Shown here in pieces: positions 1-64,000 of a stretch of 64,000 nt of DNA. Below the pieces are notes generated by a model, which was not told the DNA's origin, made no database searches, and was given only the letters and a program-made list of their open reading frames with translations. Position 1 is the first letter of the stretch; each line of letters begins with the position of its first letter. This DNA comes from Chthoniobacterales bacterium (GTDB taxonomy: Bacteria; Verrucomicrobiota; Verrucomicrobiia; Chthoniobacterales; DASVRZ01). A program made the position numbers and the translations under genes. The stretch is taken from contig JBDSQB010000014.1 in NCBI GenBank assembly GCA_039930045.1, positions 1-64,000 of the forward strand, given 5' to 3'.

Positions 1-1
1 T

Positions 2-1669
<1,668 letters not shown>

Positions 1670-1688
1670 GGCGAGTCGCACTCGGCTC

Positions 1689-2306
1689 TTAGTTTCCGGC
1701 CTCCGCTGCCAGCAACTTGCGGTAGAGCGCCTCGATTTTCTTTTTGCGCTGCGGCACCGTCGCGGTCCAATGCTGCGCTGCGGATCGCACGAAAAATTCC
1801 TGCTGGGCAGCGTCCTCACGAATCTGGCTTGGCGAGATTTTTTTCGAGCCGGAGGGTTGTTGCGGCTTCTGTCGTTTGCTTAATGAGGCCGCTGCCGCGT
1901 TGCGCTCCGTGCAGATCGAGCGCATTTGCTGACACATTTGGCCGGCCATTTGCCAGGCGGGTTGCAGCTTGCCAAGCTTGGCTTTTTGCTCGTTCACGGC
2001 ATTTTCGAGAGCAATGAAATCCGGCTTCAGCGTCACAGGAGTAGCACTGAAATCATTCCAAAGCAGGGGCAGATTGCTCGCCATCACTGGACTCATCAAC
2101 TCCGAGGGCTTTTGCTCATCCACCACGATCGGAGGGGCCAGAGTGGTGCCGTCCGCACTCGACTCAGCCACGGCTACCGCTGGCTTCTCGTGGCTCATGT
2201 GCGTGTAGTAATAATAACCGCCTCCGCTAGCAATGATCAGGAAAATGAAGAGCTTTACGTAGCTCATGAAGTTGGCAAACTTTTCCTTGGAGCTGAGGTC
2301 GTTCAT
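1689..2306 (-). CDS. Hypothetical single-pass membrane protein
   Basis: The product is about 205 residues from the ATG at 2306 (MNDLSSKEKF). I do not recognise a family. One hydrophobic segment lies at about residues 18-34 (KLFIFLIIASGGGYYYY). It is followed by a polar, Ala/Gln/Lys-rich region predicted to be extracytoplasmic and largely helical, with a basic C-terminus (QRKKKIEALYRKL). The frame is open further upstream to 2396, but the extra N-terminal residues are arginine-rich and unlike a protein start. The gene is convergent with carB and divergent from lpdA. The start is not backed by a clear ribosome binding site. Confidence 0.65.
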   Translation of the reverse strand: MNDLSSKEKFANFMSYVKLFIFLIIASGGGYYYYTHMSHEKPAVAVAESSADGTTLAPPIVVDEQKPSELMSPVMASNLPLLWNDFSATPVTLKPDFIALENAVNEQKAKLGKLQPAWQMAGQMCQQMRSICTERNAAAASLSKRQKPQQPSGSKKISPSQIREDAAQQEFFVRSAAQHWTATVPQRKKKIEALYRKLLAAEAGN

Positions 2307-2415
2307 GCAGATGCGAAAGGGGCAGACGATGCGCGCAACTTTATCACCTCGCAATGCAAATCGCCTGGAGACAATGGGTTGACGCATCCGCCGCAAAAGA
2401 GCATTTTTAGCCTCT

Positions 2416-3801
2416 ATGGCTTCTTATGATTTGATCGTGATCGGTGGCGGACCCGCCGGGTATGTTGGTGCGATTCGCGCGGCGCAACTGGGCAAAAAAG
2501 TGGTGTGCATCGACAAAGACCGCGCTGGCGGCACCTGCCTGAACTGGGGTTGCATCCCGACCAAATCGCTCCTGCGCAATGCCGAGCTTTATCACCTCAT
2601 GGCGCACAAGGCCGAGGAACTCGGGCTTAAATTCGACAATCTTTCCTACGACTGGAGCAAGGTCATTTCCCGCAGCCGCGGCATCGCCGACAAACTCGCG
2701 GGCGGCATCGAATTTCTCTTTAAGAAAAACAAGATCGACTACGTGCTTGGTGATGCCGACATCAAATCCGCTGGCAAGGTCGAAGTCAAAAAACGCGACG
2801 GCAAATCAGAAACTTACGAGGCACCGAACATCCTCGTCGCCACCGGCGTCGCCACCCGCGAGCTACCGGGCTTCCCGTTCAATGGCACCACCGTCGTCGG
2901 CAGCAAGCAGGCCATGGTCCTCGCCAAACAACCGAAAAGCATCGTCGTCATCGGAGCAGGTGCCATTGGCGTCGAGTTCGCCTATTTCTTCAATGCCTAT
3001 AAAACGCAGGTCACCATCGTCGAAATGATGCCCAACGTCCTCCCCATTGAGGACACGGAAATCAGCGCCACCTTGGAAAAATCCCTCGTCAAACAAGGGA
3101 TGAAAATCCTCACCAGCACCAAAGTCACCAAGACCGAGACGACTTCCAACGGAGTCAAAATCACCGTCGAAAGCGCCAAAGGCAGCGAAGTCCTCGAAGC
3201 TGACGTCTGCCTCGTCGCCATCGGCGTGGTACCCATTATTCCTGGCGGCATTGACCTGAAAAAAACCGATCGCGGCTACATCATCGTCAACGACCGCTAC
3301 GAGACCAGCATCCCCGGCATCTACGCTGCTGGAGATATTATCGGGCCGCCCTGGCTTGCCCACGTCGCCAGCTTCGAGGCCAAGGAAGCCGTCGAGGGGA
3401 TGTTCAACAAAACGCATCAGCCCAAGAAAGTCGGCATCTTCCCCGGTTGCACCTACTGCCATCCCCAAGTCGCCAGCGTCGGACTCACCGAACGCGCCGC
3501 CAAGGACACGGGACTCGAGTTTAAAGTCGGTAAATTTCCCTTCCAAGCTAGTGGCAAAGCCATGGCGGTGGGAGAAATGGAAGGCTACGTCAAACTCATC
3601 TTCGGCGCGAAACACGGCGAAATTCTCGGCGCGCATATCATCGGCGCAGAAGCCACCGAACTCATCGCCGAACTCGGGCTCGCCATTAACATGGAAGCCA
3701 CCATGGAGGACATCGAAGCCACGATCCATGCGCACCCGACCCTCAGCGAAGCCGTCCACGAAGCTGCCGGCGCCGCCGAGGGCATGGCCATCCATATCTA
3801 A
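2416..3801 (+). CDS. lpdA: Dihydrolipoyl dehydrogenase (E3)
   Basis: This is the FAD-dependent E3 component that reoxidises dihydrolipoamide in 2-oxoacid dehydrogenase or glycine cleavage complexes. It is 461 residues, a normal length. The N-terminal FAD motif is IGGGPAGYVGAIRAAQLG. The redox-active disulfide is C41/C46 in GGTCLNWGCIPTKS. The NAD-binding motif VIGAGAIGVEFAYF lies near residue 178, the second FAD motif is YAAGDIIG, and the C-terminal dimer-interface motif HAHPTLSEAVHEAA supplies the catalytic His-Glu pair. No E1 or E2 gene lies next to it. A second short gene (yjbQ) follows 17 bases downstream and may be co-transcribed. Confidence 0.96.
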   Translation: MASYDLIVIGGGPAGYVGAIRAAQLGKKVVCIDKDRAGGTCLNWGCIPTKSLLRNAELYHLMAHKAEELGLKFDNLSYDWSKVISRSRGIADKLAGGIEFLFKKNKIDYVLGDADIKSAGKVEVKKRDGKSETYEAPNILVATGVATRELPGFPFNGTTVVGSKQAMVLAKQPKSIVVIGAGAIGVEFAYFFNAYKTQVTIVEMMPNVLPIEDTEISATLEKSLVKQGMKILTSTKVTKTETTSNGVKITVESAKGSEVLEADVCLVAIGVVPIIPGGIDLKKTDRGYIIVNDRYETSIPGIYAAGDIIGPPWLAHVASFEAKEAVEGMFNKTHQPKKVGIFPGCTYCHPQVASVGLTERAAKDTGLEFKVGKFPFQASGKAMAVGEMEGYVKLIFGAKHGEILGAHIIGAEATELIAELGLAINMEATMEDIEATIHAHPTLSEAVHEAAGAAEGMAIHI

Positions 3802-3818
3802 CTCCGCGCCAAAACTCG

Positions 3819-4238
3819 ATGCCTGTTTACACAGAAACGATCGAGGTGCGGACGCAGGGAAAGGGGACCACGGAGATCACGGAACGCATCGCCGAAGTGG
3901 TGCGGAAGTCGAAAGTGCGCGACGGCCTCGTGACGGTCTTCATTCGCCACACGAGTGCGAGTCTGATCATATACGAAAATGCCGACCGCTCAGCGCGGGT
4001 GGATTTGCATGAGTTTTTCGAGCGCCTCGTGCCGGAGAATGCGGTCTACTTCACGCACGTGCTAGAGGGTGGGGACGACATGCCGAGTCACATCCGAATG
4101 GTGCTCACGCGAACGTCGGAAACGATCCCGTTGGTCGATGGCCGCCTCGCTCTGGGAACGTGGCAGGGAATATTCCTCTTCGAGCACCGCCGCGCGCCGC
4201 ACCGCCGCGAACTCGTGGTGACGGTGCTGGGTGAATAG
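3819..4238 (+). CDS. yjbQ: YjbQ/UPF0047 family protein
   Basis: This 139-residue protein of the widespread YjbQ (UPF0047) family has typical length. Family signatures are GLVTVFIRHTSASLIIYEN near residues 36-54, the acidic ARVDLHEFFERLVP, MPSHIRMVLT, and the C-terminal GTWQGIFLFEHR. The conserved His residues (RHTSAS, SHIR, EHR) form the putative metal or phosphate-binding site. A thiamine-phosphate-synthase-like activity has been reported for some members, but the cellular role is not settled. The gene lies 17 bases after lpdA and ends 6 bases before the convergent lgt stop. Confidence 0.92.
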   Translation: MPVYTETIEVRTQGKGTTEITERIAEVVRKSKVRDGLVTVFIRHTSASLIIYENADRSARVDLHEFFERLVPENAVYFTHVLEGGDDMPSHIRMVLTRTSETIPLVDGRLALGTWQGIFLFEHRRAPHRRELVVTVLGE

Positions 4239-4244
4239 GTGCGC

Positions 4245-5192
4245 TTAGCTTTTTTGAGGAGCCTCGGGTGCTTCCTGGTGGCGGCTCCAGAACAGGAAGA
4301 CGGCTCCAATCAGAATCATAAAGAGGGAGTAAAACTGGCCACGGGTGAGGGGACCGAAGAGTGAGGCATCAGGCTCGCGGAATTGCTCGCCAGAGATGCG
4401 GGCGATGGCGTAGAGGATGAAAAAAAGGCCGGTGAGGACGCCGCGGCGGACTTTCATTTTTGTGCGAACCAGCCAGAGAATGGCGAAAAGGAGGAGGCCC
4501 TCCAGCACGGCCTCGTATAGCTGCGACGGGTGGCGTGGGTTTAGCACGTCGCGGAGGAGATCGCGGAGCGTTTCGCTGCGACGAGCTTCATCGATGATCG
4601 CCTGTGGCGAGGTCAGCGTGGCTGGATATTGGCTGAGGGCGCGGTCCAGCTCGGGTAGCTTCTGGTTCCAGATGATGGGATCTTGGAGCTCTGCGGGAAA
4701 TTGCATGGCCCAGGAGACGTGGGTGATCCGACCGTAGAGTTCGCCATTGATGAAGTTGGCCATGCGTCCGAAAAAAAGGCCAATCGGTGCGACGACGACC
4801 AGATTATCTCCCAGTCCGGTCCAGGAGATCTTATGTTTTCTTGCATACCAAAGTGTGTAGAAAAACAACCCCAAGATACCGCCGTGACTCGCCATGCCGC
4901 CCTGCCAGACGCGGAAAAATACGAGCGGGTCGGATAGTAATCCGGCCAGATCGTAGAAAAGAAAATAGCCCAACCGTCCACCCAGAAGCACGCCGAACAA
5001 TGCGGACCACGTGATAAAATCGCTGACCTGAGCGGGCTTTAACTCCGAGTAGCCGCGTTCAGCCAGATGGCGGTAAAGCCAGGTTCCGACCATAAAAGCG
5101 GAGACATAAGCGAGCCCGTACCAGCGGGGTCCCATGCCATTGGGGAACTGAAAAACAAAAGGGCTGAGATGGTGAACGTAATAGGCAAACAT
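4245..5192 (-). CDS. lgt: Prolipoprotein diacylglyceryl transferase
   Basis: Lgt transfers diacylglycerol from phosphatidylglycerol to the lipobox cysteine of prelipoproteins in the inner membrane. The 315-residue product has about seven hydrophobic segments. It carries the Lgt blocks WQGGMASHGGILG (catalytic His), GRMANFINGELYGR (the Lgt signature with essential Arg, Asn and Glu) and RHPSQLYEA. The start MFAYYVHHLSPF is at 5192. The gene lies 12 bases downstream of the PP2C phosphatase gene, on the same strand, and is probably the last gene of a kinase-phosphatase-lgt operon. Confidence 0.96.
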   Translation of the reverse strand: MFAYYVHHLSPFVFQFPNGMGPRWYGLAYVSAFMVGTWLYRHLAERGYSELKPAQVSDFITWSALFGVLLGGRLGYFLFYDLAGLLSDPLVFFRVWQGGMASHGGILGLFFYTLWYARKHKISWTGLGDNLVVVAPIGLFFGRMANFINGELYGRITHVSWAMQFPAELQDPIIWNQKLPELDRALSQYPATLTSPQAIIDEARRSETLRDLLRDVLNPRHPSQLYEAVLEGLLLFAILWLVRTKMKVRRGVLTGLFFILYAIARISGEQFREPDASLFGPLTRGQFYSLFMILIGAVFLFWSRHQEAPEAPQKS

Positions 5193-5204
5193 GAAAAAAA
5201 TGGG

Positions 5205-6044
5205 TTAGGCAATTTCGATAACCATGGCAGTCGTGTTGTCCTGCCCGGATTGCTCGACGGCCTGCTTGACGAGCCGTAAAGCAGGATTGAGAGCGGTCTC
5301 CTGGGCGGAGGGAAAGCGCAAAAGCTGGTGAATTCGATCGTCGTGCAGGCCTTCGTTCAGCCCGTCGCTACAGATGAGAAACATGTCGCCCGGCTCGCAG
5401 CCGACCGCGCCAATTTGCGGGTTGATGTAACGATGATTCGCACCGAGAGCCTTTTGCAAGACGTTGCGCCGTGGGTGGTTGCGCGCCTCGTGCTGGCTGA
5501 TTTTTTCGTTGCGATAGAGCCAACCGACGTAGGTGTCGTCTTCGGAAATCTGTTGAATACTGCCATTGGAATGCGGCAGATAATAGATGCGGCTGTCGCC
5601 CACGTGGCCAAAAAACATCCATCCCGGCCGGAACCAGGTAAGACTCAAAGTCGCCCCCATTCCATTGCAATCCTCATCACTGGAGCCCAGAAAGACCAGG
5701 GAGCGATGGATTTGCTCGAAGAGTTCGCCTAGCACATCGCCAAATCCGGTGCTCAGGCCGGCAGCCTCCAGGCGAAAGGATTTCGGCAGCAGCCGGGTGA
5801 TTTTTTCAACGGCAACCCGACTGGCAAATTCGCCGGCATGAGCCCCCCCCAAGCCATCGCTGACGGCAAAAGCGAAATCGCCGAGCGCCAGTGTACCGTC
5901 GCCAGTTTTGCCAAGATAATGCACTTCTTGGGCATTGAATTGGAGGCCCAGGAAGGAGTCCTCGTTGTTTTTCCGCACCCGGCCCACATCGGTATGGCCG
6001 TGCCAGTGAAGCGTCTGCGCGGCTGTGATGGGATTATTTTCCAT
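5205..6044 (-). CDS. PP2C-type Ser/Thr protein phosphatase
   Basis: This 279-residue cytoplasmic PP2C (PPM/Stp1-like) metal-dependent phosphatase has a complete active site. It shows VRKNNEDSF near the N-terminus, AVSDGLGGAHAGE for metal coordination, GHVGDSRIYY, LICSDGLNEG and the C-terminal DNTTAMVIEI. The chosen ATG at 6044 overlaps the last 11 bases of the upstream kinase-like gene, which argues for translational coupling. A longer frame to 6080 exists but lies wholly inside the neighbouring coding sequence. The phosphatase probably reverses phosphorylation by its coupled kinase (inference from gene order). Confidence 0.92.
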   Translation of the reverse strand: MENNPITAAQTLHWHGHTDVGRVRKNNEDSFLGLQFNAQEVHYLGKTGDGTLALGDFAFAVSDGLGGAHAGEFASRVAVEKITRLLPKSFRLEAAGLSTGFGDVLGELFEQIHRSLVFLGSSDEDCNGMGATLSLTWFRPGWMFFGHVGDSRIYYLPHSNGSIQQISEDDTYVGWLYRNEKISQHEARNHPRRNVLQKALGANHRYINPQIGAVGCEPGDMFLICSDGLNEGLHDDRIHQLLRFPSAQETALNPALRLVKQAVEQSGQDNTTAMVIEIA

Positions 6045-6429
6045 GGACCTCGTCGGGTGCCAGCAGGGTGGCAAATTCAAAGTCGATCACGCAGAAGCGA
6101 CCCAAAGTCGAAGAGTAGGTGATGTTCCGCGCGTCCCTGTCCTCGTGACGCACGCCATAGGGCTCCAACTCCGCGAAAATTTCCGCCGCACGGGCGTCAT
6201 CGATATGGTCCACCCGTGTGCCGCAACTGGTGGTAATGATCTTTAGCTCCTGCGGAAAAGATTCCAGCAGCCGGGGAACAAAGGGACAATGAACCTGCTC
6301 AAGGTGTTGCAGGACAGTGACTTCCGTGGCGAAACGTTTCTCCGCATCAGGTCCACGAAAGGTTTTGTGCACCCGTCCATCGTAGCCGATGCGCACCAAA
6401 GCGCGCTGGGTGTCCTTCACTTTTTCCAC
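6034..6429 (-). CDS. Miniature protein-kinase-like protein
   Basis: From a GTG at 6429 the product is only about 131 residues yet shows a near-complete set of kinase landmarks. They are a Lys in VHKTF (strand beta3), a helix-C Glu in RFATEVTVLQHL, a catalytic loop HEDRDARNI that fits the H-x-D-x4-N pattern, and IDFEFA in the position of the DFG motif. The glycine-rich loop and most of the C-lobe are missing, so it is far shorter than a canonical kinase of about 260 residues. Resemblance is to compact RIO/lipopolysaccharide-kinase-type folds. It is coupled by an 11-base overlap to a PP2C phosphatase. The start is uncertain: the frame stays open to 6612, but that region holds the glnII promoter. 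Confidence 0.6.
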   Translation of the reverse strand: MEKVKDTQRALVRIGYDGRVHKTFRGPDAEKRFATEVTVLQHLEQVHCPFVPRLLESFPQELKIITTSCGTRVDHIDDARAAEIFAELEPYGVRHEDRDARNITYSSTLGRFCVIDFEFATLLAPDEVHGK

Positions 6430-6491
6430 GTCACCATGATGCGATGTTTTCCCGACGGGGCAAGTGCGGGTTTGAGGAACCTCTGGCCATG

Positions 6492-6507
6492 TGGCATCGG
6501 AATTGCG
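6492..6507 (+). promoter_or_regulatory. Candidate sigma-54 promoter of glnII
   Basis: TGGCATCGGAATTGCG matches the -24/-12 consensus TGGCAYR-N4-TTGCW with correct GG-to-GC spacing; only the R position and the last W differ. It lies 111 bases before the glnII ATG, implying a leader of about 100 bases. Sigma-54/NtrC control of glnII is established in rhizobia; here it is inferred by eye from the motif. Confidence 0.6.
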
Positions 6508-6618
6508 TATATATGTTCTGCGTCGAAAACTGCAGTTAAGTTGCACAAGAAACAACAAACCATAGGTCAAATTGGCGCGACCTGAGTAAAAAAAGACAAA
6601 TAAGTTAACCAACCCAAT

Positions 6619-7638
6619 ATGGCAAAGTACAAACTGGAATATATCTGGCTAGACGGCTACAGCCCCGTCGCCAATCTCCGTGGCAAAACGCAAGTCAAAG
6701 AATTTGCGGACTATCCCACTCTCGAAGAGCTCCCCATGTGGGGATTTGACGGCAGCTCCACCCGTCAGGCCGAAGGCCACAGCTCCGATTGCTTGCTGAA
6801 ACCCGTCGCCTCCTACCTGGATACGACCAAGGAAAACGGCATCATCGTCATGTGCGAAGTGTTGCTCGCCGACGGCACGCCGCATCCCACCAACGACCGT
6901 GCGACCATTCTCGACGATCCAGGCACCTGGTTCGGCTTTGAGCAGGAATATTTCCTCTACAAAGACGGCCGTCCGCTCGGTTTCCCGAAAGAAGGTTATC
7001 CCGCTCCGCAGGGCAAATATTACACCGGCGTCGGCTACGATGCCGTGGGTGATATCGCCCGCGAAATCGTCGATACCCATCTCGATCTCTGTCTCGACGC
7101 TGGCATTAACCACGAAGGCATCAATGCCGAAGTGGCCAAGGGCCAGTGGGAATTCCAGATCTTCGGCAAAGGCTCCAAGAAAGCCGCTGACGACGTCTGG
7201 GTGGCACGTTATCTCCTTGAGCGCCTCTGCGAAGGCTATGGCGTCGATGTGAACTACCATTGCAAACCACTCGGCATCGATCTCGACTGGAACGGCTCGG
7301 GCATGCACTCCAACTTCTCCACTGAATACATGCGCGAAGTCGGCGGCAAACCTTACTTCGAGTCCCTCATGGCGGCATTCGACAAATACAAAAACGAGCA
7401 TATCGCCGTTTACGGACCAGACAATCACCTGCGCCTCACTGGTCTGCACGAGACGCAGTCCATCGATAAATTCAACTACGGCATCGCCAACCGCGGCGCC
7501 TCGATCCGTGTCCCACACAGCTTCGTCAACGCCGGCTACAAGGGCTACCTCGAAGATCGTCGTCCGAACTCCCAAGGCAATCCCTACAAAATCGCCAGCC
7601 GCATTTTGCAGACGATCCAGACCGTTCCGACTCCGTAA
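6619..7638 (+). CDS. glnII: Glutamine synthetase type II (eukaryote-like GSII)
   Basis: GSII condenses glutamate and ammonia to glutamine at the expense of ATP. The length, 339 residues, is that of the short eukaryote-type GSII, not the roughly 470-residue GSI. Diagnostic segments are YIWLDGYSP at the N-terminus, MWGFDGSSTRQAEG, WFGFEQEYFLY, GINAEVAKGQWEFQI, the ATP-site WNGSGMHSNFST and the C-terminal HETQSIDKFNYG with NRGASIRVP. GSII enzymes lack the adenylylation loop of GSI, so control is expected at transcription, which fits the sigma-54-like promoter upstream. The gene is followed by a strong terminator and is convergent with xth. Confidence 0.96.
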   Translation: MAKYKLEYIWLDGYSPVANLRGKTQVKEFADYPTLEELPMWGFDGSSTRQAEGHSSDCLLKPVASYLDTTKENGIIVMCEVLLADGTPHPTNDRATILDDPGTWFGFEQEYFLYKDGRPLGFPKEGYPAPQGKYYTGVGYDAVGDIAREIVDTHLDLCLDAGINHEGINAEVAKGQWEFQIFGKGSKKAADDVWVARYLLERLCEGYGVDVNYHCKPLGIDLDWNGSGMHSNFSTEYMREVGGKPYFESLMAAFDKYKNEHIAVYGPDNHLRLTGLHETQSIDKFNYGIANRGASIRVPHSFVNAGYKGYLEDRRPNSQGNPYKIASRILQTIQTVPTP

Positions 7639-7660
7639 TTCAGCAGTCAATCAAAACAAA

Positions 7661-7697
7661 AACGCCGCATCTTCGGGTGCGGCGTTTTTTGTTTTTC
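7661..7697 (+). terminator. Intrinsic terminator of glnII
   Basis: A 9-bp perfect stem (AACGCCGCA at 7661-7669 and TGCGGCGTT at 7678-7686) with an 8-base loop is followed by a T-rich run reaching 7697. Preceding As on the other side make it potentially bidirectional for the convergent xth gene. Confidence 0.92.
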
Positions 7698-7708
7698 TGG
7701 AACTGGTC

Positions 7709-8461
7709 TCAGTCGAGTTCCAGTCCTACGGGGCAATGATCCGAGCCCATCACGTCTTGCAAAATCCACGCGCGTTTGATCCGCGGCTTGAGACTTTCCG
7801 AGGCCAGAAAATAATCGATCCGCCACCCGATGTTCCGCGAACGGGCATCGCTCATCTGGCTCCACCAACTGTAGTGGCCGCCCTCCGGTTGGAAAATCCG
7901 AAATGTGTCCAGCAGACCTGCGGAAACAAAGGTATCGAACCCGGCTCGCTCCTCTGGCGTAAAGCCGTGGGTTTTCTCGTTCCCTTTCGGCCGCGCCAGA
8001 TCGATCGGCGTGTGAGCCACATTGAAATCGCCGCAGATCACGACGGGTTTTGTTTTTTCCAGCCGTTTCAGGTGAGCGAGAAAATCCCGATCCCAGCGCT
8101 GGCGATATTCCAGCCGGGAAAGATCGCGCTTCGAGTTGGGCACATAGACATTCACCAGAAAAAACGTCTCATACTCCGCCGTCAGCACGCGGCCTTCGCG
8201 GTCGTGCTCGCCGATGCTGATTCCTTTCGTCACCGAGATTGGCTTCACCTTCGAGAGAATCGCCGTGCCTGAGTAACCCTTCTTTTCGGCCAGATTCCAA
8301 TGCGACTCGTAATGCTCCTCCCAAGCGGCGTGGCTGATGATTTCGCTGAGCTTCGTTTCTTGCAGGCAGAGGACGTCCGGCTTTTCGGTTTCGAGGAACT
8401 CCTGGAAATTTTTCTTCAGAATGGAGCGGAGCCCGTTGACGTTCCAGGAGAGGAGTTTCAT
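7709..8461 (-). CDS. xth: Exodeoxyribonuclease III (AP endonuclease)
   Basis: This enzyme repairs abasic sites and removes 3' blocks. The 250-residue product starts at MKLLSWNVNGLR (ATG at 8461), the standard N-terminus of the family; upstream in-frame residues are not family-like. Active-site blocks are CLQETKL (metal-binding Glu), VNVYVPNS with the catalytic Tyr region, VICGDFNVAHTPIDLARP, GWRIDYFL and the C-terminal GSDHCPVGL with the catalytic Asp-His. It is convergent with glnII and shares the terminator region between them. Confidence 0.95.
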   Translation of the reverse strand: MKLLSWNVNGLRSILKKNFQEFLETEKPDVLCLQETKLSEIISHAAWEEHYESHWNLAEKKGYSGTAILSKVKPISVTKGISIGEHDREGRVLTAEYETFFLVNVYVPNSKRDLSRLEYRQRWDRDFLAHLKRLEKTKPVVICGDFNVAHTPIDLARPKGNEKTHGFTPEERAGFDTFVSAGLLDTFRIFQPEGGHYSWWSQMSDARSRNIGWRIDYFLASESLKPRIKRAWILQDVMGSDHCPVGLELD

Positions 8462-8531
8462 ACGACTGCAAGACATCACGCGCTCCGGGGCTTGGCAAAG
8501 AAATAGTTCTGGTGCGCTCACCGCTGGAAAC

Positions 8532-8562
8532 AAAAACCGCAGTCCCGGTGACAGGACTGCGG
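8532..8562 (-). terminator. Intrinsic terminator of the EF-hand gene
   Basis: On the minus strand a 9-bp perfect stem (arms at 8537-8545 and 8554-8562, CCGCAGTCC/GGACTGCGG) with an 8-base loop is followed by TTTTT (complement of 8532-8536). It sits about 20 bases beyond the EF-hand gene stop. Confidence 0.88.
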
Positions 8563-8582
8563 CTCTTATTTAACACGGCAGA

Positions 8583-9191
8583 TTAACGGTGCCGTGGCCC
8601 ACGGGCTCCACCACCAGGAGGAGGCCCGGCTGGACCCGCGTCATCACCACCATCGGGCGGCATTGGTGGGCGCGGTGGACGGGGCGGGCGGATTTCATCC
8701 TCGGTCAACTGGCCGTCCTTGTTCTTGTCGAGCGTCTTGAGACTGTCGGGAGCCTGAGTGATTTCCTCGGCGGAAATCTTGTGATCATGATTTTTGTCGA
8801 GCGCCTGGATCAACGGCGGCGGGGGCGGACGATGACCGGAATGTTCACGGCGCGGCGGACGAGTTTCATTCGAATCACCCTCCGGTGGAGTGGGCGGCTT
8901 GGGATGAAGTTCGTCCTCAGTCAACGTGCCATCTTTATTGAGGTCGAGCGTGCGCAATGCATCGGCTGCGCCCGCGATTTCCTCGGCAGAAATGACGCCG
9001 TCCGCATTCGCATCGAGCGCACGGATGAGGGGTGGCGCAGGTGGACGATCCGGCGGCTGCTCGTCCTCACCGGCAGGCGCAGGCGATTGCGTGGGAGTGG
9101 CTGGGGTGGACTTGGGTTCGGCTGGCATCTGGGCCGACGCAGCGGTGCAGAGGGCCAGCAGAGTTAGGAGTAACGGTTTATGTATTTTCAT
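8583..9191 (-). CDS. Exported EF-hand calcium-binding protein
   Basis: The 202-residue protein has a signal peptide (MKIHKPLLLTLLALCTAASA, cleavage near AQM) and four canonical 12-residue EF-hand loops arranged as two pairs: DANADGVISAEE, DLNKDGTLTEDE, DKNHDHKISAEE and DKNKDGQLTEDE. The pairs are separated by Pro-rich linkers, and the tail is Gly/Pro-rich. It is expected to be periplasmic. The gene is divergent from an OmpR-type regulator and its kinase, across a 161-base region carrying direct repeats. By analogy with CpxP or with calcium-responsive EF-hand systems it may be a target or modulator of that pair (inference). Confidence 0.88.
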   Translation of the reverse strand: MKIHKPLLLTLLALCTAASAQMPAEPKSTPATPTQSPAPAGEDEQPPDRPPAPPLIRALDANADGVISAEEIAGAADALRTLDLNKDGTLTEDELHPKPPTPPEGDSNETRPPRREHSGHRPPPPPLIQALDKNHDHKISAEEITQAPDSLKTLDKNKDGQLTEDEIRPPRPPRPPMPPDGGDDAGPAGPPPGGGARGPRHR

Positions 9192-9255
9192 AGTTTGGGT
9201 TTGAGTTGACGTTTCGTCGGGCAGTGATGCCCAACTGCTCCTAAATAATCACCTC

Positions 9256-9306
9256 ATTGTTAAGCCCGTATGAAGACGGCGCGGAAAATTGTTAAGGGAT
9301 TGTAAA
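9256..9306. promoter_or_regulatory. Candidate operator: direct repeats in the divergent EF-hand/two-component promoter region
   Basis: ATTGTTAAG occurs at 9256-9264 and again at 9288-9296, 32 bases apart (about three helical turns). The second copy continues into GTTAA-N6-GTAAA (9291-9306), which resembles the CpxR box GTAAA-N(4-8)-GTAAA. Its position between the divergent genes suits a response-regulator site. Confidence 0.45.
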
Positions 9307-9352
9307 AGTTGCCGCATTCAGCCGGATTTCTGGCAAAAGTGACCTTAACGAA

Positions 9353-10066
9353 ATGGCCACGCAGATTCTATTGATCGACGACGACCGCAAGCTTTGCAGG
9401 CTGGTCGGCGAATATCTCGGGCCGCTCGGCTACGAAGTCGTGTCGGTCCATAGCGGCCCGGAGGGAGCCGAACGCGCGGTCAGCGGCGCGTGGGAGGCGA
9501 TCATTCTCGATGTCATGCTGCCCGGTTGCGACGGATTCGAGGTGCTCAAGCGCATTCGCCAAAGCTCCGATGTTCCCGTGCTCATGCTCACGGCGCGCGG
9601 TGAGGAGACGGATCGAATCGTCGGTTTAGAGATCGGAGCGGACGATTATTTGCCCAAGACTTTTTCCACTCGCGAACTGCTCGCGAGGCTCCGAGCCGTC
9701 ACGCGCCGGGCGGTTCACCGGGAGTCCGGATCGCCGGAAAAAGATCTGGAAAACGAGATTGTCCTCGGCCCGCTGCGAGTGAAACCCGACTCCCACTCCG
9801 CCTCGCTCGACAACCAGCCGCTCAGCCTCACCCCGGTGGAATTTGGCCTGCTCGTCTCACTGGCCAGGGCGGCGGGCCGGGTGAAAACCCGCGAGCGCCT
9901 TCTCGAAGAAATCCGCGAGCGCGACTTCGATGTCTTCGACCGCTCCATTGACGTCCACATTTCCGCGCTCCGCAAAAAACTCGGCGACGACCCGAAAAAC
10001 CCACGCTTCATCCGCACCATTCGCGCCGCCGGCTATCTGATGAGCGACGGCGCCACAGTCGTATGA
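9353..10066 (+). CDS. OmpR/CpxR-family response regulator
   Basis: This 237-residue DNA-binding regulator has a receiver domain at residues about 4-118, with acidic pocket IDDD, phosphoacceptor Asp in IILDVMLPG, switch Thr in MLTARG and Lys in YLPKTF. A winged-helix output domain follows at about 140-232 (LTPVEFGLLVSLARAAGRVKTRERLLEEI, DRSIDVHISALRKKL and the wing IRTIRAAGYL). The ATG of the kinase gene overlaps its stop by four bases, so the two are co-translated. It is divergent from the EF-hand gene. The domain set most resembles CpxR. Confidence 0.94.
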   Translation: MATQILLIDDDRKLCRLVGEYLGPLGYEVVSVHSGPEGAERAVSGAWEAIILDVMLPGCDGFEVLKRIRQSSDVPVLMLTARGEETDRIVGLEIGADDYLPKTFSTRELLARLRAVTRRAVHRESGSPEKDLENEIVLGPLRVKPDSHSASLDNQPLSLTPVEFGLLVSLARAAGRVKTRERLLEEIRERDFDVFDRSIDVHISALRKKLGDDPKNPRFIRTIRAAGYLMSDGATVV

Positions 10067-11508
10067 AACTCCCGCTGTCGCTTCGCATTCTGGGCTGCTT
10101 CTTCCTGAATCTGCTCCTGCTCGGACTCGCCTTTTGGGCGTTTTTCCGGTTCCAGTTGCACTTCGGTCTGGACTCCCTCTTCGCCGCGCAATCCATGGAC
10201 CGGGTCGTCGCCGTCCAGCGGCTGGTGGAGGACGAATTGCAAACCACACCGCGCGAAAATTGGGACGCCATCCTGAAACGCTTCGAGTCTGCCTACGGCA
10301 TCCAGTTTGCCCTCTTCGATTCCGCTCAAACTCAACTCGCCGGTAGTCCCCTCGCACTCCCTCGGGAACTGCGCGAACGCCTCCCGCCCGCACCCCGGCA
10401 ACGAGACCGCCCGCCGCCGCCACGGGAGTTCGAGCCGGATCGCCCGATGCCGGATCGGCCTCCGCTCGCCGGACCGCCCATGGGACCGCGCCCCGAGGAA
10501 CGTCCGCCGCAGTTGCTTCACGCCGACGCGCAATATTGGATTTCGATGCATCTCCGCCCGCACCCGTCGGCGCGACCGGGGCCGTTGCTCCTCGTTCTGG
10601 TTTCCAAAAACCTTACCGCTGGCGGGCTCATCTTCGACCCGAAACCATGGCTTATCGCCGCCCTCGGCGTGCTCGGGCTCTCGGTTTTATTCTGGCTGCC
10701 GCTGGTTCGTGGAATGACTCAGGCCATTTCCGAAATGACCCGGGCCACCGGCCAGATCGCGGCGGGCCATTTCGAGATTCACGCCCCGGAGAATCGCAGC
10801 GACGAACTCGGTACCCTCGGCGGCTCGATCAACCGCATGGCCAGCCGCCTTTCGGCCTTCATCCTGGGGCAAAAGCGTTTCCTCGGCGACACCGCGCACG
10901 AACTCGTTTCGCCGCTCGCCCGCATGGAAATGGGACTCAGCATTTTGCAAAGCCGCGCCTCCGAGAAAGACCGCGCCCACCTCAACGACGTCCACGAGGA
11001 GGTGCGCCTGATGTCCGGGTTGGTGAATGAATTGCTCTCCTTTTCCAAGGCGTCGCTCGGCCTCTCGCCGCAACACCTGCAAGCCATCCCGCTCGCCGAG
11101 CTGATCGATAAAACCCTCAAACGCGAGGCTGCAGGCGACGTCACACGGGCTCTTGCCGACGGGCTGAAAGTCCTTGGCGACTTCGAGCTTTTGCAGCGCG
11201 CCCTCGGCAACGTCGTCCGCAACTCTCAGCGCTACGCGGGAGACGCCAGCATTTCCGCCACTCGCTCGGGAAACGAAGTCATCCTCACCGTCTCCGACAA
11301 CGGCCCCGGCATCCCAGAATCGGCTCTCACTCAAATCTTCGACCCCTTTTTCCGCGTCGATCTCTCCCGCGACCGCGCCACTGGCGGTACTGGACTCGGG
11401 CTCGCGATCACGAAAAGCTGCGTCGAAGCCTGTGGCGGCAAAGTCACCTGCCGCAACCGCACGCCGCACGGCCTCGAGATGCGTTTCGTTCTCCAGGCGG
11501 CCGACTGA
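10063..11508 (+). CDS. Membrane sensor histidine kinase (CpxA-like)
   Basis: The 481-residue partner of the preceding regulator has a first membrane segment at about residues 5-27. A periplasmic domain follows, containing a long Pro/Arg-rich stretch (PPPPREFEPDRPMPDRPP) near residues 110-150. The second membrane segment is near 195-216 (LIAALGVLGLSVLFWLPL), then come HAMP, the H-box DTAHELVSPLARM, the N-box LGNVVRNSQRYAG, the G1 box DNGPGIPE and the G2 box TGLGLAITKS. The Pro-rich sensor resembles the Pro-rich linkers of the divergent EF-hand protein. It ends 52 bases before alaS. Confidence 0.94.
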   Translation: MKLPLSLRILGCFFLNLLLLGLAFWAFFRFQLHFGLDSLFAAQSMDRVVAVQRLVEDELQTTPRENWDAILKRFESAYGIQFALFDSAQTQLAGSPLALPRELRERLPPAPRQRDRPPPPREFEPDRPMPDRPPLAGPPMGPRPEERPPQLLHADAQYWISMHLRPHPSARPGPLLLVLVSKNLTAGGLIFDPKPWLIAALGVLGLSVLFWLPLVRGMTQAISEMTRATGQIAAGHFEIHAPENRSDELGTLGGSINRMASRLSAFILGQKRFLGDTAHELVSPLARMEMGLSILQSRASEKDRAHLNDVHEEVRLMSGLVNELLSFSKASLGLSPQHLQAIPLAELIDKTLKREAAGDVTRALADGLKVLGDFELLQRALGNVVRNSQRYAGDASISATRSGNEVILTVSDNGPGIPESALTQIFDPFFRVDLSRDRATGGTGLGLAITKSCVEACGGKVTCRNRTPHGLEMRFVLQAAD

Positions 11509-11560
11509 GGCGCATCGCGACTTTACCTTGCGCCGTCCGTGGCTACACTGCCCGCTCGCC

Positions 11561-14500
11561 ATGATGACCTCTGCCCAGATCCGCCAGCAATTCCTCGATT
11601 TCTTCCGGGAAAAACAGCACACCATCGTGCCTTCGTCGTCGCTGATGCCGGATTCGCCGAACCTCCTTTTCACCAACGCCGGCATGAACCAATTCGTGCC
11701 CATTTTCCTTGGCCAGACCCAGTGCCCCTACACGCCGGGGCGCGCCGCCGATACGCAAAAGTGCATCCGCGCCGGGGGCAAACACAACGACCTCGACGAT
11801 GTCGGGCTCGACACGTATCACCACACGTTTTTCGAGATGCTCGGAAACTGGTCCTTCGGCGATTACTTCAAAAAAGAAGCCATCGAATGGGCTTGGGAAC
11901 TGATCGTCGAACGCTGGGGTTTCCCCGCCAATCGGGTTTACGCCACCATTTACCACCCCGACAAATCGCTCGGCGACCCGGCGGAACGCGACGAGGAAGC
12001 CTACCAGTTTTGGGCGGCCAAATTCATCGCTGCCGGGCTCGACCCCGCGATCCACATCGTCAACGGGAATAAAAAGGACAACTTCTGGATGATGGGCGAG
12101 ACCGGTCCGTGCGGTCCGTGCTCGGAGTTGCATATCGACCTAACTCCGTTGGGCGACACTAAAGGCGCATTGGTGAACACGGGTGACGCCCGCTGCATCG
12201 AGATCTGGAATTTGGTTTTCATCCAATTCAACGCCAACCCGGACGGCACTTTTTCGCCCTTGCCCGCCCAGCACGTCGATACCGGGATGGGTTTCGAACG
12301 CGTCACCAGCATCATTCAGGGAACGAAAGGCTTCACCGACTTCGCCAACGCCCGCATTTCCAACTACGACACCGACATCTTCCGCCCCATCTTCGACGAA
12401 TTGGAAAAAATGAGCGGACTCCGCTACACCAGCACCCTGCCCGGCGGTTCCGAAATGGCTAAAACTGAACAACCGGACGCCCCGTACAGCTCCGCAAGCC
12501 CCCAATCTCCCGAGCCGGAGGGGGTGTACAGACCTGTAAGGGGGCAATCTCCCGAGAAATCATGGCCTTACAGCTCCGAATACCCATCATCTGTCGAGCC
12601 GGGAGGGGTATTCGGGACCGAATACCCCCCATCGGAAGAGAAATCTGTGCCATACAGTCACACTTCGACCGCAAATGAGCAAAAAACGCCAGAAAACAGC
12701 CAAATTGCCATCGACATCGCGTTTCGCGTGATCGCCGACCACATCCGCACGCTCAGTTTTGCCATCGCGGACGGCATCCAGCCGGGCAACAACGACCGCA
12801 ATTACGTCCTCCGCCGCATCCTCCGCCGCGCCGTTCGCTACGGACGGACCCTGGGTTTCAAAGAGCCTTTCTTCTATAAACTAGTCGATGTCCTCGCCCT
12901 CACCATGGGCGACGTTTTCCCCGAAATTCGCCAGAAACAAAAGCAAGTCGAGGAAACGCTGAAGCGCGAGGAGGAGGCGTTTAACAAGACGCTGGATTTC
13001 GGTATCAAAAAATTTGCTGATCACGCAGATACAACAATTCAAATCTATGATTTGCAGGCCGAATGCGAAATCCGAGCGACTCAAGCCGCGCGTGAGTTGG
13101 AAGCGATTGAAACCCAGCTCCAAGCAGATCTGAAAAATGTTGAACCATGGAATACACCTAATGCCCGACAGACAGCTTGGTTGGGGCCACGATTAGCAAA
13201 AGCCTCGACGATGATGGTTGAATCTCTTGCCGCTATACCAAGCATGAACATTGACGAATCGGAGCTAACCACATCAGAAGTTAGACTAAGAGAATTGGCG
13301 AAACCGATTGAATTCTATTTCAACCAGTGGCAACTCCGGATGCACAGGCCAGCTTACCACAGGAATGAATTTCAAATACTCGAGGAAAGCTTAAAGGGTT
13401 TAGCGAAAGTTTATTCACGAATCCGTTTGGAACCACTACGTATCCGCTCTAGTCAGGCATTTGAGCTTTACGATACATATGGCTTTCCCCTCGATCTGAC
13501 GGAGTTGATGGCCCGCGAGAGGGGATTGTCTGTGGATGTGGCTGGCTTTGAAAAGCTCATGGAGGAGCAGCGGAATCGGGCTCGGGCGGCGCAGAAGAAG
13601 ACGGTGATCGAGCTTTCCGAGATCGAGACGAAGACGGCGACGCATTTCCTTGGCTATGATCACAATCACACCGGTGCCGATGTGCAGGAGGTGCTGGCGG
13701 TGAAGGGGAAGACGGTGGTAATTCTGAACAACTCGGTCTGCTACGCCGAGATGGGCGGTCAGGTGGGCGACACGGGTGAATTGACGGGTGCGGGTGGCCT
13801 TTGGCGCATCGCGAATACGCAGAAATCGGGGAACACGTGGCTGCATTTCCTTGAGGAGGCGGATGCTCCGGCGGTGGGCGATCACATTACACTGGAACTC
13901 GACCGTCCGCGTCGCGCGACGATTCAGCGGCATCATAGTGTGACGCATTTGCTGCATTGGGCGTTGCACGAAGTGGTGTCGCAAGAGGCGACGCAGAAGG
14001 GCTCGTTCGTCGGGCCGGACAAGCTGACATTTGACTTTAACTCCGCCCCGTTGACGCCGCAGCAGGTGCGCGAGATTGAGCGGCTGGTGAATGAAAAGAT
14101 CGTGGAAAACACGCCGATTTCCTGGTCGGAGGTGCCCTACGCCGAGGTGAAAGGGCGCGCGGACATCATGCAATTTTTCGGTGACAAATACGGGGACACG
14201 GTGCGCGTCGTGGATATTGGCGGCTACTCCAAGGAGCTATGTGCGGGCACCCATGCTCGGGCAACGGGCGAGATCGGGTTGTTTCGGATCGTGAGCGAGG
14301 CGGCGGTGGCGGCAGGGGTGCGCCGCATCGAGGCGGTGGCTGGGTTGCAGGCGTATGAGACGGCGCTGACGGAGAGCGAGCGTCTGCGGGCGCTGGGGGC
14401 GAGATTGAATAGTCCGCTGGCCGAGATTGAAAAGAAACTCGACGTGCTGCTGGCGCAGCAAAAGGAGTTGGAGCGCGCTCTGAAAACCGCCCAGCAACGG

Positions 14501-14869
14501 GAGGCGGCGGGACGCGCACGGGAGTTGCAGGCGAATGCGGAGACGATCGCGGGCGTGCCGACGATCATTGCGAATCTCGGAGCGATGGATGGAGATGCGC
14601 TGCAATCGGTGGCAGACGCGTTGAAGTCGTTTGGCTTCGCCGGTGTGATCGTGCTCGGCGGCGAGTCGAATGGGGCGGTCGCATTGGTGGCTGCAGTCTC
14701 ACCGGAGTTCACGGGAAAACTGGCTGCGGGAAAAATCATTCAGACGATTGCCCCGTTGGTCGGCGGCAAGGGTGGGGGACGTCCCGATGCCGCTCGCGGC
14801 GGTGGAAAAGACCCGTCGAAGCTGGCCGAGGCGCTGGCCGCAGCGCGTCAGATGCTGACCGCAGCCTGA
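11561..14869 (+). CDS. alaS: Alanyl-tRNA synthetase with two large insertions
   Basis: The enzyme charges tRNA-Ala and edits mischarged Ser/Gly. From the ATG at 11561 (or 11564; MMTSAQIRQQFLDFF) it is 1102 residues against a usual 870-880. The class II catalytic core is intact (LLFTNAGMNQF, CIRAGGKHNDL, HTFFEMLGNWSFGDYFK, VDTGMGFERV). So are RVIADHIRTLSF, the editing domain (HHSVTHLLHW near 791 and CAGTH near 894) and the C-Ala domain with GGKGGGRPD. Insertion 1 (about residues 294-380) sits between FDELEKMSGL and IAFRVIADH and carries two 28-residue repeats. Insertion 2 (about 485-628) sits between TLDFGIKKF and AFELYDTYGFP, is more AT-rich and looks helical. No frameshift is seen; the frame is open upstream to 11174 but overlaps the kinase gene. 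Confidence 0.95.
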   Translation: MMTSAQIRQQFLDFFREKQHTIVPSSSLMPDSPNLLFTNAGMNQFVPIFLGQTQCPYTPGRAADTQKCIRAGGKHNDLDDVGLDTYHHTFFEMLGNWSFGDYFKKEAIEWAWELIVERWGFPANRVYATIYHPDKSLGDPAERDEEAYQFWAAKFIAAGLDPAIHIVNGNKKDNFWMMGETGPCGPCSELHIDLTPLGDTKGALVNTGDARCIEIWNLVFIQFNANPDGTFSPLPAQHVDTGMGFERVTSIIQGTKGFTDFANARISNYDTDIFRPIFDELEKMSGLRYTSTLPGGSEMAKTEQPDAPYSSASPQSPEPEGVYRPVRGQSPEKSWPYSSEYPSSVEPGGVFGTEYPPSEEKSVPYSHTSTANEQKTPENSQIAIDIAFRVIADHIRTLSFAIADGIQPGNNDRNYVLRRILRRAVRYGRTLGFKEPFFYKLVDVLALTMGDVFPEIRQKQKQVEETLKREEEAFNKTLDFGIKKFADHADTTIQIYDLQAECEIRATQAARELEAIETQLQADLKNVEPWNTPNARQTAWLGPRLAKASTMMVESLAAIPSMNIDESELTTSEVRLRELAKPIEFYFNQWQLRMHRPAYHRNEFQILEESLKGLAKVYSRIRLEPLRIRSSQAFELYDTYGFPLDLTELMARERGLSVDVAGFEKLMEEQRNRARAAQKKTVIELSEIETKTATHFLGYDHNHTGADVQEVLAVKGKTVVILNNSVCYAEMGGQVGDTGELTGAGGLWRIANTQKSGNTWLHFLEEADAPAVGDHITLELDRPRRATIQRHHSVTHLLHWALHEVVSQEATQKGSFVGPDKLTFDFNSAPLTPQQVREIERLVNEKIVENTPISWSEVPYAEVKGRADIMQFFGDKYGDTVRVVDIGGYSKELCAGTHARATGEIGLFRIVSEAAVAAGVRRIEAVAGLQAYETALTESERLRALGARLNSPLAEIEKKLDVLLAQQKELERALKTAQQREAAGRARELQANAETIAGVPTIIANLGAMDGDALQSVADALKSFGFAGVIVLGGESNGAVALVAAVSPEFTGKLAAGKIIQTIAPLVGGKGGGRPDAARGGGKDPSKLAEALAAARQMLTAA
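12485..12652 (+). repeat. Two tandem 84-bp palindromic repeat units inserted in frame in alaS
   Basis: Units at 12485-12568 and 12569-12652 share TACAGCTCCG at their starts and CGAGCCGG 26 bases in. A third start (TACAG) is at 12653. The 84-bp period equals 28 codons, giving degenerate peptide repeats YSS..P.S.EP.GV...S.EKS.P. Unit 2 holds an 11-bp perfect hairpin (arms 12605-12615 and 12618-12628, GGGGTATTCGG/CCGAATACCCC), and another copy of the arm (GAATACCC) lies at 12578-12585. Unit 1 carries CAATCTCCCGAG twice (12503 and 12545, 42 bases apart). Confidence 0.8.
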
Positions 14870-14920
14870 GCCGGTGGTTTTTCTCGCCAGCGCATCCAGC
14901 TCTCAGCTAGTTTTTCGCGC

Positions 14921-15562
14921 ATGGAAGACATCAAAAAGCTGTTCGTTAACAATCGTCTGTGGGCTGCGGAGATCGAGCGGACGAACCCCGGCATCTTTAA
15001 GCGGCTCTCGCAGCAGCAGGCGCCGAAGTTTCTCTGGATCGGTTGCGCCGACAGCCGGGTCCCGGCGAACGAGATCGTGGGGCTCGATCCGGGTGAACTC
15101 TTTGTGCATCGCAACGTGGCGAATGTCGTCGTTCATGCGGACTTGAACTGCCTGTCGGTGATCCAGTTTGCGGTGGATGTGTTGAAGGTGGAGCACATCA
15201 TTGTCACGGGGCATTACGGCTGCGGCGGTGTGCGGGCGGCGTTGAAGGGCCAGCGCGTGGGCTTGGCCGACAACTGGCTGCGGCACGTGCAGGATGTGCG
15301 TCTAAAACACCAGGCATCGCTCGAAGAACTGACGACCGACGAGTGCCGCTGCGACCGGCTCTGCGAGTTGAATGTAATCGAGCAAGTGATCAATGTCTGC
15401 CAGACGACGGTGGTCGAGGATGCGTGGGAGCGCGGGCAGGAACTGGCGGTCCATGGGTTCATTTACGGGGTGGCCGACGGGATTTTGCATAACCTCGAGG
15501 TGAGCATCACCGACCCGGCGGCGCTGTCGGAGGTGTATCAGAAATCGATCTCGCGATTGTAG
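14921..15562 (+). CDS. can: Beta-class carbonic anhydrase
   Basis: This zinc enzyme interconverts CO2 and bicarbonate. The 213-residue length is typical. Zinc and catalytic residues are visible: C42 and D44 in GCADSRVPANEI, H98 and C101 in GHYGCGG, plus the dyad Arg in the CADSR motif. The C-terminus has LAVHGFIYGVADG. The start MEDIKKLFVNNRLWAAE matches the E. coli Can-type N-terminus. It lies 51 bases after alaS on the same strand and may be co-transcribed. Bicarbonate supply would feed carboxylations, including carbamoyl phosphate synthesis. Confidence 0.95.
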   Translation: MEDIKKLFVNNRLWAAEIERTNPGIFKRLSQQQAPKFLWIGCADSRVPANEIVGLDPGELFVHRNVANVVVHADLNCLSVIQFAVDVLKVEHIIVTGHYGCGGVRAALKGQRVGLADNWLRHVQDVRLKHQASLEELTTDECRCDRLCELNVIEQVINVCQTTVVEDAWERGQELAVHGFIYGVADGILHNLEVSITDPAALSEVYQKSISRL

Positions 15563-15585
15563 CGGGCGGCGAGAGAATTTACGGG

Positions 15586-15615
15586 TTGCATCCGTGGGCG
15601 AATGTGATTTTGTAT
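15586..15615 (+). promoter_or_regulatory. Possible sigma-70-type promoter of tRNA-Val
   Basis: TTGCAT (15586-15591) and TTGTAT (15610-15615) are separated by 18 bases and end 35 bases before the tRNA. Position fits; the match to consensus is weak. Confidence 0.35.
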
Positions 15616-15650
15616 CAGCCCGGTTTGCTGCCCAACAGCGACCAAACCAC

Positions 15651-15725
15651 GCGCGGTTAGCTCAGTGGTAGAGCACTACACTGACACTGTAGGGGTCGAC
15701 AGTTCAAACCTGTCACCGCGCACCA
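15651..15725 (+). tRNA. tRNA-Val (anticodon GAC)
   Basis: A complete cloverleaf is readable. The acceptor pairs GCGCGGT/ACCGCGC, the D arm is GCTC/GAGC, and the anticodon stem CTACA/TGTAG encloses loop CTGACAC with anticodon GAC. The T arm is GACAG/CTGTC with loop TTCAAAC. The discriminator A is followed by an encoded CCA (15723-15725). A short inverted repeat (ATCTCCC/GGGAGAT) begins at its last base but has no T tract. Confidence 0.96.
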
Positions 15726-15747
15726 TCTCCCGGCTGGGAGATTCGAG

Positions 15748-17892
15748 TCAGGGAGTTCTCAGCGCACCGATCACGGGCGTTACATTTCCCTCGATCCAAT
15801 CCGCGTAAAGCAGGAAGGGAACATGGACGCCGGGGAAGGAAGCCTGGGCCTCGGCAAAGTTGCGAACCTGATCGACCACGATCCCGCCCAGCGCATCGAA
15901 GTAGCCCCAGATCGCGATGCCGCGCGGGTAAAAATGGAGGCTGTTGCCGTTGAAAGTGTCGAAGAAAAGCGTGGGCTGGTGGGCGTTGGTGGTGAGCTGC
16001 CAGTCCCAGTAGCCGTCGGCGAAATGGCGAAAATCGAGCTCGCGATAGAAGGCGGCGATGTCGCGGACGATATTCATGGAGACCCAGCCCGGGTTGGATG
16101 CGCCGCCGGTGAACGCGTCGAATTTTTCGAGATGTGCCCATTCCCTGGCGCTGAAATCGGTGTGAACACAGCCGTACTCGCGCCGGCAGCGTTCGGCGGC
16201 GACTTCCAGATCGCGCACGATCATGGCCTTGGGCAGACCGAGATCAAACCCAACCATGTCGAGGATGCCGAGGGCGTTTTCGGAGTAAATATGCGGCGCG
16301 TCCCAGCCGGGGATTTCGTCGAAATGCTGCTCCTCGCCCGTCGTCGGATTCTTGAGAAGACCGGATTTTTCCATGAGGACGCCGAAATGATCCTTCTGCC
16401 AGCCTTTCTCGATGATCGTGCGGCGGAGCAGGTCGGATTGCGCGAGACATTTCGTGGCGAGTTTGTCGTGGCTGAGGGTTTTCAGGATTTCCGCGCCGGT
16501 GAGAAGGGCTGCGAGGGTTTTGATGGAAAGATAGATCTGCTGGTTGCCGTACTGGATGGCGGGTGAGCCGTCGGCAAGGGTGTTGGCGACGCCAAGGCTA
16601 GGGACGCCATTCCCGGTGGTGTCGGCACGAATGAGAAACCAGAGGAAGTCCACCAGCGTTTTAATCTGGCCCTCGATGACCGATTGATCGCCGGTGCGCC
16701 GCCAATGTGCGAAACAGAGGATGATGTAATTCGCCGTTTCCTCGACCTGCATTTCGTGGGCGTAATGCTGCTGGCCAGCGGAGGCGTGCGAGCCCATATC
16801 GTGCGACAAATACCGGGTGCCCTCGCCGATTTCCCCGAGCACGGTGCGTCCATCCTTGGCATAGAGCGGCCATTGATTGAGCTGCATGCGGAGGAGATCG
16901 GGCCAGACGGAGAGGTAAAATGGAGCCTGGGTAAACTCCACATCGACGGTCGAATGGTAGTAGGCGCTGCCCTCCCAGACGCTGAACCAGTCGCTGCCGT
17001 TGTCGCGCACCCACCATGTGTTCGCGAGCCAGCTATGGAGGGTGAAGGCGAGCAGGTGATTGACCGAGTTGGAGCAGTTGTTTTGCGCAATGATTCCGTC
17101 CACGCGGCGGCCGTTTTCGACAATCGAGTCGGGGTTGCTTCGGGCCCAGGAAACGATCGCGTCGAGATTCTCAAAGCGCGCGCCATAGCGAAACGGCAGC
17201 AGGTCGGAATGCATCGAGAACACCGGCTGCGAATGCGTGCACCAGGCGACGGTCAACGGCTGCGCAGTGGAGTCCAGCGTAATCCGCCGGTTAAACTGGC
17301 CGTCCACGATGCGGCCGTGCAGGGCGACGAGGCGATCGAGCTGAGCGTGGGGCTTTTTCTCCGATTGGAAACTGGCGTTATTGTCCTCGTCCCGCACATA
17401 AGTTGCCTCGCTGGTGAAGTTCAGATCCATGCACTCAGGATCGGTGGTTTTCTTGGTGAATTTTTCCCCTGCCACGTCGAGAAAGAGCTCGATCTCATTA
17501 AAGTTTTCGGTCGGTTTCTGGAGGCGGAAATGGGCCCTTAGCTTCTCCGCCACAAGCCGGATCGCGATGACGGGAGTCGTGGAAAATTCACCATCCTGCG
17601 GACGAAACGGCGTGGTGAAAGACAGGGTGACTTTGATCCCACTCGCCGGGTCGATACCGATGAAACTCGACGAGCACGGCGTCATCCGTTGATCGAGAAA
17701 AGAGAAATGCTCGCCCTCGCAAAATGGGAAAAGCACCTTGCGCTGCCCGATGCGCGCCCCCGCGCAAAGCTGGAGTTGGGGCATGTCCTCGAAGCGGTCG
17801 AAACGCAGCAGCCGGATATTTTTTCGAACGGGATCTAACACGAGTCCATGGCGGGAGCCGAGGACGGAAATGGCATCAACAGTTAACAGCAT
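15748..17892 (-). CDS. Large (alpha/alpha)6-type glycosidase-like protein (GH52/DUF4965-like)
   Basis: The protein is 714 residues with no evident signal peptide. The N-terminal half looks beta-rich and the C-terminal half helical. Segments recall GH52 beta-xylosidases and the related glutaminase-like DUF4965 fold: VWEGSAYYHSTVDVEFTQAP (in GH52 the corresponding Glu is the nucleophile), LSHDMGSH, EMQVEETANYIILC, FTGGASNPGWVS and the C-terminal FYPRGIAIWGYFDALGG. I could not place the GH52 general-acid Asp with confidence, so the substrate is unknown. It stands alone, convergent with tRNA-Val and divergent from nrdR. The start (MLLTVDAIS) is at 17892. Confidence 0.6.
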   Translation of the reverse strand: MLLTVDAISVLGSRHGLVLDPVRKNIRLLRFDRFEDMPQLQLCAGARIGQRKVLFPFCEGEHFSFLDQRMTPCSSSFIGIDPASGIKVTLSFTTPFRPQDGEFSTTPVIAIRLVAEKLRAHFRLQKPTENFNEIELFLDVAGEKFTKKTTDPECMDLNFTSEATYVRDEDNNASFQSEKKPHAQLDRLVALHGRIVDGQFNRRITLDSTAQPLTVAWCTHSQPVFSMHSDLLPFRYGARFENLDAIVSWARSNPDSIVENGRRVDGIIAQNNCSNSVNHLLAFTLHSWLANTWWVRDNGSDWFSVWEGSAYYHSTVDVEFTQAPFYLSVWPDLLRMQLNQWPLYAKDGRTVLGEIGEGTRYLSHDMGSHASAGQQHYAHEMQVEETANYIILCFAHWRRTGDQSVIEGQIKTLVDFLWFLIRADTTGNGVPSLGVANTLADGSPAIQYGNQQIYLSIKTLAALLTGAEILKTLSHDKLATKCLAQSDLLRRTIIEKGWQKDHFGVLMEKSGLLKNPTTGEEQHFDEIPGWDAPHIYSENALGILDMVGFDLGLPKAMIVRDLEVAAERCRREYGCVHTDFSAREWAHLEKFDAFTGGASNPGWVSMNIVRDIAAFYRELDFRHFADGYWDWQLTTNAHQPTLFFDTFNGNSLHFYPRGIAIWGYFDALGGIVVDQVRNFAEAQASFPGVHVPFLLYADWIEGNVTPVIGALRTP

Positions 17893-17958
17893 AAAGGGGG
17901 TGGGCTGAAAGTGATAACGAGGTGGCGTTTTCTTGGCAAGTGAAAGAGCCCCTGGGGA

Positions 17959-17989
17959 TTGACACCACTACATCTTGTGACACTATGTA
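17959..17989 (+). promoter_or_regulatory. Possible nrdR promoter
   Basis: A perfect TTGACA (17959-17964) is followed 19 bases later by TATGTA (17984-17989), just before the nrdR ATG at 18007. The 19-base spacer is long. ACAC motifs here are too degenerate to claim NrdR boxes. Confidence 0.35.
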
Positions 17990-18006
17990 CCACCAGTCCC
18001 AACCTA

Positions 18007-18501
18007 ATGCGATGCCCCAAGTGCGGCGCAATCGAAGACCGGGTGATCGACTCACGCGCGGCAAAAGAAGGAGACAGCATCCGCCGCCGCCGTGAATGCC
18101 TCGCCTGCCTCTACCGATTTACGACCTACGAACAGATTGAACGCAACGATTTTCGCGTCCTGAAAAGAGACGGAAGAACGGAGCCTTTCGACCGCGGAAA
18201 ACTCCTCAACGGCATCGTTAAAGCCTGCGAGAAACGGCCTGTGAGCATTCACATCCTCGAAAAGCTCGTCGATGAAACCATCAACGAGCTCGCCGATGGC
18301 TATGAAAAGGAAATTCCGACCAGTTTGTTAGGAGCGAAGGTGATGGAAAAACTCCACCTCATCGACGGCGTCGCCTACGTGCGCTATGCGTCGGTCTATC
18401 GCCAGTTTCAGGATATCGGGGAGTTTCTCGACGAGATCCAGACTTTCCACAATAAAGCCAAAGTCAGCATCACCCAGACCGAGTTTTTCAAGAAACTATG
18501 A
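18007..18501 (+). CDS. nrdR: Transcriptional repressor NrdR
   Basis: NrdR represses ribonucleotide reductase genes in response to (d)ATP. From the ATG at 18007 the product is 164 residues. The N-terminal zinc ribbon is MRCPKCGAIEDRVIDSR with RRRRECLACLYRFTTYE, followed by an ATP-cone domain at about 47-137 (FRVLKRDGRTEPFDRGKL and YVRYASVYRQFQDI). Upstream in-frame residues to 17959 lack similarity and cover the promoter. Its stop overlaps the next ATG by four bases, beginning a tightly spaced run of same-strand genes that ends at 25441. Confidence 0.95.
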   Translation: MRCPKCGAIEDRVIDSRAAKEGDSIRRRRECLACLYRFTTYEQIERNDFRVLKRDGRTEPFDRGKLLNGIVKACEKRPVSIHILEKLVDETINELADGYEKEIPTSLLGAKVMEKLHLIDGVAYVRYASVYRQFQDIGEFLDEIQTFHNKAKVSITQTEFFKKL

Positions 18502-19046
18502 TCGCACTCGTCGATGAATTGCCGCTCGTGGAATTTGAAAATGGCTGTCTTTTCGCCTTCCGCCGCGAATGGCTCCGGCAGCACCTCATGAACGCCGCCG
18601 CGCAAGCCGGTTATCGCGATTGGTGGCTGGCTGACCACGTCGCCCAGAGTGTTACTAACTATCTCATCACCCAGTACCAGGCCAATGTGTTGCTGGCGTC
18701 GGAACTGCGCACGTCGGTCTCGGAAGTACTAGCTAATATCGGCTATGCCGAGGTCGCCGCCCATTTCGCCCCGACTCGACCCGCGAGGGATATTTCATTG
18801 TTAGAACTGGCTGTCGAATCCGGCGCGCACGAACTCACCTTTTTCTCGCTCCTGCGCAACTCGCTCCTCGACGAGATGCAGGGCGGAGTCCTTCACGTCT
18901 GTCTCACGCATCTCGCACCCGCCGTGAAGCGGCTCCTCGGAGTGAAGCTCTTTACCGACGAATGCGCCAGTCTCCGCGATGAAATAGTCTCCTTCTCGCG
19001 GAGTTTGGTTGCCACCCAAGGCACCGCGCATATCCTCATCCGCTGA
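18498..19046 (+). CDS. Hypothetical protein, ATP-cone-like N-terminal region, coupled to nrdR
   Basis: This 182-residue soluble protein is of no family I recognise by name. Residues about 8-95 follow the layout of an ATP-cone: a beta hairpin with VEFENGCLFAFRREWLRQHLMNAAAQ (compare V-x-x-x-G-x-x-x-F-x-x-x-x-L-x-x-A), helices rich in Val/Leu (ADHVAQSVTNYLI) and a closing VSEVLANIGYAEVAAHF. The basic catalytic-type Lys/Arg of true ATP-cones are not clearly kept. The C-terminal half has MQGGVLHVCLTHLAPAVKRLLG. It overlaps nrdR by four bases (ATGA) and the HIT gene by one. A role with NrdR in nucleotide sensing is a guess. Confidence 0.7.
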   Translation: MIALVDELPLVEFENGCLFAFRREWLRQHLMNAAAQAGYRDWWLADHVAQSVTNYLITQYQANVLLASELRTSVSEVLANIGYAEVAAHFAPTRPARDISLLELAVESGAHELTFFSLLRNSLLDEMQGGVLHVCLTHLAPAVKRLLGVKLFTDECASLRDEIVSFSRSLVATQGTAHILIR

Positions 19047-19384
19047 TGACCCTCTTCGAAAAGCTTATCCAGCGCGAACTGCCCTCCGATATCGTCTTTG
19101 AAGACGACGATGTCTTTGCCTTCCGCGACATCGCGCCGCAGGCCCCAGTGCATATCCTGGTCATCCCAAAGAAACTCATCACCCGCGTTGGCGAGGCACA
19201 GCCCGGCGATGTTAGCATTCTCGGCAAACTCCTCCTCACCACCGCAGAAATCGCACGCGAGTTAGGTCTCTCTGAAAACGGCTACCGCCTCGTCATCAAC
19301 AACGGCAACGACGCCGGCGAAGCGGTCCCGCACCTGCACGTCCACCTCCTGGCTGGCCGCAAACTCACCTGGCCACCAGGATAA
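19046..19384 (+). CDS. HIT family protein (HinT-like)
   Basis: The 112-residue histidine-triad nucleotide hydrolase/transferase has the HinT/PKCI layout. It starts with LFEKLIQRELPSDIVFEDDDVFAFRD, contains APVHILVIPKK and the Asn-containing GYRLVINNGNDAGEAVPHLHVHLL, in which HLHVHLL is the catalytic triad with the nucleophilic middle His. The C-terminal Trp in the WPPG end is typical. Substrates are usually purine nucleoside phosphoramidates. The start overlaps the previous stop by one base (TGATG). Confidence 0.95.
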   Translation: MTLFEKLIQRELPSDIVFEDDDVFAFRDIAPQAPVHILVIPKKLITRVGEAQPGDVSILGKLLLTTAEIARELGLSENGYRLVINNGNDAGEAVPHLHVHLLAGRKLTWPPG

Positions 19385-19387
19385 TTT

Positions 19388-19951
19388 ATGAAAGATACAC
19401 TCCGCTACATTCCCATTCTGCTCGTCGTCATCATCTACACGGCCCGCATGATGGAACTCTGGAAAAAGCGCGATCTCATCACAGGCGAAATCAAGGAAGG
19501 CGGCACGCTGCGGCTCTTCAAGTTAGTCGGCCTCTTCGTCGTGGCTGCGGGAATCATCGAATACATTTTTTGGAGCAAGCCAATCCAGTGGTGGATCGTG
19601 ATATTAGGAGTTTTGGTGAGTGCGAGTTCCTTCTATTTGCGGAGTCAGGCCATTCGCGCACTGGGCAAATTCTGGAGCCTCCACGTAGAGATCCGCGACA
19701 ATCATCAGTTCGTTAAAAGTGGACCCTTCCGCTTTGTTAGACATCCCGCTTACACATCCATGGTCATGGAAATCATCGCGGTCGGCCTGGTCTTGCAGGC
19801 GCCAGTAAGCGCCGTCCTGGCGCTGGTCCTGTTTGTGCCAGTTCTCTACAAACGCATCACGATCGAGGAGCGGGAACTCATCGCTAAGTTTGGCGAGGAT
19901 TATTCCACCTATCGAAAACTAACACCCGCGCTTCTTCCTTTTAAATTCTAA
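19388..19951 (+). CDS. Isoprenylcysteine carboxyl methyltransferase-like membrane protein
   Basis: This 187-residue integral membrane protein has about four to five hydrophobic segments. The C-terminal half has the ICMT/PEMT-family signature: a His- and Pro-containing core GPFRFVRHPAYTSM, then EERELIAKFGEDYSTYRKLTPALLPF, where the Glu pair and RHP bind S-adenosylmethionine in known members. The bacterial substrate is unknown; these proteins methylate small or lipid-like acceptors. It sits three bases after the HIT gene and two before a ketoacyl synthase gene, so lipid- or polyketide-related methylation is plausible but unproven. Confidence 0.85.
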   Translation: MKDTLRYIPILLVVIIYTARMMELWKKRDLITGEIKEGGTLRLFKLVGLFVVAAGIIEYIFWSKPIQWWIVILGVLVSASSFYLRSQAIRALGKFWSLHVEIRDNHQFVKSGPFRFVRHPAYTSMVMEIIAVGLVLQAPVSAVLALVLFVPVLYKRITIEERELIAKFGEDYSTYRKLTPALLPFKF

Positions 19952-19952
19952 C

Positions 19953-21200
19953 ATGGCCGCAGGCGCTCGCACACCCGACAGACGCGTTGTCGTCACCGGC
20001 ATCGGGATCATTTCTGCCTCGGGTCACACCCTCGATCAGTTCTGGTCCAATGTCGTGAATGGCAAAAGCGCCGCGGCTCCCATCCAGGGTTTCGATGCGG
20101 ATAACTTGCCTACGAAGTTTGCGGCGGAGATCACGGATTTTGCCGTCGATCGATTCACGGACTTTCAGAAAGCCCATCGCTACGATCGCTCGGTGCAATT
20201 CAGTCTCGCCGCCGCCGCGAATGCCTACAAGGACGCGGGTCTGGACGGCGAATGCGTGGACCCGGCTCGCATCGGAGTCATCGAGGGCACCACGGTCAGC
20301 GCGATGGAAAGCATCTTGAAGGCGAGGGCCTCCCTCATCAATTCCTACAAAAAAATCCACCCCTACAACGTCGTCGGTGGTTATTTCGGCGAGGGCAGCA
20401 GCGCCATTTCCATATCACTCAAACTCCGTGGACATTCCATGACTTATTGCTCCGGTTGCTCCTCGGGAGCGGACTCCATCGGGTATGCAAAACAAATCAT
20501 CGTCGATGACGAGGCCGACGTGATGCTGGCCGGCGGTGCCGAGGCGATCACGGAGTTGCTGCATTCCGGCTTTTGCAAATTGGGAGCCATGTCCTCGCGC
20601 GACGGAAATCCCCAGGAGGCGATGCGTCCCTTTGACATCAACCGCGACGGTTTTTTGTTAGGAGAAGGCGCCGCCTATCTCGTGCTGGAGGAACTCAGCC
20701 ACGCGCTGGCCCGACGGCGGCCCATTTACGCGGAACTCGTCTCACACGGGCGTGTCTCCGAAGCTTATCATTCCACGGATCCACATCCCGAGGGAATGGG
20801 TTATCAACGCGCCATGCAGCAGGCTCTGAAAAAATCCGGCACCCCAAAGGAGTGCATCCAATACATCAACGCCCACGCTTCCGCCACGCCGCTCAACGAT
20901 CCGATTGAAAGCCGGGCCATCATTTCAGTCTTCAACGGGTCCGCCCAAAAGTTGCAGGTCAGCGGCTCGAAACCGATCTTCGGCCACCTCATGGGAGCCT
21001 CCGGAGCCATGGAAAGCGTAGTCACCATTCTCTCGATCTTCCACTCCGAGATACCGCCCTCGATCAACATCTTTTCCCGCGACCCGAAGTGTACTCTCGA
21101 CTATGTGGAAACCCGGCGGCCCTATCCGCTGGAGCACGCCCTTTGCCTGAATGCCGGTTTCGGCGGACGCTATTCCTGCCTGTATTATCAGAAGTGCTAG
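19953..21200 (+). CDS. Beta-ketoacyl synthase (KAS II/FabF-like)
   Basis: This 415-residue thiolase-fold condensing enzyme has the Cys-His-His set: C169 in SGCSSG, His in NAHASATPLND and His in GHLMGASG. These correspond to TACASG, NAHGTxTxxND and GHxLGAAG of FabF, with unusual substitutions around each residue. The N-terminus RRVVVTGIGIISASG and the MRPFDINRDGFLLGEGAAYLVLE block are standard. No acyl carrier protein, malonyl transferase or ketoreductase lies nearby, and two histidine kinases follow directly. It is therefore probably a specialised paralogue for a secondary lipid or polyketide and not the housekeeping FabF (inference). Confidence 0.9.
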   Translation: MAAGARTPDRRVVVTGIGIISASGHTLDQFWSNVVNGKSAAAPIQGFDADNLPTKFAAEITDFAVDRFTDFQKAHRYDRSVQFSLAAAANAYKDAGLDGECVDPARIGVIEGTTVSAMESILKARASLINSYKKIHPYNVVGGYFGEGSSAISISLKLRGHSMTYCSGCSSGADSIGYAKQIIVDDEADVMLAGGAEAITELLHSGFCKLGAMSSRDGNPQEAMRPFDINRDGFLLGEGAAYLVLEELSHALARRRPIYAELVSHGRVSEAYHSTDPHPEGMGYQRAMQQALKKSGTPKECIQYINAHASATPLNDPIESRAIISVFNGSAQKLQVSGSKPIFGHLMGASGAMESVVTILSIFHSEIPPSINIFSRDPKCTLDYVETRRPYPLEHALCLNAGFGGRYSCLYYQKC

Positions 21201-23369
21201 ATGTCCACGTTTGGCTCCATCGCGCTCATCGCCAGTATAGTTAACATCGGCCTGGCGCTGCTCATTCTTTCGAGCAACTTCCAATCGACTCTCAACCGGG
21301 TTTTCCTGATCTGGAGCTCCTCCGTTTTCATCTGGAACGCGGCGTCAGTTCCATTGTTATCACCGATCTCGCCCAGTGAGGCCTATCTCTGGATGCTGGC
21401 GCTTCAGGTCGGAGTTTTCCTGATGCCAGCGAGTCTCTTCCACGTGTCTATCGTGACCGTCGGAAAGAATGCCTATAACCATTTCCTGCCGTGGGCCTAC
21501 GGCATCGCGGGCGTCTTCTGCGTCATGCTTTTCCCCGGCTGGATGATCTCGGGCGTCATCAAACTGCGGGCCGGCTATTGGGCTGTGGGAAACTGGGGCT
21601 ACTACCTTTTCATCGTCTATTTCCTCGCCCTCACCATGACGACGATGGTCATTCTCTATCGCAACCAGCGAGTGGTGAGCCCGCTCAACCGGCGGCGCAT
21701 CCTCGCCTTGCTGAGCGCCATCGTGGCCTTGTGGGTTTTCGGCACCAACGACCTGCTCCCGATTTTCGGATTCACGCAGTATCCATTCACGCATTGGGAG
21801 TTCGTGCCCATCGGAAATGCCGCCTCCGTGGGCTACGCCTTCATCATCGGCTACAGTGTCGTGCAGCATCAATTGCTCGATGTTAGGATCGGCCTCAGCA
21901 AATTTGCGGCCACCCTCATCCGGGTCGGGTTGCATACGATTGTCGCGCTCTTCATTCTCTCGATGTGCCTGCTTTTTCTACCCGGAGTCATCAGCAAAAA
22001 CATCGTCACGATGACCATCATCGTAGTTACAACTTCTGGCGCAGCCTCCTCCTATCTCTTCCCAAAAATCCTCGGGCGCGGCAACGAAAGTCTCGAACGC
22101 CGGCTCCTCGGCGACAGCTTTCTCTACCAGGAAAAACTCTCCGACTTCATCTCCTCCATTCCGCTGGCGACTAACATTAAGCAGCTCTTCGAGGACCTCG
22201 AGGTTTTGCTGGTGAAAATCGTGGCGCTCAAGGAATACCGCATCGTCTTGCTCGACGAAATCACCCGTGGGCTGCAGTTCTTTCAAGCTTACCCGCAGGT
22301 CCTGTCCAACATCATCCGTCTGCCGACCTCCGAATCCGCCTTTTACAAAATAGTCGCGCAAACGGCCGCGGACTACTTCGTCATCGAATCCTTGAGGTCT
22401 GACGTCGCGGAAAAGTGCCGCCACGAATTGATTGAGATCTTTCTCTCCCCCGAGGCGGAGTTTTGTTTCATCCTCAAATCCGACAACATTCCGTATGGAT
22501 TTTTTCTAATCAGCGGAAAGAAAAACCAGGAGCCGTTCACCAAAACCGACCTCGATCTCCTCGATTTGCTCGTCCGAAATCTGGGACTCATCATCAATCA
22601 AATCCGGTTGAAGGAGCGCATCCAAGTCGAGCAGGAAATGGATCTTCTCGGACGCATTTCCAAGGGACTCGCCCACGACTTAAATAACCTTCTAACTCCC
22701 GTCTGGACGTTATTGCAGGTTGCCTCTTCAACGGAAAATGAAGACCCAGAGATCACTGCTCTGGTCGATAGCGCGACGCAAAATGTCAGCGCGATGCGCA
22801 ATTACATCCGCGATTCCCTTTTCTTTTCCACCACCATGAAACCGCAGATGGCGAATGGAAAAATCCACGACCTCGTCGCTGCTGCCCTCGGGATCATGGG
22901 GTCCCGTGCAAAGGAGAAAAGTGTCCTGCTGGAGTTTGATAATACTCGCAAGATCACCGCTGTCGTGGACGTGATCCTCCTGCAACGCCTCATTTCCAAT
23001 CTCGTGTCGAACGCGATCGACGCCTCGAAAGAGGGCGGCGTCATCCAAGTGGACATCCAGTCGATCCAGCGCCGCGAGGACGAGCCCGACTGGCTGCAAC
23101 TTCGTGTGATTGATCACGGCGAGGGCATCAGTCCTGCTAACTTGGAAAAGATGAAGGCGGCATTTTTTACCACCAAAGACAGCGGCGACGGCAAGCGCGG
23201 CTTCGGATTGGGGCTCGCCATCTGCCGGAAAATAGTGCATTTGCACGGGGGTACATTGAATATTTCGAGCCAAATTGGAAAAGGAACCACTGTGCAAGTC
23301 GATCTGCCCAATGGCTCGCTGCCGGTTCTCATCGCCGCCAATGAGCTGGAGGATGCCCTTCCCGCATGA
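21201..23369 (+). CDS. Sensor histidine kinase with multi-span N-terminus and GAF domain (PrsK-like)
   Basis: The kinase is 722 residues. The N-terminal third has about seven to eight hydrophobic segments. It is followed by a GAF-like region at about 310-465 and the phosphotransfer helix with GLAHDLNNLLTPVWTL near 495. The ATPase domain has the N-box NLVSNAIDAS, DHGEGISP and GFGLGLAICRKIVHLHGG. The arrangement resembles PrsK kinases that accompany PEP-CTERM/exosortase systems and act with sigma-54 regulators. No partner regulator is adjacent. It begins immediately after the ketoacyl synthase stop and overlaps the next kinase by four bases. Confidence 0.9.
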   Translation: MSTFGSIALIASIVNIGLALLILSSNFQSTLNRVFLIWSSSVFIWNAASVPLLSPISPSEAYLWMLALQVGVFLMPASLFHVSIVTVGKNAYNHFLPWAYGIAGVFCVMLFPGWMISGVIKLRAGYWAVGNWGYYLFIVYFLALTMTTMVILYRNQRVVSPLNRRRILALLSAIVALWVFGTNDLLPIFGFTQYPFTHWEFVPIGNAASVGYAFIIGYSVVQHQLLDVRIGLSKFAATLIRVGLHTIVALFILSMCLLFLPGVISKNIVTMTIIVVTTSGAASSYLFPKILGRGNESLERRLLGDSFLYQEKLSDFISSIPLATNIKQLFEDLEVLLVKIVALKEYRIVLLDEITRGLQFFQAYPQVLSNIIRLPTSESAFYKIVAQTAADYFVIESLRSDVAEKCRHELIEIFLSPEAEFCFILKSDNIPYGFFLISGKKNQEPFTKTDLDLLDLLVRNLGLIINQIRLKERIQVEQEMDLLGRISKGLAHDLNNLLTPVWTLLQVASSTENEDPEITALVDSATQNVSAMRNYIRDSLFFSTTMKPQMANGKIHDLVAAALGIMGSRAKEKSVLLEFDNTRKITAVVDVILLQRLISNLVSNAIDASKEGGVIQVDIQSIQRREDEPDWLQLRVIDHGEGISPANLEKMKAAFFTTKDSGDGKRGFGLGLAICRKIVHLHGGTLNISSQIGKGTTVQVDLPNGSLPVLIAANELEDALPA

Positions 23370-25441
23370 AGACGCTCATCGCACTTTCACCGCAAAAAGG
23401 CTTTGCCGACGCCTTGCAAGCCGTCCTCCCGGCTGACGTCTGGCGCGTGATTCATCATGTTAGTCAGTGGGAAAAAGGATTGTTTTCCGTGCCCGGCGCA
23501 GTCGATGGAATCATCGTCGAATGCGCTCTGACCGACGTGCTCCCCGTGCGGCTGGTGGAGTCGCTCAAGAAATTACAGCCGCAGGCGCCGGTGATTCTTT
23601 ACACCGATGCCGCGCTCCAGGAGTGGATCGAGGAGGCGTATCTGGCAGGCGCGAGTTACATTCTGCCCAAGCCGATTCGGGATCGATTGCTGGCGGTGAT
23701 TCTCGACCGTGTCCTCCCCGAGCTTCCGGAACAATCGAATGCAACTCCCGAAAAGCGCGATTCGTCTCGTGAAAACGAGAGCGCCCGGGAATCGGCCCAG
23801 AGCGTGTCGCGCACGCTGTCCACTTTGCGCGACCTCAGCCGCGTGCTCACGCACGGCTTGGTTTCCGAGGCGCTGCCGAAACGTTTCCTCGAACTGCTGC
23901 GCGAGATTCTGGGAGTGAATCGGGCCGCGATTTTTCTGCGGAAACCTTTCTCCACGGTGAGTTCGCTCACACCCGAGGCGCCCAATTCGCGGTTACAGGC
24001 GACGTGCGCCGTGGGTTTGCCGAATGGCTTGCTGGAGTATTTCGAGCTTTCGCTGGATGGCGGCATCGGAAATTACCTCCATCGCTATGGCCGAATCCTG
24101 CGCAGCGATGCGCCGGAACTCCGCAATGACCGGGAGATTCAGAAGGAATTTGAGCTGCTCGGCACGAAAGTCGCCATCCCGATTCTGGATCGCGAGGCCT
24201 TGATCGGCGTCGCGGTTTTCGATGAGCGGCTGACGGGAGAATCTTTCTCCAGCAGTGAGCTCGCCCTCGTTTTTCATGCCTTGGAGGAGCTTGGCATGGC
24301 CATTAAAAATAGCTGGCTGCACGATGAATTAACTCACAGTCACGATCTGATGACGGAGATTCTCAGTCAGTTGACTAGTGGTTGCGTGGTCGTCGGGCAG
24401 GATCTCCAGGTGATGCATTGCAACCCGGCGGCGCGGCGGTTCCTTCTCGGCCCAGACGGGGCCAGCCGGGAGACGATCCATTTTTCCGAGCTGCCGCAAA
24501 CTCTCGGCAGCCGCATTTACGAGTCGATCAAAACCGGCACGGCCATCGCGGCATTTCGCCATCGTCCCAGGGAAAATCAGGACCTCGCCTACCATGTCTC
24601 GGTGATTCCATTTAATCACAAGCACGGCTCTTCTCCGACGGCGGCGCTGATGTTGATCGATGATTTCACGCAGATCCAGCGCTCGCAGCAGTTGGAAATC
24701 GAGGCGTCGAACCTGCGCATGGTGCGCTCCATGGCTGAGCATCTTTCCCACGAAATCGGCAACGCGCTCGTCCCGATGTCCACGCACCAGCAGCTATTGA
24801 GCGAAAAATATGAGGACCCGGAATTCCGCGGCTCGCTCTCCGTCGCCCTCACTCAGGGAATCAAACGCATCTCGCGCCTGTCGAATCAGCTACTCTTTCT
24901 CACGCGCGACGAGACGCCGCGCAACGAGCCGATCGCGGCCTTAAAGCTGATCGAGGACGCCTTTAGCGACGCGCAGACGCTTTACGGGCTCAATGGCCGC
25001 CGGTTGGAGATCAATAACACTGCAGGTCCGCTCACGTTCGATGGCAACCGCGCAAGTTTGCTGCACGCGCTGAGTGAGACCTTGCTCAACGCACTCCAGT
25101 CGAGCCCGGTGGATTCGGCGGTGACCGTTCAGGTGGAAACGCAAAAGGAGGCCGATGCGACATGGGCCAAGGTGCAAATCGTCGATAAGGGCCCCGGTTT
25201 CAGCGCCGATCTGGCAACGAAGGCGACGAATCCGTTCTTTTCCACCCGCACCATTGGACCTGGACTCGGATTGACGGTGGCGAAGAAGATCATTGAGAAT
25301 CATCACGGACGACTCAATCTTGTCACCGGCGAGCACAAGGGGAAAGTCGCCATCTATCTTCCACTCAAATCTGGGAATGGAGCGCCAGCGGCCTCGCAAA
25401 GCAGGATCAGCGGATCGTTATTCAGGCCGGGAAAAAATTAA
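23366..25441 (+). CDS. Soluble histidine kinase with degenerate receiver, GAF and PAS domains
   Basis: The 691-residue protein is predicted cytoplasmic. Residues about 1-115 have a receiver-like fold but lack the acidic pocket (LSPQK at the usual DD site) and carry Glu in IIVECALTD where the phosphoacceptor Asp belongs; the Lys of LPKPI remains, so it is a pseudo-receiver. A GAF domain follows (about 165-310), then a PAS domain (LTSGCVVVGQDLQVMHCNPAA), the H-box AEHLSHEIGNALVPM and the ATPase boxes ETLLNALQSS, DKGPGFS and GPGLGLTVAKKI. ATGA overlap with the preceding kinase suggests the two form a signalling unit. A sigma-54-like promoter for fadL lies just downstream. Confidence 0.88.
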   Translation: MKTLIALSPQKGFADALQAVLPADVWRVIHHVSQWEKGLFSVPGAVDGIIVECALTDVLPVRLVESLKKLQPQAPVILYTDAALQEWIEEAYLAGASYILPKPIRDRLLAVILDRVLPELPEQSNATPEKRDSSRENESARESAQSVSRTLSTLRDLSRVLTHGLVSEALPKRFLELLREILGVNRAAIFLRKPFSTVSSLTPEAPNSRLQATCAVGLPNGLLEYFELSLDGGIGNYLHRYGRILRSDAPELRNDREIQKEFELLGTKVAIPILDREALIGVAVFDERLTGESFSSSELALVFHALEELGMAIKNSWLHDELTHSHDLMTEILSQLTSGCVVVGQDLQVMHCNPAARRFLLGPDGASRETIHFSELPQTLGSRIYESIKTGTAIAAFRHRPRENQDLAYHVSVIPFNHKHGSSPTAALMLIDDFTQIQRSQQLEIEASNLRMVRSMAEHLSHEIGNALVPMSTHQQLLSEKYEDPEFRGSLSVALTQGIKRISRLSNQLLFLTRDETPRNEPIAALKLIEDAFSDAQTLYGLNGRRLEINNTAGPLTFDGNRASLLHALSETLLNALQSSPVDSAVTVQVETQKEADATWAKVQIVDKGPGFSADLATKATNPFFSTRTIGPGLGLTVAKKIIENHHGRLNLVTGEHKGKVAIYLPLKSGNGAPAASQSRISGSLFRPGKN

Positions 25442-25515
25442 CATCAGGCGGCGAATCCGCAGTTTTGATATTATTTAACGATTTTATTCAGCCGAACTTC
25501 GCAGTTTTGCGGTCT

Positions 25516-25531
25516 GGGCATTTATTCTGCT
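25516..25531 (+). promoter_or_regulatory. Candidate sigma-54 promoter of fadL
   Basis: GGGCATTTATTCTGCT keeps the -24 GGCAT and -12 TGCT cores with correct 12-base GG-to-GC spacing. Three positions of TGGCAYR-N4-TTGCW differ. It ends 32 bases before the fadL ATG, nearly the same distance as the sigma-54-like site before the gene at 40776. Confidence 0.45.
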
Positions 25532-25563
25532 ACGAATGAGTGAAACCTTGCTCATCCCCAATT

Positions 25564-26754
25564 ATGAAACACACCCTCACCCTCCTCACTCTCCTCGGTC
25601 TGACCTCCCCCGGTCTTTTAGCCTTGGGCACTCGTATTCCTGATCAAAACGCCGCCGCCACGGCTCGCGGCGAGGCCTTTGCCGCCACGGCGGACAATCC
25701 ATCGGCTATTTATTACAACCCGGCTGGCATCACCCAGCTCGACGGCGACCAATTTTCCGTGGGCGCTTACATCATCAATCTGAAGACGGAATACACCAGT
25801 CCGACCGGAGTCACAGCGGATTCGGACAACGACACGCAAGTCGCGCCGCACCTCTATTACACCCACCAGTTTGCCGACAAACGCTTCGTCGCCGGCTTCG
25901 GTTTCTACACGCCGTATGGCCTGAGCAACGAATACCACGACGATACGCCTTTCCGCACCATCGCGAAAAAAGGTTCCATCCAGTATCTCACTTTCGCGCC
26001 GACCCTGGCCGCGAAAATCACCCGCACGCTCTCCATCGCGGGCGGCATCAACTACAACCACGCCACCGCCGAACTTAGCCAGGGAATCTTTTTTCCCGGT
26101 GACGAAAGCCGTTTCAAAGGCGACGACGGTGCCCTGTCGTTCAAGTTGGGCCTGCTCTGGCAGCCGACCGTGCAGCATTCCTTCGGCATTTCGTATCAGT
26201 CGGAGAGCCGGTTCAAACTCAAGGGCGGCTTTGAAAACAAACCCTACACCCCGCGTGAGGACGCCGTGGCGGACTTCAATTTCCCTCAGTTTTTCATCGT
26301 CGGCTACTCCTTCCGCCCAACGCCGGACTGGAATTTCGAGTTTAACTACGATTGGACCGACTGGAATGAGCTGAATAACGTCAATCTCACCACCACCTCG
26401 GGCACGACCGTGGTGATACCCTTCAACTGGAAAAGCTCCGCGTTTTACGAGTTTGGCGTCACCCGCCAGCTTGGCCACGGTTTCTCCGTCAGTGCTGGTT
26501 ACATTTACAGCGAAAACTCGGTGCCCGAGGCCAACTTTTCTCCACTTGTCCCCGACTCCGAGCGCCACATTTTTAGCGCCGGCGTCGGCTATAAAAGTGA
26601 TGCATGGAGCGTGAATCTGGCCTATCAATATGCGCATGGTCCTGAGCGCACCATCAGCCAGAGCATTTCTCCGTCATTGATTGGAGAATCTGCCAACGGA
26701 AAATATGAATTCAACAGCCATGCCATCAGCCTCGACTTCGGCCTCGCCTTTTGA
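25564..26754 (+). CDS. FadL/OmpP1/TodX-family outer membrane transport protein
   Basis: This 396-residue outer-membrane beta-barrel transports long-chain fatty acids or other hydrophobic compounds. The start is the ATG at 25564, giving a signal peptide (MKHTLTLLTLLGLTSPGLLALG). The mature N-terminus holds the FadL hatch signature AATARGEAFAATADNPSAIYYNPAGI (read RGEAFAA and NPSAIYYNPAG). Alternating amphipathic strands run through the rest, and the C-terminus ends in aromatic Phe (LDFGLAF), a barrel-assembly signal. It follows three envelope or signalling genes and a sigma-54-like promoter; the next gene starts inside its 3' end. Confidence 0.94.
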   Translation: MKHTLTLLTLLGLTSPGLLALGTRIPDQNAAATARGEAFAATADNPSAIYYNPAGITQLDGDQFSVGAYIINLKTEYTSPTGVTADSDNDTQVAPHLYYTHQFADKRFVAGFGFYTPYGLSNEYHDDTPFRTIAKKGSIQYLTFAPTLAAKITRTLSIAGGINYNHATAELSQGIFFPGDESRFKGDDGALSFKLGLLWQPTVQHSFGISYQSESRFKLKGGFENKPYTPREDAVADFNFPQFFIVGYSFRPTPDWNFEFNYDWTDWNELNNVNLTTTSGTTVVIPFNWKSSAFYEFGVTRQLGHGFSVSAGYIYSENSVPEANFSPLVPDSERHIFSAGVGYKSDAWSVNLAYQYAHGPERTISQSISPSLIGESANGKYEFNSHAISLDFGLAF

Positions 26755-28000
26755 GACCCGGCTTCTGCCGGTAATTAATGGACCCAAACGCGGCACCCTC
26801 CTCATCGTTGATGATGAAGAGGGCCCGCGCCAGTCCCTCAAAATCGTCTTCAAGGGAGAATACGACATTCTCATCGCCAAATCGGGCGAGGAAGGCGTCG
26901 AGACCTTGCGGAAAAATCCCCATACTGATGTCGTCATCAGCGACATTCGCATGACCGGAATCTCCGGCATCGAGCTGCTGGCCGCCCTGAAGAAAATCGA
27001 TCAGGATATCCAGGTCATAATGCTCACGGCGTATGAAACCATCGACACCGCGCGCGCGGCGCTGCGGCTCGGTGCCTGCGATTACCTGAACAAGCCCTTC
27101 GACATTCCCGCCATCCGAGCTTCGGTGGCCGGAGCTTTGGAAAAACGCCAGATCGCCAAGCAACTTCGCAGCAACACGGAAAAACTTGGCGGCCTTCAGG
27201 AGCAAATTCAAAACGAGCGCATCGAAACCTCGATGCATCGGACTCAGGGCGAAATCTACGCCAGCGTCATCCACGATATCAACAACCCGCTTACCATCAT
27301 TTCGTGCTTCTCCGAGATGATTAACAACTGCATCGGCGAGCTCCAGCAGATCGAGGGTGAAAACCTCGAAACCCTGCGCACGCACCTCGGCCAGATTACG
27401 GCGCAAGTCGGCAAGTGCCACGACATTTCCCATCGGTATCTCGGTTTCCTGCGCCAGCAAAAGGACGATCAATTCGCCGTAGATGTTCGGCAGATTTTCA
27501 TCGATCTGCGCGACCTACTCAAATCTCACAAGGAAGCCCAGGGACACCCGCTTTTCATCAAGGAGCTGGAGGAGGATTTCTACGCCAAAATCAATGGCAC
27601 CGACCTGATCCAGATTCTGCTGAACATCGTCATCAACGCCTTTCAAAGCTCGGCCGGCACCGCTGTCAACGTCACCGCCAACAAGCTCGACCACGCCATC
27701 GACTACGGTGTTTTTCAGGAAACGCCAACCCGGCGATTTATTAATCTGGAGGAATTTTCCAACACGGCACCGCTTGTGGAAATCATCATTTCCGACAACG
27801 GCTCCGGAATTTCCGCGGACGTTTTGCCGAGAATCTTTGAGAGTTTCTTCACGACCAAACCCGTTGGAAAAGGCACCGGTCTGGGCCTCGGCATTGTCGA
27901 GCGGCTCGTTCGCAAGGCGGGCGGCGTCCTGCACGTGGACTCGGAAGTCGGCCGCGGCACGACCTTCACGATCTACCTGCCCTGCGTTCCCAAATTGTAG
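26705..28000 (+). CDS. Receiver-histidine kinase hybrid
   Basis: This 431-residue cytoplasmic protein has an N-terminal receiver at about 30-150, with LLIVDDEEGPRQS, phosphoacceptor Asp in VVISDIRMTG, Thr in MLTAYE and Lys in YLNKPFD. A coiled-coil linker follows, then the H-box ASVIHDINNPLTII and ATPase boxes NIVINAFQSS, DNGSGIS and GTGLGLGIVERL. The ATG at 26705 lies inside the 3' end of fadL (50-base overlap). A TTG at 26681 is an alternative start. Having the receiver first suggests it relays phosphate from another kinase, possibly those encoded upstream of fadL (inference). Confidence 0.9.
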   Translation: MNSTAMPSASTSASPFETRLLPVINGPKRGTLLIVDDEEGPRQSLKIVFKGEYDILIAKSGEEGVETLRKNPHTDVVISDIRMTGISGIELLAALKKIDQDIQVIMLTAYETIDTARAALRLGACDYLNKPFDIPAIRASVAGALEKRQIAKQLRSNTEKLGGLQEQIQNERIETSMHRTQGEIYASVIHDINNPLTIISCFSEMINNCIGELQQIEGENLETLRTHLGQITAQVGKCHDISHRYLGFLRQQKDDQFAVDVRQIFIDLRDLLKSHKEAQGHPLFIKELEEDFYAKINGTDLIQILLNIVINAFQSSAGTAVNVTANKLDHAIDYGVFQETPTRRFINLEEFSNTAPLVEIIISDNGSGISADVLPRIFESFFTTKPVGKGTGLGLGIVERLVRKAGGVLHVDSEVGRGTTFTIYLPCVPKL

Positions 28001-28008
28001 TCTGCCGA

Positions 28009-28755
28009 CTAGACCGTAAGATCCAGCAGGCCGTTGGAGGCGACGATGGAATATTTGTCCTTGTTGTCGGGGCGCGGATTCATCTCAATTTTTCCACCCG
28101 CTGCCTCGATCAGCAAAATTCCGGCAGCCACATCCCAGAGGCTGATGCCTTGCTCGATATAGGCGTCGAGCCGACCGCAACTGATGTAGGCCATGTCCAG
28201 CGCGGCGCTGCCCATGAGGCGGCATTTGCGGGCGCGATGCACCATTTTTTCGAGCATCGGCAGGCCGGCATTGATCGTGGTGCCGGTCTTGGAAAATCCC
28301 ACCGAGAGGACAGCTTCCGAGAGATCGGTCCGTGAACTGACGTGAATCGTTTTTCCATTCAGCGTCGCGGGTCCGCCACGTTCCACGGCCCAGAGTTCGT
28401 TACGCATGGGATCGTAAATCACCCCGACGAGGAGCGTTTCTTTTTCGCGGAGTGCGATGGAAATGCAGAAATGCGGGATGCTGTAAAAATAGTTCACCGT
28501 GCCGTCAATGGGATCCACAATCCATTGGAAGTCGGATGCGGAATTTCCGGCGATGCCTTCCTCGCCATACAACGCGTGATCGGGAAAGGCGGTGAGCAGT
28601 TTCTTCGTGATCAGCTCCTGCGTTTGCACGTCGAGTTCCAATTTGATGTCGTGCTTTTCCAGCGCGTTGACGTTCAGTTCAGACCCAAAATGTTCACGGA
28701 GAAAAGCTCCGGCTTCGAGTGCTGCGGAACGGGCGATATCGAGAAATTGACTCAT
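28009..28755 (-). CDS. Inositol monophosphatase family protein (SuhB-like)
   Basis: This 248-residue member of the lithium-sensitive phosphatase superfamily dephosphorylates inositol-1-phosphate or related sugar phosphates. Metal-binding motifs are visible: GEEGIAG (Glu), WIVDPIDGTVNYFYSIP (the family's DPIDGT signature) and ISLWDVAAGILLIEAAGG near the C-terminus. Length and motif spacing are standard. It is convergent with the hybrid kinase gene (8-base gap) and divergent from the RmlC-like gene. Confidence 0.94.
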   Translation of the reverse strand: MSQFLDIARSAALEAGAFLREHFGSELNVNALEKHDIKLELDVQTQELITKKLLTAFPDHALYGEEGIAGNSASDFQWIVDPIDGTVNYFYSIPHFCISIALREKETLLVGVIYDPMRNELWAVERGGPATLNGKTIHVSSRTDLSEAVLSVGFSKTGTTINAGLPMLEKMVHRARKCRLMGSAALDMAYISCGRLDAYIEQGISLWDVAAGILLIEAAGGKIEMNPRPDNKDKYSIVASNGLLDLTV

Positions 28756-28835
28756 GGCCGACTAAACCACGGAACCGGAAAACATACACGCAGGAAAAAC
28801 TTGCCTGCATCGGGCAGCCTCGAAATAGTCACCCG

Positions 28836-29576
28836 ATGAGCGACACACTTTGGCAGGGCTTGAAACCGGCGGCGCGCGCCTTGCTGGAGACGAAAAGTTA
28901 CGCTCCGCAACCGCTGCTCGAGCAACTCGGCACCACGGGAGTTGCAGTCGGCTCACTGGTGGGGTTGGATTATTCTACCGGTGATGTGGCAGAAGCGTGG
29001 ATTCCCGGGGTGGAAATCATTCCGCGCAAAGTTTTCCCGCAGCGTCATCGCGGAGTCTTCGGAGAATTTGGACGCAAGGGCGAGGGCATTTTCGGCAAGA
29101 TCGGTCTCTGGCCCGCCCAATGGGCCACGGCTCGGATGGACGCGGGAACAGCCAAGGGATTTCACATTCATCCGCCTTTCATCGCACCCGGAGCCGATCC
29201 TGCGGAATGGTTTCAGCGGCTGTTCGTCTCAAACCCGAATGAGTTTTCGCTGCGTCCGTATGATCGTGAGCAATGGGACGCGATGTTTTTCATCCAGGGT
29301 CACGCGGAAATGCTGCTCGTCGATGAACGCGCCGGAATGCCTCGCAAAGTGATGCATCTTTTCATCGCCGGCGACAATCATCGTGGTGCCGATAATGCAG
29401 GAATCGTGATCCCGGCAGGCGTCGCACATGCCTTGCGAGCGGAGAGTTCCGAGGATCTCATCATGGTTTACGGAACGAGCACCTCGTTTCAACCGACCTT
29501 TGAAGGTCGGCTCGCCAGTGGAGTGGAACTCGCCCCTCTTCCCTCCGATTGGGCAACATATCTGAGCCAGAGCTAG
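28836..29576 (+). CDS. RmlC-like cupin (dTDP-4-dehydrorhamnose 3,5-epimerase-related)
   Basis: From the ATG at 28836 (MSDTLWQGLK) the product is 246 residues. The middle and C-terminal parts follow the RmlC cupin layout: WIPGVEIIPRKVFPQRHRG, KGFHIHPPF in place of the RGLHYQ active-site His, FFIQGHAEMLLVDER, then IPAGVAHALRAES and MVYGTS. An N-terminal extension of about 50 residues is unusual for RmlC. The true substrate may be a different nucleotide sugar; RmlA is encoded 11 kb away. It overlaps the convergent zinc-ribbon gene by four bases. Confidence 0.72.
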   Translation: MSDTLWQGLKPAARALLETKSYAPQPLLEQLGTTGVAVGSLVGLDYSTGDVAEAWIPGVEIIPRKVFPQRHRGVFGEFGRKGEGIFGKIGLWPAQWATARMDAGTAKGFHIHPPFIAPGADPAEWFQRLFVSNPNEFSLRPYDREQWDAMFFIQGHAEMLLVDERAGMPRKVMHLFIAGDNHRGADNAGIVIPAGVAHALRAESSEDLIMVYGTSTSFQPTFEGRLASGVELAPLPSDWATYLSQS

Positions 29577-30319
29577 GCGGATTTTTTCAAGTCCTCGACG
29601 GCTTTCTCCGCTGCGGGAGTTTTCGGCGGCGGCAAAAGTTTCGGCACATGAGAAATCTGGTGCACACAGAGCAGGGCGCGCTCCTCCGCCTGCTCCAGAT
29701 CGATCTGGCTGTGCAGACGAATCCCGGAACTTTGGAGCGCCATATAAATCGCGGCCACTGAGTAGCTCACCGGCCCGGGTGCAACGATGAAGGTGATTTC
29801 CTCTCCACAATGCGAACCACGCGAGCCCCGGCTGAATTCGACCGACCATCCGAACGCCTCAAACGTCAGCCGGACATGATGCGCGAGGGATTTTTCATCC
29901 GAAGCGCTGCAATCCAGAATGGAGACATCGCCTTTTATCAGCGGGAGCAGTTGATCGTAAAGGCGCGATTGCAGATCGGCCAAAGCCCGCGAGGCATGAG
30001 CGCCCTCGGGCAGCGGATCCTGGGTTTGAATCCAGTAGGAGAGTGATTGAGCCTGCGCTTCGAGCTCGGAAATTTCGCGATGGATGCCTTCGAGAAGTTG
30101 CCGCTTTTCCTTGCAGCGGGCCAGCACATCCTGCAATTGCAAGGCAGCGCCCGGGACTGTTTCCATTGGTGAAATGGGCGGAAGCTCGGCTGATGCGGGG
30201 GGCGCTTCCAGAACAACATTCTGCCGACAATGGGGGCAGCAGACTTTTTGCGCGATCTTCGCCGTGGAAACTTTCATCGGCTCCCCGCACGCCGGACATG
30301 GGACTGAGGATCGCGCCAT
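29573..30319 (-). CDS. Hypothetical zinc-ribbon protein
   Basis: The product is 248 residues and the family is not recognised. An N-terminal zinc ribbon has CPACGEPMKV...CCPHC (two CxxC pairs, residues about 8-31). It is followed by a Pro/Ala linker, a coiled-coil stretch (CKEKRQLLEGIHREISELEAQAQSL, about 68-95) and a mixed alpha/beta C-terminal domain. No signal peptide is present. It starts one base beyond the stop of the other zinc-ribbon gene on the same strand, so the two form a two-gene operon transcribed from about 30.7 kb. Confidence 0.75.
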   Translation of the reverse strand: MARSSVPCPACGEPMKVSTAKIAQKVCCPHCRQNVVLEAPPASAELPPISPMETVPGAALQLQDVLARCKEKRQLLEGIHREISELEAQAQSLSYWIQTQDPLPEGAHASRALADLQSRLYDQLLPLIKGDVSILDCSASDEKSLAHHVRLTFEAFGWSVEFSRGSRGSHCGEEITFIVAPGPVSYSVAAIYMALQSSGIRLHSQIDLEQAEERALLCVHQISHVPKLLPPPKTPAAEKAVEDLKKSA

Positions 30320-30320
30320 G

Positions 30321-30698
30321 TTAGCTGGAATCTTGCGGGCTGAGGAACGCCATCTCGGCTTCGCTCAGAGACGAGGCCAAGCGCTCGGGTTCCATTGAAA
30401 TGTGCATGACTTCATCCAGATTTGCGCAGCGCGCACAAGGGTTCTGCTCGGCACGTAAAACCATTTCCACGGTTAGAAATGCCTCGCAATGAGAGCAGGT
30501 AAATTCGTTTTCCTGGTAGCTAAACACCGGCGGCAACGGGAGTTGCTGTGTGACGCTATCCTCCAGACCTGACCAATCGCGTCCAAGGCCGATTGTGGTC
30601 CCGAGGCACGAGTTGCAGTGCAATGTAAAGGTGCCTGCGGACGACTCCACCGCTTGCAAGGAACCGCAATGGGAGCAGAAAACGGATTGGGCAGGCAT
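30321..30698 (-). CDS. Hypothetical twin zinc-ribbon protein
   Basis: This 125-residue protein starts at MPAQSVFCSHCGS (ATG at 30698). It has two zinc ribbons: CSHCGS...CNSC (about residues 8-35) and CSHCEAF...CARC (about 63-86). The acidic C-terminus has MEPERLASSLSEAEMAF. It may be an RNA- or protein-binding adaptor; nothing indicates a catalytic site. The frame is open to 30824 but the upstream residues are not protein-like. It is divergent from the MinD-like gene across 160 bases that show no strong regulatory motif. Confidence 0.72.
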   Translation of the reverse strand: MPAQSVFCSHCGSLQAVESSAGTFTLHCNSCLGTTIGLGRDWSGLEDSVTQQLPLPPVFSYQENEFTCSHCEAFLTVEMVLRAEQNPCARCANLDEVMHISMEPERLASSLSEAEMAFLSPQDSS

Positions 30699-30858
30699 GT
30701 GGAAGTTCGCAGAAAATTGGTCCACCAAAAAAAACATTTCGTCAATAAGAGCGCCAACCGTGGCAGGAATGCGTCTTGACCGAAAACTGATTTTAGAGTT
30801 ACCTGCCCTATTAGTGGGAGTCAACTCCTAATTTACACCTGTATCTAGTGGCAGTCTC

Positions 30859-31872
30859 ATGAATCACTTAGAAAATCCCCCCATTCCAGAAATGGAGCCG
30901 AGTCGCATCCAATTCTTGGAAAAAAGCTTTTCCGAGTGGCTGGGGATGGCCGGGCGCGGGAGTCATGTGGCGGCACTGGAGGAGGATGGGCTCGCCATGC
31001 TGCACTGGCTGCATGATCTGATTTTTGTGCAGGGAAAAAGTCTTGAGGCCGTGCGCGCGGAGCTTTTCGAGGCGAACGGCGGCCTTCGTTTCATCGCGGT
31101 GAGCAGTGGCAAGGGCGGCGTGGGCAAGACGACCTGCTCAGTGAGTCTGGCTCATGCGATGGCGTCGCTGGGACACCGGGTTTTGCTGGTCGATGCCGAC
31201 CTCGGTTTGGGAAATGTCCACGTCTTCGCCGGAGTCAATCCGACGGTTACCATTCAGGATTTCTTGAATCATACGGTGCCGATCCAGGACGCGCTCACCG
31301 CCGTGAGCGACCGGCTCTGGCTGCTCTGCGGCGGCTCGGGTGTGGCTGGACTGGCCAGCCTGGACTCGCGGCGGATGAATCGGCTCCTGCGCCATTTGCG
31401 CGGTCTCAAGCGCTCGCTGGATTACGTTATCATCGACACAGGCGCAGGGCTCTCGGCACAGGTGCTGAATTTCCTTTTGCAGGCGCAGGACATCATTGTG
31501 GTCACCACTCCTAATATCGCAGCGACGCTCGACGCTTACGGCATGATCAAGACGATCCATGAGCAGGGGATGAATGGAAAAGTGAGGCTGCTGATCAACC
31601 AGTGCAAGGATGCCGCCGAGGCCGATGCGGTGGGCGAAAAGCTGATCGGATGCGCCCGGCAATTTCTGGGTGACGCCCCGGAGATGTTAGGTTTTATCAC
31701 TCGCGACGACCAGATCGAGCATTCGAATCAAAGTCGCCAACCATTTGTTTTGCTGCACAGAGACGACCCCAACTCCGCCCGGATGATGGCCATCGCTGAG
31801 CAGCTAACCCTCACCGCCCCATCCGTTCCCCATCACGAAGTGCACGCTCTCGAGCAGCTTCAACCCGCCTAG
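30859..31872 (+). CDS. MinD/FlhG-like ParA-family ATPase
   Basis: This 337-residue deviant Walker ATPase has an N-terminal extension of about 75 residues with no recognised motif. The core follows: ISSGKGGVGKTT-type P-loop (here AVSSGKGGVGKTTCS), LLVDADLGLGNVHVF, YVIIDTGAGLS and the switch VVTTPNIAATLDAYGMIK. The closest layout is FlhG/YlxH or MinD, which position polar structures. No flagellar or min genes are adjacent. The next gene, an ExeA-like ATPase, begins three bases after its stop, so a joint envelope-assembly or polar-positioning role is plausible. Confidence 0.85.
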   Translation: MNHLENPPIPEMEPSRIQFLEKSFSEWLGMAGRGSHVAALEEDGLAMLHWLHDLIFVQGKSLEAVRAELFEANGGLRFIAVSSGKGGVGKTTCSVSLAHAMASLGHRVLLVDADLGLGNVHVFAGVNPTVTIQDFLNHTVPIQDALTAVSDRLWLLCGGSGVAGLASLDSRRMNRLLRHLRGLKRSLDYVIIDTGAGLSAQVLNFLLQAQDIIVVTTPNIAATLDAYGMIKTIHEQGMNGKVRLLINQCKDAAEADAVGEKLIGCARQFLGDAPEMLGFITRDDQIEHSNQSRQPFVLLHRDDPNSARMMAIAEQLTLTAPSVPHHEVHALEQLQPA

Positions 31873-31875
31873 CCC

Positions 31876-32802
31876 ATGAACACACCCTTCCAAAAAATCA
31901 TGAACCTCATCACCCCAGCCCCATCCAACTCCGCCGACGGTTTGGAATCTCTGGTCTCGCAATCTCACCGCGTCATCAGCGCATTCCCAACCGGAGGATT
32001 TCTTGGCTTCTACGGGTTAAAGGATAATCCCTTTGCCGACTCGGTGAACCCGGATTTTTTCTATCGGACGAATGCGCATAATGAGGCACTGGAAAAAATG
32101 CGGATGACCGCAGAGCACAAAATTTCCCTCGGCATGGTCACCGGTCCGAGCGGAACGGGTAAAACTTTGCTGACCCAGATTCTATTGAAAAGTTTCGATG
32201 AGGAAAAATACGAAACCATCCTAGTGTTAGTTACCCCAGGCTTGAGCAAGACCGGACTGCTGCGAGAAATTTTATCCGAGCTGGGTGTCGCCCAACCGGC
32301 TGGGATGAGTCGGACCGAGGACCTGGTGAAGCTCTTGAGCAACGCTATTATCGAACTGCACGAGGAAGGCCGCAGGCTCGTGATCATTGTCGATGAATGC
32401 CATCTGCTTTCCGCCGAGTGCCTGCACATTTTGCGGACGATTAGCAACTTGGAAATTCCCGACCGCAAGCTGGCGTCGTGTCTTCTCTTCGGAGAGGAAC
32501 GCTTCTCCAAACGGCTGCAAAATCCGAGTTACGCATCGTTGCGCAACCGGATGTTTTTTCAAGCGGAGCTAACTCCGATGTCGGTAAAAGATGTGGGGCA
32601 GTATGTTCAGTTTCGCCTGTTGACGGCAGGGCGCATGACGGATTTATTCACGGAGGATGCCATCGAGGCGTTGCAGGAAAAATCGGGCGGCATCTGCCGG
32701 ACGTTAAACAAATTCAGCTTCCTCACTCTCATCGAAGGTGCCAGGCAGGAGTGCCAGACCATTGATGGTGAGATCGTCGAAGCTGCCCTGCACAAGATCT
32801 AA
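31876..32802 (+). CDS. ExeA/GspA-like AAA ATPase
   Basis: This 308-residue AAA ATPase of the ExeA/GspA type also resembles the XrtA/PEP-CTERM-associated ATPase. Residues about 40-65 carry GFYGLKDNPFADSVNPDFFYRT, the family's conserved entry. The Walker A is GPSGTGKT near 95, the Walker B is RLVIIVDECHLLS near 170, and RNRMFFQAELTPMSVKD precedes the lid domain. Members couple ATP hydrolysis to insertion of secretins or exopolysaccharide export parts. No C-terminal peptidoglycan-binding domain is present. It is co-transcribed with the MinD-like gene and a 46-codon gene that starts one base after its stop. Confidence 0.88.
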   Translation: MNTPFQKIMNLITPAPSNSADGLESLVSQSHRVISAFPTGGFLGFYGLKDNPFADSVNPDFFYRTNAHNEALEKMRMTAEHKISLGMVTGPSGTGKTLLTQILLKSFDEEKYETILVLVTPGLSKTGLLREILSELGVAQPAGMSRTEDLVKLLSNAIIELHEEGRRLVIIVDECHLLSAECLHILRTISNLEIPDRKLASCLLFGEERFSKRLQNPSYASLRNRMFFQAELTPMSVKDVGQYVQFRLLTAGRMTDLFTEDAIEALQEKSGGICRTLNKFSFLTLIEGARQECQTIDGEIVEAALHKI

Positions 32803-32803
32803 C

Positions 32804-32944
32804 ATGACCCCCAAAAAACCTGCGCGTTACAGCAAAACCGCGCTGCGAAAATCCAGCGAGCCGGCCAGGCAGCCAGTGCCTGAAAAAGTCGTCGGGAAAG
32901 CCGAGCAAAACTGGCTGCTGGGTGGCGAGCCACCGCGCAAATAG
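32804..32944 (+). CDS. Small basic hypothetical protein
   Basis: This 46-codon gene (MTPKKPARYSKTALRKSSEP...) begins one base after the ExeA-like stop, as the third gene of that operon. The product is strongly basic, Pro/Lys/Arg-rich and probably disordered, ending in NWLLGGEPPRK. No family is recognised. Tight spacing supports it as real, but there is no similarity evidence. Confidence 0.5.
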   Translation: MTPKKPARYSKTALRKSSEPARQPVPEKVVGKAEQNWLLGGEPPRK

Positions 32945-32953
32945 CGACCTAAC

Positions 32954-33493
32954 TCAAATGGTCTGCGCTGCCTGCGAGAGGGCGCTTTTGGGATTTTTCA
33001 CGGCGCGAAAAAGCAACCCCTTGGCCGTCCCGCAGATCACATCGAGATCGCTGATGGCTGCATCTGGATCGGTGATGCGAAAATTCACTTTCCCCTCTAG
33101 GGTGAGCGCTTGAAGTTTCTTGGGCCGCCCCATATTGACTACCAAAGCGCGGCGATTCGTCAGCGCGTGGATGGTCCGTTTTCCCTCACGCCAGATCCAG
33201 TAGGGAGCGCTGAGCATCCACAATCCGAGTATGAGTAAAATCACACCGGCGGAGATTGCCACCCAAGGCATCCACCAGGGAATGGGTGGGGCGGTTTTTC
33301 CGGGCCAGTGAAAACCACCCGTCACCGCACGCAGCCAGAAAAACGTGAACACCGTCCAGGGCACCGCCACGATGTAGAGCATGAAGGTCGGTCGCGCGTA
33401 AGGCCACGGCTCGGGTTGCGCCGCCCAGATCACGGTCTCACCTGGTTCTAGCAATTTTTCCAGTTCGGTCTTCACGTCCATCGGCTTCATCAT
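32954..33493 (-). CDS. PH-domain (YdbS-like) membrane protein
   Basis: This 179-residue protein has a short cytoplasmic N-terminus (VKTELEKLLEPGETVIWAAQPEP), two hydrophobic segments (about 35-55 and 78-98) and a C-terminal bacterial PH-like domain. The latter is marked by YWIWREGKRTIHALTNRRALVV and LEGKVNFRITDPDAAISDL. Function is unknown. ATGs at 33493, 33490 and 33481 are all possible starts. It is convergent with the small basic gene and divergent from the SPFH gene. Confidence 0.78.
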   Translation of the reverse strand: MMKPMDVKTELEKLLEPGETVIWAAQPEPWPYARPTFMLYIVAVPWTVFTFFWLRAVTGGFHWPGKTAPPIPWWMPWVAISAGVILLILGLWMLSAPYWIWREGKRTIHALTNRRALVVNMGRPKKLQALTLEGKVNFRITDPDAAISDLDVICGTAKGLLFRAVKNPKSALSQAAQTI

Positions 33494-33561
33494 TGCGAGA
33501 AATCGGACGAGGGCAAGTGTTCTGGCTTGCGCGAGGGCAGTGTCGGGCTTTTCATCATTCC

Positions 33562-34614
33562 ATGGGCTTACTTGACTTCATTAAAGGCGAACTGATCGAC
33601 ATCATCGAGTGGACCGACGACTCACGCGACACGCTGAGTTACCGCTTTCCCGACGACGACAAGGAAATCAAGAATGGTGCCCAGCTCATCGTCCGAGAAA
33701 GTCAGGTCGCGCAGTTTCTGTATGTTGGGCAATTTGGCGACACGTTTCCTCCCGGTCGCCACACCCTGACAACGGAAAACATCCCCGTTCTCACCACGCT
33801 CAAGGGCTGGAAATACGGCTTCCAGACACCGTTCAAGGCCGACGTTTATTTCGTTAACACGCGGCTTTTCACCGGCAATAAATGGGGCACTTCCAACCCG
33901 ATCATGATGCGCGACGCCGACTTCGGCATCGTGCGCGTGCGGGCTTTCGGCACATTCGACTTCCATATCGTTGAGCCAAAAATCTTCCTGAAAGAAGTCG
34001 CTGGCTCGGATCAAAATTTCCGGCTGGACGAATTTGCCGATACCATGCGCTCGCGAATCGTCAGCGTATTTTCCGAAGCTTTGGCCGAGGCAAAAGTTCC
34101 CGTGCTCGACGTCGCCACGCGTTATTCCGAAGTCGGCGAGGCGCTCCTGCCGCTCCTCAATCCGGCGGTCATCAGCAAATACGGCTTGGAGATTACCTCG
34201 TTCATCCTGGAAAACGTCTCCGTGCCGCCCGAAGTCGAGGCTGCCATCGACAAGCGCAGCAGCATGGCCGCTGTCGGCAATCTCAACGACTTCGTCAAAT
34301 ACCAGATGGGCGAGGGAATGGCGAAAGGCGGCGGTGCTGGTGGCGCTGGAGCCGAGCTCGCCGTGGGTCTCGCCATGGCGCAACAGGTCGCGCAATCGGT
34401 GCAATCCACGCCCGCCGTGGGCAGCACGCCGCCGCCAGTTCCAGTCGCCTCTGGATTGCCGGATTTGCTGAGCCCGGCGCAAGCTGCCGAACTCCTCGGA
34501 GTCACTGAGGCCGACGTTTCCAGCATCTTGGAAAGCGGCGAGCTCAAAGGCAAAAAGATCGGCTCCACCTGGCGCATCACCAGGGCAGCCGTGGAAAACT
34601 TTCTCGCGAGTTAG
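33562..34614 (+). CDS. SPFH-domain protein with C-terminal helix-turn-helix
   Basis: The start MGLLDFIKGELIDIIEW (ATG at 33562) is typical of YdjI/virion-core-like SPFH proteins, and the product is 350 residues. The SPFH core spans about residues 20-240 (GAQLIVRESQVAQFLYVGQFGDTFPPGRHTL read in parts, FGTFDFHIVEPKIFLKE, ITSFILENVSVPPEVEAAIDKRS). A Gly/Ala- and Pro-rich linker (245-300) leads to a MerR/excisionase-type HTH: LLSPAQAAELLGVTEADVSSIL, GSTWRITRAAVENFL. In most relatives the tail is a zinc ribbon, so this fusion is unusual. Divergent from a PH-domain membrane gene. Confidence 0.85.
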   Translation: MGLLDFIKGELIDIIEWTDDSRDTLSYRFPDDDKEIKNGAQLIVRESQVAQFLYVGQFGDTFPPGRHTLTTENIPVLTTLKGWKYGFQTPFKADVYFVNTRLFTGNKWGTSNPIMMRDADFGIVRVRAFGTFDFHIVEPKIFLKEVAGSDQNFRLDEFADTMRSRIVSVFSEALAEAKVPVLDVATRYSEVGEALLPLLNPAVISKYGLEITSFILENVSVPPEVEAAIDKRSSMAAVGNLNDFVKYQMGEGMAKGGGAGGAGAELAVGLAMAQQVAQSVQSTPAVGSTPPPVPVASGLPDLLSPAQAAELLGVTEADVSSILESGELKGKKIGSTWRITRAAVENFLAS

Positions 34615-34734
34615 ATCAACAGGGCAGCCCCTGTCCGCAGGCATTTTCGCCAAATCGAACAGCCACACGCCAGCCCGGCTGCGAAAAGCTGGCATGAGCA
34701 CCCCATCGCGTGGCCGAGCCGCCGCATTCCAGCC

Positions 34735-35457
34735 GTGAACCGTCTCCTACTCATCCTCACGTTTATGGCTGCCTTTCTATATACCGGGATGGCGCAAGTC
34801 GCCACACAGACCGAGCACTTCGAAAGTGGCGGGAAATCAGTGCGACTGGAAATTTTTACTGCCTCACCACGCGCGGACACACCAGCCATTCTCGTGCTGC
34901 ACGGCTCGACCGGAGTGGCATTTGGCAACCGGTTTATTGCTGGTCTGGCGACGCAGTTTGCCCAGCAGGGATTCGAAGTTTATCTCCTGCATTATTTCGA
35001 TCGGACGAACACGCAATACGCCGACGACGCCACAATCCGGAAGTCCTTCGCGGATTGGAGCGGCACTGTGAATGACGCATTGAAAGTCATTCACCAAAAG
35101 CGTCCAGAGGCTAAAATCGGGATTTTTGGGTACTCTCTCGGCGGCTATCTGGCGGCCGCTGCGGATGTCAGAAATCCACATGTCGCCGCGACTGTGATTT
35201 TGTCCGGCGGCATCGATGAAAATTCCCAGCGGCTCGCTGAGCGCACGGCACCCGCGCTTATTCTGCATGGAGAAGACGACACCCGCGTCCTACCCTCGGA
35301 GTCGCGAAAGTTGGAGAAAGTTCTCCGCAGCGTCGGCGGCAAACCGGAGTTTCATTTATATCCGGGAGAGGGACATATCTTTTCGCTGCCGACTTATGCG
35401 GATGTGGTGGTGCGTGGAACAGCCTTTTTTCAGAAGAACCTCCGAGTAGCGCCGTGA
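34735..35457 (+). CDS. Exported dienelactone-hydrolase-like alpha/beta hydrolase
   Basis: The 240-residue protein starts at a GTG (34735) and has a signal peptide (MNRLLLILTFMAAFLYTGMAQ). The alpha/beta hydrolase elements are visible: LVLHGSTG, nucleophile elbow GYSLGG (Ser), acid in LILHGEDDTRV and His in PGEGHIFS. In true dienelactone hydrolases the nucleophile is Cys; here it is Ser. Substrate is unknown, acting in the periplasm. It precedes opgG by 76 bases on the same strand. Confidence 0.85.
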   Translation: MNRLLLILTFMAAFLYTGMAQVATQTEHFESGGKSVRLEIFTASPRADTPAILVLHGSTGVAFGNRFIAGLATQFAQQGFEVYLLHYFDRTNTQYADDATIRKSFADWSGTVNDALKVIHQKRPEAKIGIFGYSLGGYLAAAADVRNPHVAATVILSGGIDENSQRLAERTAPALILHGEDDTRVLPSESRKLEKVLRSVGGKPEFHLYPGEGHIFSLPTYADVVVRGTAFFQKNLRVAP

Positions 35458-35533
35458 GCCACCAGTTTGGCCACACACAGCCGCATCTGCATCCACTTGC
35501 GTTTTCAGACGCCATGCATGTTAATCGCGTCGG

Positions 35534-37054
35534 ATGAAAACCCATCTCGTTTTTGCGCTCCTCACCATCGCCTTGCTGGCGCTGGTCATCAGTCAGTCGC
35601 GTGAGCGGACTTTGACCTTTCAGGACATTATCAGCCAGGCGCAAACCTTGGCGGCGGAGCCTTATGCAGCCGTCAAAGAAGTGGATTCCTCACGACTAAA
35701 AACGCTCAACTACGATCAGTATCGCGACATTCGTTGGAAAGAAGAGCAGACGCTCTGGCGCCGGTTGGGATTGCCGTTTCAGGTAAAATTTTTCATCACC
35801 GGTCACTTGAATAACGCCTCGGTAAACCTCTTTCAGGTGAACCGTGACAGCGCCCGCCCGCTGAATTTCTCCAGCGAGTATTTTAACTTCGGACCGCAGG
35901 CCAATCATCTCACGGCGCTGGATAAATTGAGCGCGGGCTACGCCGGATTTCGGGTGCATTATCCTTTGAACAAACCGGATTACCTCGACGAAGTGATGGT
36001 CTTTCTTGGCGGAAGTTATTTCCGAGCCGTTGCCAAGAACCAGCATTACGGACTCTCCGCGCGCGGCCTGGCCATCGACACGATCTCGGATCAGGCAAAG
36101 GAAGAATTTCCCGTTTTCACCTCCTTCTGGCTCGTGCAACCCGGCTCCAACGACCGCCATTTCAAGCTCTACGCCTTGCTCGATGGCCCGAGCGTTAGCG
36201 GAGCTTACGAGTTTGTTGTCGAACCTGGCGAGTCAACGCGATTTGATGTTCACGCCGTTCTTTTCTTCCGCAAAAAAGTCGAGCAGTTCGGTATCGCGCC
36301 CATGAGCAGCATGTTTTGGTATGGCGAAAACACCAGCAACAGATTCGGCGGATTTCGCCCCGAGGTGCACGATTCCGATGGGCTGTTGATTCACAACGCA
36401 GACGATGAATGGGTCTGGCGCCCGCTCTCCTGGGGAATAAATACGCAGGTAAATTCCTTCGTGGCCAATCAAACGAAAGGCTTCGGACTTCTCCAGCGCG
36501 ACCGCGATTTCAGTCATTATCAAGACCTGGAGGCGAACTACGAAAAGCGTCCTAGCACCTGGATTGAGCCGCGTGGCGACTGGGGCGCGGGCTCTGTGAA
36601 GCTGATTCAGTTTCCTACCAAAGACGAGTATTGGGACAACGTGGTCGCCTTTTGGCAGCCAGCCAAAAGCCCTCAACGCGGCGATCGCATGGATCTCAGT
36701 TACACCCTTTGGTGGCAATCGGGAGATCCTCGTTCCGAGCCGCTCGCGCGAAATGTGGCGACACGGATTGATTACCAGGACGCTCCCTACTTCCGCATTT
36801 TCGTAGTCGATTTCGCGGGCGAAGAACTGGCCAAGTTACCTCCAGAGACGCCGCTTCAGGCAGATATTTCCGCCAGCAACGGAGGGGTGCTCGACAAAGT
36901 GCAGGTGCAGAAAAACACCAACGACAACACATGGCGCGCCACATTTACCGCGAGCACGCAAACCCTCCAGAAACCGATCGAACTCCGCTGTGTGCTGCGT
37001 CAGGATGGACGCCCGCTGACAGAGACCTGGACCTCCACCTGGATTCCCCAATGA
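35534..37054 (+). CDS. opgG: Periplasmic glucan biosynthesis protein OpgG/MdoG
   Basis: This 506-residue OpgG-family protein is needed for osmoregulated periplasmic glucan synthesis, probably as a branching or modifying glycosidase-like enzyme. A signal/anchor segment occupies residues about 5-20. Family segments are LTFQDIISQAQTLAAEPY, YDQYRDIRWK, FFITGHLNNASVNLFQVN (partial), GYAGFRVHYPLN, FLGGSYFRAV, YGLSARGLAIDT and MSSMFWYGEN. The C-terminal immunoglobulin-like domain ends near PLTETWTSTWIPQ. ATGA overlap with the next gene and then opgH indicates a three-gene operon. Confidence 0.94.
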   Translation: MKTHLVFALLTIALLALVISQSRERTLTFQDIISQAQTLAAEPYAAVKEVDSSRLKTLNYDQYRDIRWKEEQTLWRRLGLPFQVKFFITGHLNNASVNLFQVNRDSARPLNFSSEYFNFGPQANHLTALDKLSAGYAGFRVHYPLNKPDYLDEVMVFLGGSYFRAVAKNQHYGLSARGLAIDTISDQAKEEFPVFTSFWLVQPGSNDRHFKLYALLDGPSVSGAYEFVVEPGESTRFDVHAVLFFRKKVEQFGIAPMSSMFWYGENTSNRFGGFRPEVHDSDGLLIHNADDEWVWRPLSWGINTQVNSFVANQTKGFGLLQRDRDFSHYQDLEANYEKRPSTWIEPRGDWGAGSVKLIQFPTKDEYWDNVVAFWQPAKSPQRGDRMDLSYTLWWQSGDPRSEPLARNVATRIDYQDAPYFRIFVVDFAGEELAKLPPETPLQADISASNGGVLDKVQVQKNTNDNTWRATFTASTQTLQKPIELRCVLRQDGRPLTETWTSTWIPQ

Positions 37055-37587
37055 GCGATTGGAACGAAGCCTGCGAGAGGCTGGAATATTATCTTCGCAG
37101 CTACCATGTGTCCGACCGTGAGCGGGTGCTGCAACTTACGCTGGAGATTCTCGCGCAGGCCAAAAAAGAGCACGCCGCAGACCCTTCGCAGACGCCTTTG
37201 CAGATAACCATGAAACTCGCCATGGACCGGACCGATGCCTGGTTCATCAATCTCGCCGGTACGTCTACGGCGATTCACCATCCGCTGGGAGCACGCGGTC
37301 GCGCCGTCTGGCTGGCGATCGAGGGACATCGCAAATGGCCATCGGCCTTTCTCTCGGAAAACCCTCCCGCCGAACTTCTGGAAGCCGTACGCCAGCAAAG
37401 TATGGAAGCGGGCCCGGGTCTGGAATTTACCAGTCTGCTGCGCAAGGAAATCGATTATGGTCCAGTCGAAGATCTGGCCCGCGAGACATGGGAAAAATTT
37501 TCCTGGGCACATGTCTTGGGCGCATTCCTGCTCTGGACCGCGATATTTTTTGCAGCCTGGGCTAGCTGGCTCCACTTGCATCCATGA
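37051..37587 (+). CDS. Hypothetical protein between opgG and opgH, C-terminal membrane anchor
   Basis: This 178-residue protein of no recognised family starts at MSDWNEACERLEYYL. A helical N-terminal region with DRERVLQLTLEILAQAK is followed by WFINLAGTSTAIHHPLGARGRAVWLA and a single C-terminal hydrophobic segment (VLGAFLLWTAIFFAAWASWL). It overlaps both neighbours by four bases, so it is translationally coupled to opgG and opgH. In E. coli the two opg genes are adjacent; this extra gene may encode an accessory of the glucan synthase (inference). Confidence 0.8.
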   Translation: MSDWNEACERLEYYLRSYHVSDRERVLQLTLEILAQAKKEHAADPSQTPLQITMKLAMDRTDAWFINLAGTSTAIHHPLGARGRAVWLAIEGHRKWPSAFLSENPPAELLEAVRQQSMEAGPGLEFTSLLRKEIDYGPVEDLARETWEKFSWAHVLGAFLLWTAIFFAAWASWLHLHP

Positions 37588-39626
37588 ACGCTTTTGTCTC
37601 ACCCGGAAATGACGTTGTCTCGGCTCGTCGCGCCGCTTTTCTCGCGACTGGGATCGGTCTGACAGCAACTGGACTGTGGCTGATCTGGCAGCGCTTTTCC
37701 CCAAACGGACGCACTCCATTGGAGTGGGCGTTGATGATCCTTTTCGGCGTTCTGTTTTTGCAGCTGGCCTTCGGCTTCAGCATCGCGTTCTGGGGCTTTG
37801 TGACATTCCTGCGCGGTGGAGATCGGGCTCAAATCATGTCCGGTCTGCCGGAGGTTTCTGATGCGGGGGAAATCAGCGCGACGGCGATTGTCATGCCCGT
37901 TTTCAACGAGGATGTTACTCGGGTCTTTCGTGGCTTGGAATCAATGGTGCGCTCCCTCGAGGACACGGGTCAGAGCGCGGCTTTCGATTTCTATATTTTG
38001 AGTGACTCGAACCAGCCGGACAACTGGCTCGCTGAGGAAGCGGCTTGGCTGGATCTTTGCAGCCGGTTGTCTGCATTCGGGCATATCTTTTATCGCAAAC
38101 GCCGGGTGTCGCTGCATGGCAAAAGCGGCAACATCGCCGACTTTTGCCGACGCTGGGGCAAGCGTTATCGCTACATGGTCATCCTCGATGCGGACAGCAT
38201 TATGCAGGGCGACACTCTGGTGCGCCTCGCTCGCGCGCTGGACGCCAATCCTACGGTTGGGATTATTCAGACTGCACCCAAACTCGTTCGCGGCACAACG
38301 GTTTTGCAACGGCTCGTGCAATTTACAACGTCGGTTGTCGGACCCATTTTTGCGGCTGGCTCAAATTTCTGGCAACTCGCCGGCGGTAACTATTGGGGAC
38401 ACAATGCCATCATTCGGCTCCAGCCGTTTATGGAGCATTGCGTGCTGCCCGAACTGCCGGTAAAAGATCCCGACGCCCGGCACATCATGAGTCACGATAC
38501 GATCGAAGCCGCGCTCATGCAGCAGGCTGGCTTCCAAGTTTGGCTGGCTTATGAGGAGCTCGGCTCCTTTGAGGAAGGTCCGCCCAATTTGACCGAAAGC
38601 CTCAAACGCGACCGCCGCTGGTGTCAGGGAAATCTACAGCATTTCTGGTTTCTCTTTGCACCTGGCACAAATTTTTCAAACCGGGTCCACATCTTGTTTG
38701 GCCTGATGGCTTACATCACTTCGCCATTATTGGTTCTGTCGATTATTCTCGGCGGAGTGGACTCCTACTGGGCGGGACGTTACGCGCTACTCTCATCCCA
38801 ACCGGAAGATCCAGCGTGGTCGAATAGCAGCTGGGCAACGATGAATTTGCTTTGGCTGACCATCGCATTGCTCTTCATTCCAAAAATTCTAGGAACGATC
38901 ACAGCCCTGCCTCGAACGCGGCATTTTGGCGGCGGACTCCGGCTCTTTTTGAGTTCCCTGTTTGAAACTCTGCTCTCGATTCTGCTCGCGCCAGTGATGC
39001 TTTTTTTCTACACGAAATTTGTCGTTCTGACGATGCTCGGCATCCGCGTATCATGGAAGACACAGAATCGTTCCGGTTCCGGCATTCCGCTGGGTGATGC
39101 CATTCGGGAGTATTGGCAGCCGACATTTGCGGGAATTATCGCCACCGCAGCTTGTCTCCATTGGACTCCCGATCTTTTTTGGTGGCTTTCTCCCTTGCTG
39201 GCGGGATGGCTGCTTACAATTCCTCTGGTGATGTTTTCCGGCTCGGAACAAATCGGAGCGTGGCTTCTCCGCAAGGGGCTCATGCTTATTCCAGAGGAGA
39301 TCGCGGCACCTGGGGTTCTGGCATTTTTGGATTCCAACAATTCCGTTGAGTCCCCAGGCAGCGGATTGCTGGATGTTTTCCGCTCGCCCTACATGAATGC
39401 GATCCATCTATCTTTCCTTCGTCGCAATCGCCCGCGCACACACTACAAGGCTGAGTACTTGGAACGCCTGCGCCACCGTCTGCTTCATGAAGGTCCGTCC
39501 TCGCTCAGCCGCCGGGAAACACTGGCATTGCTCTGGGACCCGGATGCAGTGGCCGCGACCCATCGCAGTCTATGGGCGGCGGAACCTGGTTCCCTGCATG
39601 CGTCCTGGCTGCCTCCAGCTGGTTGA
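37584..39626 (+). CDS. opgH: Glucans biosynthesis glucosyltransferase OpgH/MdoH
   Basis: This 680-residue inner-membrane GT2 family enzyme polymerises UDP-glucose into the linear glucan backbone. Two N-terminal membrane segments precede the catalytic domain: VMPVFNEDVTRVFRGLESM, the DxD region VILDADSIM, NYWGHNAIIRL, LPVKDPDARHIMSHDTIEA and the Q/DRRWCQGN motif near residue 345. At least five C-terminal membrane segments follow. It is slightly shorter than the E. coli MdoH (about 850 residues), chiefly at the N-terminus. Confidence 0.95.
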   Translation: MNAFVSPGNDVVSARRAAFLATGIGLTATGLWLIWQRFSPNGRTPLEWALMILFGVLFLQLAFGFSIAFWGFVTFLRGGDRAQIMSGLPEVSDAGEISATAIVMPVFNEDVTRVFRGLESMVRSLEDTGQSAAFDFYILSDSNQPDNWLAEEAAWLDLCSRLSAFGHIFYRKRRVSLHGKSGNIADFCRRWGKRYRYMVILDADSIMQGDTLVRLARALDANPTVGIIQTAPKLVRGTTVLQRLVQFTTSVVGPIFAAGSNFWQLAGGNYWGHNAIIRLQPFMEHCVLPELPVKDPDARHIMSHDTIEAALMQQAGFQVWLAYEELGSFEEGPPNLTESLKRDRRWCQGNLQHFWFLFAPGTNFSNRVHILFGLMAYITSPLLVLSIILGGVDSYWAGRYALLSSQPEDPAWSNSSWATMNLLWLTIALLFIPKILGTITALPRTRHFGGGLRLFLSSLFETLLSILLAPVMLFFYTKFVVLTMLGIRVSWKTQNRSGSGIPLGDAIREYWQPTFAGIIATAACLHWTPDLFWWLSPLLAGWLLTIPLVMFSGSEQIGAWLLRKGLMLIPEEIAAPGVLAFLDSNNSVESPGSGLLDVFRSPYMNAIHLSFLRRNRPRTHYKAEYLERLRHRLLHEGPSSLSRRETLALLWDPDAVAATHRSLWAAEPGSLHASWLPPAG

Positions 39627-39694
39627 TTCGAATTCAGAGTGGAGGGAGCTGTTTGGTTGTTTATTTTGGAAAGCATTCCGTCTAAAACGGCGGA

Positions 39695-40582
39695 ATGACT
39701 TCTTCCAAAAAAGGCATCGTCCTTGCAGGCGGTGCCGGAACCCGGCTGCACCCGCTCACGCAGATTGTCTGCAAACAACTCCTGCCGATCTACGACAAGC
39801 CGATGATTCATTACCCGCTGAGCACGCTGATGCTAGGCGGGATTCGGGAGGTACTTATCATCTCCACACCGAAGGACATTCCGATGTTTCAGCACCTCTT
39901 CGGCGACGGCAGCAGTCTGGGAATGCAGATCGAATACGCCATCCAGCCGGAGCCGAATGGCATCGCGCAAGCCTTCATAATCGGTGAAAAATTTCTCGCT
40001 GGGAATGGAGTTTCATTGGTCTTGGGGGATAACATATTCCACGGCAATCTGGATTTTTATCGCGAAGCCTTGCAGATCGAAAACGGTGCCTGCGTCTTCG
40101 CCTATCAGGTCTCCGATCCGGAGCGTTACGGAGTAGTCGAGTTTGATTCGACTGGGCGCGCCATCAGTCTGGAGGAAAAGCCGAAGGTGCCGAAAAGCCA
40201 TTACGCCGTGCCGGGCCTCTACGTTTACGATTCGGAAATCGTGGAGATTTGCCGCAACCTCGCTCCGTCACCACGTGGCGAGTTGGAGATTACCGACGTA
40301 AACCTGACCTATCTCCAGCGTAATAAGTTGCACGTGAAAATGCTCAGTCGCGGCATGGCCTGGCTCGACACGGGCACCCACGCGAGCTTGTTGGAGGCTT
40401 CCAATTACATCGCAACACTGGAGAATCGCCAGGGTTTGAAAGTGGCCTGCCTGGAGGAAATTGCCCTTGTCCAAAGCTTCATCGATGTCGCTGGTTTGGA
40501 GCGCATCATTTCCGACCTGCCGGGAAGTCCCTATCGAAAATATCTGGAAAAAGTCTGCGCAGAATTCTTGCAGCCCGGGTGA
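39695..40582 (+). CDS. rmlA: Glucose-1-phosphate thymidylyltransferase
   Basis: RmlA makes dTDP-glucose, the first step to dTDP-rhamnose and other dTDP-sugars. The 295-residue length is normal. Motifs are the nucleotide-binding GIVLAGGAGTRLHPLT, QLLPIYDKPMIHYPLS, the substrate loop IQPEPNGIAQAF, VLGDNIFHG (metal Asp), EEKPKVPKSHYAVPGLYVYD, ELEITDVN and AWLDTGTHASLLEA. It stands alone on the plus strand after opgH; rmlB and rmlD are not in this window, and an RmlC-like cupin lies at 28.8 kb. Confidence 0.96.
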   Translation: MTSSKKGIVLAGGAGTRLHPLTQIVCKQLLPIYDKPMIHYPLSTLMLGGIREVLIISTPKDIPMFQHLFGDGSSLGMQIEYAIQPEPNGIAQAFIIGEKFLAGNGVSLVLGDNIFHGNLDFYREALQIENGACVFAYQVSDPERYGVVEFDSTGRAISLEEKPKVPKSHYAVPGLYVYDSEIVEICRNLAPSPRGELEITDVNLTYLQRNKLHVKMLSRGMAWLDTGTHASLLEASNYIATLENRQGLKVACLEEIALVQSFIDVAGLERIISDLPGSPYRKYLEKVCAEFLQPG

Positions 40583-40726
40583 TTTCGCCACTCACGGTTG
40601 AGGGCAGCGACCGTTTCTCAAAATACGCCTGAAACCTCCTGAGAGATTTCAAAGTTGAGAAGGAAAAGAATTAATTTTCTTATCTTACAGAGGTAAGCAA
40701 AAAGAAAACACAGAATTTAACGCCTG

Positions 40727-40742
40727 TGGCATACATATTGCA
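40727..40742 (+). promoter_or_regulatory. Sigma-54 promoter of the giant PEP-CTERM repeat gene
   Basis: TGGCATACATATTGCA matches TGGCAYR-N4-TTGCW at every defined position. It ends 33 bases before the ATG at 40776. The surrounding gap 40583-40775 is AT-rich and holds no gene. Sigma-54 control with a PrsK/PrsR pair is known for other PEP-CTERM genes. Confidence 0.75.
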
Positions 40743-40775
40743 TGGATACGTTTAGAACAAATTTATCATGTTAAT

Positions 40776-43700
40776 ATGCTATCCATCCCAGTTCGGATTA
40801 CCGGGCGCAAAAAATCAGCTTTAGCGCCTTGGCTGCTATTCGCTTGTTTGGGAATTTCATATTGGACACAAAGTCGAGCCGCCACCCTCACATGGACGGG
40901 AGCTGCGGGTAACGGGAGTATTTTTTCCTCCGGAAACTGGAATCCGGCCCAAGTGCCGGTGACAGGTGATGCGCTGATTTTTTCCGGCACTAGCAGTCTC
41001 GCCGCAGACGCGGGGAGCACCGCGCTCACTGTCGCCACACTCAACTTCGACGCCACGGCAGGCGCGTTTGTGCTCAATGGCACGAATACACTCAAACTCA
41101 CCGCTGCCGGCGGTATCACGACTAGCAGCAGGACGGCAGAAACGCTCAACCCAAACATCCTTCTGGGAATTGCGCAAACATGGACCTCGAATACGAGCGG
41201 TAATCTGGTCATCAACGGCAGCGTCGCCAATGGTGGCTACCTGCTCACGTTGGCAGGTGCGGGACTGACCACTATCAACGGCATCATCAGCGGCTCGGGC
41301 GGCCTGACGAAAAGCTCCACGGGTGTGGGAACATTGCAACTCAACGGAGCCAATACGTATGCCGGCAACACCAGCCTCGGCTCCGGCCTCACGCAGATCG
41401 GAAATAACTCGGCTCTCGGCACGGGCATCCTGACCTTTGCCAGTTCCACCACAAAAATCGAGGCGATAGGCGGACCCAGAACTCTGGCGAATAATTACGT
41501 CTTCGGATCGACCCTCAATGTTCAAGGCGCGAACGACATCACTCTGAATGGCAGCGGGAGCTTCACCGCCACTCGCAAGATTTACATCAATGGCACGGGC
41601 ATCTTCACTCTAAACGGCGCGATTTCCGGGACAGGCACACTTACCAAATATGGCACTGGCACGCTCGCTCTGGCGGGTGCTAACACACATACCGGTGGCG
41701 TTTCACTGGCTGCCGGGACTTTGATCGCAGCCAACAGCGGCGTCTTTGGCGCTGGTGCCATCAGCCTGGGCTCGGGCACTTTGCAGACTGCAGGCAACGC
41801 GCTGACTCTGGCCAACACGGTTTCATTAGGCGGCAATACCATCTTCGCAGGCAGCCAGAATATTACCTTCAGCGGTAACGCCACACTCACCGGGAGCCGC
41901 ACTCTGACGAATAATTCCACAGGAACGGTGACCTATAACGGCGCAATCAGCGGCGGCGCTTATTATTTTTATAAAAAGGGCACCGGCACCTTCGCTTTTG
42001 GCGGCACCGCCGCAAATACCTTCACCGGCCTCACGAACATCTATGATGGTGGCCTGCTCCTCGGAAAAACAGCGGGAGTCAACGCCGTCGCAGGCGCCCT
42101 GCGCATCGGCGATGGAGTGGGTGCCGTCGGCAGCGCCTGGACGCAACTCAACGCCAGCAACCAGATTATCGACACCTCGGCGCTGACCATGTATGGCGAC
42201 GGCGAACTGCGTTTGCTGTCCAACAATGAAACCATTGGGTCATTGACTACCTACGGCGGTTCCATTACCGGCAGCGGCACTTTGGGCTTGGGCGGCAATG
42301 TCACTTTCACTTCATCTGGAACCACACCCGCCACCATCGCTGCCAATCTCGCGCTCAATGCCGCGCGGACTTTCAGCATTGCCGATAACCCGAACGTGGC
42401 CATCGACATGTCGGTCAGCGGCGTCATTTCCGACGGTGCGAGTTCCAGTGCGATCACCAAGACCGGTTCCGGCACCATCGATCTCACGGGTGCCAATACG
42501 TTCTCCGGCGGGTTGAACGTCAACGCTGGCGTCCTCCAGGCGGGAGCAAACACCGCGCTTGGCACGACCGCTGTCAATCTGGGCGACACCACAGGAACAG
42601 CCACGGCCGGCCTCCTTTTCGACACCAGTTCAGGCCTCGCCATTTCCAACGCCATCACAGCGCGCACCGGCAGTTCCGGCACACTCACTCTGGGCGGGCT
42701 CAATACCAGTGGAGTGAACATTTTCGCCGGTGCGATCACACTCGCCCGGAGCATTAGCCTCACCGCCGCCGCCGGGGGCGAAGTCGATCTCAATGGAGCC
42801 ATTAGTGGCGCGGGCGGCATCACCAAAATCGGCGCGGGCATCGTCAAACTCAACTCTGCAAACACCCACAGCGGTGCGACCGTCATCAACGCCGGCACCC
42901 TGCTGCTCGGTGCCAGCAATGCCCTCGGCGCTGGAGCCGTCACCGTCACGGCGGGCACATTGGACTTAGGTTCTAATCACTCGGCCACCGTCGGGGCCAT
43001 CACCCTCACCAGCGGCTCGCTCCTCGGCACCGGCACCTCGACCCTCACCAGTGGCGCAGCCATGAGCGTGAGCAGCGGCACCATTTCGCTCAACCTCGCC
43101 GGCACCGGAGGTCTCACTAAATCCACCACCGGCGATGTCGTCGTGAGCGGAGCCAACATTTTTACCGGCACCAGCAGCATCACGGCAGGCAGCTTCACAG
43201 CCGGAGCCGCGAACGCCTTCTCGGCCAGTTCCGCCGTCACCGTTTCCACGGGTGCCACACTTGCCCTGCAAAATTTCAACAACACCATCGCCTCCCTGGC
43301 TGGCGCGGGAAGCGTCACCCTCGGCAGCGCCACTCTTACTACAGGCGGCAACAACACTTCCACCACATTTACCGGCGTCCTCAGCGGCAGCGGCGGACTC
43401 ACCAAAACCGGCACCGGCGTTTTGGCATTGGGCGCGACCAATACTTACAGTGGTACCACTACGATCAACGGCGGCACCCTTCGTTTCGCTGTTAACAACG
43501 CCATCAACGCCAACAGTGCCGTGACTCTCGCCAGCGGCTCCGTCCTCGACCTGGCCAATTTCACCGGCAGCTTCGGCTCCATCGCAGGAGCGGGAAATAT
43601 CACCCAAGGCAGCGGTGCGCTCAGCTTCGGCGGCGACAACTCCAGCACCACATTTTCCGGTGCATTGAGTGGCACGGGCGGCATCACCAAAGACGGCACC

Positions 43701-46700
43701 GGCACCACCACATTGACCGGAGCCAGCACCACGACTGGCGGCACCATTCTTTCCAATGGAAAAATCGTCCTTTCTGGAGCGACCGGCGTCCTGGCCACCA
43801 CCAGCATTACCATCCGCACCGGAGCCACATTGGAGTTGAATAACACTGTCGCTGAAAACGGCAACCGCCTTGCCGATAACGCCGCCATTACTCTCAATGG
43901 CGGCTCGCTGCGGCTGCTTTCCGACAGCAACGGCACGCTGGAAAGTGCCGGCTTGCTCACCATCGCCTCGGGTGCCAGCGCGCTCGAAGTCGTCCACAAC
44001 GGCAACCTCCTCACCAACACCCGGCTGACATTCACCAGCCTCGGCAGCATCGCCAGCGGAGCCAATGTGAATTTCACGGGCACCGGCGGCACCTTGGGAG
44101 ACGCCTTCGGACCGCAGATTTACATCACCGGCCAAGCCAATGGATTGCTCGGGAGCTGGGCCACAGTGGGAGCCGATCCGGCGGAATACAGCACCTTCGG
44201 CATTCGCGCTTACGGCGATTATTATGAAGGCATTATCGGGTTGAACTACAACAGCACGGCCAAGATTGTTCGTCTCTCCGCCAGTACACTGTCCGCCGCT
44301 TTCACGCTCACCAACAGCGCACAGACCACCGATCTCGGACTCAATCTGACCAACATCGCCACGGTCGATCTCGGGAGTGATTCTAGTCGCACGTTGAATC
44401 TCCTCGGCGGCTCGCTCATCAAAAGCACCGCCACAGACACCGTCATCAACGGCTCTGGAGTGCTCACCGCCGGTGGTTCCTCCTCTGCCAGCCTCGCCAT
44501 TTCCGTCAATCCCGGCAGCAGCCTCACCATTGCCTCCGTCATTGCCAATAATTCCGGCGGCACTGTTGGCCTGATCAAATCCGACTCCGGCGCGCTCACC
44601 TTGTCGGGGGCCAACACATTCACCGGCAACGTCACCCTCAATGGTGGCACGACGAATATTTCCACCGAGGCAAACCTGGGTGCGGCCGGAAATGACGTCA
44701 CCTTCGGCGGCGGCACGCTGCATCTCACGGGCAGCTTCACTTCATCCAGCGGCAAAAGTTTCAGCATCATTTCCAGCCAGTCGGGTTCCATTGATATCGA
44801 CGCGGCCCAGACCCTCACCCTGTCGAACACCAGCGGGGCATTGCAGACTGGGAACGCCGCCGCCACGCTCATCAAAACCGGCGCGGGCACGCTCATCGTG
44901 CAAAATGCCAACACCGCTTTCACCGGCACATTGCAGGTTAACCAAGGCCGCGCCGAGTTGCGCAATGCCCAGTCGCTCGCAGGCAGTGTCGCCCTCAACG
45001 GCGGCACCCTCGCGCTCGTGGCCAACACCTCCACCAGTTTTGGAAATACCCTGAACATCCTCTCCAGCAGCACGGTGCAAGTGGACCGACTCTCCGGCAC
45101 CGGAGCCGTGACGCATTCCCTGGGCACCGTCAATCTCGGCGCATCCACCTGGACCATTTCCGGAGCCAATGCCGCGTCGCTCACGGTCGGCGCGGTCAAT
45201 CTCGCTGGAGCGGGAATTTTCAATCCCACCACAGCCGACCTCACTACTGGCGCGATCGGCGGGTCTCAAAATCTCACAAAATCGGGTGCGGGCGTGCTCA
45301 CGGTCAACGGTGTTAGCACTTACACGGGAGCGACACTGGTGAACACCGGCACACTGCGCCTTGGCGTAGCCGATGCATTGCCGACAACAACCGATCTCAC
45401 CGTGTCCAGCGGAGCCGGTTTCGATCTGGCCGGGTTCAATGCCACAACGAATTCGTTGTCGGGAGCAGGCAGCGTCACTCTCGGCGGCGGCACGCTCAAC
45501 ACGGGCAGCAACACCTCGAGTTTCACTGGAATCATCAGCGGCTCCGGTGGCCTTACCAAAACCGGCAATGGCACGCTCACTCTCACCAGCCAAAGCACCT
45601 ACACCGGCGCGACGAACATCAACTCCGGCACCTTGTTCCTCGGCGGAGCGAACCTTCTTCCCACCAGCACAAATCTCACCGTTGCGGGCGGAGCGACACT
45701 CCTCTTGAACGGAAACAACACCGCCGCCGCGTCTCTTTCTGGCGCGGGAATCGTCGTGCTCGGTGCTGGCAGCTTCACCACCGGCAGCAGTTCATCCACC
45801 TTCAGCGGGACTTTAAGCGGACTCGGCGGCTTCATCAAAACCGGCGCGGGCACGTTCACAATCAGCGGCGGGAGCACCTACTCGGGGGCGACCAGTCTCA
45901 ACGCTGGCAGCGTGATCGTTCGCAACTCCGCGGCGCTCGGGGACGTTAGCGGCGGCATCGTTCTCGCCAGTGGAGCCGAACTTCAGTTGGAAAACGACAT
46001 CGCGCTCGGAAAGGCGCTCACCACCAGCGGCACATTGCGCAACAACTCCGGTGCCAACATTTACAGCGGCAACGTGACTCTGGGCGGAAACAGCACCATC
46101 ACCGCCGACGCGGGTTCCATCGAAATCAGCGGCGATCTCGCCTTGGCCGGAAACACACTCACTGTTTCTGGTTCCGCCGATAGCACGATTTTGGGCGTAA
46201 TCAGCGGCGCAGGCTCAATCACCAAATCCGGCGCGGGCACGCTGATTTTCGGCGATGACAATACTTACAGCGGAGTCACATCGGTATCGTCTGGCACGCT
46301 GCAAATCGCTTCCGCCAGCGCCCTCGGCTCCACTGCTGCTGGCACGACGGTCGCGGGAGGCGCGACGCTCCTCATCGACGAAGCCGTCGGCGGCTTGAAC
46401 GTCGCAGCCGAGGCTCTCAGCTTGAGCGGCAGTGGAACGCTGCGCAGCAACGCGGGACAAAACACGTGGAACGGAAACATTTCATTGGGCGCCAACAGCA
46501 GCATCCAAGTCGATGCCGACACCCTCACGCTGGCCGGAAACGTGACGGAATCGGGCGGCTCCCGCACCCTCATCAAAACCGGCGCAGGCACGCTCCTGAT
46601 CGACGGACTCGCCAGTCAAACTGGCGGCACCAACATCACAGGCGGCAACCTCCAGTTGAATTCCTCGGATCGTCTTTTCCAGTCGGGAGCCCTCGTCATT

Positions 46701-47564
46701 TCCAGCGGAGCCACGTTCGACCTCGACGACAACGACCAAACCATCGGCGCTCTTTCCGGGTCGGGTTCCATTCAAATCGGGGTGAGCGCCACCAGCTCCG
46801 GCGGCGGCACTTTGACCGTGGGGAGTGGTGACGCCGACGCCACTTTCTCCGGCAGTATCGCCGGTGCAGGCGATCTCGAAAAGACCGGTGCTGGCACGCA
46901 GACGCTCGCGGCGGCAACCACTTTTACCGGCACCACCACGATCCATTCTGGCAGGCTGGAAGTTTCCGCCAACAACGCGCTCGGCGCTACGAATGCGATC
47001 GAAGTCAACTCTGGCGGCACCCTACTCCTGAGCGGTTCCAGCGCCACGAATCGCATCAACAACGCAGTCAGCATCACCCTCGACGGCGGCACTTTGGCAC
47101 GGACCACGGGCAGCGAGGGCAGCGCCACCAGCCGCAGCAGCACCGGCGTTCTCACCGGGAGCAGCACCGTGGGTTTGGGTGTTCTCACGCTCACCGCCAA
47201 CTCGACGATTGACTTTGGAAATGGGGCCTTTGGCACTCTGAGCTTCGCCGGTTTGGTGACGAACGGGTTTACGCTGAACATCCTCAACTACAGCCGCAAC
47301 CTGAGCGGAGCCTCGCTCGACAATGCAAACGACCGCCTCATTTTCGACGAGTCGCAAAGCAGCAATCTCGCCAGGTTCAACTTCGGGAGTGGTTTCACCG
47401 CCACCCAAAACAGCCTCGGCAACGGCTACTACGAAGTCACGGTCGCGCCTGTGCCCGAGCCCTCGACCTGGCTGGGGGCAATGGGCATTTCTTCCATGGC
47501 GGTTGTGAGATTAATCAGGCAGCGGCGGCGATTGATACGTCCAGTCGCAGCTGGGTTGCGATAA
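40776..47564 (+). CDS. Giant autotransporter-type beta-strand repeat protein with PEP-CTERM sorting signal
   Basis: This 2262-residue exported protein has a signal peptide (about residues 1-36, APWLLFACLGISYWTQSRA). The bulk is autotransporter-associated beta-strand repeats built on units such as GSGGLTKTGTGTLTLSGANTYTG and NTGTLRLG, forming an extended beta-helix. A non-repeat stretch near residues 1020-1180 (GQANGLLGSWATVGADPAEYSTFGI) interrupts it. No beta-barrel domain follows; instead the end is VPEPSTW, a hydrophobic helix and an Arg-rich tail, the PEP-CTERM signal processed by exosortase. It is low in Cys and Lys and rich in Gly/Thr/Ser/Asn. It is probably a surface or matrix adhesin. 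Confidence 0.93.
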   Translation: MLSIPVRITGRKKSALAPWLLFACLGISYWTQSRAATLTWTGAAGNGSIFSSGNWNPAQVPVTGDALIFSGTSSLAADAGSTALTVATLNFDATAGAFVLNGTNTLKLTAAGGITTSSRTAETLNPNILLGIAQTWTSNTSGNLVINGSVANGGYLLTLAGAGLTTINGIISGSGGLTKSSTGVGTLQLNGANTYAGNTSLGSGLTQIGNNSALGTGILTFASSTTKIEAIGGPRTLANNYVFGSTLNVQGANDITLNGSGSFTATRKIYINGTGIFTLNGAISGTGTLTKYGTGTLALAGANTHTGGVSLAAGTLIAANSGVFGAGAISLGSGTLQTAGNALTLANTVSLGGNTIFAGSQNITFSGNATLTGSRTLTNNSTGTVTYNGAISGGAYYFYKKGTGTFAFGGTAANTFTGLTNIYDGGLLLGKTAGVNAVAGALRIGDGVGAVGSAWTQLNASNQIIDTSALTMYGDGELRLLSNNETIGSLTTYGGSITGSGTLGLGGNVTFTSSGTTPATIAANLALNAARTFSIADNPNVAIDMSVSGVISDGASSSAITKTGSGTIDLTGANTFSGGLNVNAGVLQAGANTALGTTAVNLGDTTGTATAGLLFDTSSGLAISNAITARTGSSGTLTLGGLNTSGVNIFAGAITLARSISLTAAAGGEVDLNGAISGAGGITKIGAGIVKLNSANTHSGATVINAGTLLLGASNALGAGAVTVTAGTLDLGSNHSATVGAITLTSGSLLGTGTSTLTSGAAMSVSSGTISLNLAGTGGLTKSTTGDVVVSGANIFTGTSSITAGSFTAGAANAFSASSAVTVSTGATLALQNFNNTIASLAGAGSVTLGSATLTTGGNNTSTTFTGVLSGSGGLTKTGTGVLALGATNTYSGTTTINGGTLRFAVNNAINANSAVTLASGSVLDLANFTGSFGSIAGAGNITQGSGALSFGGDNSSTTFSGALSGTGGITKDGTGTTTLTGASTTTGGTILSNGKIVLSGATGVLATTSITIRTGATLELNNTVAENGNRLADNAAITLNGGSLRLLSDSNGTLESAGLLTIASGASALEVVHNGNLLTNTRLTFTSLGSIASGANVNFTGTGGTLGDAFGPQIYITGQANGLLGSWATVGADPAEYSTFGIRAYGDYYEGIIGLNYNSTAKIVRLSASTLSAAFTLTNSAQTTDLGLNLTNIATVDLGSDSSRTLNLLGGSLIKSTATDTVINGSGVLTAGGSSSASLAISVNPGSSLTIASVIANNSGGTVGLIKSDSGALTLSGANTFTGNVTLNGGTTNISTEANLGAAGNDVTFGGGTLHLTGSFTSSSGKSFSIISSQSGSIDIDAAQTLTLSNTSGALQTGNAAATLIKTGAGTLIVQNANTAFTGTLQVNQGRAELRNAQSLAGSVALNGGTLALVANTSTSFGNTLNILSSSTVQVDRLSGTGAVTHSLGTVNLGASTWTISGANAASLTVGAVNLAGAGIFNPTTADLTTGAIGGSQNLTKSGAGVLTVNGVSTYTGATLVNTGTLRLGVADALPTTTDLTVSSGAGFDLAGFNATTNSLSGAGSVTLGGGTLNTGSNTSSFTGIISGSGGLTKTGNGTLTLTSQSTYTGATNINSGTLFLGGANLLPTSTNLTVAGGATLLLNGNNTAAASLSGAGIVVLGAGSFTTGSSSSTFSGTLSGLGGFIKTGAGTFTISGGSTYSGATSLNAGSVIVRNSAALGDVSGGIVLASGAELQLENDIALGKALTTSGTLRNNSGANIYSGNVTLGGNSTITADAGSIEISGDLALAGNTLTVSGSADSTILGVISGAGSITKSGAGTLIFGDDNTYSGVTSVSSGTLQIASASALGSTAAGTTVAGGATLLIDEAVGGLNVAAEALSLSGSGTLRSNAGQNTWNGNISLGANSSIQVDADTLTLAGNVTESGGSRTLIKTGAGTLLIDGLASQTGGTNITGGNLQLNSSDRLFQSGALVISSGATFDLDDNDQTIGALSGSGSIQIGVSATSSGGGTLTVGSGDADATFSGSIAGAGDLEKTGAGTQTLAAATTFTGTTTIHSGRLEVSANNALGATNAIEVNSGGTLLLSGSSATNRINNAVSITLDGGTLARTTGSEGSATSRSSTGVLTGSSTVGLGVLTLTANSTIDFGNGAFGTLSFAGLVTNGFTLNILNYSRNLSGASLDNANDRLIFDESQSSNLARFNFGSGFTATQNSLGNGYYEVTVAPVPEPSTWLGAMGISSMAVVRLIRQRRRLIRPVAAGLR

Positions 47565-47580
47565 ATTTCTGATTAACCTT

Positions 47581-47808
47581 ATGAAAACTCCCACTATTAT
47601 CGGCATCATCCTTATCATCATCGGCATCGTCTCCCTGAGCATCGGTGGCTTCAGTGTCACCAAGCGCGAGAAAGTGCTCGATCTCGGTCCGCTCCAGGCT
47701 TCCGTGGATAAAAAAGAAAACTATCCGTTGCCGCCTTTGCTCGGTTACGCAGCACTTGCGGGTGGCATTGTGCTCGTAGCCGTGGGCGCAACGGGCCGCA
47801 AGGCTTGA
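47581..47808 (+). CDS. Small two-span membrane protein (DUF3185-like)
   Basis: This 75-residue protein has two hydrophobic segments, TIIGIILIIIGIVSLSIGG (5-23) and LLGYAALAGGIVLVAVGA (53-70), joined by a charged loop (TKREKVLDLGPLQASVDKKE). Small proteins of this layout are common in Gram-negative bacteria and often lack a known role. The ATG is 16 bases beyond the giant PEP-CTERM gene's stop, so it could be read from the same sigma-54 promoter. Confidence 0.8.
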   Translation: MKTPTIIGIILIIIGIVSLSIGGFSVTKREKVLDLGPLQASVDKKENYPLPPLLGYAALAGGIVLVAVGATGRKA

Positions 47809-47869
47809 GCGAGAGCTTTTCTCTCATAAAAAAGCATTGCGCAAAACGCAGCCAGTGGTTTTTTAACGG

Positions 47870-48619
47870 GTGAAAATATTTTCCGTCCTCGCCTTCTGCG
47901 CCTTCACCATTTCTGCCTTTGCCCAGGAGACCGCTTATCAGGCGCTTAACACGGTCGGCAAAGTCAAAGGCCAGCCGTTTCTCGATAACCTGCTGAGCTT
48001 GGAAGGACTCGAGGGGGGCAGCCAGCCAGCGAGCTGGCGCTTGACCTTCGAGGACAACACCTCGCGCTCTGGCTTTCGCGAAATGGAAGTGCGCGGTGGG
48101 CAGATTGTCAGCCAGCGCGCTCCGCTGAAAAGCCCGCATGGCAATGGAAGTCGGATCAACCTGGATCGACTGCAACTCGACTCAGACGGAGCCTTCACCG
48201 TCGCAGAGCGTGAGGCGGCGCGCGGCCATGTGAGCTTTGCGCGGACGAACTATTTCCTCGAAGCCGATGGCGAATCTGGCAATCCCATCTGGCGCGTGCA
48301 GTTGCTTGACACCACGGGCAACCCAGTGCAAACCCTCCGCATCTCCGCCGACAGCGGCAGCATGGTTCGCGCGAATGGCGAGGCCCCGGCCCGAGTCGCG
48401 CCCAACAGTGATTACGTGGAGGAAACCACCACCCGCGAAACCACGACCACCGTGGCGGATCAGCCCGACAGCGAGGGCGATTCCACGGAGTTGAAGATTC
48501 ATCGCACCATGATCCGAACCGGACGCACGATCAAAAACAGCTTCAAGCACGTCGGGGGCTCGATTCAGGAAGTCTTCACCGGTCGCCGCACGGTGGACAA
48601 GGATCTTCCCGGTGAATAG
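47870..48619 (+). CDS. Hypothetical exported protein
   Basis: This 249-residue protein starts at GTG 47870 and has a signal peptide (MKIFSVLAFCAFTISAFAQ). The central domain resembles small periplasmic beta-sandwich proteins (ASWRLTFEDNTSRSGFREMEVRGG), followed by a Thr/Glu-rich low-complexity stretch (EETTTRETTTTVADQ) and a basic C-terminus. The family is not recognised. It ends 54 bases before tRNA-Leu, whose promoter overlaps this gap. Confidence 0.75.
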   Translation: MKIFSVLAFCAFTISAFAQETAYQALNTVGKVKGQPFLDNLLSLEGLEGGSQPASWRLTFEDNTSRSGFREMEVRGGQIVSQRAPLKSPHGNGSRINLDRLQLDSDGAFTVAEREAARGHVSFARTNYFLEADGESGNPIWRVQLLDTTGNPVQTLRISADSGSMVRANGEAPARVAPNSDYVEETTTRETTTTVADQPDSEGDSTELKIHRTMIRTGRTIKNSFKHVGGSIQEVFTGRRTVDKDLPGE

Positions 48620-48623
48620 GTGC

Positions 48624-48651
48624 TTGCAAACGGACTGAATCCCTCTATTTT
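48624..48651 (+). promoter_or_regulatory. Promoter of tRNA-Leu
   Basis: TTGCAA (48624-48629) and TATTTT (48646-48651) are separated by 16 bases. The likely start point lies about 15 bases before the tRNA 5' end. Confidence 0.5.
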
Positions 48652-48672
48652 CGCGGTCCACTCTCATAAAAA

Positions 48673-48756
48673 GCCGGCGTGGCGGAATTGGCAGACGCGC
48701 TAGACTCAAAATCTTGTATCCGTAAGGGTGTGTGGGTTCGACCCCCTCCGCCGGCA
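48673..48756 (+). tRNA. tRNA-Leu (anticodon CAA)
   Basis: This is an 84-base class II tRNA with acceptor GCCGGCG/CGCCGGC, discriminator A and no encoded CCA. The anticodon loop CTCAAAA gives anticodon CAA (UUG codons). The long variable arm forms ATCC/GGGT with loop GTAA. The T loop is TTCGACC. Both the anticodon stem (CTAGA/TCTTG) and the T stem (GTGGG/CCCTC) contain one T-T mismatch as read here. Confidence 0.93.
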
Positions 48757-48823
48757 TTTTAATTGCAGAATGGAATGGTGGATTTCGCAGCATCTTGGTT
48801 AAGATCGCCAAATTCGATCCCCC

Positions 48824-51412
48824 ATGCGCATTTTCAACCTTCTAGTTGTTGCAGGTCTGGCCTGCCTGTCTTCTATTCATGCCTCCTCCAGTGAGCGCAT
48901 CTCTCTCAACGCTGGCTGGCGTTTTCAAAAAGGTGATCCTTCCGGTGTCGGCGACGCGCTGAGTTACGACAAAATCAAGGACTGGCTGCTGCCCACGGGG
49001 AATTCGTTCACCAAACCCGAGGAAGCCAAAAAACGTCCCGATGGTAATCTCGGCGGCCAGATCGAATACACCCAGACTGGGTTCAACGACAGCGGCTGGC
49101 GGCAATTAAACCTCCCGCACGACTGGGGCATCGAAGGTCCTTTTGATCAGAGTCTTCCTGGCGAAACCGGCAAGCTCCCTTGGTCCGGCGTTGGCTGGTA
49201 TCGCAAACATTTCCAAGTCGATGCCGAAAATATACCGGCGCAAAAATACTACCTCGATATCGACGGAGCCATGTCTTACTCCAGCGTTTGGTGCAATGGA
49301 AAATTCGTCGGTGGCTGGCCTTATGGTTACGCCTCCTACCGTCTCGACCTCACTCCTTATATCAAGTCTGGCACTGACAATGTGCTCGCGATTCGGTTGG
49401 ATAACCCGCCGGAATCCTCCCGATGGTATCCCGGCGGCGGCATTTACCGAAACGTCTGGTTGGTGAAAACCCAGCCAGTGCATGTGGCCCAATGGGGCAC
49501 CTTCGTGGATGCGAGCAGTTCCGACATCAAAGTGCAGACCACCTTGCGCAACGACTCAGCCGAGGAGGTGGTTTGCAGCCTGACTTCCACTGTGATGGAC
49601 GCGGGAAAAGCCCACGGTGCAGTGACTGAGCCAACGATCAAGATCGCTGCCGGCGAGGAGAAAACCGTCTCCCAAACGATTCCCCTCGCCCGAGGTTCGG
49701 CCTTTGTGCGGCTGTGGTCGCTGAAGGATCCGTATCTCTACAAACTGGTCTCGCAAGTCACCAGCGACGGACGTTCTTTGGACATCTACGAGACCAACTT
49801 TGGCATCCGCAAAGTGGAGTTTACAGCGGACAAAGGTCTGCAGATCAATGGCCAGCAGGTTAAAATCCAAGGCGTCTGCCAGCATCACGATCTGGGAGCG
49901 CTTGGCAGTGCCATCAACGTGCGTGCCCTGGAGCGCCAAATCCAGATCCTCAAGGAAATGGGGTGCAACGCTATTCGCACCAGCCACAATCCACCTGCAC
50001 CCGAATTGCTCGACCTCTGCGATCGAATGGGAATGCTCGTCATGGACGAGTTTGTTGATTGCTGGGTCAAGCAAAAGAAACCCAATGGCTACAACCAGAT
50101 CTTTGCCGAGTGGGCCGAGCGGGATGTGCGCGCTTTCGTTCGCCGCGACCGCAATCATCCGTCGGTGATCCTCTGGAGCATCGGCAACGAAATCCCCGAG
50201 CAAAGCGCATCCGAGGGGCCAGCGATGGAGAAACAACTTTCCGCCTATGTTCGCATGGAGGATCCCACACGGCCCACGACCATCGGCGTGAGCGACACCA
50301 AGGGCGGTTATAATGGATTCCAGACCGGCGTGGATATTTTTGGCTACAACTACAAACCGGGCGAATACAAAAAATTCCGCGAGGCCAATCCGGCCATCCC
50401 GCTTTTTGGGAGCGAGACATCGTCCACGATCAGTTCGCGGGGCGAATATTTCTTTCCGGTGACCGACAAAAAAGGCGAGGGAAAATCGGACTTTCAGATG
50501 AGTTCCTACGACCTGTACGCGCCTGGCTGGGCGACACTGCCCGACTGGGAATTCAAGGGCCAGGACCAGAATCCATTTGTCGCAGGTGAGTTTGTATGGA
50601 CGGGTTTCGATTACCTCGGAGAGCCCACTCCGTACAACGGCGACAGCACGAATTTACTAAATTATCACACGCCAGAGGCCAAGGCCGCAGCGGAAAAAGA
50701 ACTGAAGGAAATGGGCAAAATCAAAGTCCCGTCTCGCAGTTCCTATTTCGGAATCGTGGACTTGGCGGGATTCAAAAAAGACCGGTTTTACCTCTATCAA
50801 TCCCGCTGGAAGCCGGAGCTGCCGATGGCGCATATTCTTCCGCATTGGAATTGGACCGGACGCGAGGGCGAGGTCACCCCGGTGCATGTTTACACCTCGG
50901 GAGATGAGGCGGAGTTGTTCTTGAATGGAAAATCGCTCGGACGCAAAAAGAAGGCGGAGTTTGAATATCGCCTGCGCTGGGACGACGTAAAATACGAGGC
51001 TGGCGAGTTGAAGGTCGTCGCTTACAAAGGCGGCAAAGAGTGGGCGCGGGACATCGTGAAAACGACCGGCCCGGCGGCAAAACTTCTCCTCCAGCCGGAT
51101 CGGACTGCGATCCAGGCGGACGGAAATGATTTGTCCTTCGTGACTCTCACCGTTGCCGACGCCGAGGGAAAGCTGGTGCCGCAAACGCACAACTCGATTC
51201 AATTTGAAGTCGAGGGCCCTGGTGAAATAGTGGCCACGGACAACGGCGACGCCACGGATCAGGTGGTGTTTTCCTCCCATGAACGCAAAGCCTTCAACGG
51301 CCTCGCGCTCGTCATCGTTCGCGCCCAGCCCGGCGCGGCGGAACCGATACGACTGCGAGCCAAATCAGAAGGTTTGCCAGTTGTGGAGACGATTCTAACT
51401 CCAGTGAAGTGA
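48824..51412 (+). CDS. Exported GH2 family beta-galactosidase-like glycosidase
   Basis: The 862-residue protein has a signal peptide (MRIFNLLVVAGLACLSSIHA), so it is periplasmic or outer-surface. GH2 domains run in order. The jelly-roll comprises LNAGWRFQKG, LPHDWGIEGPF, GVGWYRKHF and SRWYPGGGIYRNVWL. The Ig-like domain is followed by the TIM barrel with LQINGQQVKIQGVCQHHD, IRTSHNPPAPELLDLCDRMGM, acid/base Glu in ILWSIGNEIPEQ and nucleophile Glu in LFGSETSSTI. DUF4982-like and Ig-like C-terminal domains (PVHVYTSGDEAELFLNGKSLG) complete it. Substrate could be a beta-galactoside or a related plant or algal glycan. Confidence 0.93.
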   Translation: MRIFNLLVVAGLACLSSIHASSSERISLNAGWRFQKGDPSGVGDALSYDKIKDWLLPTGNSFTKPEEAKKRPDGNLGGQIEYTQTGFNDSGWRQLNLPHDWGIEGPFDQSLPGETGKLPWSGVGWYRKHFQVDAENIPAQKYYLDIDGAMSYSSVWCNGKFVGGWPYGYASYRLDLTPYIKSGTDNVLAIRLDNPPESSRWYPGGGIYRNVWLVKTQPVHVAQWGTFVDASSSDIKVQTTLRNDSAEEVVCSLTSTVMDAGKAHGAVTEPTIKIAAGEEKTVSQTIPLARGSAFVRLWSLKDPYLYKLVSQVTSDGRSLDIYETNFGIRKVEFTADKGLQINGQQVKIQGVCQHHDLGALGSAINVRALERQIQILKEMGCNAIRTSHNPPAPELLDLCDRMGMLVMDEFVDCWVKQKKPNGYNQIFAEWAERDVRAFVRRDRNHPSVILWSIGNEIPEQSASEGPAMEKQLSAYVRMEDPTRPTTIGVSDTKGGYNGFQTGVDIFGYNYKPGEYKKFREANPAIPLFGSETSSTISSRGEYFFPVTDKKGEGKSDFQMSSYDLYAPGWATLPDWEFKGQDQNPFVAGEFVWTGFDYLGEPTPYNGDSTNLLNYHTPEAKAAAEKELKEMGKIKVPSRSSYFGIVDLAGFKKDRFYLYQSRWKPELPMAHILPHWNWTGREGEVTPVHVYTSGDEAELFLNGKSLGRKKKAEFEYRLRWDDVKYEAGELKVVAYKGGKEWARDIVKTTGPAAKLLLQPDRTAIQADGNDLSFVTLTVADAEGKLVPQTHNSIQFEVEGPGEIVATDNGDATDQVVFSSHERKAFNGLALVIVRAQPGAAEPIRLRAKSEGLPVVETILTPVK

Positions 51413-51415
51413 GGT

Positions 51416-52048
51416 TTACTTCTGCGCCGTGCGTTCGAGTTCGAGCAGGATCGCCTGTTCGGAGCGCGCCTCTGCGAGTTTGTCCGCGTAAGCCTTGGCA
51501 TCGAGATTAAAAGCCGCGATGGCCTTGCTGTCGTTCTTCGGCAAAGCCTTGCGCTTGGCCGTCAGCGCGGCGAAATCGCTCTCCAGTTTTTTGAACGTCG
51601 CGCGGTTGCTGGCCAGCCGTTGCGGCAGAGTTAACATGGGAGTTGGCGCAGCGGTGGCTAGGGGAGTTGCAGTCGATTCAACGGGAGCTGGCGTGTAAAT
51701 AGAGGCTTCCTCGTTGCGCGAATTTTTGACCTTGGCCGCCGCATCCCGCGCCCGTTGCATGGCGTTGTAAAATGGATCGTTCATCTTTTCCGGCTTGCCA
51801 GAGGCGTCCTTGGCTCCCGCTTTGGGCATCATAAAAAATGCGCCCACGAGGAAAGGCAGAGCCAGCAGGGTGAGGAGAAAACCCCGCTTCGTTTCCGCCC
51901 AATGTTTGATGAGGCAAACAATGTTCGCAAACGGAATGAAGATCACCGCCAGCCCCCAGCCCCAGTGGACGCGGAAAGCGTCGATGATAAAAGTCAGGCC
52001 GCCGAAAACCGCGAGAAAGCCGCCGATGATGATGAGGACAAAATACAT
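51416..52048 (-). CDS. Hypothetical membrane protein with coiled-coil C-terminus
   Basis: This 210-residue protein has three hydrophobic segments within the first 80 residues (VLIIIGGFLAVFGGLTFIIDAF, LAVIFIPFANIVCLI, FLLTLLALPFLVGAFFM). A Pro/Thr/Ala-rich linker and a charged helical tail (LASNRATFKKLESDFAALTAKRKAL onward) follow. The family is not recognised. Its stop is three bases from the convergent GH2 stop, and it lies just downstream of ppk1 on the same strand (45-base gap), so it may be co-transcribed with ppk1. Confidence 0.72.
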   Translation of the reverse strand: MYFVLIIIGGFLAVFGGLTFIIDAFRVHWGWGLAVIFIPFANIVCLIKHWAETKRGFLLTLLALPFLVGAFFMMPKAGAKDASGKPEKMNDPFYNAMQRARDAAAKVKNSRNEEASIYTPAPVESTATPLATAAPTPMLTLPQRLASNRATFKKLESDFAALTAKRKALPKNDSKAIAAFNLDAKAYADKLAEARSEQAILLELERTAQK

Positions 52049-52093
52049 AATGTCCTTATTCCAAGCAAAAATGGTGCCTGATGGCCGGTCGAG

Positions 52094-54268
<2,175 letters not shown>

Positions 54269-54386
54269 TTGAGGTTAACTATCTGGCGAATTGCCGCAAA
54301 CCCGGAAATGTGACGTTTTTTACAAAGGGCCACGCCTACTCCACAAGCGTTCGAGGCCGCGGGCTGGATCGAAGTTGTAATCGCGA

Positions 54387-54860
54387 CTACGAAATGGCTT
54401 TGTCGGAGGCCGGGGGGCAATTGACGAGCCTTTCGCGAGTTTTCTGAAGACGCCGGATGGTGACCGCGGCCATTCGGCGCAGGAGCTCGCAGCCAAGCGC
54501 GGTATTTTCCTCGAGCTGCGCCAGAAGCAGCGTAGCATAGAAAAAAATCGTCTCCGTTTCCCCGACGGCACGCGCGTCAAACTGCCAGAGACGCGGCTCG
54601 AACAGCCACGACCAGCCCAGGACATCACCGGCGCCGAGGGTTTCGATTTCCGCCGGGTTCCCGCTGCTCCCTCTGCTGGAAATGAGGACGTGGCCCGTGT
54701 TAATGAGATAAAATCGATTCGCAAGATCGCCCTGCTTCAGGATCAGCTCGCCGTCGGCGAACGTGCGTTGCATGGCAAAATCGGAGAGCAGATCGAGGTG
54801 CTCCGGCGCCAGCTCGGCAAGGAACGGGTGTTGGGCAATGGAAGAGCGGATGGGTTTCAT
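54387..54860 (-). CDS. Stand-alone cyclic-nucleotide-binding-domain protein
   Basis: From the ATG at 54860 (MKPIRSSIAQHPFLAEL) the product is 157 residues. It is a CAP-type cNMP-binding domain: LAPEHLDLLSDFAMQRTFADGELILKQGDLANRFYLINTGHV (read in parts), the phosphate-binding-cassette region GAGDVLGWSWLF and an Arg in QFDARAVGE. After the beta-roll comes only a short helix (CELLRRMAAVTIRRLQKTRERL); the helix-turn-helix of CRP/FNR proteins is absent. It starts 13 bases after the pckG stop on the same strand, so it is co-transcribed with pckG. Confidence 0.85.
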   Translation of the reverse strand: MKPIRSSIAQHPFLAELAPEHLDLLSDFAMQRTFADGELILKQGDLANRFYLINTGHVLISSRGSSGNPAEIETLGAGDVLGWSWLFEPRLWQFDARAVGETETIFFYATLLLAQLEENTALGCELLRRMAAVTIRRLQKTRERLVNCPPASDKAIS

Positions 54861-54873
54861 AACATGAGAGGAT

Positions 54874-56724
54874 TTAAAGTCGGCTGATGAGAAGTTCGCG
54901 CTGGAAGACAATTTCCTTCGGAAGATGGCTGTAGAGGCGCATGAAAAGCTCGTCTTGCAGGCTGAGTTCCCGATGCCATTCCGAGACATCGATCTTCTGT
55001 GCCTCCTCGAACCTTTCCGGTGGCATCTCGGTCTCCAGGCCGCGCAGGTCGAGGTCCTGATATTCCGGCACCCAGCCAATCGAAGTTTCCATGGCGTGCA
55101 TCCCGAGCTGGCAACGCTGCACGATCCATTTCAGCACCCGCATGTTATCGCCGTAACCGGGCCAGAGGAATTTGCCAGCGGCATCCTTGCGGAACCAGTT
55201 CACGTGAAAAATGCGGGGAAGGTGCCGCACATGCCGCCGCATCTCCAGCCAGTGGGCAAAATATTCGCCCATGTTATAGCCGCAGAAAGGGAGCATCGCC
55301 ATTGGATCGCGGCGCACTTCGCCCATGGTGCCAGCGGCTGCGGCGGTCATTTCCGAGCCCATCGTCGCTCCGAGATAGACCCCGTGCACCCAGTTGAAGG
55401 CTTGGAAAATGAGAGGCATCGTAGTGGCGCGCCGGCCGCCAAAAATCATCGCGCTCACGGGCACGCCCGCAGGATTTTCCCAGTCAGGATCAATGATCGG
55501 GCAATTCCGCGCCGGAGCGGTGAACCGGCTGTTCGCATGGCTGGTGAGAACGGCCTTGCCCGCCGCGTCGCGCATTTCCGGAGTCCAATCATTGCCGCGC
55601 CAGTCGATGAGGTGCGCGGGTGCGGTCCTCGTCATTCCCTCCCACCAGACATCGCCGTCGTCGGTGAGGGCAACATTGGTGAAAATGGTGTCCTTTTTGA
55701 TGGATTCCATCGCCATGGGATTGCTCTCGTAGCTGGTGCCGGGGGCGACACCAAAGAAGCCCGCCTCAGGATTGATGGCGCGAAGATGACCATCCGGGCC
55801 GGGCTTGATCCAGGCGATGTCGTCACCGACACAACTCACAGACCAGCCCTCCTCGCGCAGGTGTTGAGGGGGAATGATCATGGCAAAATTCGTCTTGCCG
55901 CAGGCACTCGGAAAGGCGGCGGTCACGTAGGTTTTGCCGCCCTGCGGATCTTTGACTCCAAGGATGAGCATGTGCTCGGCCATCCAACCCTCGTCCCGCG
56001 CCATCGCGGAGGCGATGCGAAGAGCGAAACATTTCTTGCCCAAAAGCGCGTTGCCACCGTAGCCGGAACCGTAGCTCATGATCAGCCGATCCTCGGGAAA
56101 ATGGGCAATGTAAGTGTCCTCGGGATTGCACGGCCAAGCCACATCCTGGGCACCAGACGCGAGCGGACTTCCAACGGAATGGAGACATTTCACGAAGGCA
56201 CCCGTCTGGGTGATCTGATTGTAAACTGCGGTTCCCATGCGGGTCATGATGCGCATGTTGGCCACCACGTAGGGGCTGTCGGAGAGCTCGATCCCGTATT
56301 GTGCGATCGGTGAGCCAATCGGACCCATGCTGAAGGGAATCACGTAGAGAGTGCGGCCTGCCATGCAGCCTGCAAAGAGGACGTTGAGTTGGGTCTTCAT
56401 CTCTGCGGGTGCCATCCAGTTATTGGTGGGACCGGCGTCTTTTTTCGATTTTGAGCAAATGAACGTGCGCTGCTCAACTCGGGCCACATCGCGGGCATCG
56501 CTGCGGACCAGCAGCGAGTTGGGGCGTTTGTCCGGGTTGAGCCAGAGACCAGCACCCGAGGCGACGATTTTCTCCCGCATGAGGCGATCCTCAGTCTCCG
56601 AGCCGTCGCACCAGTGAATATTCGCAGGCCGGGTGAATGCGGCAATTTCGTTTACCCAGGCGACCACGGCGGGCTGGTTGGGCGGAGTGCGGTTGAGTGC
56701 GGCAGGTGCGGTCGTGGTTTCCAT
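54874..56724 (-). CDS. pckG: Phosphoenolpyruvate carboxykinase (GTP)
   Basis: This enzyme decarboxylates oxaloacetate to PEP with GTP, the entry to gluconeogenesis. The 616-residue length fits the GTP-dependent class. Motifs are [12 protein letters not shown] (P-loop with the hyper-reactive Cys), [31 protein letters not shown] (metal Asp), [26 protein letters not shown] and [23 protein letters not shown]. It is followed 13 bases downstream by the cyclic-nucleotide-binding-domain gene and lies beyond the terminator of the alkaline phosphatase gene. Confidence 0.97.
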
Positions 56725-56811
56725 GATTCACGTTATGACTGCCTGCTCGGGGTGGCTTTACAAAAATTGACAAAACCGCTGCTTTTCTTGCGAGTTAGAT
56801 CGCAATCAGAG

Positions 56812-56848
56812 CCAAAAAAAACCCTCCGGGGTGGGACCGGAGGGTTTT
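56812..56848 (-). terminator. Intrinsic terminator of the alkaline phosphatase gene
   Basis: A 12-bp perfect stem (arms 56818-56829 and 56837-56848, AAAACCCTCCGG/CCGGAGGGTTTT) with a 7-base loop is followed on the minus strand by a T run (complement of 56814-56820). It lies 16 bases after the phosphatase stop. Confidence 0.92.
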
Positions 56849-56863
56849 CATGGGAGTTGGATT

Positions 56864-58840
56864 CTATTGTCCGTAATTCGGATCAATCGTGCTGAATTTG
56901 CTGGCGCGAACGGACAGCGCTTCGTCGAGGACCGAGGTGTCGTTGCTCAAGACTTTGGCGGCCTTGAAAAAGACATCGGTCTGGTCGAAGTAGCCGCTGA
57001 AGAGCAATGCACCAGGGCCGTCTGCCGTGATCGGGACGGAGGAGCCGGTGTGGTTGCCCGTGCGAAAACCGACGGCGAGTTTGTAGCGATTACTGTTGCC
57101 CGGCCAGTTGTTGGCGATTCCGCCCGTGCCGTAGTTGGACTCGACGTAGTTCGGAAAACCACCGACTTCGCCGACGTTGCTGCCACCGGCGATGTTCACT
57201 GTGGTGCTGCCGTTGACAGAGTCGTAGGCGGCGGCTGTGCGCGGATAAACTGAGGCACTGCGGGTATTCAGGACACTGTTGGAGACATTGGTGTCCGTCA
57301 TGCCGACGATGCTCATCGATTGGTCATGATCGGCGGTGACGACGACGAGGGATTTCGTGTTCTTTACGGTGCCATTGCTGGTGCCGAAATTGCGACCGAC
57401 GGCGACCGCCTTGTCGAGTTCGATCACATCCCAGATGCAACCGGCAGCCCAGTTGGAGTGCGATTGTTTGTCGATGGAGGCACCCTCGACCATGAGGATG
57501 AAGGGCGCGTTGTTTTTCGAGAGCACCTTGATCGCAGCGTCTGTCATTTCGTCTAACATCGGCTGATCGGTGTAGCCCTTCAGATTCTGCACACCTTCAT
57601 CGCCGGGGCGGGTGAGGCCGAGCTTGTCGTAAGCGACACTCATGTTGCCGCTGGTGCTGTTGAATTCGGCGGTTTCAGAGCCCGTGGAGGTGAGGCCCGC
57701 GTCGGTGGTGCTCTTCACGGAGAAGAACAGGCCGAGGAGCTTGTCTGGCGGCGTGCCTCCGGTGCGAATGGCATTGAGTTCGGTGCGGTTGTGGGCATAG
57801 GAAAAGCCGGCAGACTGGAATTCGCTCACCAGATTGCGGGTGTCGCCGCTGTTGGTGGCATTGCGCAGGTCAAAGTGCTCGCGTCCACCGCCCAGGATAA
57901 CGTCGAAGGCGGGACCGGGATTGATGCTGCCATCGAGAAACTGGGTGGCAATGTCGTAGGTCAGAGTGCGGGTCTGCACGTGGGAACCCTCGCCTGCGGG
58001 GGTGGCGTCGGTGATGTCGGCCGTGGAAACAATACCGGTCTTGTAGCCGTATTTGCGCTTAAGGTATTCCCAGAGAGTCTCGATGCGGGGGTTGTTTAAC
58101 GCATAAAACTTGGTGCTCTGGATGGTGGCACCGCCGCTGCCTGCATTGTAGCGGAAGTCGTCATTATCTCCAAACACGCCGTGAGTGCCATCGGTGGTTT
58201 TATTGCCCGTGCACCAGGCGGAGGCCGTTGGCGAACTGTCAGGGACGATGCGCTCGATGTCATAGGTCATCACCATGCCGCTGGCGGGCATTGTGTCCAT
58301 GCTCAGGAGTTGGTCGAAGAATCCCTCGCGAAAACGGTTGCCCGTGCTCTTGGCCACGATGCGGCCCGCATCGCGATAGGCGGTGCCCATGGCGTCGCCG
58401 ATGAAAAGGATATAATTCTTTTTGGCAATGGCTCGTCCGCGCGCATCGGTGAAGCTGAAATCCTGCACGCCGATTTTTTGGGTGTAGGTGGCAGTGGCGT
58501 TTCCGTTGTCTGGATCAGTCACGGTGGCGACGATGGTGTGAACACCGGCTGTGAGGACACTCAGATTGCGGAAGGTCCACTCCTTGTCGTTGGTCGTGGT
58601 GTCGGCATCTACATTCGACTGCAAGTCGGATGGAACTGGCGTGCCGAAGTTCACAGGCGAGCCGTCGAGCGTGAAGCTGACAGTGGAGTTGGGTCCGAAT
58701 TCAGTGGCTTCGACGCGGATGTCGAATTGCTGGTCGGTGAGGGCGCGGAATCTTTCGGGCAGGCGGATTTTGACGCTGGGAGCAGCGTAACCCACAGCCA
58801 CAGAGGCGGCGATGGTGAGTGCGGTGATGAATTTTTTCAT
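56864..58840 (-). CDS. Exported alkaline phosphatase (PhoA superfamily) with N-terminal Ig-like domain
   Basis: The 658-residue protein has a signal peptide (MKKFITALTIAASVAVGYA). Residues about 20-130 form an Ig-like bacterial domain (IRVEATEFGPNSTVSFTLDG). The phosphatase core has IGDAMG (metal Asp), the nucleophile region DSSPTASAWCTGNKT (Ser), FDVILGGGREHF, MVEGASIDKQSHSN (metal Asp/His) and VTADHDQSM. The C-terminal third is Gly/Asn-rich with His in GNHTGSSVPI. It is the last gene of a minus-strand series with a hypothetical protein and a PEP-CTERM protein and ends at a strong terminator. Confidence 0.93.
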   Translation of the reverse strand: MKKFITALTIAASVAVGYAAPSVKIRLPERFRALTDQQFDIRVEATEFGPNSTVSFTLDGSPVNFGTPVPSDLQSNVDADTTTNDKEWTFRNLSVLTAGVHTIVATVTDPDNGNATATYTQKIGVQDFSFTDARGRAIAKKNYILFIGDAMGTAYRDAGRIVAKSTGNRFREGFFDQLLSMDTMPASGMVMTYDIERIVPDSSPTASAWCTGNKTTDGTHGVFGDNDDFRYNAGSGGATIQSTKFYALNNPRIETLWEYLKRKYGYKTGIVSTADITDATPAGEGSHVQTRTLTYDIATQFLDGSINPGPAFDVILGGGREHFDLRNATNSGDTRNLVSEFQSAGFSYAHNRTELNAIRTGGTPPDKLLGLFFSVKSTTDAGLTSTGSETAEFNSTSGNMSVAYDKLGLTRPGDEGVQNLKGYTDQPMLDEMTDAAIKVLSKNNAPFILMVEGASIDKQSHSNWAAGCIWDVIELDKAVAVGRNFGTSNGTVKNTKSLVVVTADHDQSMSIVGMTDTNVSNSVLNTRSASVYPRTAAAYDSVNGSTTVNIAGGSNVGEVGGFPNYVESNYGTGGIANNWPGNSNRYKLAVGFRTGNHTGSSVPITADGPGALLFSGYFDQTDVFFKAAKVLSNDTSVLDEALSVRASKFSTIDPNYGQ

Positions 58841-58934
58841 GGTTGATACAGTTGGGTTGGTTTCATTGCCGGGAACGACGCGAAGGCATCATTCCCGAGA
58901 TTGGTTGGCTGGCTTGGGGCTTGGATGCGCGATG

Positions 58935-59516
58935 TTAGTCGCGGCCTGCCAGCACTTCGATGCGGGTGGCCAGCATGGGCAGCTTGATGCCCAGCCAGCG
59001 CAGAAATTCCTGCTTCGACTGGAAGCCATCCTGCGGCATCCCGATGTAGAAGAGCGCCGCATCCATCACGTGGGCTGTGTCGGGCTGCATGAGAATGGCG
59101 AGCCAGTTGTCGCGCACGGCGGGCTCGGCATAGTCGATGAGGTTTTTCTCGAAGCTAACAACCCGTGGCGCGTTCAGATTGCCCAGAGAGCTGATGATCG
59201 GCGCGCCCTCCCATTTGTCGGGATTTTCCACCACTATGGGCGACTGCCAGTCGTGAGTGTGTTTCCTGACGAGATGATGGGAAGTAAGGACCGAGCTGAA
59301 CGGAGTCTCCACCAGCACCGTGCTGGTATGCAGACTGATGTGAGTGCCGCGCAGTCCCCACGTGTCTATGCGCTCCTCCTCCCCGCAGACGGAGCAATAT
59401 CGGCTCGCGCCGGTGTGCTTCTCGATCCTCAGACCGAGAAACAACAGGACAGCGCAAAAAATGGCGGACACTGGGATGAGCCAGTTCTTAGTGAGACGAC
59501 GAATGATCCGCGACAT
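58935..59516 (-). CDS. Hypothetical membrane-anchored protein
   Basis: From the ATG at 59516 (MSRIIRRLTKNWLIPV) the product is 193 residues. It has one membrane segment (LIPVSAIFCAVLLFLGLRI), then a CSVCGEEERIDTWG motif (CxxC), a His-rich stretch (SHHLVRKHTHDW) and an alpha/beta-like region. The CxxC and His cluster suggest metal binding; no family is recognised. It sits between the PEP-CTERM gene (19-base gap) and the alkaline phosphatase gene (94-base gap), both on the same strand. Confidence 0.72.
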   Translation of the reverse strand: MSRIIRRLTKNWLIPVSAIFCAVLLFLGLRIEKHTGASRYCSVCGEEERIDTWGLRGTHISLHTSTVLVETPFSSVLTSHHLVRKHTHDWQSPIVVENPDKWEGAPIISSLGNLNAPRVVSFEKNLIDYAEPAVRDNWLAILMQPDTAHVMDAALFYIGMPQDGFQSKQEFLRWLGIKLPMLATRIEVLAGRD

Positions 59517-59535
59517 ACCGGGTTGGATGCCAATG

Positions 59536-60090
59536 TTAGACGAGGCGGCGTTTGTGTTTGCAGGCCAGGACAAAACCCGTCGCGGCCAAGGCTAGAAAAC
59601 CAACCGTCGATGGCTCTGGCACAGCGCTGACAGTCGCAGTGCCAGGCCCGGTGACATTGCCTGAAAACGTGCCGTAGTCGTCATTGGTCAGACCGGAGAC
59701 AGCCAGCAGGTAGGTGCTGCCAACGGTGAGCGTTGTCGAAAAACTGGAGCCGAGGGTTGGATTGGAATCCAGCGTGTTATCGTTGGCGACGAGGAAATTA
59801 GCCTCGGGATCAGCCTGGTTGAAGGTTGGCGAGTAAAGTGTGATGAAAGTGTCCAACAGGGCTGGATTGCCAGCGACCACGTTGAAGTTATACAGCCCCG
59901 TCGTATTCACGGTGACTGAGAATAGACTGAACGGAACATTGGAGCCAAAGGCGCTGGGGCTGCCACTTTCAGTTGTGCGATTGTAGGTGTCCGAGGATGT
60001 AGTGTCGCCAGCAAACGAGGTGGCTTTTGCGTTAGAGAGGACCAGGGCAAGAGTCACGCAGGCGATGGTTAGGAAGCGGGTGTTTTTCAT
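59536..60090 (-). CDS. PEP-CTERM sorting-domain protein
   Basis: This 184-residue exported protein starts at MKNTRFLTIACVTLALVLS (ATG at 60090), a signal peptide. The mature part is a beta-sandwich rich in Ser/Thr/Asn (NTTGLYNFNVVAGNP, DTFITLYSPTFNQ), of the pre-peptidase C-terminal type. It ends in VPEPSTVGFLALAATGFVLACKHKRRLV: a PEP motif, a hydrophobic helix and a basic tail. It is an exosortase substrate, and the exosortase gene is not in this window. No sigma-54-like site was found in its upstream gap (60091-60289). Confidence 0.9.
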   Translation of the reverse strand: MKNTRFLTIACVTLALVLSNAKATSFAGDTTSSDTYNRTTESGSPSAFGSNVPFSLFSVTVNTTGLYNFNVVAGNPALLDTFITLYSPTFNQADPEANFLVANDNTLDSNPTLGSSFSTTLTVGSTYLLAVSGLTNDDYGTFSGNVTGPGTATVSAVPEPSTVGFLALAATGFVLACKHKRRLV

Positions 60091-60243
60091 ATTCGTCAAA
60101 TGTTAGAAGTGGGTCGTTGGGCGGTTAAACGCTCACATCATCGCGAACGGACGGCGCCGGTCAAAAAGTCTATGGCAACGTTTCCGTGTCGCTAACATGA
60201 CAAAAATGTGGCGATTGGTTTGCCTGAGAAAATGGCGCTTTAT

Positions 60244-60258
60244 TTAGAATTATTCTTG
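60244..60258. promoter_or_regulatory. Candidate PerR/Fur-type operator
   Basis: TTAGAAT-T-ATTCTTG is a 7-1-7 imperfect inverted repeat resembling the PerR box TTATAAT-N-ATTATAA. It lies about 30 bases before the Fur-family gene, so autoregulation of the regulator-suf operon is plausible. Confidence 0.45.
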
Positions 60259-60289
60259 ATCTAATTCCAAGTTGAGGCATGGTGCAGAC

Positions 60290-60727
60290 GTGTCTTCCGA
60301 CGATCCCATCTACGACGAAAGTGTGGCCCAGGGCGGCTTCCGCCTGACCCGACAGCGGCGTGAAGTCTATGATGCGCTGCTCGATGTGCGCGACCATCCC
60401 ACAGCTTCGGAAATTTTTCTGCGGGCCAAGAATCGTATGCCCTCCATCTCACTCGCCACGGTTTACAACAGCCTTGAGGCGCTGGTCGCCAGTGGCTTGG
60501 TGAAGCAGGTGAATCTTGATCGCGCGCCCACCCGCTACTGCCCCAACACCAAGGAACACGGCCATTTCTTTTGCGAGAAATGTCACGATGTCCAGGATGT
60601 GGAGTTGGTGCCGGGCCGTGATTCCAAACATTTCATCCTCCCCGACGGCTGCGTCATCACCCACCATGAGGTCTCCCTCAAAGGTCTCTGCCCCAAGTGC
60701 GCGAGCCCGGCTCCACTCCTTTCTTAA
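60290..60727 (+). CDS. Fur/PerR-family transcriptional regulator
   Basis: This 145-residue metalloregulator starts at a GTG (60290); an in-frame TTG at 60272 is the alternative. The N-terminal winged helix has [30 protein letters not shown] and [20 protein letters not shown]. The dimerisation domain has [17 protein letters not shown] and GLCPKCASP, two CxxC pairs for a structural zinc. The usual regulatory-site Glu/Asp before the HxH is replaced by a Tyr-Cys-Pro stretch. It is eight bases before sufC, so it probably controls Fe-S cluster assembly in response to iron or peroxide. Confidence 0.9.
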
Positions 60728-60735
60728 AAATCATC

Positions 60736-61509
60736 ATGTCCACACTCAGCATTCGCAATCTACACGCCTGCATCGCCGGGCAGCCTGAAACTGAAATCCT
60801 TCGCGGCCTGACCCTCGATATTCCGAAGGGCCAAGTCCACGCCATTATGGGACCCAATGGCTCGGGAAAAAGCACACTGTCGAAAGTCCTGGCCGGTCAT
60901 CTCGATTACACGGTGACGAGCGGGGAAGTCCTCATGAATGGCGTCTCCATTCTCGAGATGGAACCCGATGCACGCTCGCGTGCCGGCTTCTTTCTAGCCT
61001 TTCAATATCCCAATGAAATTCCCGGTGTTTCCAATGCCAACTTCCTCCGCGCGGCACTTCAAGCGCGTCTGCCGGAAGGTGAGGAACTGGATGCTACGGA
61101 CTATTACAAGCGTCTCTATTCCAAAATGGACATGCTGGAGATGGACCGGAAATTTACCGCGCGTTCTGTGAACGAAGGTTTCTCCGGCGGCGAGAAAAAG
61201 CGAAACGAAATTTTGCAAATGGCCATGCTCGAACCAGAATTCGCTGTCTTGGATGAGACCGATTCCGGCCTCGATATCGATGCGCTTCGGATCGTCTCCA
61301 ATGGCGTGAACGCCCTGCGCGGACCAGATCGCGGCATCCTTCTCATTACCCATTACCAGCGCCTGCTCGACTACATCATTCCCGATGTCGTGCATGTGAT
61401 GGTGAAAGGCCGCCTCGTCAAAACCGGCGGCAAAGATCTCGCCCTCGAACTTGAGGAAAAAGGCTACGATTGGATTCGCGAGGAAAATCTGGAGCCCGCA
61501 CTTTCCTAA
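60736..61509 (+). CDS. sufC: Fe-S cluster assembly ATPase SufC
   Basis: SufC is the cytoplasmic ABC-type ATPase of the SufBCD scaffold. The start is the ATG at 60736 ([11 protein letters not shown]), giving 257 residues. Motifs are Walker [10 protein letters not shown], the Q-loop [14 protein letters not shown], the Suf-specific signature [14 protein letters not shown], Walker [13 protein letters not shown] and the switch His in [10 protein letters not shown]. The gene order is regulator, sufC, sufB, sufD, with C before B, unlike E. coli sufABCDSE. Confidence 0.96.
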
Positions 61510-61529
61510 CTCAAACCCCACCGATCACC

Positions 61530-62933
61530 ATGAGCACCACTGCCATTGATATTGACCGCGAGCTCGGCAATTTCACCTACGACGTCAAACCCTATCGCGA
61601 CTCCGGTTTCGGTCTGAGTGCCGACACTGTCAATTACATCTCGGATGTGAAAAACGATCCCGACTGGGTTCGCGAATTTCGCCTGAAATCCCTGCAAACC
61701 TTTTTCGACAAACCCATGCCGACAAGCTGGGCGACGAAAGATTTGGATGCGATTGATTTCACAAAAATTCGCTACTATCTCAGCGCGCAGGAAAAAACCA
61801 CCCGCTCCTGGGACGATGTGCCAGAGGACATTAAGAGGACTTTTGAGCGACTCGGTATTCCCGAGCAGGAACGGAAATTTTTGGCCGGAGTGGAAGCGCA
61901 ATTCGACTCCGAGGCGGTTTATTCCAACGTCCAAAAGGTCGTCTCGGATCAGGGCGTAATTTTCACCGGCTCCACCGAAGGCTTGAAAGAGCATCCGGAA
62001 ATTTTCCGGAAGTGGTTTGGCAAAGTCATCCCAACCGGAGACAATAAATTCTCCGCATTGAACAGCGCCGTCTTCTCTGGCGGCAGTTTTATTTATGTCC
62101 CACCGGGTGTGAAAGTGAAGCACCCGTTGCAGGCGTATTTTCGCATCAACTCCGAAAACTTTGGCCAGTTTGAGCGCACTCTCATTATTGTCGATGAAGG
62201 TGCCGAACTAACTTACATGGAAGGCTGCACCGCCCCGAAATTTACCACCGCCACACTGCACAGTGCGGTCGTAGAACTCGTCGCGATGAAGGGCGCGAAG
62301 ATTCAATATATCACCGTCCAAAACTGGTCTCCGAATGTTTTCAATCTCGTCACCAAGCGCGGCATCGCCCACGAAGAGGCCGAGGTGAAATGGATCGATT
62401 GCAACATCGGCAGTCGGCTCACGATGAAATATCCTGGCGTCGTGATGAAGGGCCGCAAGGCTCGTGGCGAAGTGATTTCCATTGCGCTCGCCAACGACGG
62501 ACAGCATCAGGACACCGGCGCAAAAATGATCCACGCAGCCGATGAGACGACTTCCAATGTAATCTCGAAATCGATCAGCGTGGGCAAAGGCCGCTCGACT
62601 TACCGCGGGATGGTCCACATTCCCAAGCACCTCAAAGGCTGCAAAAACAACACCGAGTGCGACGCGTTGCTCATCAACAGCACGAGCCGCACGGACACGT
62701 ATCCGGCGATCACCGTTCGGGGCACGGGCAACGTCACGCAGCATGAGGCGAGTGTGAGCCAGGTCAGTGCCGAGCAGATTTTTTACATGCAACAGCGCGG
62801 CCTCACCGAAGGCCAAGCCATGTCTCTGAGCGTGAATGGATTCGTCAACGACCTCGTCCGTCAGTTCCCGATGGAATACAGCGTCGAACTCAAGCGCCTC
62901 ATCGACATGGAGATGGAAGGCTCCGTCGGATAA
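61530..62933 (+). CDS. sufB: Fe-S cluster assembly protein SufB
   Basis: SufB is the scaffold subunit on which the nascent cluster is built, together with SufC and SufD. The product is 467 residues from [12 protein letters not shown] (ATG at 61530). Family blocks are [43 protein letters not shown] (read in parts), [66 protein letters not shown] and [20 protein letters not shown]. It lies 20 bases after sufC. Confidence 0.97.
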
Positions 62934-62953
62934 AACCTAACCACCTGCCGAAG

Positions 62954-64000
62954 ATGCTCCACGACGCACTCCTAGAAACGCCCATGGCTTCCTTGTTAGA
63001 GACACCATTCATCGACCCGACTGCGCCTGATTGGCTGCAAACGCTCCGCCAGCAAGCTTGGACTGATTTTCAAAACACGCCCGCTCCCAAGCGGAAAGAT
63101 GAGGCGTGGCGTTTTGCAAATCTGAAAATGTTGGAGCTGGATCAGTATCAGCCAGCTTCCAAGATCGATCGCGAAACCGAGCAAAAAATTCTGGCGCAAT
63201 CCACCGGGCTCAGCTCTGTTGCGGGCCGTCTGGTGTTTGCCAACGGCATCCTCCTGGCTAAGCAAAACTTGACTGCAGAACTTATCGCCCAAGGTGTGCA
63301 GTTTCTGAGTTTTGATGAAGCGGTGAATTTTGTTCCCGAGTTGATTCAGCAACATTTCATGACGCAAACTGTGGGACTCGGTTCCGCACGGCTTGCCGCT
63401 TTGCACAAAGCCAAGGTGAGCACTGGGACGGTGATCCATGTTCCGAAAAATGTGGAAATCGCCTTGCCGCTGGAAATTTTTCACTGGCTCGACGGGCAGA
63501 ATTCCACGGTGTTTCCGCACACGCTGATCATCCTCGGCGACAACGCGAAACTTACCGTTTTGGAGCACTATCAATCGACTCAAAGTCAGACGGAAGGTCT
63601 AGCTTGCGCGGTGAATGATTTGATCCTCGGTGCGGGTGCCCGACTCACTTACGTGTCCGTCCAGGATTGGAGCGACCATGCGCGAAGTTTTCAAATCAAC
63701 TCCACGGAACTCGCCCGCGATGCGCACGCGACTAACATGGTAGTGAATCTCGGTTCCAGCTACTCGCGTTACGAAAGCGCCAGCCGCATGCGTGGCCCGG
63801 GTGGTCGCAGCGACATGCTTGCGGTGAACGTGGCCACCGATCATCAGGAATACGACCAGCGCACTTTGCAGGATCACGCGCAGCCGCATTGTACTAGCGA
63901 TCTGCTTTACAAAAACGCGCTGCTGGATTTTTCCCGCACCATTTTTGCAGGTCTCATCAGGGTCGAGGAGCACAGTCACAAAACCGATGCCTACCAGAAA
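62954..64000 (+). CDS. sufD: Fe-S cluster assembly protein SufD (3' end outside window)
   Basis: This frame runs open from the ATG at 62954 (MLHDALLETPMASL) to the window edge, 349 codons, with the gene continuing beyond. An N-terminal SufD signature is RKDEAWRFANLKML near residue 50. Later blocks include GTVIHVPKNVEIALPLEIFH, the beta-helix core with VLEHYQS, and the C-terminal HQEYDQRTLQDHAQPHCTSDLLYKNAL and RTIFAGLIRVEEHSHKTDAYQ (read in parts). SufD pairs with SufB in SufBC2D. A sufS cysteine desulfurase would be expected next downstream. Confidence 0.95.
   Translation, partial: MLHDALLETPMASLLETPFIDPTAPDWLQTLRQQAWTDFQNTPAPKRKDEAWRFANLKMLELDQYQPASKIDRETEQKILAQSTGLSSVAGRLVFANGILLAKQNLTAELIAQGVQFLSFDEAVNFVPELIQQHFMTQTVGLGSARLAALHKAKVSTGTVIHVPKNVEIALPLEIFHWLDGQNSTVFPHTLIILGDNAKLTVLEHYQSTQSQTEGLACAVNDLILGAGARLTYVSVQDWSDHARSFQINSTELARDAHATNMVVNLGSSYSRYESASRMRGPGGRSDMLAVNVATDHQEYDQRTLQDHAQPHCTSDLLYKNALLDFSRTIFAGLIRVEEHSHKTDAYQK

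Follow-up and report, generated by a model that had tools for sequence, protein, structure and literature searches.

The locus

The window, i.e. the whole stretch of 64,000 nucleotides from a Chthoniobacterales bacterium that was analysed here, contains a short open reading frame (ORF) encoding a minimal kinase-like protein, hereafter called the mini-kinase. This gene lies between a phosphatase gene and a divergently oriented glutamine synthetase (GS) gene, and the features of the region are the following:

4245-5192, minus strand: Lgt, prolipoprotein diacylglyceryl transferase, adjacent here but outside the conserved module
5205-6044, minus strand: PP2C-type protein phosphatase of 279 residues (PF13672, E = 2e-16; Stp1/IreP-like)
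6034-6429, minus strand: mini-kinase, a minimal kinase of 131 residues, from the GTG at 6429 to the stop at 6034
6430-6618: divergent promoter region of 189 bp between the mini-kinase and the type II glutamine synthetase (GSII) genes
6492-6506, plus strand: promoter-like site of the sigma-54 (-24/-12) type, oriented toward GSII, TGGCATCGGAATTGC
6619-7638, plus strand: GSII (glnII-like) of 339 residues, divergent from the mini-kinase

The first-pass annotation had described a protein of about 130 residues with a beta3 Lys, a helix-C Glu, an HxDxxxxN loop and an IDFE motif. All of these are present in the minus-strand product: K22 (beta3), E36 (alpha-C), HEDRDARN at positions 95-102, which contains H95-x-D97-x4-N102, and IDFE at 115-118 (I115-D116-F117-E118). 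The overlap of 11 bases with the PP2C gene that it had given is exact, the mini-kinase stop and the PP2C ATG sharing positions 6034-6044. The GTG start at 6429 is supported by the alignment of distinct homologues, 120 out of 129 of which have a Met in the column of position 1; the chosen start is an ATG in 123 of the 129.

The product of 6619-7638 is a type II enzyme: it has about 340 residues and both GS domains, and it is nearest to bacterial and eukaryotic GSII. It matches PF00120 and PF03951, and its closest solved structure is 4bax, the Streptomyces GSII. With 364.9 bits against the GlnII model, under the cut-off of 500, it represents an outlying branch. A second gene of the glutamine synthetase family in the window's genome (L236; G000:C18, approximately 83916-84949) is split over two overlapping frames and is therefore broken or misassembled.

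An Lgt gene downstream had also been pointed out, and it is indeed there in the window. However, among 136 mini-kinase loci, Lgt was found only in the window's own; many of these loci have a flank of 1.5 kb only, but those with 6 kb of flank also lack it. Lgt was therefore rejected as a member of the module. On the other side, positions 8583-9191 of the window encode a secreted-looking protein of 202 residues, a Pro-rich sequence in which EF-hand-like motifs recur, and its gene adjoins a two-component pair (9353-11508).

Distribution and conservation of the mini-kinase

Relatives of the mini-kinase were identified in 28 of the 57 genomes of the window's order and in 31 of the 195 genomes of its phylum. 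Among named genomes, 173 candidate stretches encode such a relative, from which 80 loci were retained. The holders are mostly Verrucomicrobiota (Opitutae, Spartobacteria, Verrucomicrobiales, Limisphaerales), with some Planctomycetota (Pirellulaceae); in a sample of 199 Planctomycetota genomes, the mini-kinase is rare outside the Pirellulaceae.

Unfused mini-kinases are 125-171 residues long, and the homologues share 48-70% identity (alignment A1). In the 129 distinct homologues, K22, E36, H95, D97, R101, N102, D116 and E118 are invariant. Beside these eight, the invariant or near-invariant positions comprise K5, T7, R9, D17, G18, A29, R32, C48, P52, C69, G70, T104, Y105, G110, C113 and F117. 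None of the homologues, which come from two phyla, has lost the Lys, Asp, Asn or Asp on which the first-pass annotation relied, and every catalytic residue is kept.

The GTG start and the lack of a Pfam match above cut-off for the window protein could suggest that the ORF is an annotation artefact, either a spurious reading frame or what is left of a degenerate kinase. Given the many full-length homologues of similar size at this level of identity, with their invariant motifs and conserved gene order, such an artefact is hardly conceivable: conservation rules out both the chance ORF and the decayed fragment, and the occurrence of relatives in the order, in the phylum and in the named genomes by itself means that the ORF is not a chance one.

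Three cysteines are almost invariant (C48, C69 and C113, in 129, 127 and 127 of the 129 sequences, respectively). One of them stands right after strand 5, in the hinge region, and another three residues ahead of DFE; a redox, metal or structural role is possible. The most diverged mini-kinase, on a long branch (L173:6791-7183, genome G230), has no adjacent PP2C gene and its GSII gene is unlinked.

Predicted fold and family membership

An AlphaFold2 model of the mini-kinase was built with 109 alignment rows (pLDDT 93.9, pTM 0.87). It displays strands at 3-6, 10-14 and 19-24, helix C at 29-45, strands at 54-58 and 63-67 and helix E at 78-86, followed by the catalytic and metal loops and, soon past DFE, by the end of the chain, which stops 13 residues beyond this motif. 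The elements beta1-5, alpha-C, alpha-E and the two loops of the kinase fold are all present in the model. When it was compared with the PDB using Foldseek, kinases came on top, ArkI first, then Bud32, Rio2, PRPK, CK2 and Src-family kinases. The structure predicted for the 131-residue product is thus a kinase fold, and the idea of a full catalytic set in about half the length of a normal kinase agrees with both the conserved residues and this fold. From the model, the mini-kinase is predicted to consist of the N-lobe, alpha-E and the catalytic and metal loops. The glycine-rich loop is absent, with KDTxRA (near-invariant K5, T7 and R9) in its place, and the C-lobe substrate platform (alpha-F to alpha-I) is missing.

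We then compared the mini-kinase with known families. All 129 sequences have the characteristic residues of the protein-kinase-like superfamily, namely the Lys of beta3, the Glu of alpha-C, the catalytic Asp, the Asn and the Asp of DFx. Of the Hanks-type (ePK) features, a PF00069 match, the glycine-rich loop, alpha-F to alpha-I and the activation segment are lacking; the window protein has no match to PF00069, and this family is absent from the 25 listed for the 109 homologues. The best Pfam matches of the family are APH, Kdo and choline kinase, and APH matches all 109 members at E < 1 (best 2.4e-9). The window mini-kinase itself falls below every Pfam cut-off, with sub-threshold scores of 15.7 bits against PF01636 (APH; cut-off 23.2) and 13.6 bits against PF06293 (Kdo-WaaP; cut-off 21.3), and its 12.9 bits against the Bud32 model TIGR03724 compare with an equivalog cut-off of 125. 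A PDB sequence search with the single protein gave no useful match. The mini-kinase profile found kinase catalytic loops in the PDB, with E values of 0.02-0.3 only, and ArkI was not among its 60 best sequence matches. The HGQ triplet and the YKR helix of the ArkI/AQ578 family (motifs according to PMC9095486) are not found in the mini-kinase either. With a replaced glycine-rich loop, no helices F to I and scores below the cut-offs, the mini-kinase thus has a kinase fold but belongs to none of the named families with which it was compared.

The PP2C partner

The window phosphatase belongs to the PP2C class by its profile (60.6 bits against PF13672) and its metal-binding Asp residues, and the metal ligands D29, D63, G64, D227 and D269 are invariant in 126 sequences. 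A PP2C gene lies directly downstream of the mini-kinase gene in 111 of the 129 distinct loci, with an estimated gap of -89 to +146 bases, often -4 or -8, and is fused to it in 17; an adjacent PP2C is missing in a single locus (L136, genome G230). The dedicated phosphatase that the first-pass annotation had attributed to the kinase is thus found almost throughout the family.

Complete fusions have about 400-440 residues, with a disordered linker of 11 residues at 128-138. The AlphaFold model of a fusion has a pTM of 0.68, and with such a linker a fixed orientation of the kinase and PP2C parts is unsupported. On the kinase tree, the fused state requires at least three changes; despite this minimum, a single origin of the fusion is possible.

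Association with type II glutamine synthetase

Clustering of the neighbour genes placed a glutamine synthetase beside nearly every mini-kinase. GSII, which had been overlooked in the first-pass annotation, is the conserved partner of the mini-kinase. It is encoded by the next gene in 112 of the 129 loci (104 divergent, 8 tandem); in the tandem loci, i.e. seven Planctomycetota fusions and one Verrucomicrobiota locus, GSII is directly upstream on the same strand. GSII was not seen in 14 loci, most with a flank of at most 1.5 kb, and is off the contig in three. For these 14 loci, GSII is found elsewhere in the genomes checked, with the exception of G250. The search for homologues and their gene neighbourhoods, recommended as a check of the initial proposal, has thus found a conserved family with its PP2C pairing and revealed the link to GSII.

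We investigated the co-occurrence of the mini-kinase with the linked GSII clade. The lists of genomes with GSII and with the mini-kinase are identical in the order (28/28) and in the phylum sample (31/31). Among 246 Verrucomicrobiota genomes, a mini-kinase is present if and only if the linked GSII clade, counted at ≥71% identity, is present (57/57, no exception; Fisher P = 2e-57, a value that ignores phylogeny and shared ancestry). Among 149 Pirellulaceae, 22 have the mini-kinase, 23 the linked GSII and 21 both (Fisher P = 3e-22, phylogeny being ignored here too); the exceptions are G519, with the kinase only, and G474 and G590, with only a GSII that lies near a contig end. In two kinase-bearing genomes, the Pirellulaceae G519 and the MAG G250, no GSII match was found.

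Within families f3, f5, f7, f15, f17 and f21, both genes vary in their presence and yet agree. Moreover, in eight genomes (G005, G010, G011, G014, G054, G169, G183 and G230) the two genes are unlinked and lie on separate contigs, each with flanking sequence on either side. Agreement inside variable families and in genomes without linkage indicates that the match is not merely that of a shared cassette. The kinase and GSII trees are correlated (0.53; Mantel P = 0.001), a correlation that could also come from a shared species history. Co-occurrence links the mini-kinase to GSII; it is silent on which protein is the substrate.

A more distant GSII clade (54-62% identical) was also found. Six Verrucomicrobiota genomes carry such a GSII and no mini-kinase, and in all six a full-length Hanks-type kinase is encoded beside it (L167-L172; five recognized by PF00069 and the sixth by similarity). 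The same arrangement was observed in 4 of 8 Pirellulaceae examined (L227, L228, L232, L233), and many Pirellulaceae have a distant GSII without a mini-kinase. Together with the mini-kinase link, this means that kinases near GSII recur in these phyla. A search for a phosphosite among clade-specific Ser, Thr and Tyr residues of GSII yielded T235, Y246 and Y310, which the linked clade conserves and the distant clade does not; two of these, T235 and Y310, occur in the Streptomyces, yeast and fly enzymes as well. Residue 227, in the DWNGSGMH loop, is a Ser in 145 out of 145 GSII from these phyla and an Ala in the Streptomyces, yeast and fly enzymes. From sequence comparison, S227 may serve as a lead, as a candidate phosphosite.

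Nitrogen-control genes and GSII promoters

Among the 57 relatives of the order, strong GSI matches (E < 1e-130, about 460-505 residues) and proteins of GSIII size (about 560-830 residues) occur only in kinase-less genomes, and 17 of the 28 mini-kinase genomes have no PF00120 match other than GSII. GlnE (E < 1e-27) was detected in 14 genomes of the order, only one of which (G010) has the mini-kinase (1/28 vs. 13/29 for the other genomes; P = 4e-4). The window's genome encodes GlnD, so PII is probably modified there without GlnE. A minority of loci (L058, L107 and others) have PII and AmtB genes at most about 6 kb away from the mini-kinase.

We screened the kinase/GSII intergenic regions for sigma-54-type sites, defined as GG-N10-GC agreeing with the consensus at 8 or more of its 10 letters. 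A site facing GSII is present in 93 of 101 regions; mononucleotide shuffles contained one in about 3% of cases, and a site toward the kinase was seen in 6 of 101 regions. Judging from these sites, GSII is probably transcribed from a sigma-54 promoter. The glnII gene of Sinorhizobium is among the targets of NtrC/RpoN (PMC5127829).

Proposed role and alternative explanations

We consider it rather probable that the mini-kinase and the PP2C form a dedicated pair controlling GSII in Verrucomicrobiota and Pirellulaceae, most likely by reversible phosphorylation of GSII. The mini-kinase would add a phosphate to GSII and the PP2C would remove it; phosphorylation would shut down glutamine synthesis under an ample nitrogen supply, and synthesis would restart when nitrogen is low. 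This switch would serve GSII as GlnE adenylylation serves GSI, in the place of GlnE, and GSII would also be under sigma-54 transcriptional control. The system would probably constitute an on/off switch of nitrogen assimilation that had not been described before. We infer the phosphotransfer activity, the role of GSII as direct substrate, the existence of a site and inactivation by the phosphate; the approximately 1:1 pairing of kinase and phosphatase, the tracking of GSII even when unlinked and the replacement of GlnE make direct phosphorylation of GSII the simplest form of the proposal. Because the mini-kinase has neither a glycine-rich loop nor a substrate platform, GSII or the PP2C may complete its active site, or the substrate may be another one. 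A more complete scenario, in which an active protein kinase family among the smallest, with about 130 residues and devoid of glycine-rich loop and substrate-binding C-lobe, forms with its target GSII and a PP2C a switch by reversible phosphorylation that replaced GlnE in much of Verrucomicrobiota and some Pirellulaceae, seems to us to have an even chance of being correct.

The pair might influence GSII by an indirect route, the mini-kinase phosphorylating a different protein of nitrogen control such as PII or NtrC. Such an action would be in line with the PP2C PphA, which acts on PII in Synechocystis without an identified kinase (PMC4285133), and with the GlnD gene of the window's genome, the PII and AmtB genes near some kinase loci and the sigma-54-like promoters of GSII. 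We nevertheless judge it unlikely: weak GlnE-family matches of GlnD size also occur in many kinase-less genomes, so that PII signalling is probably not confined to genomes with the kinase, whereas the mini-kinase tracks GSII exactly in the Verrucomicrobiota genomes. In addition, the PII of one locus has a Tyr51-type T-loop, fit for uridylylation.

Two other explanations concern the activity of the mini-kinase itself, and both appear distinctly improbable. It could phosphorylate small molecules, in the manner of APH and choline kinases, or RNA, in the manner of ArkI, with a separate role for the PP2C; its best Pfam matches and the first rank among PDB folds of ArkI, an RNA kinase that shares the DFE motif, would suggest this. 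However, the HGQ and the C-terminal YKR helix of ArkI (PMC9095486) are opposed here to an invariant HxD and no such helix, and ArkI is outside the 60 best sequence matches; the co-occurrence with GSII and the fusion to PP2C would also be left unexplained. Alternatively, it could be a pseudokinase, i.e. a nucleotide-binding or scaffold subunit that regulates PP2C or GSII but transfers no phosphate. The fused forms would be in keeping with a regulatory domain attached to the PP2C, and the missing glycine-rich loop and very small C-lobe also fit, but pseudokinases usually lose some catalytic residues, whereas all five are invariant in the 129 sequences from two phyla.

If direct control of GSII is true, a dedicated kinase/phosphatase for this enzyme would be a new answer to GS control in two large phyla, and the mini-kinase would show how little of the kinase fold phosphotransfer needs. 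Three purified proteins would suffice to test this narrow prediction. In the open-licence literature, we found no prior description of the mini-kinase family, nor of any kinase/phosphatase pair for a bacterial GSII.

Comparison with known systems

Control of GSI by GlnE is textbook enzyme regulation, and phosphorylation of plant GS is known. The role proposed here resembles that of GlnE in the reversible covalent control of a GS and in the presence of both activities in one polypeptide, as in the kinase-PP2C fusions, but GlnE has an unrelated fold and chemistry and its target is GSI. Bacterial GSII has been described as not adenylylated, the Streptomyces enzyme among them (PMC10704036), and as mainly controlled at the level of transcription (PMC10704036, PMC5127829).

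Among the fold matches, ArkI, an archaeal RNA kinase of the AQ578 family (PDB 8yv4, 8yv5), ranks first, with a TMq of 0.69 and 25% identity between the structurally aligned residues. Both proteins are short kinases with DFE replacing DFG. ArkI has HGQ instead of HxD and a C-terminal helix with a conserved YKR, and phosphorylates the 2'-OH of tRNA U47 (PMC9095486), whereas the mini-kinase has an invariant HxD, ends just past DFE and tracks GSII. The atypical kinases Bud32/PRPK and Rio2 also have a compact C-lobe and are good fold matches, with a weak match of the Bud32 profile to the mini-kinase. However, they have about 190-270 residues in the matched models or chains and their partners are KEOPS and the ribosome, while the mini-kinase is far under the family cut-offs.

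In cyanobacteria, PphA is a PP2C phosphatase that dephosphorylates PII, the kinase of which was still unidentified in 2015 (PMC4285133). PphA thus shares with the present system the involvement of a PP2C in nitrogen control; it differs by its target, PII, and by the lack of an identified kinase, whereas here the mini-kinase is adjacent or fused to the PP2C and the linked enzyme is GSII. AceK, the isocitrate dehydrogenase kinase/phosphatase, is one larger kinase-fold protein that carries out both reactions. It resembles the proposed system as a dedicated kinase/phosphatase for one metabolic enzyme, but it is a single protein, whereas here the two reactions would be divided between the mini-kinase and the PP2C.
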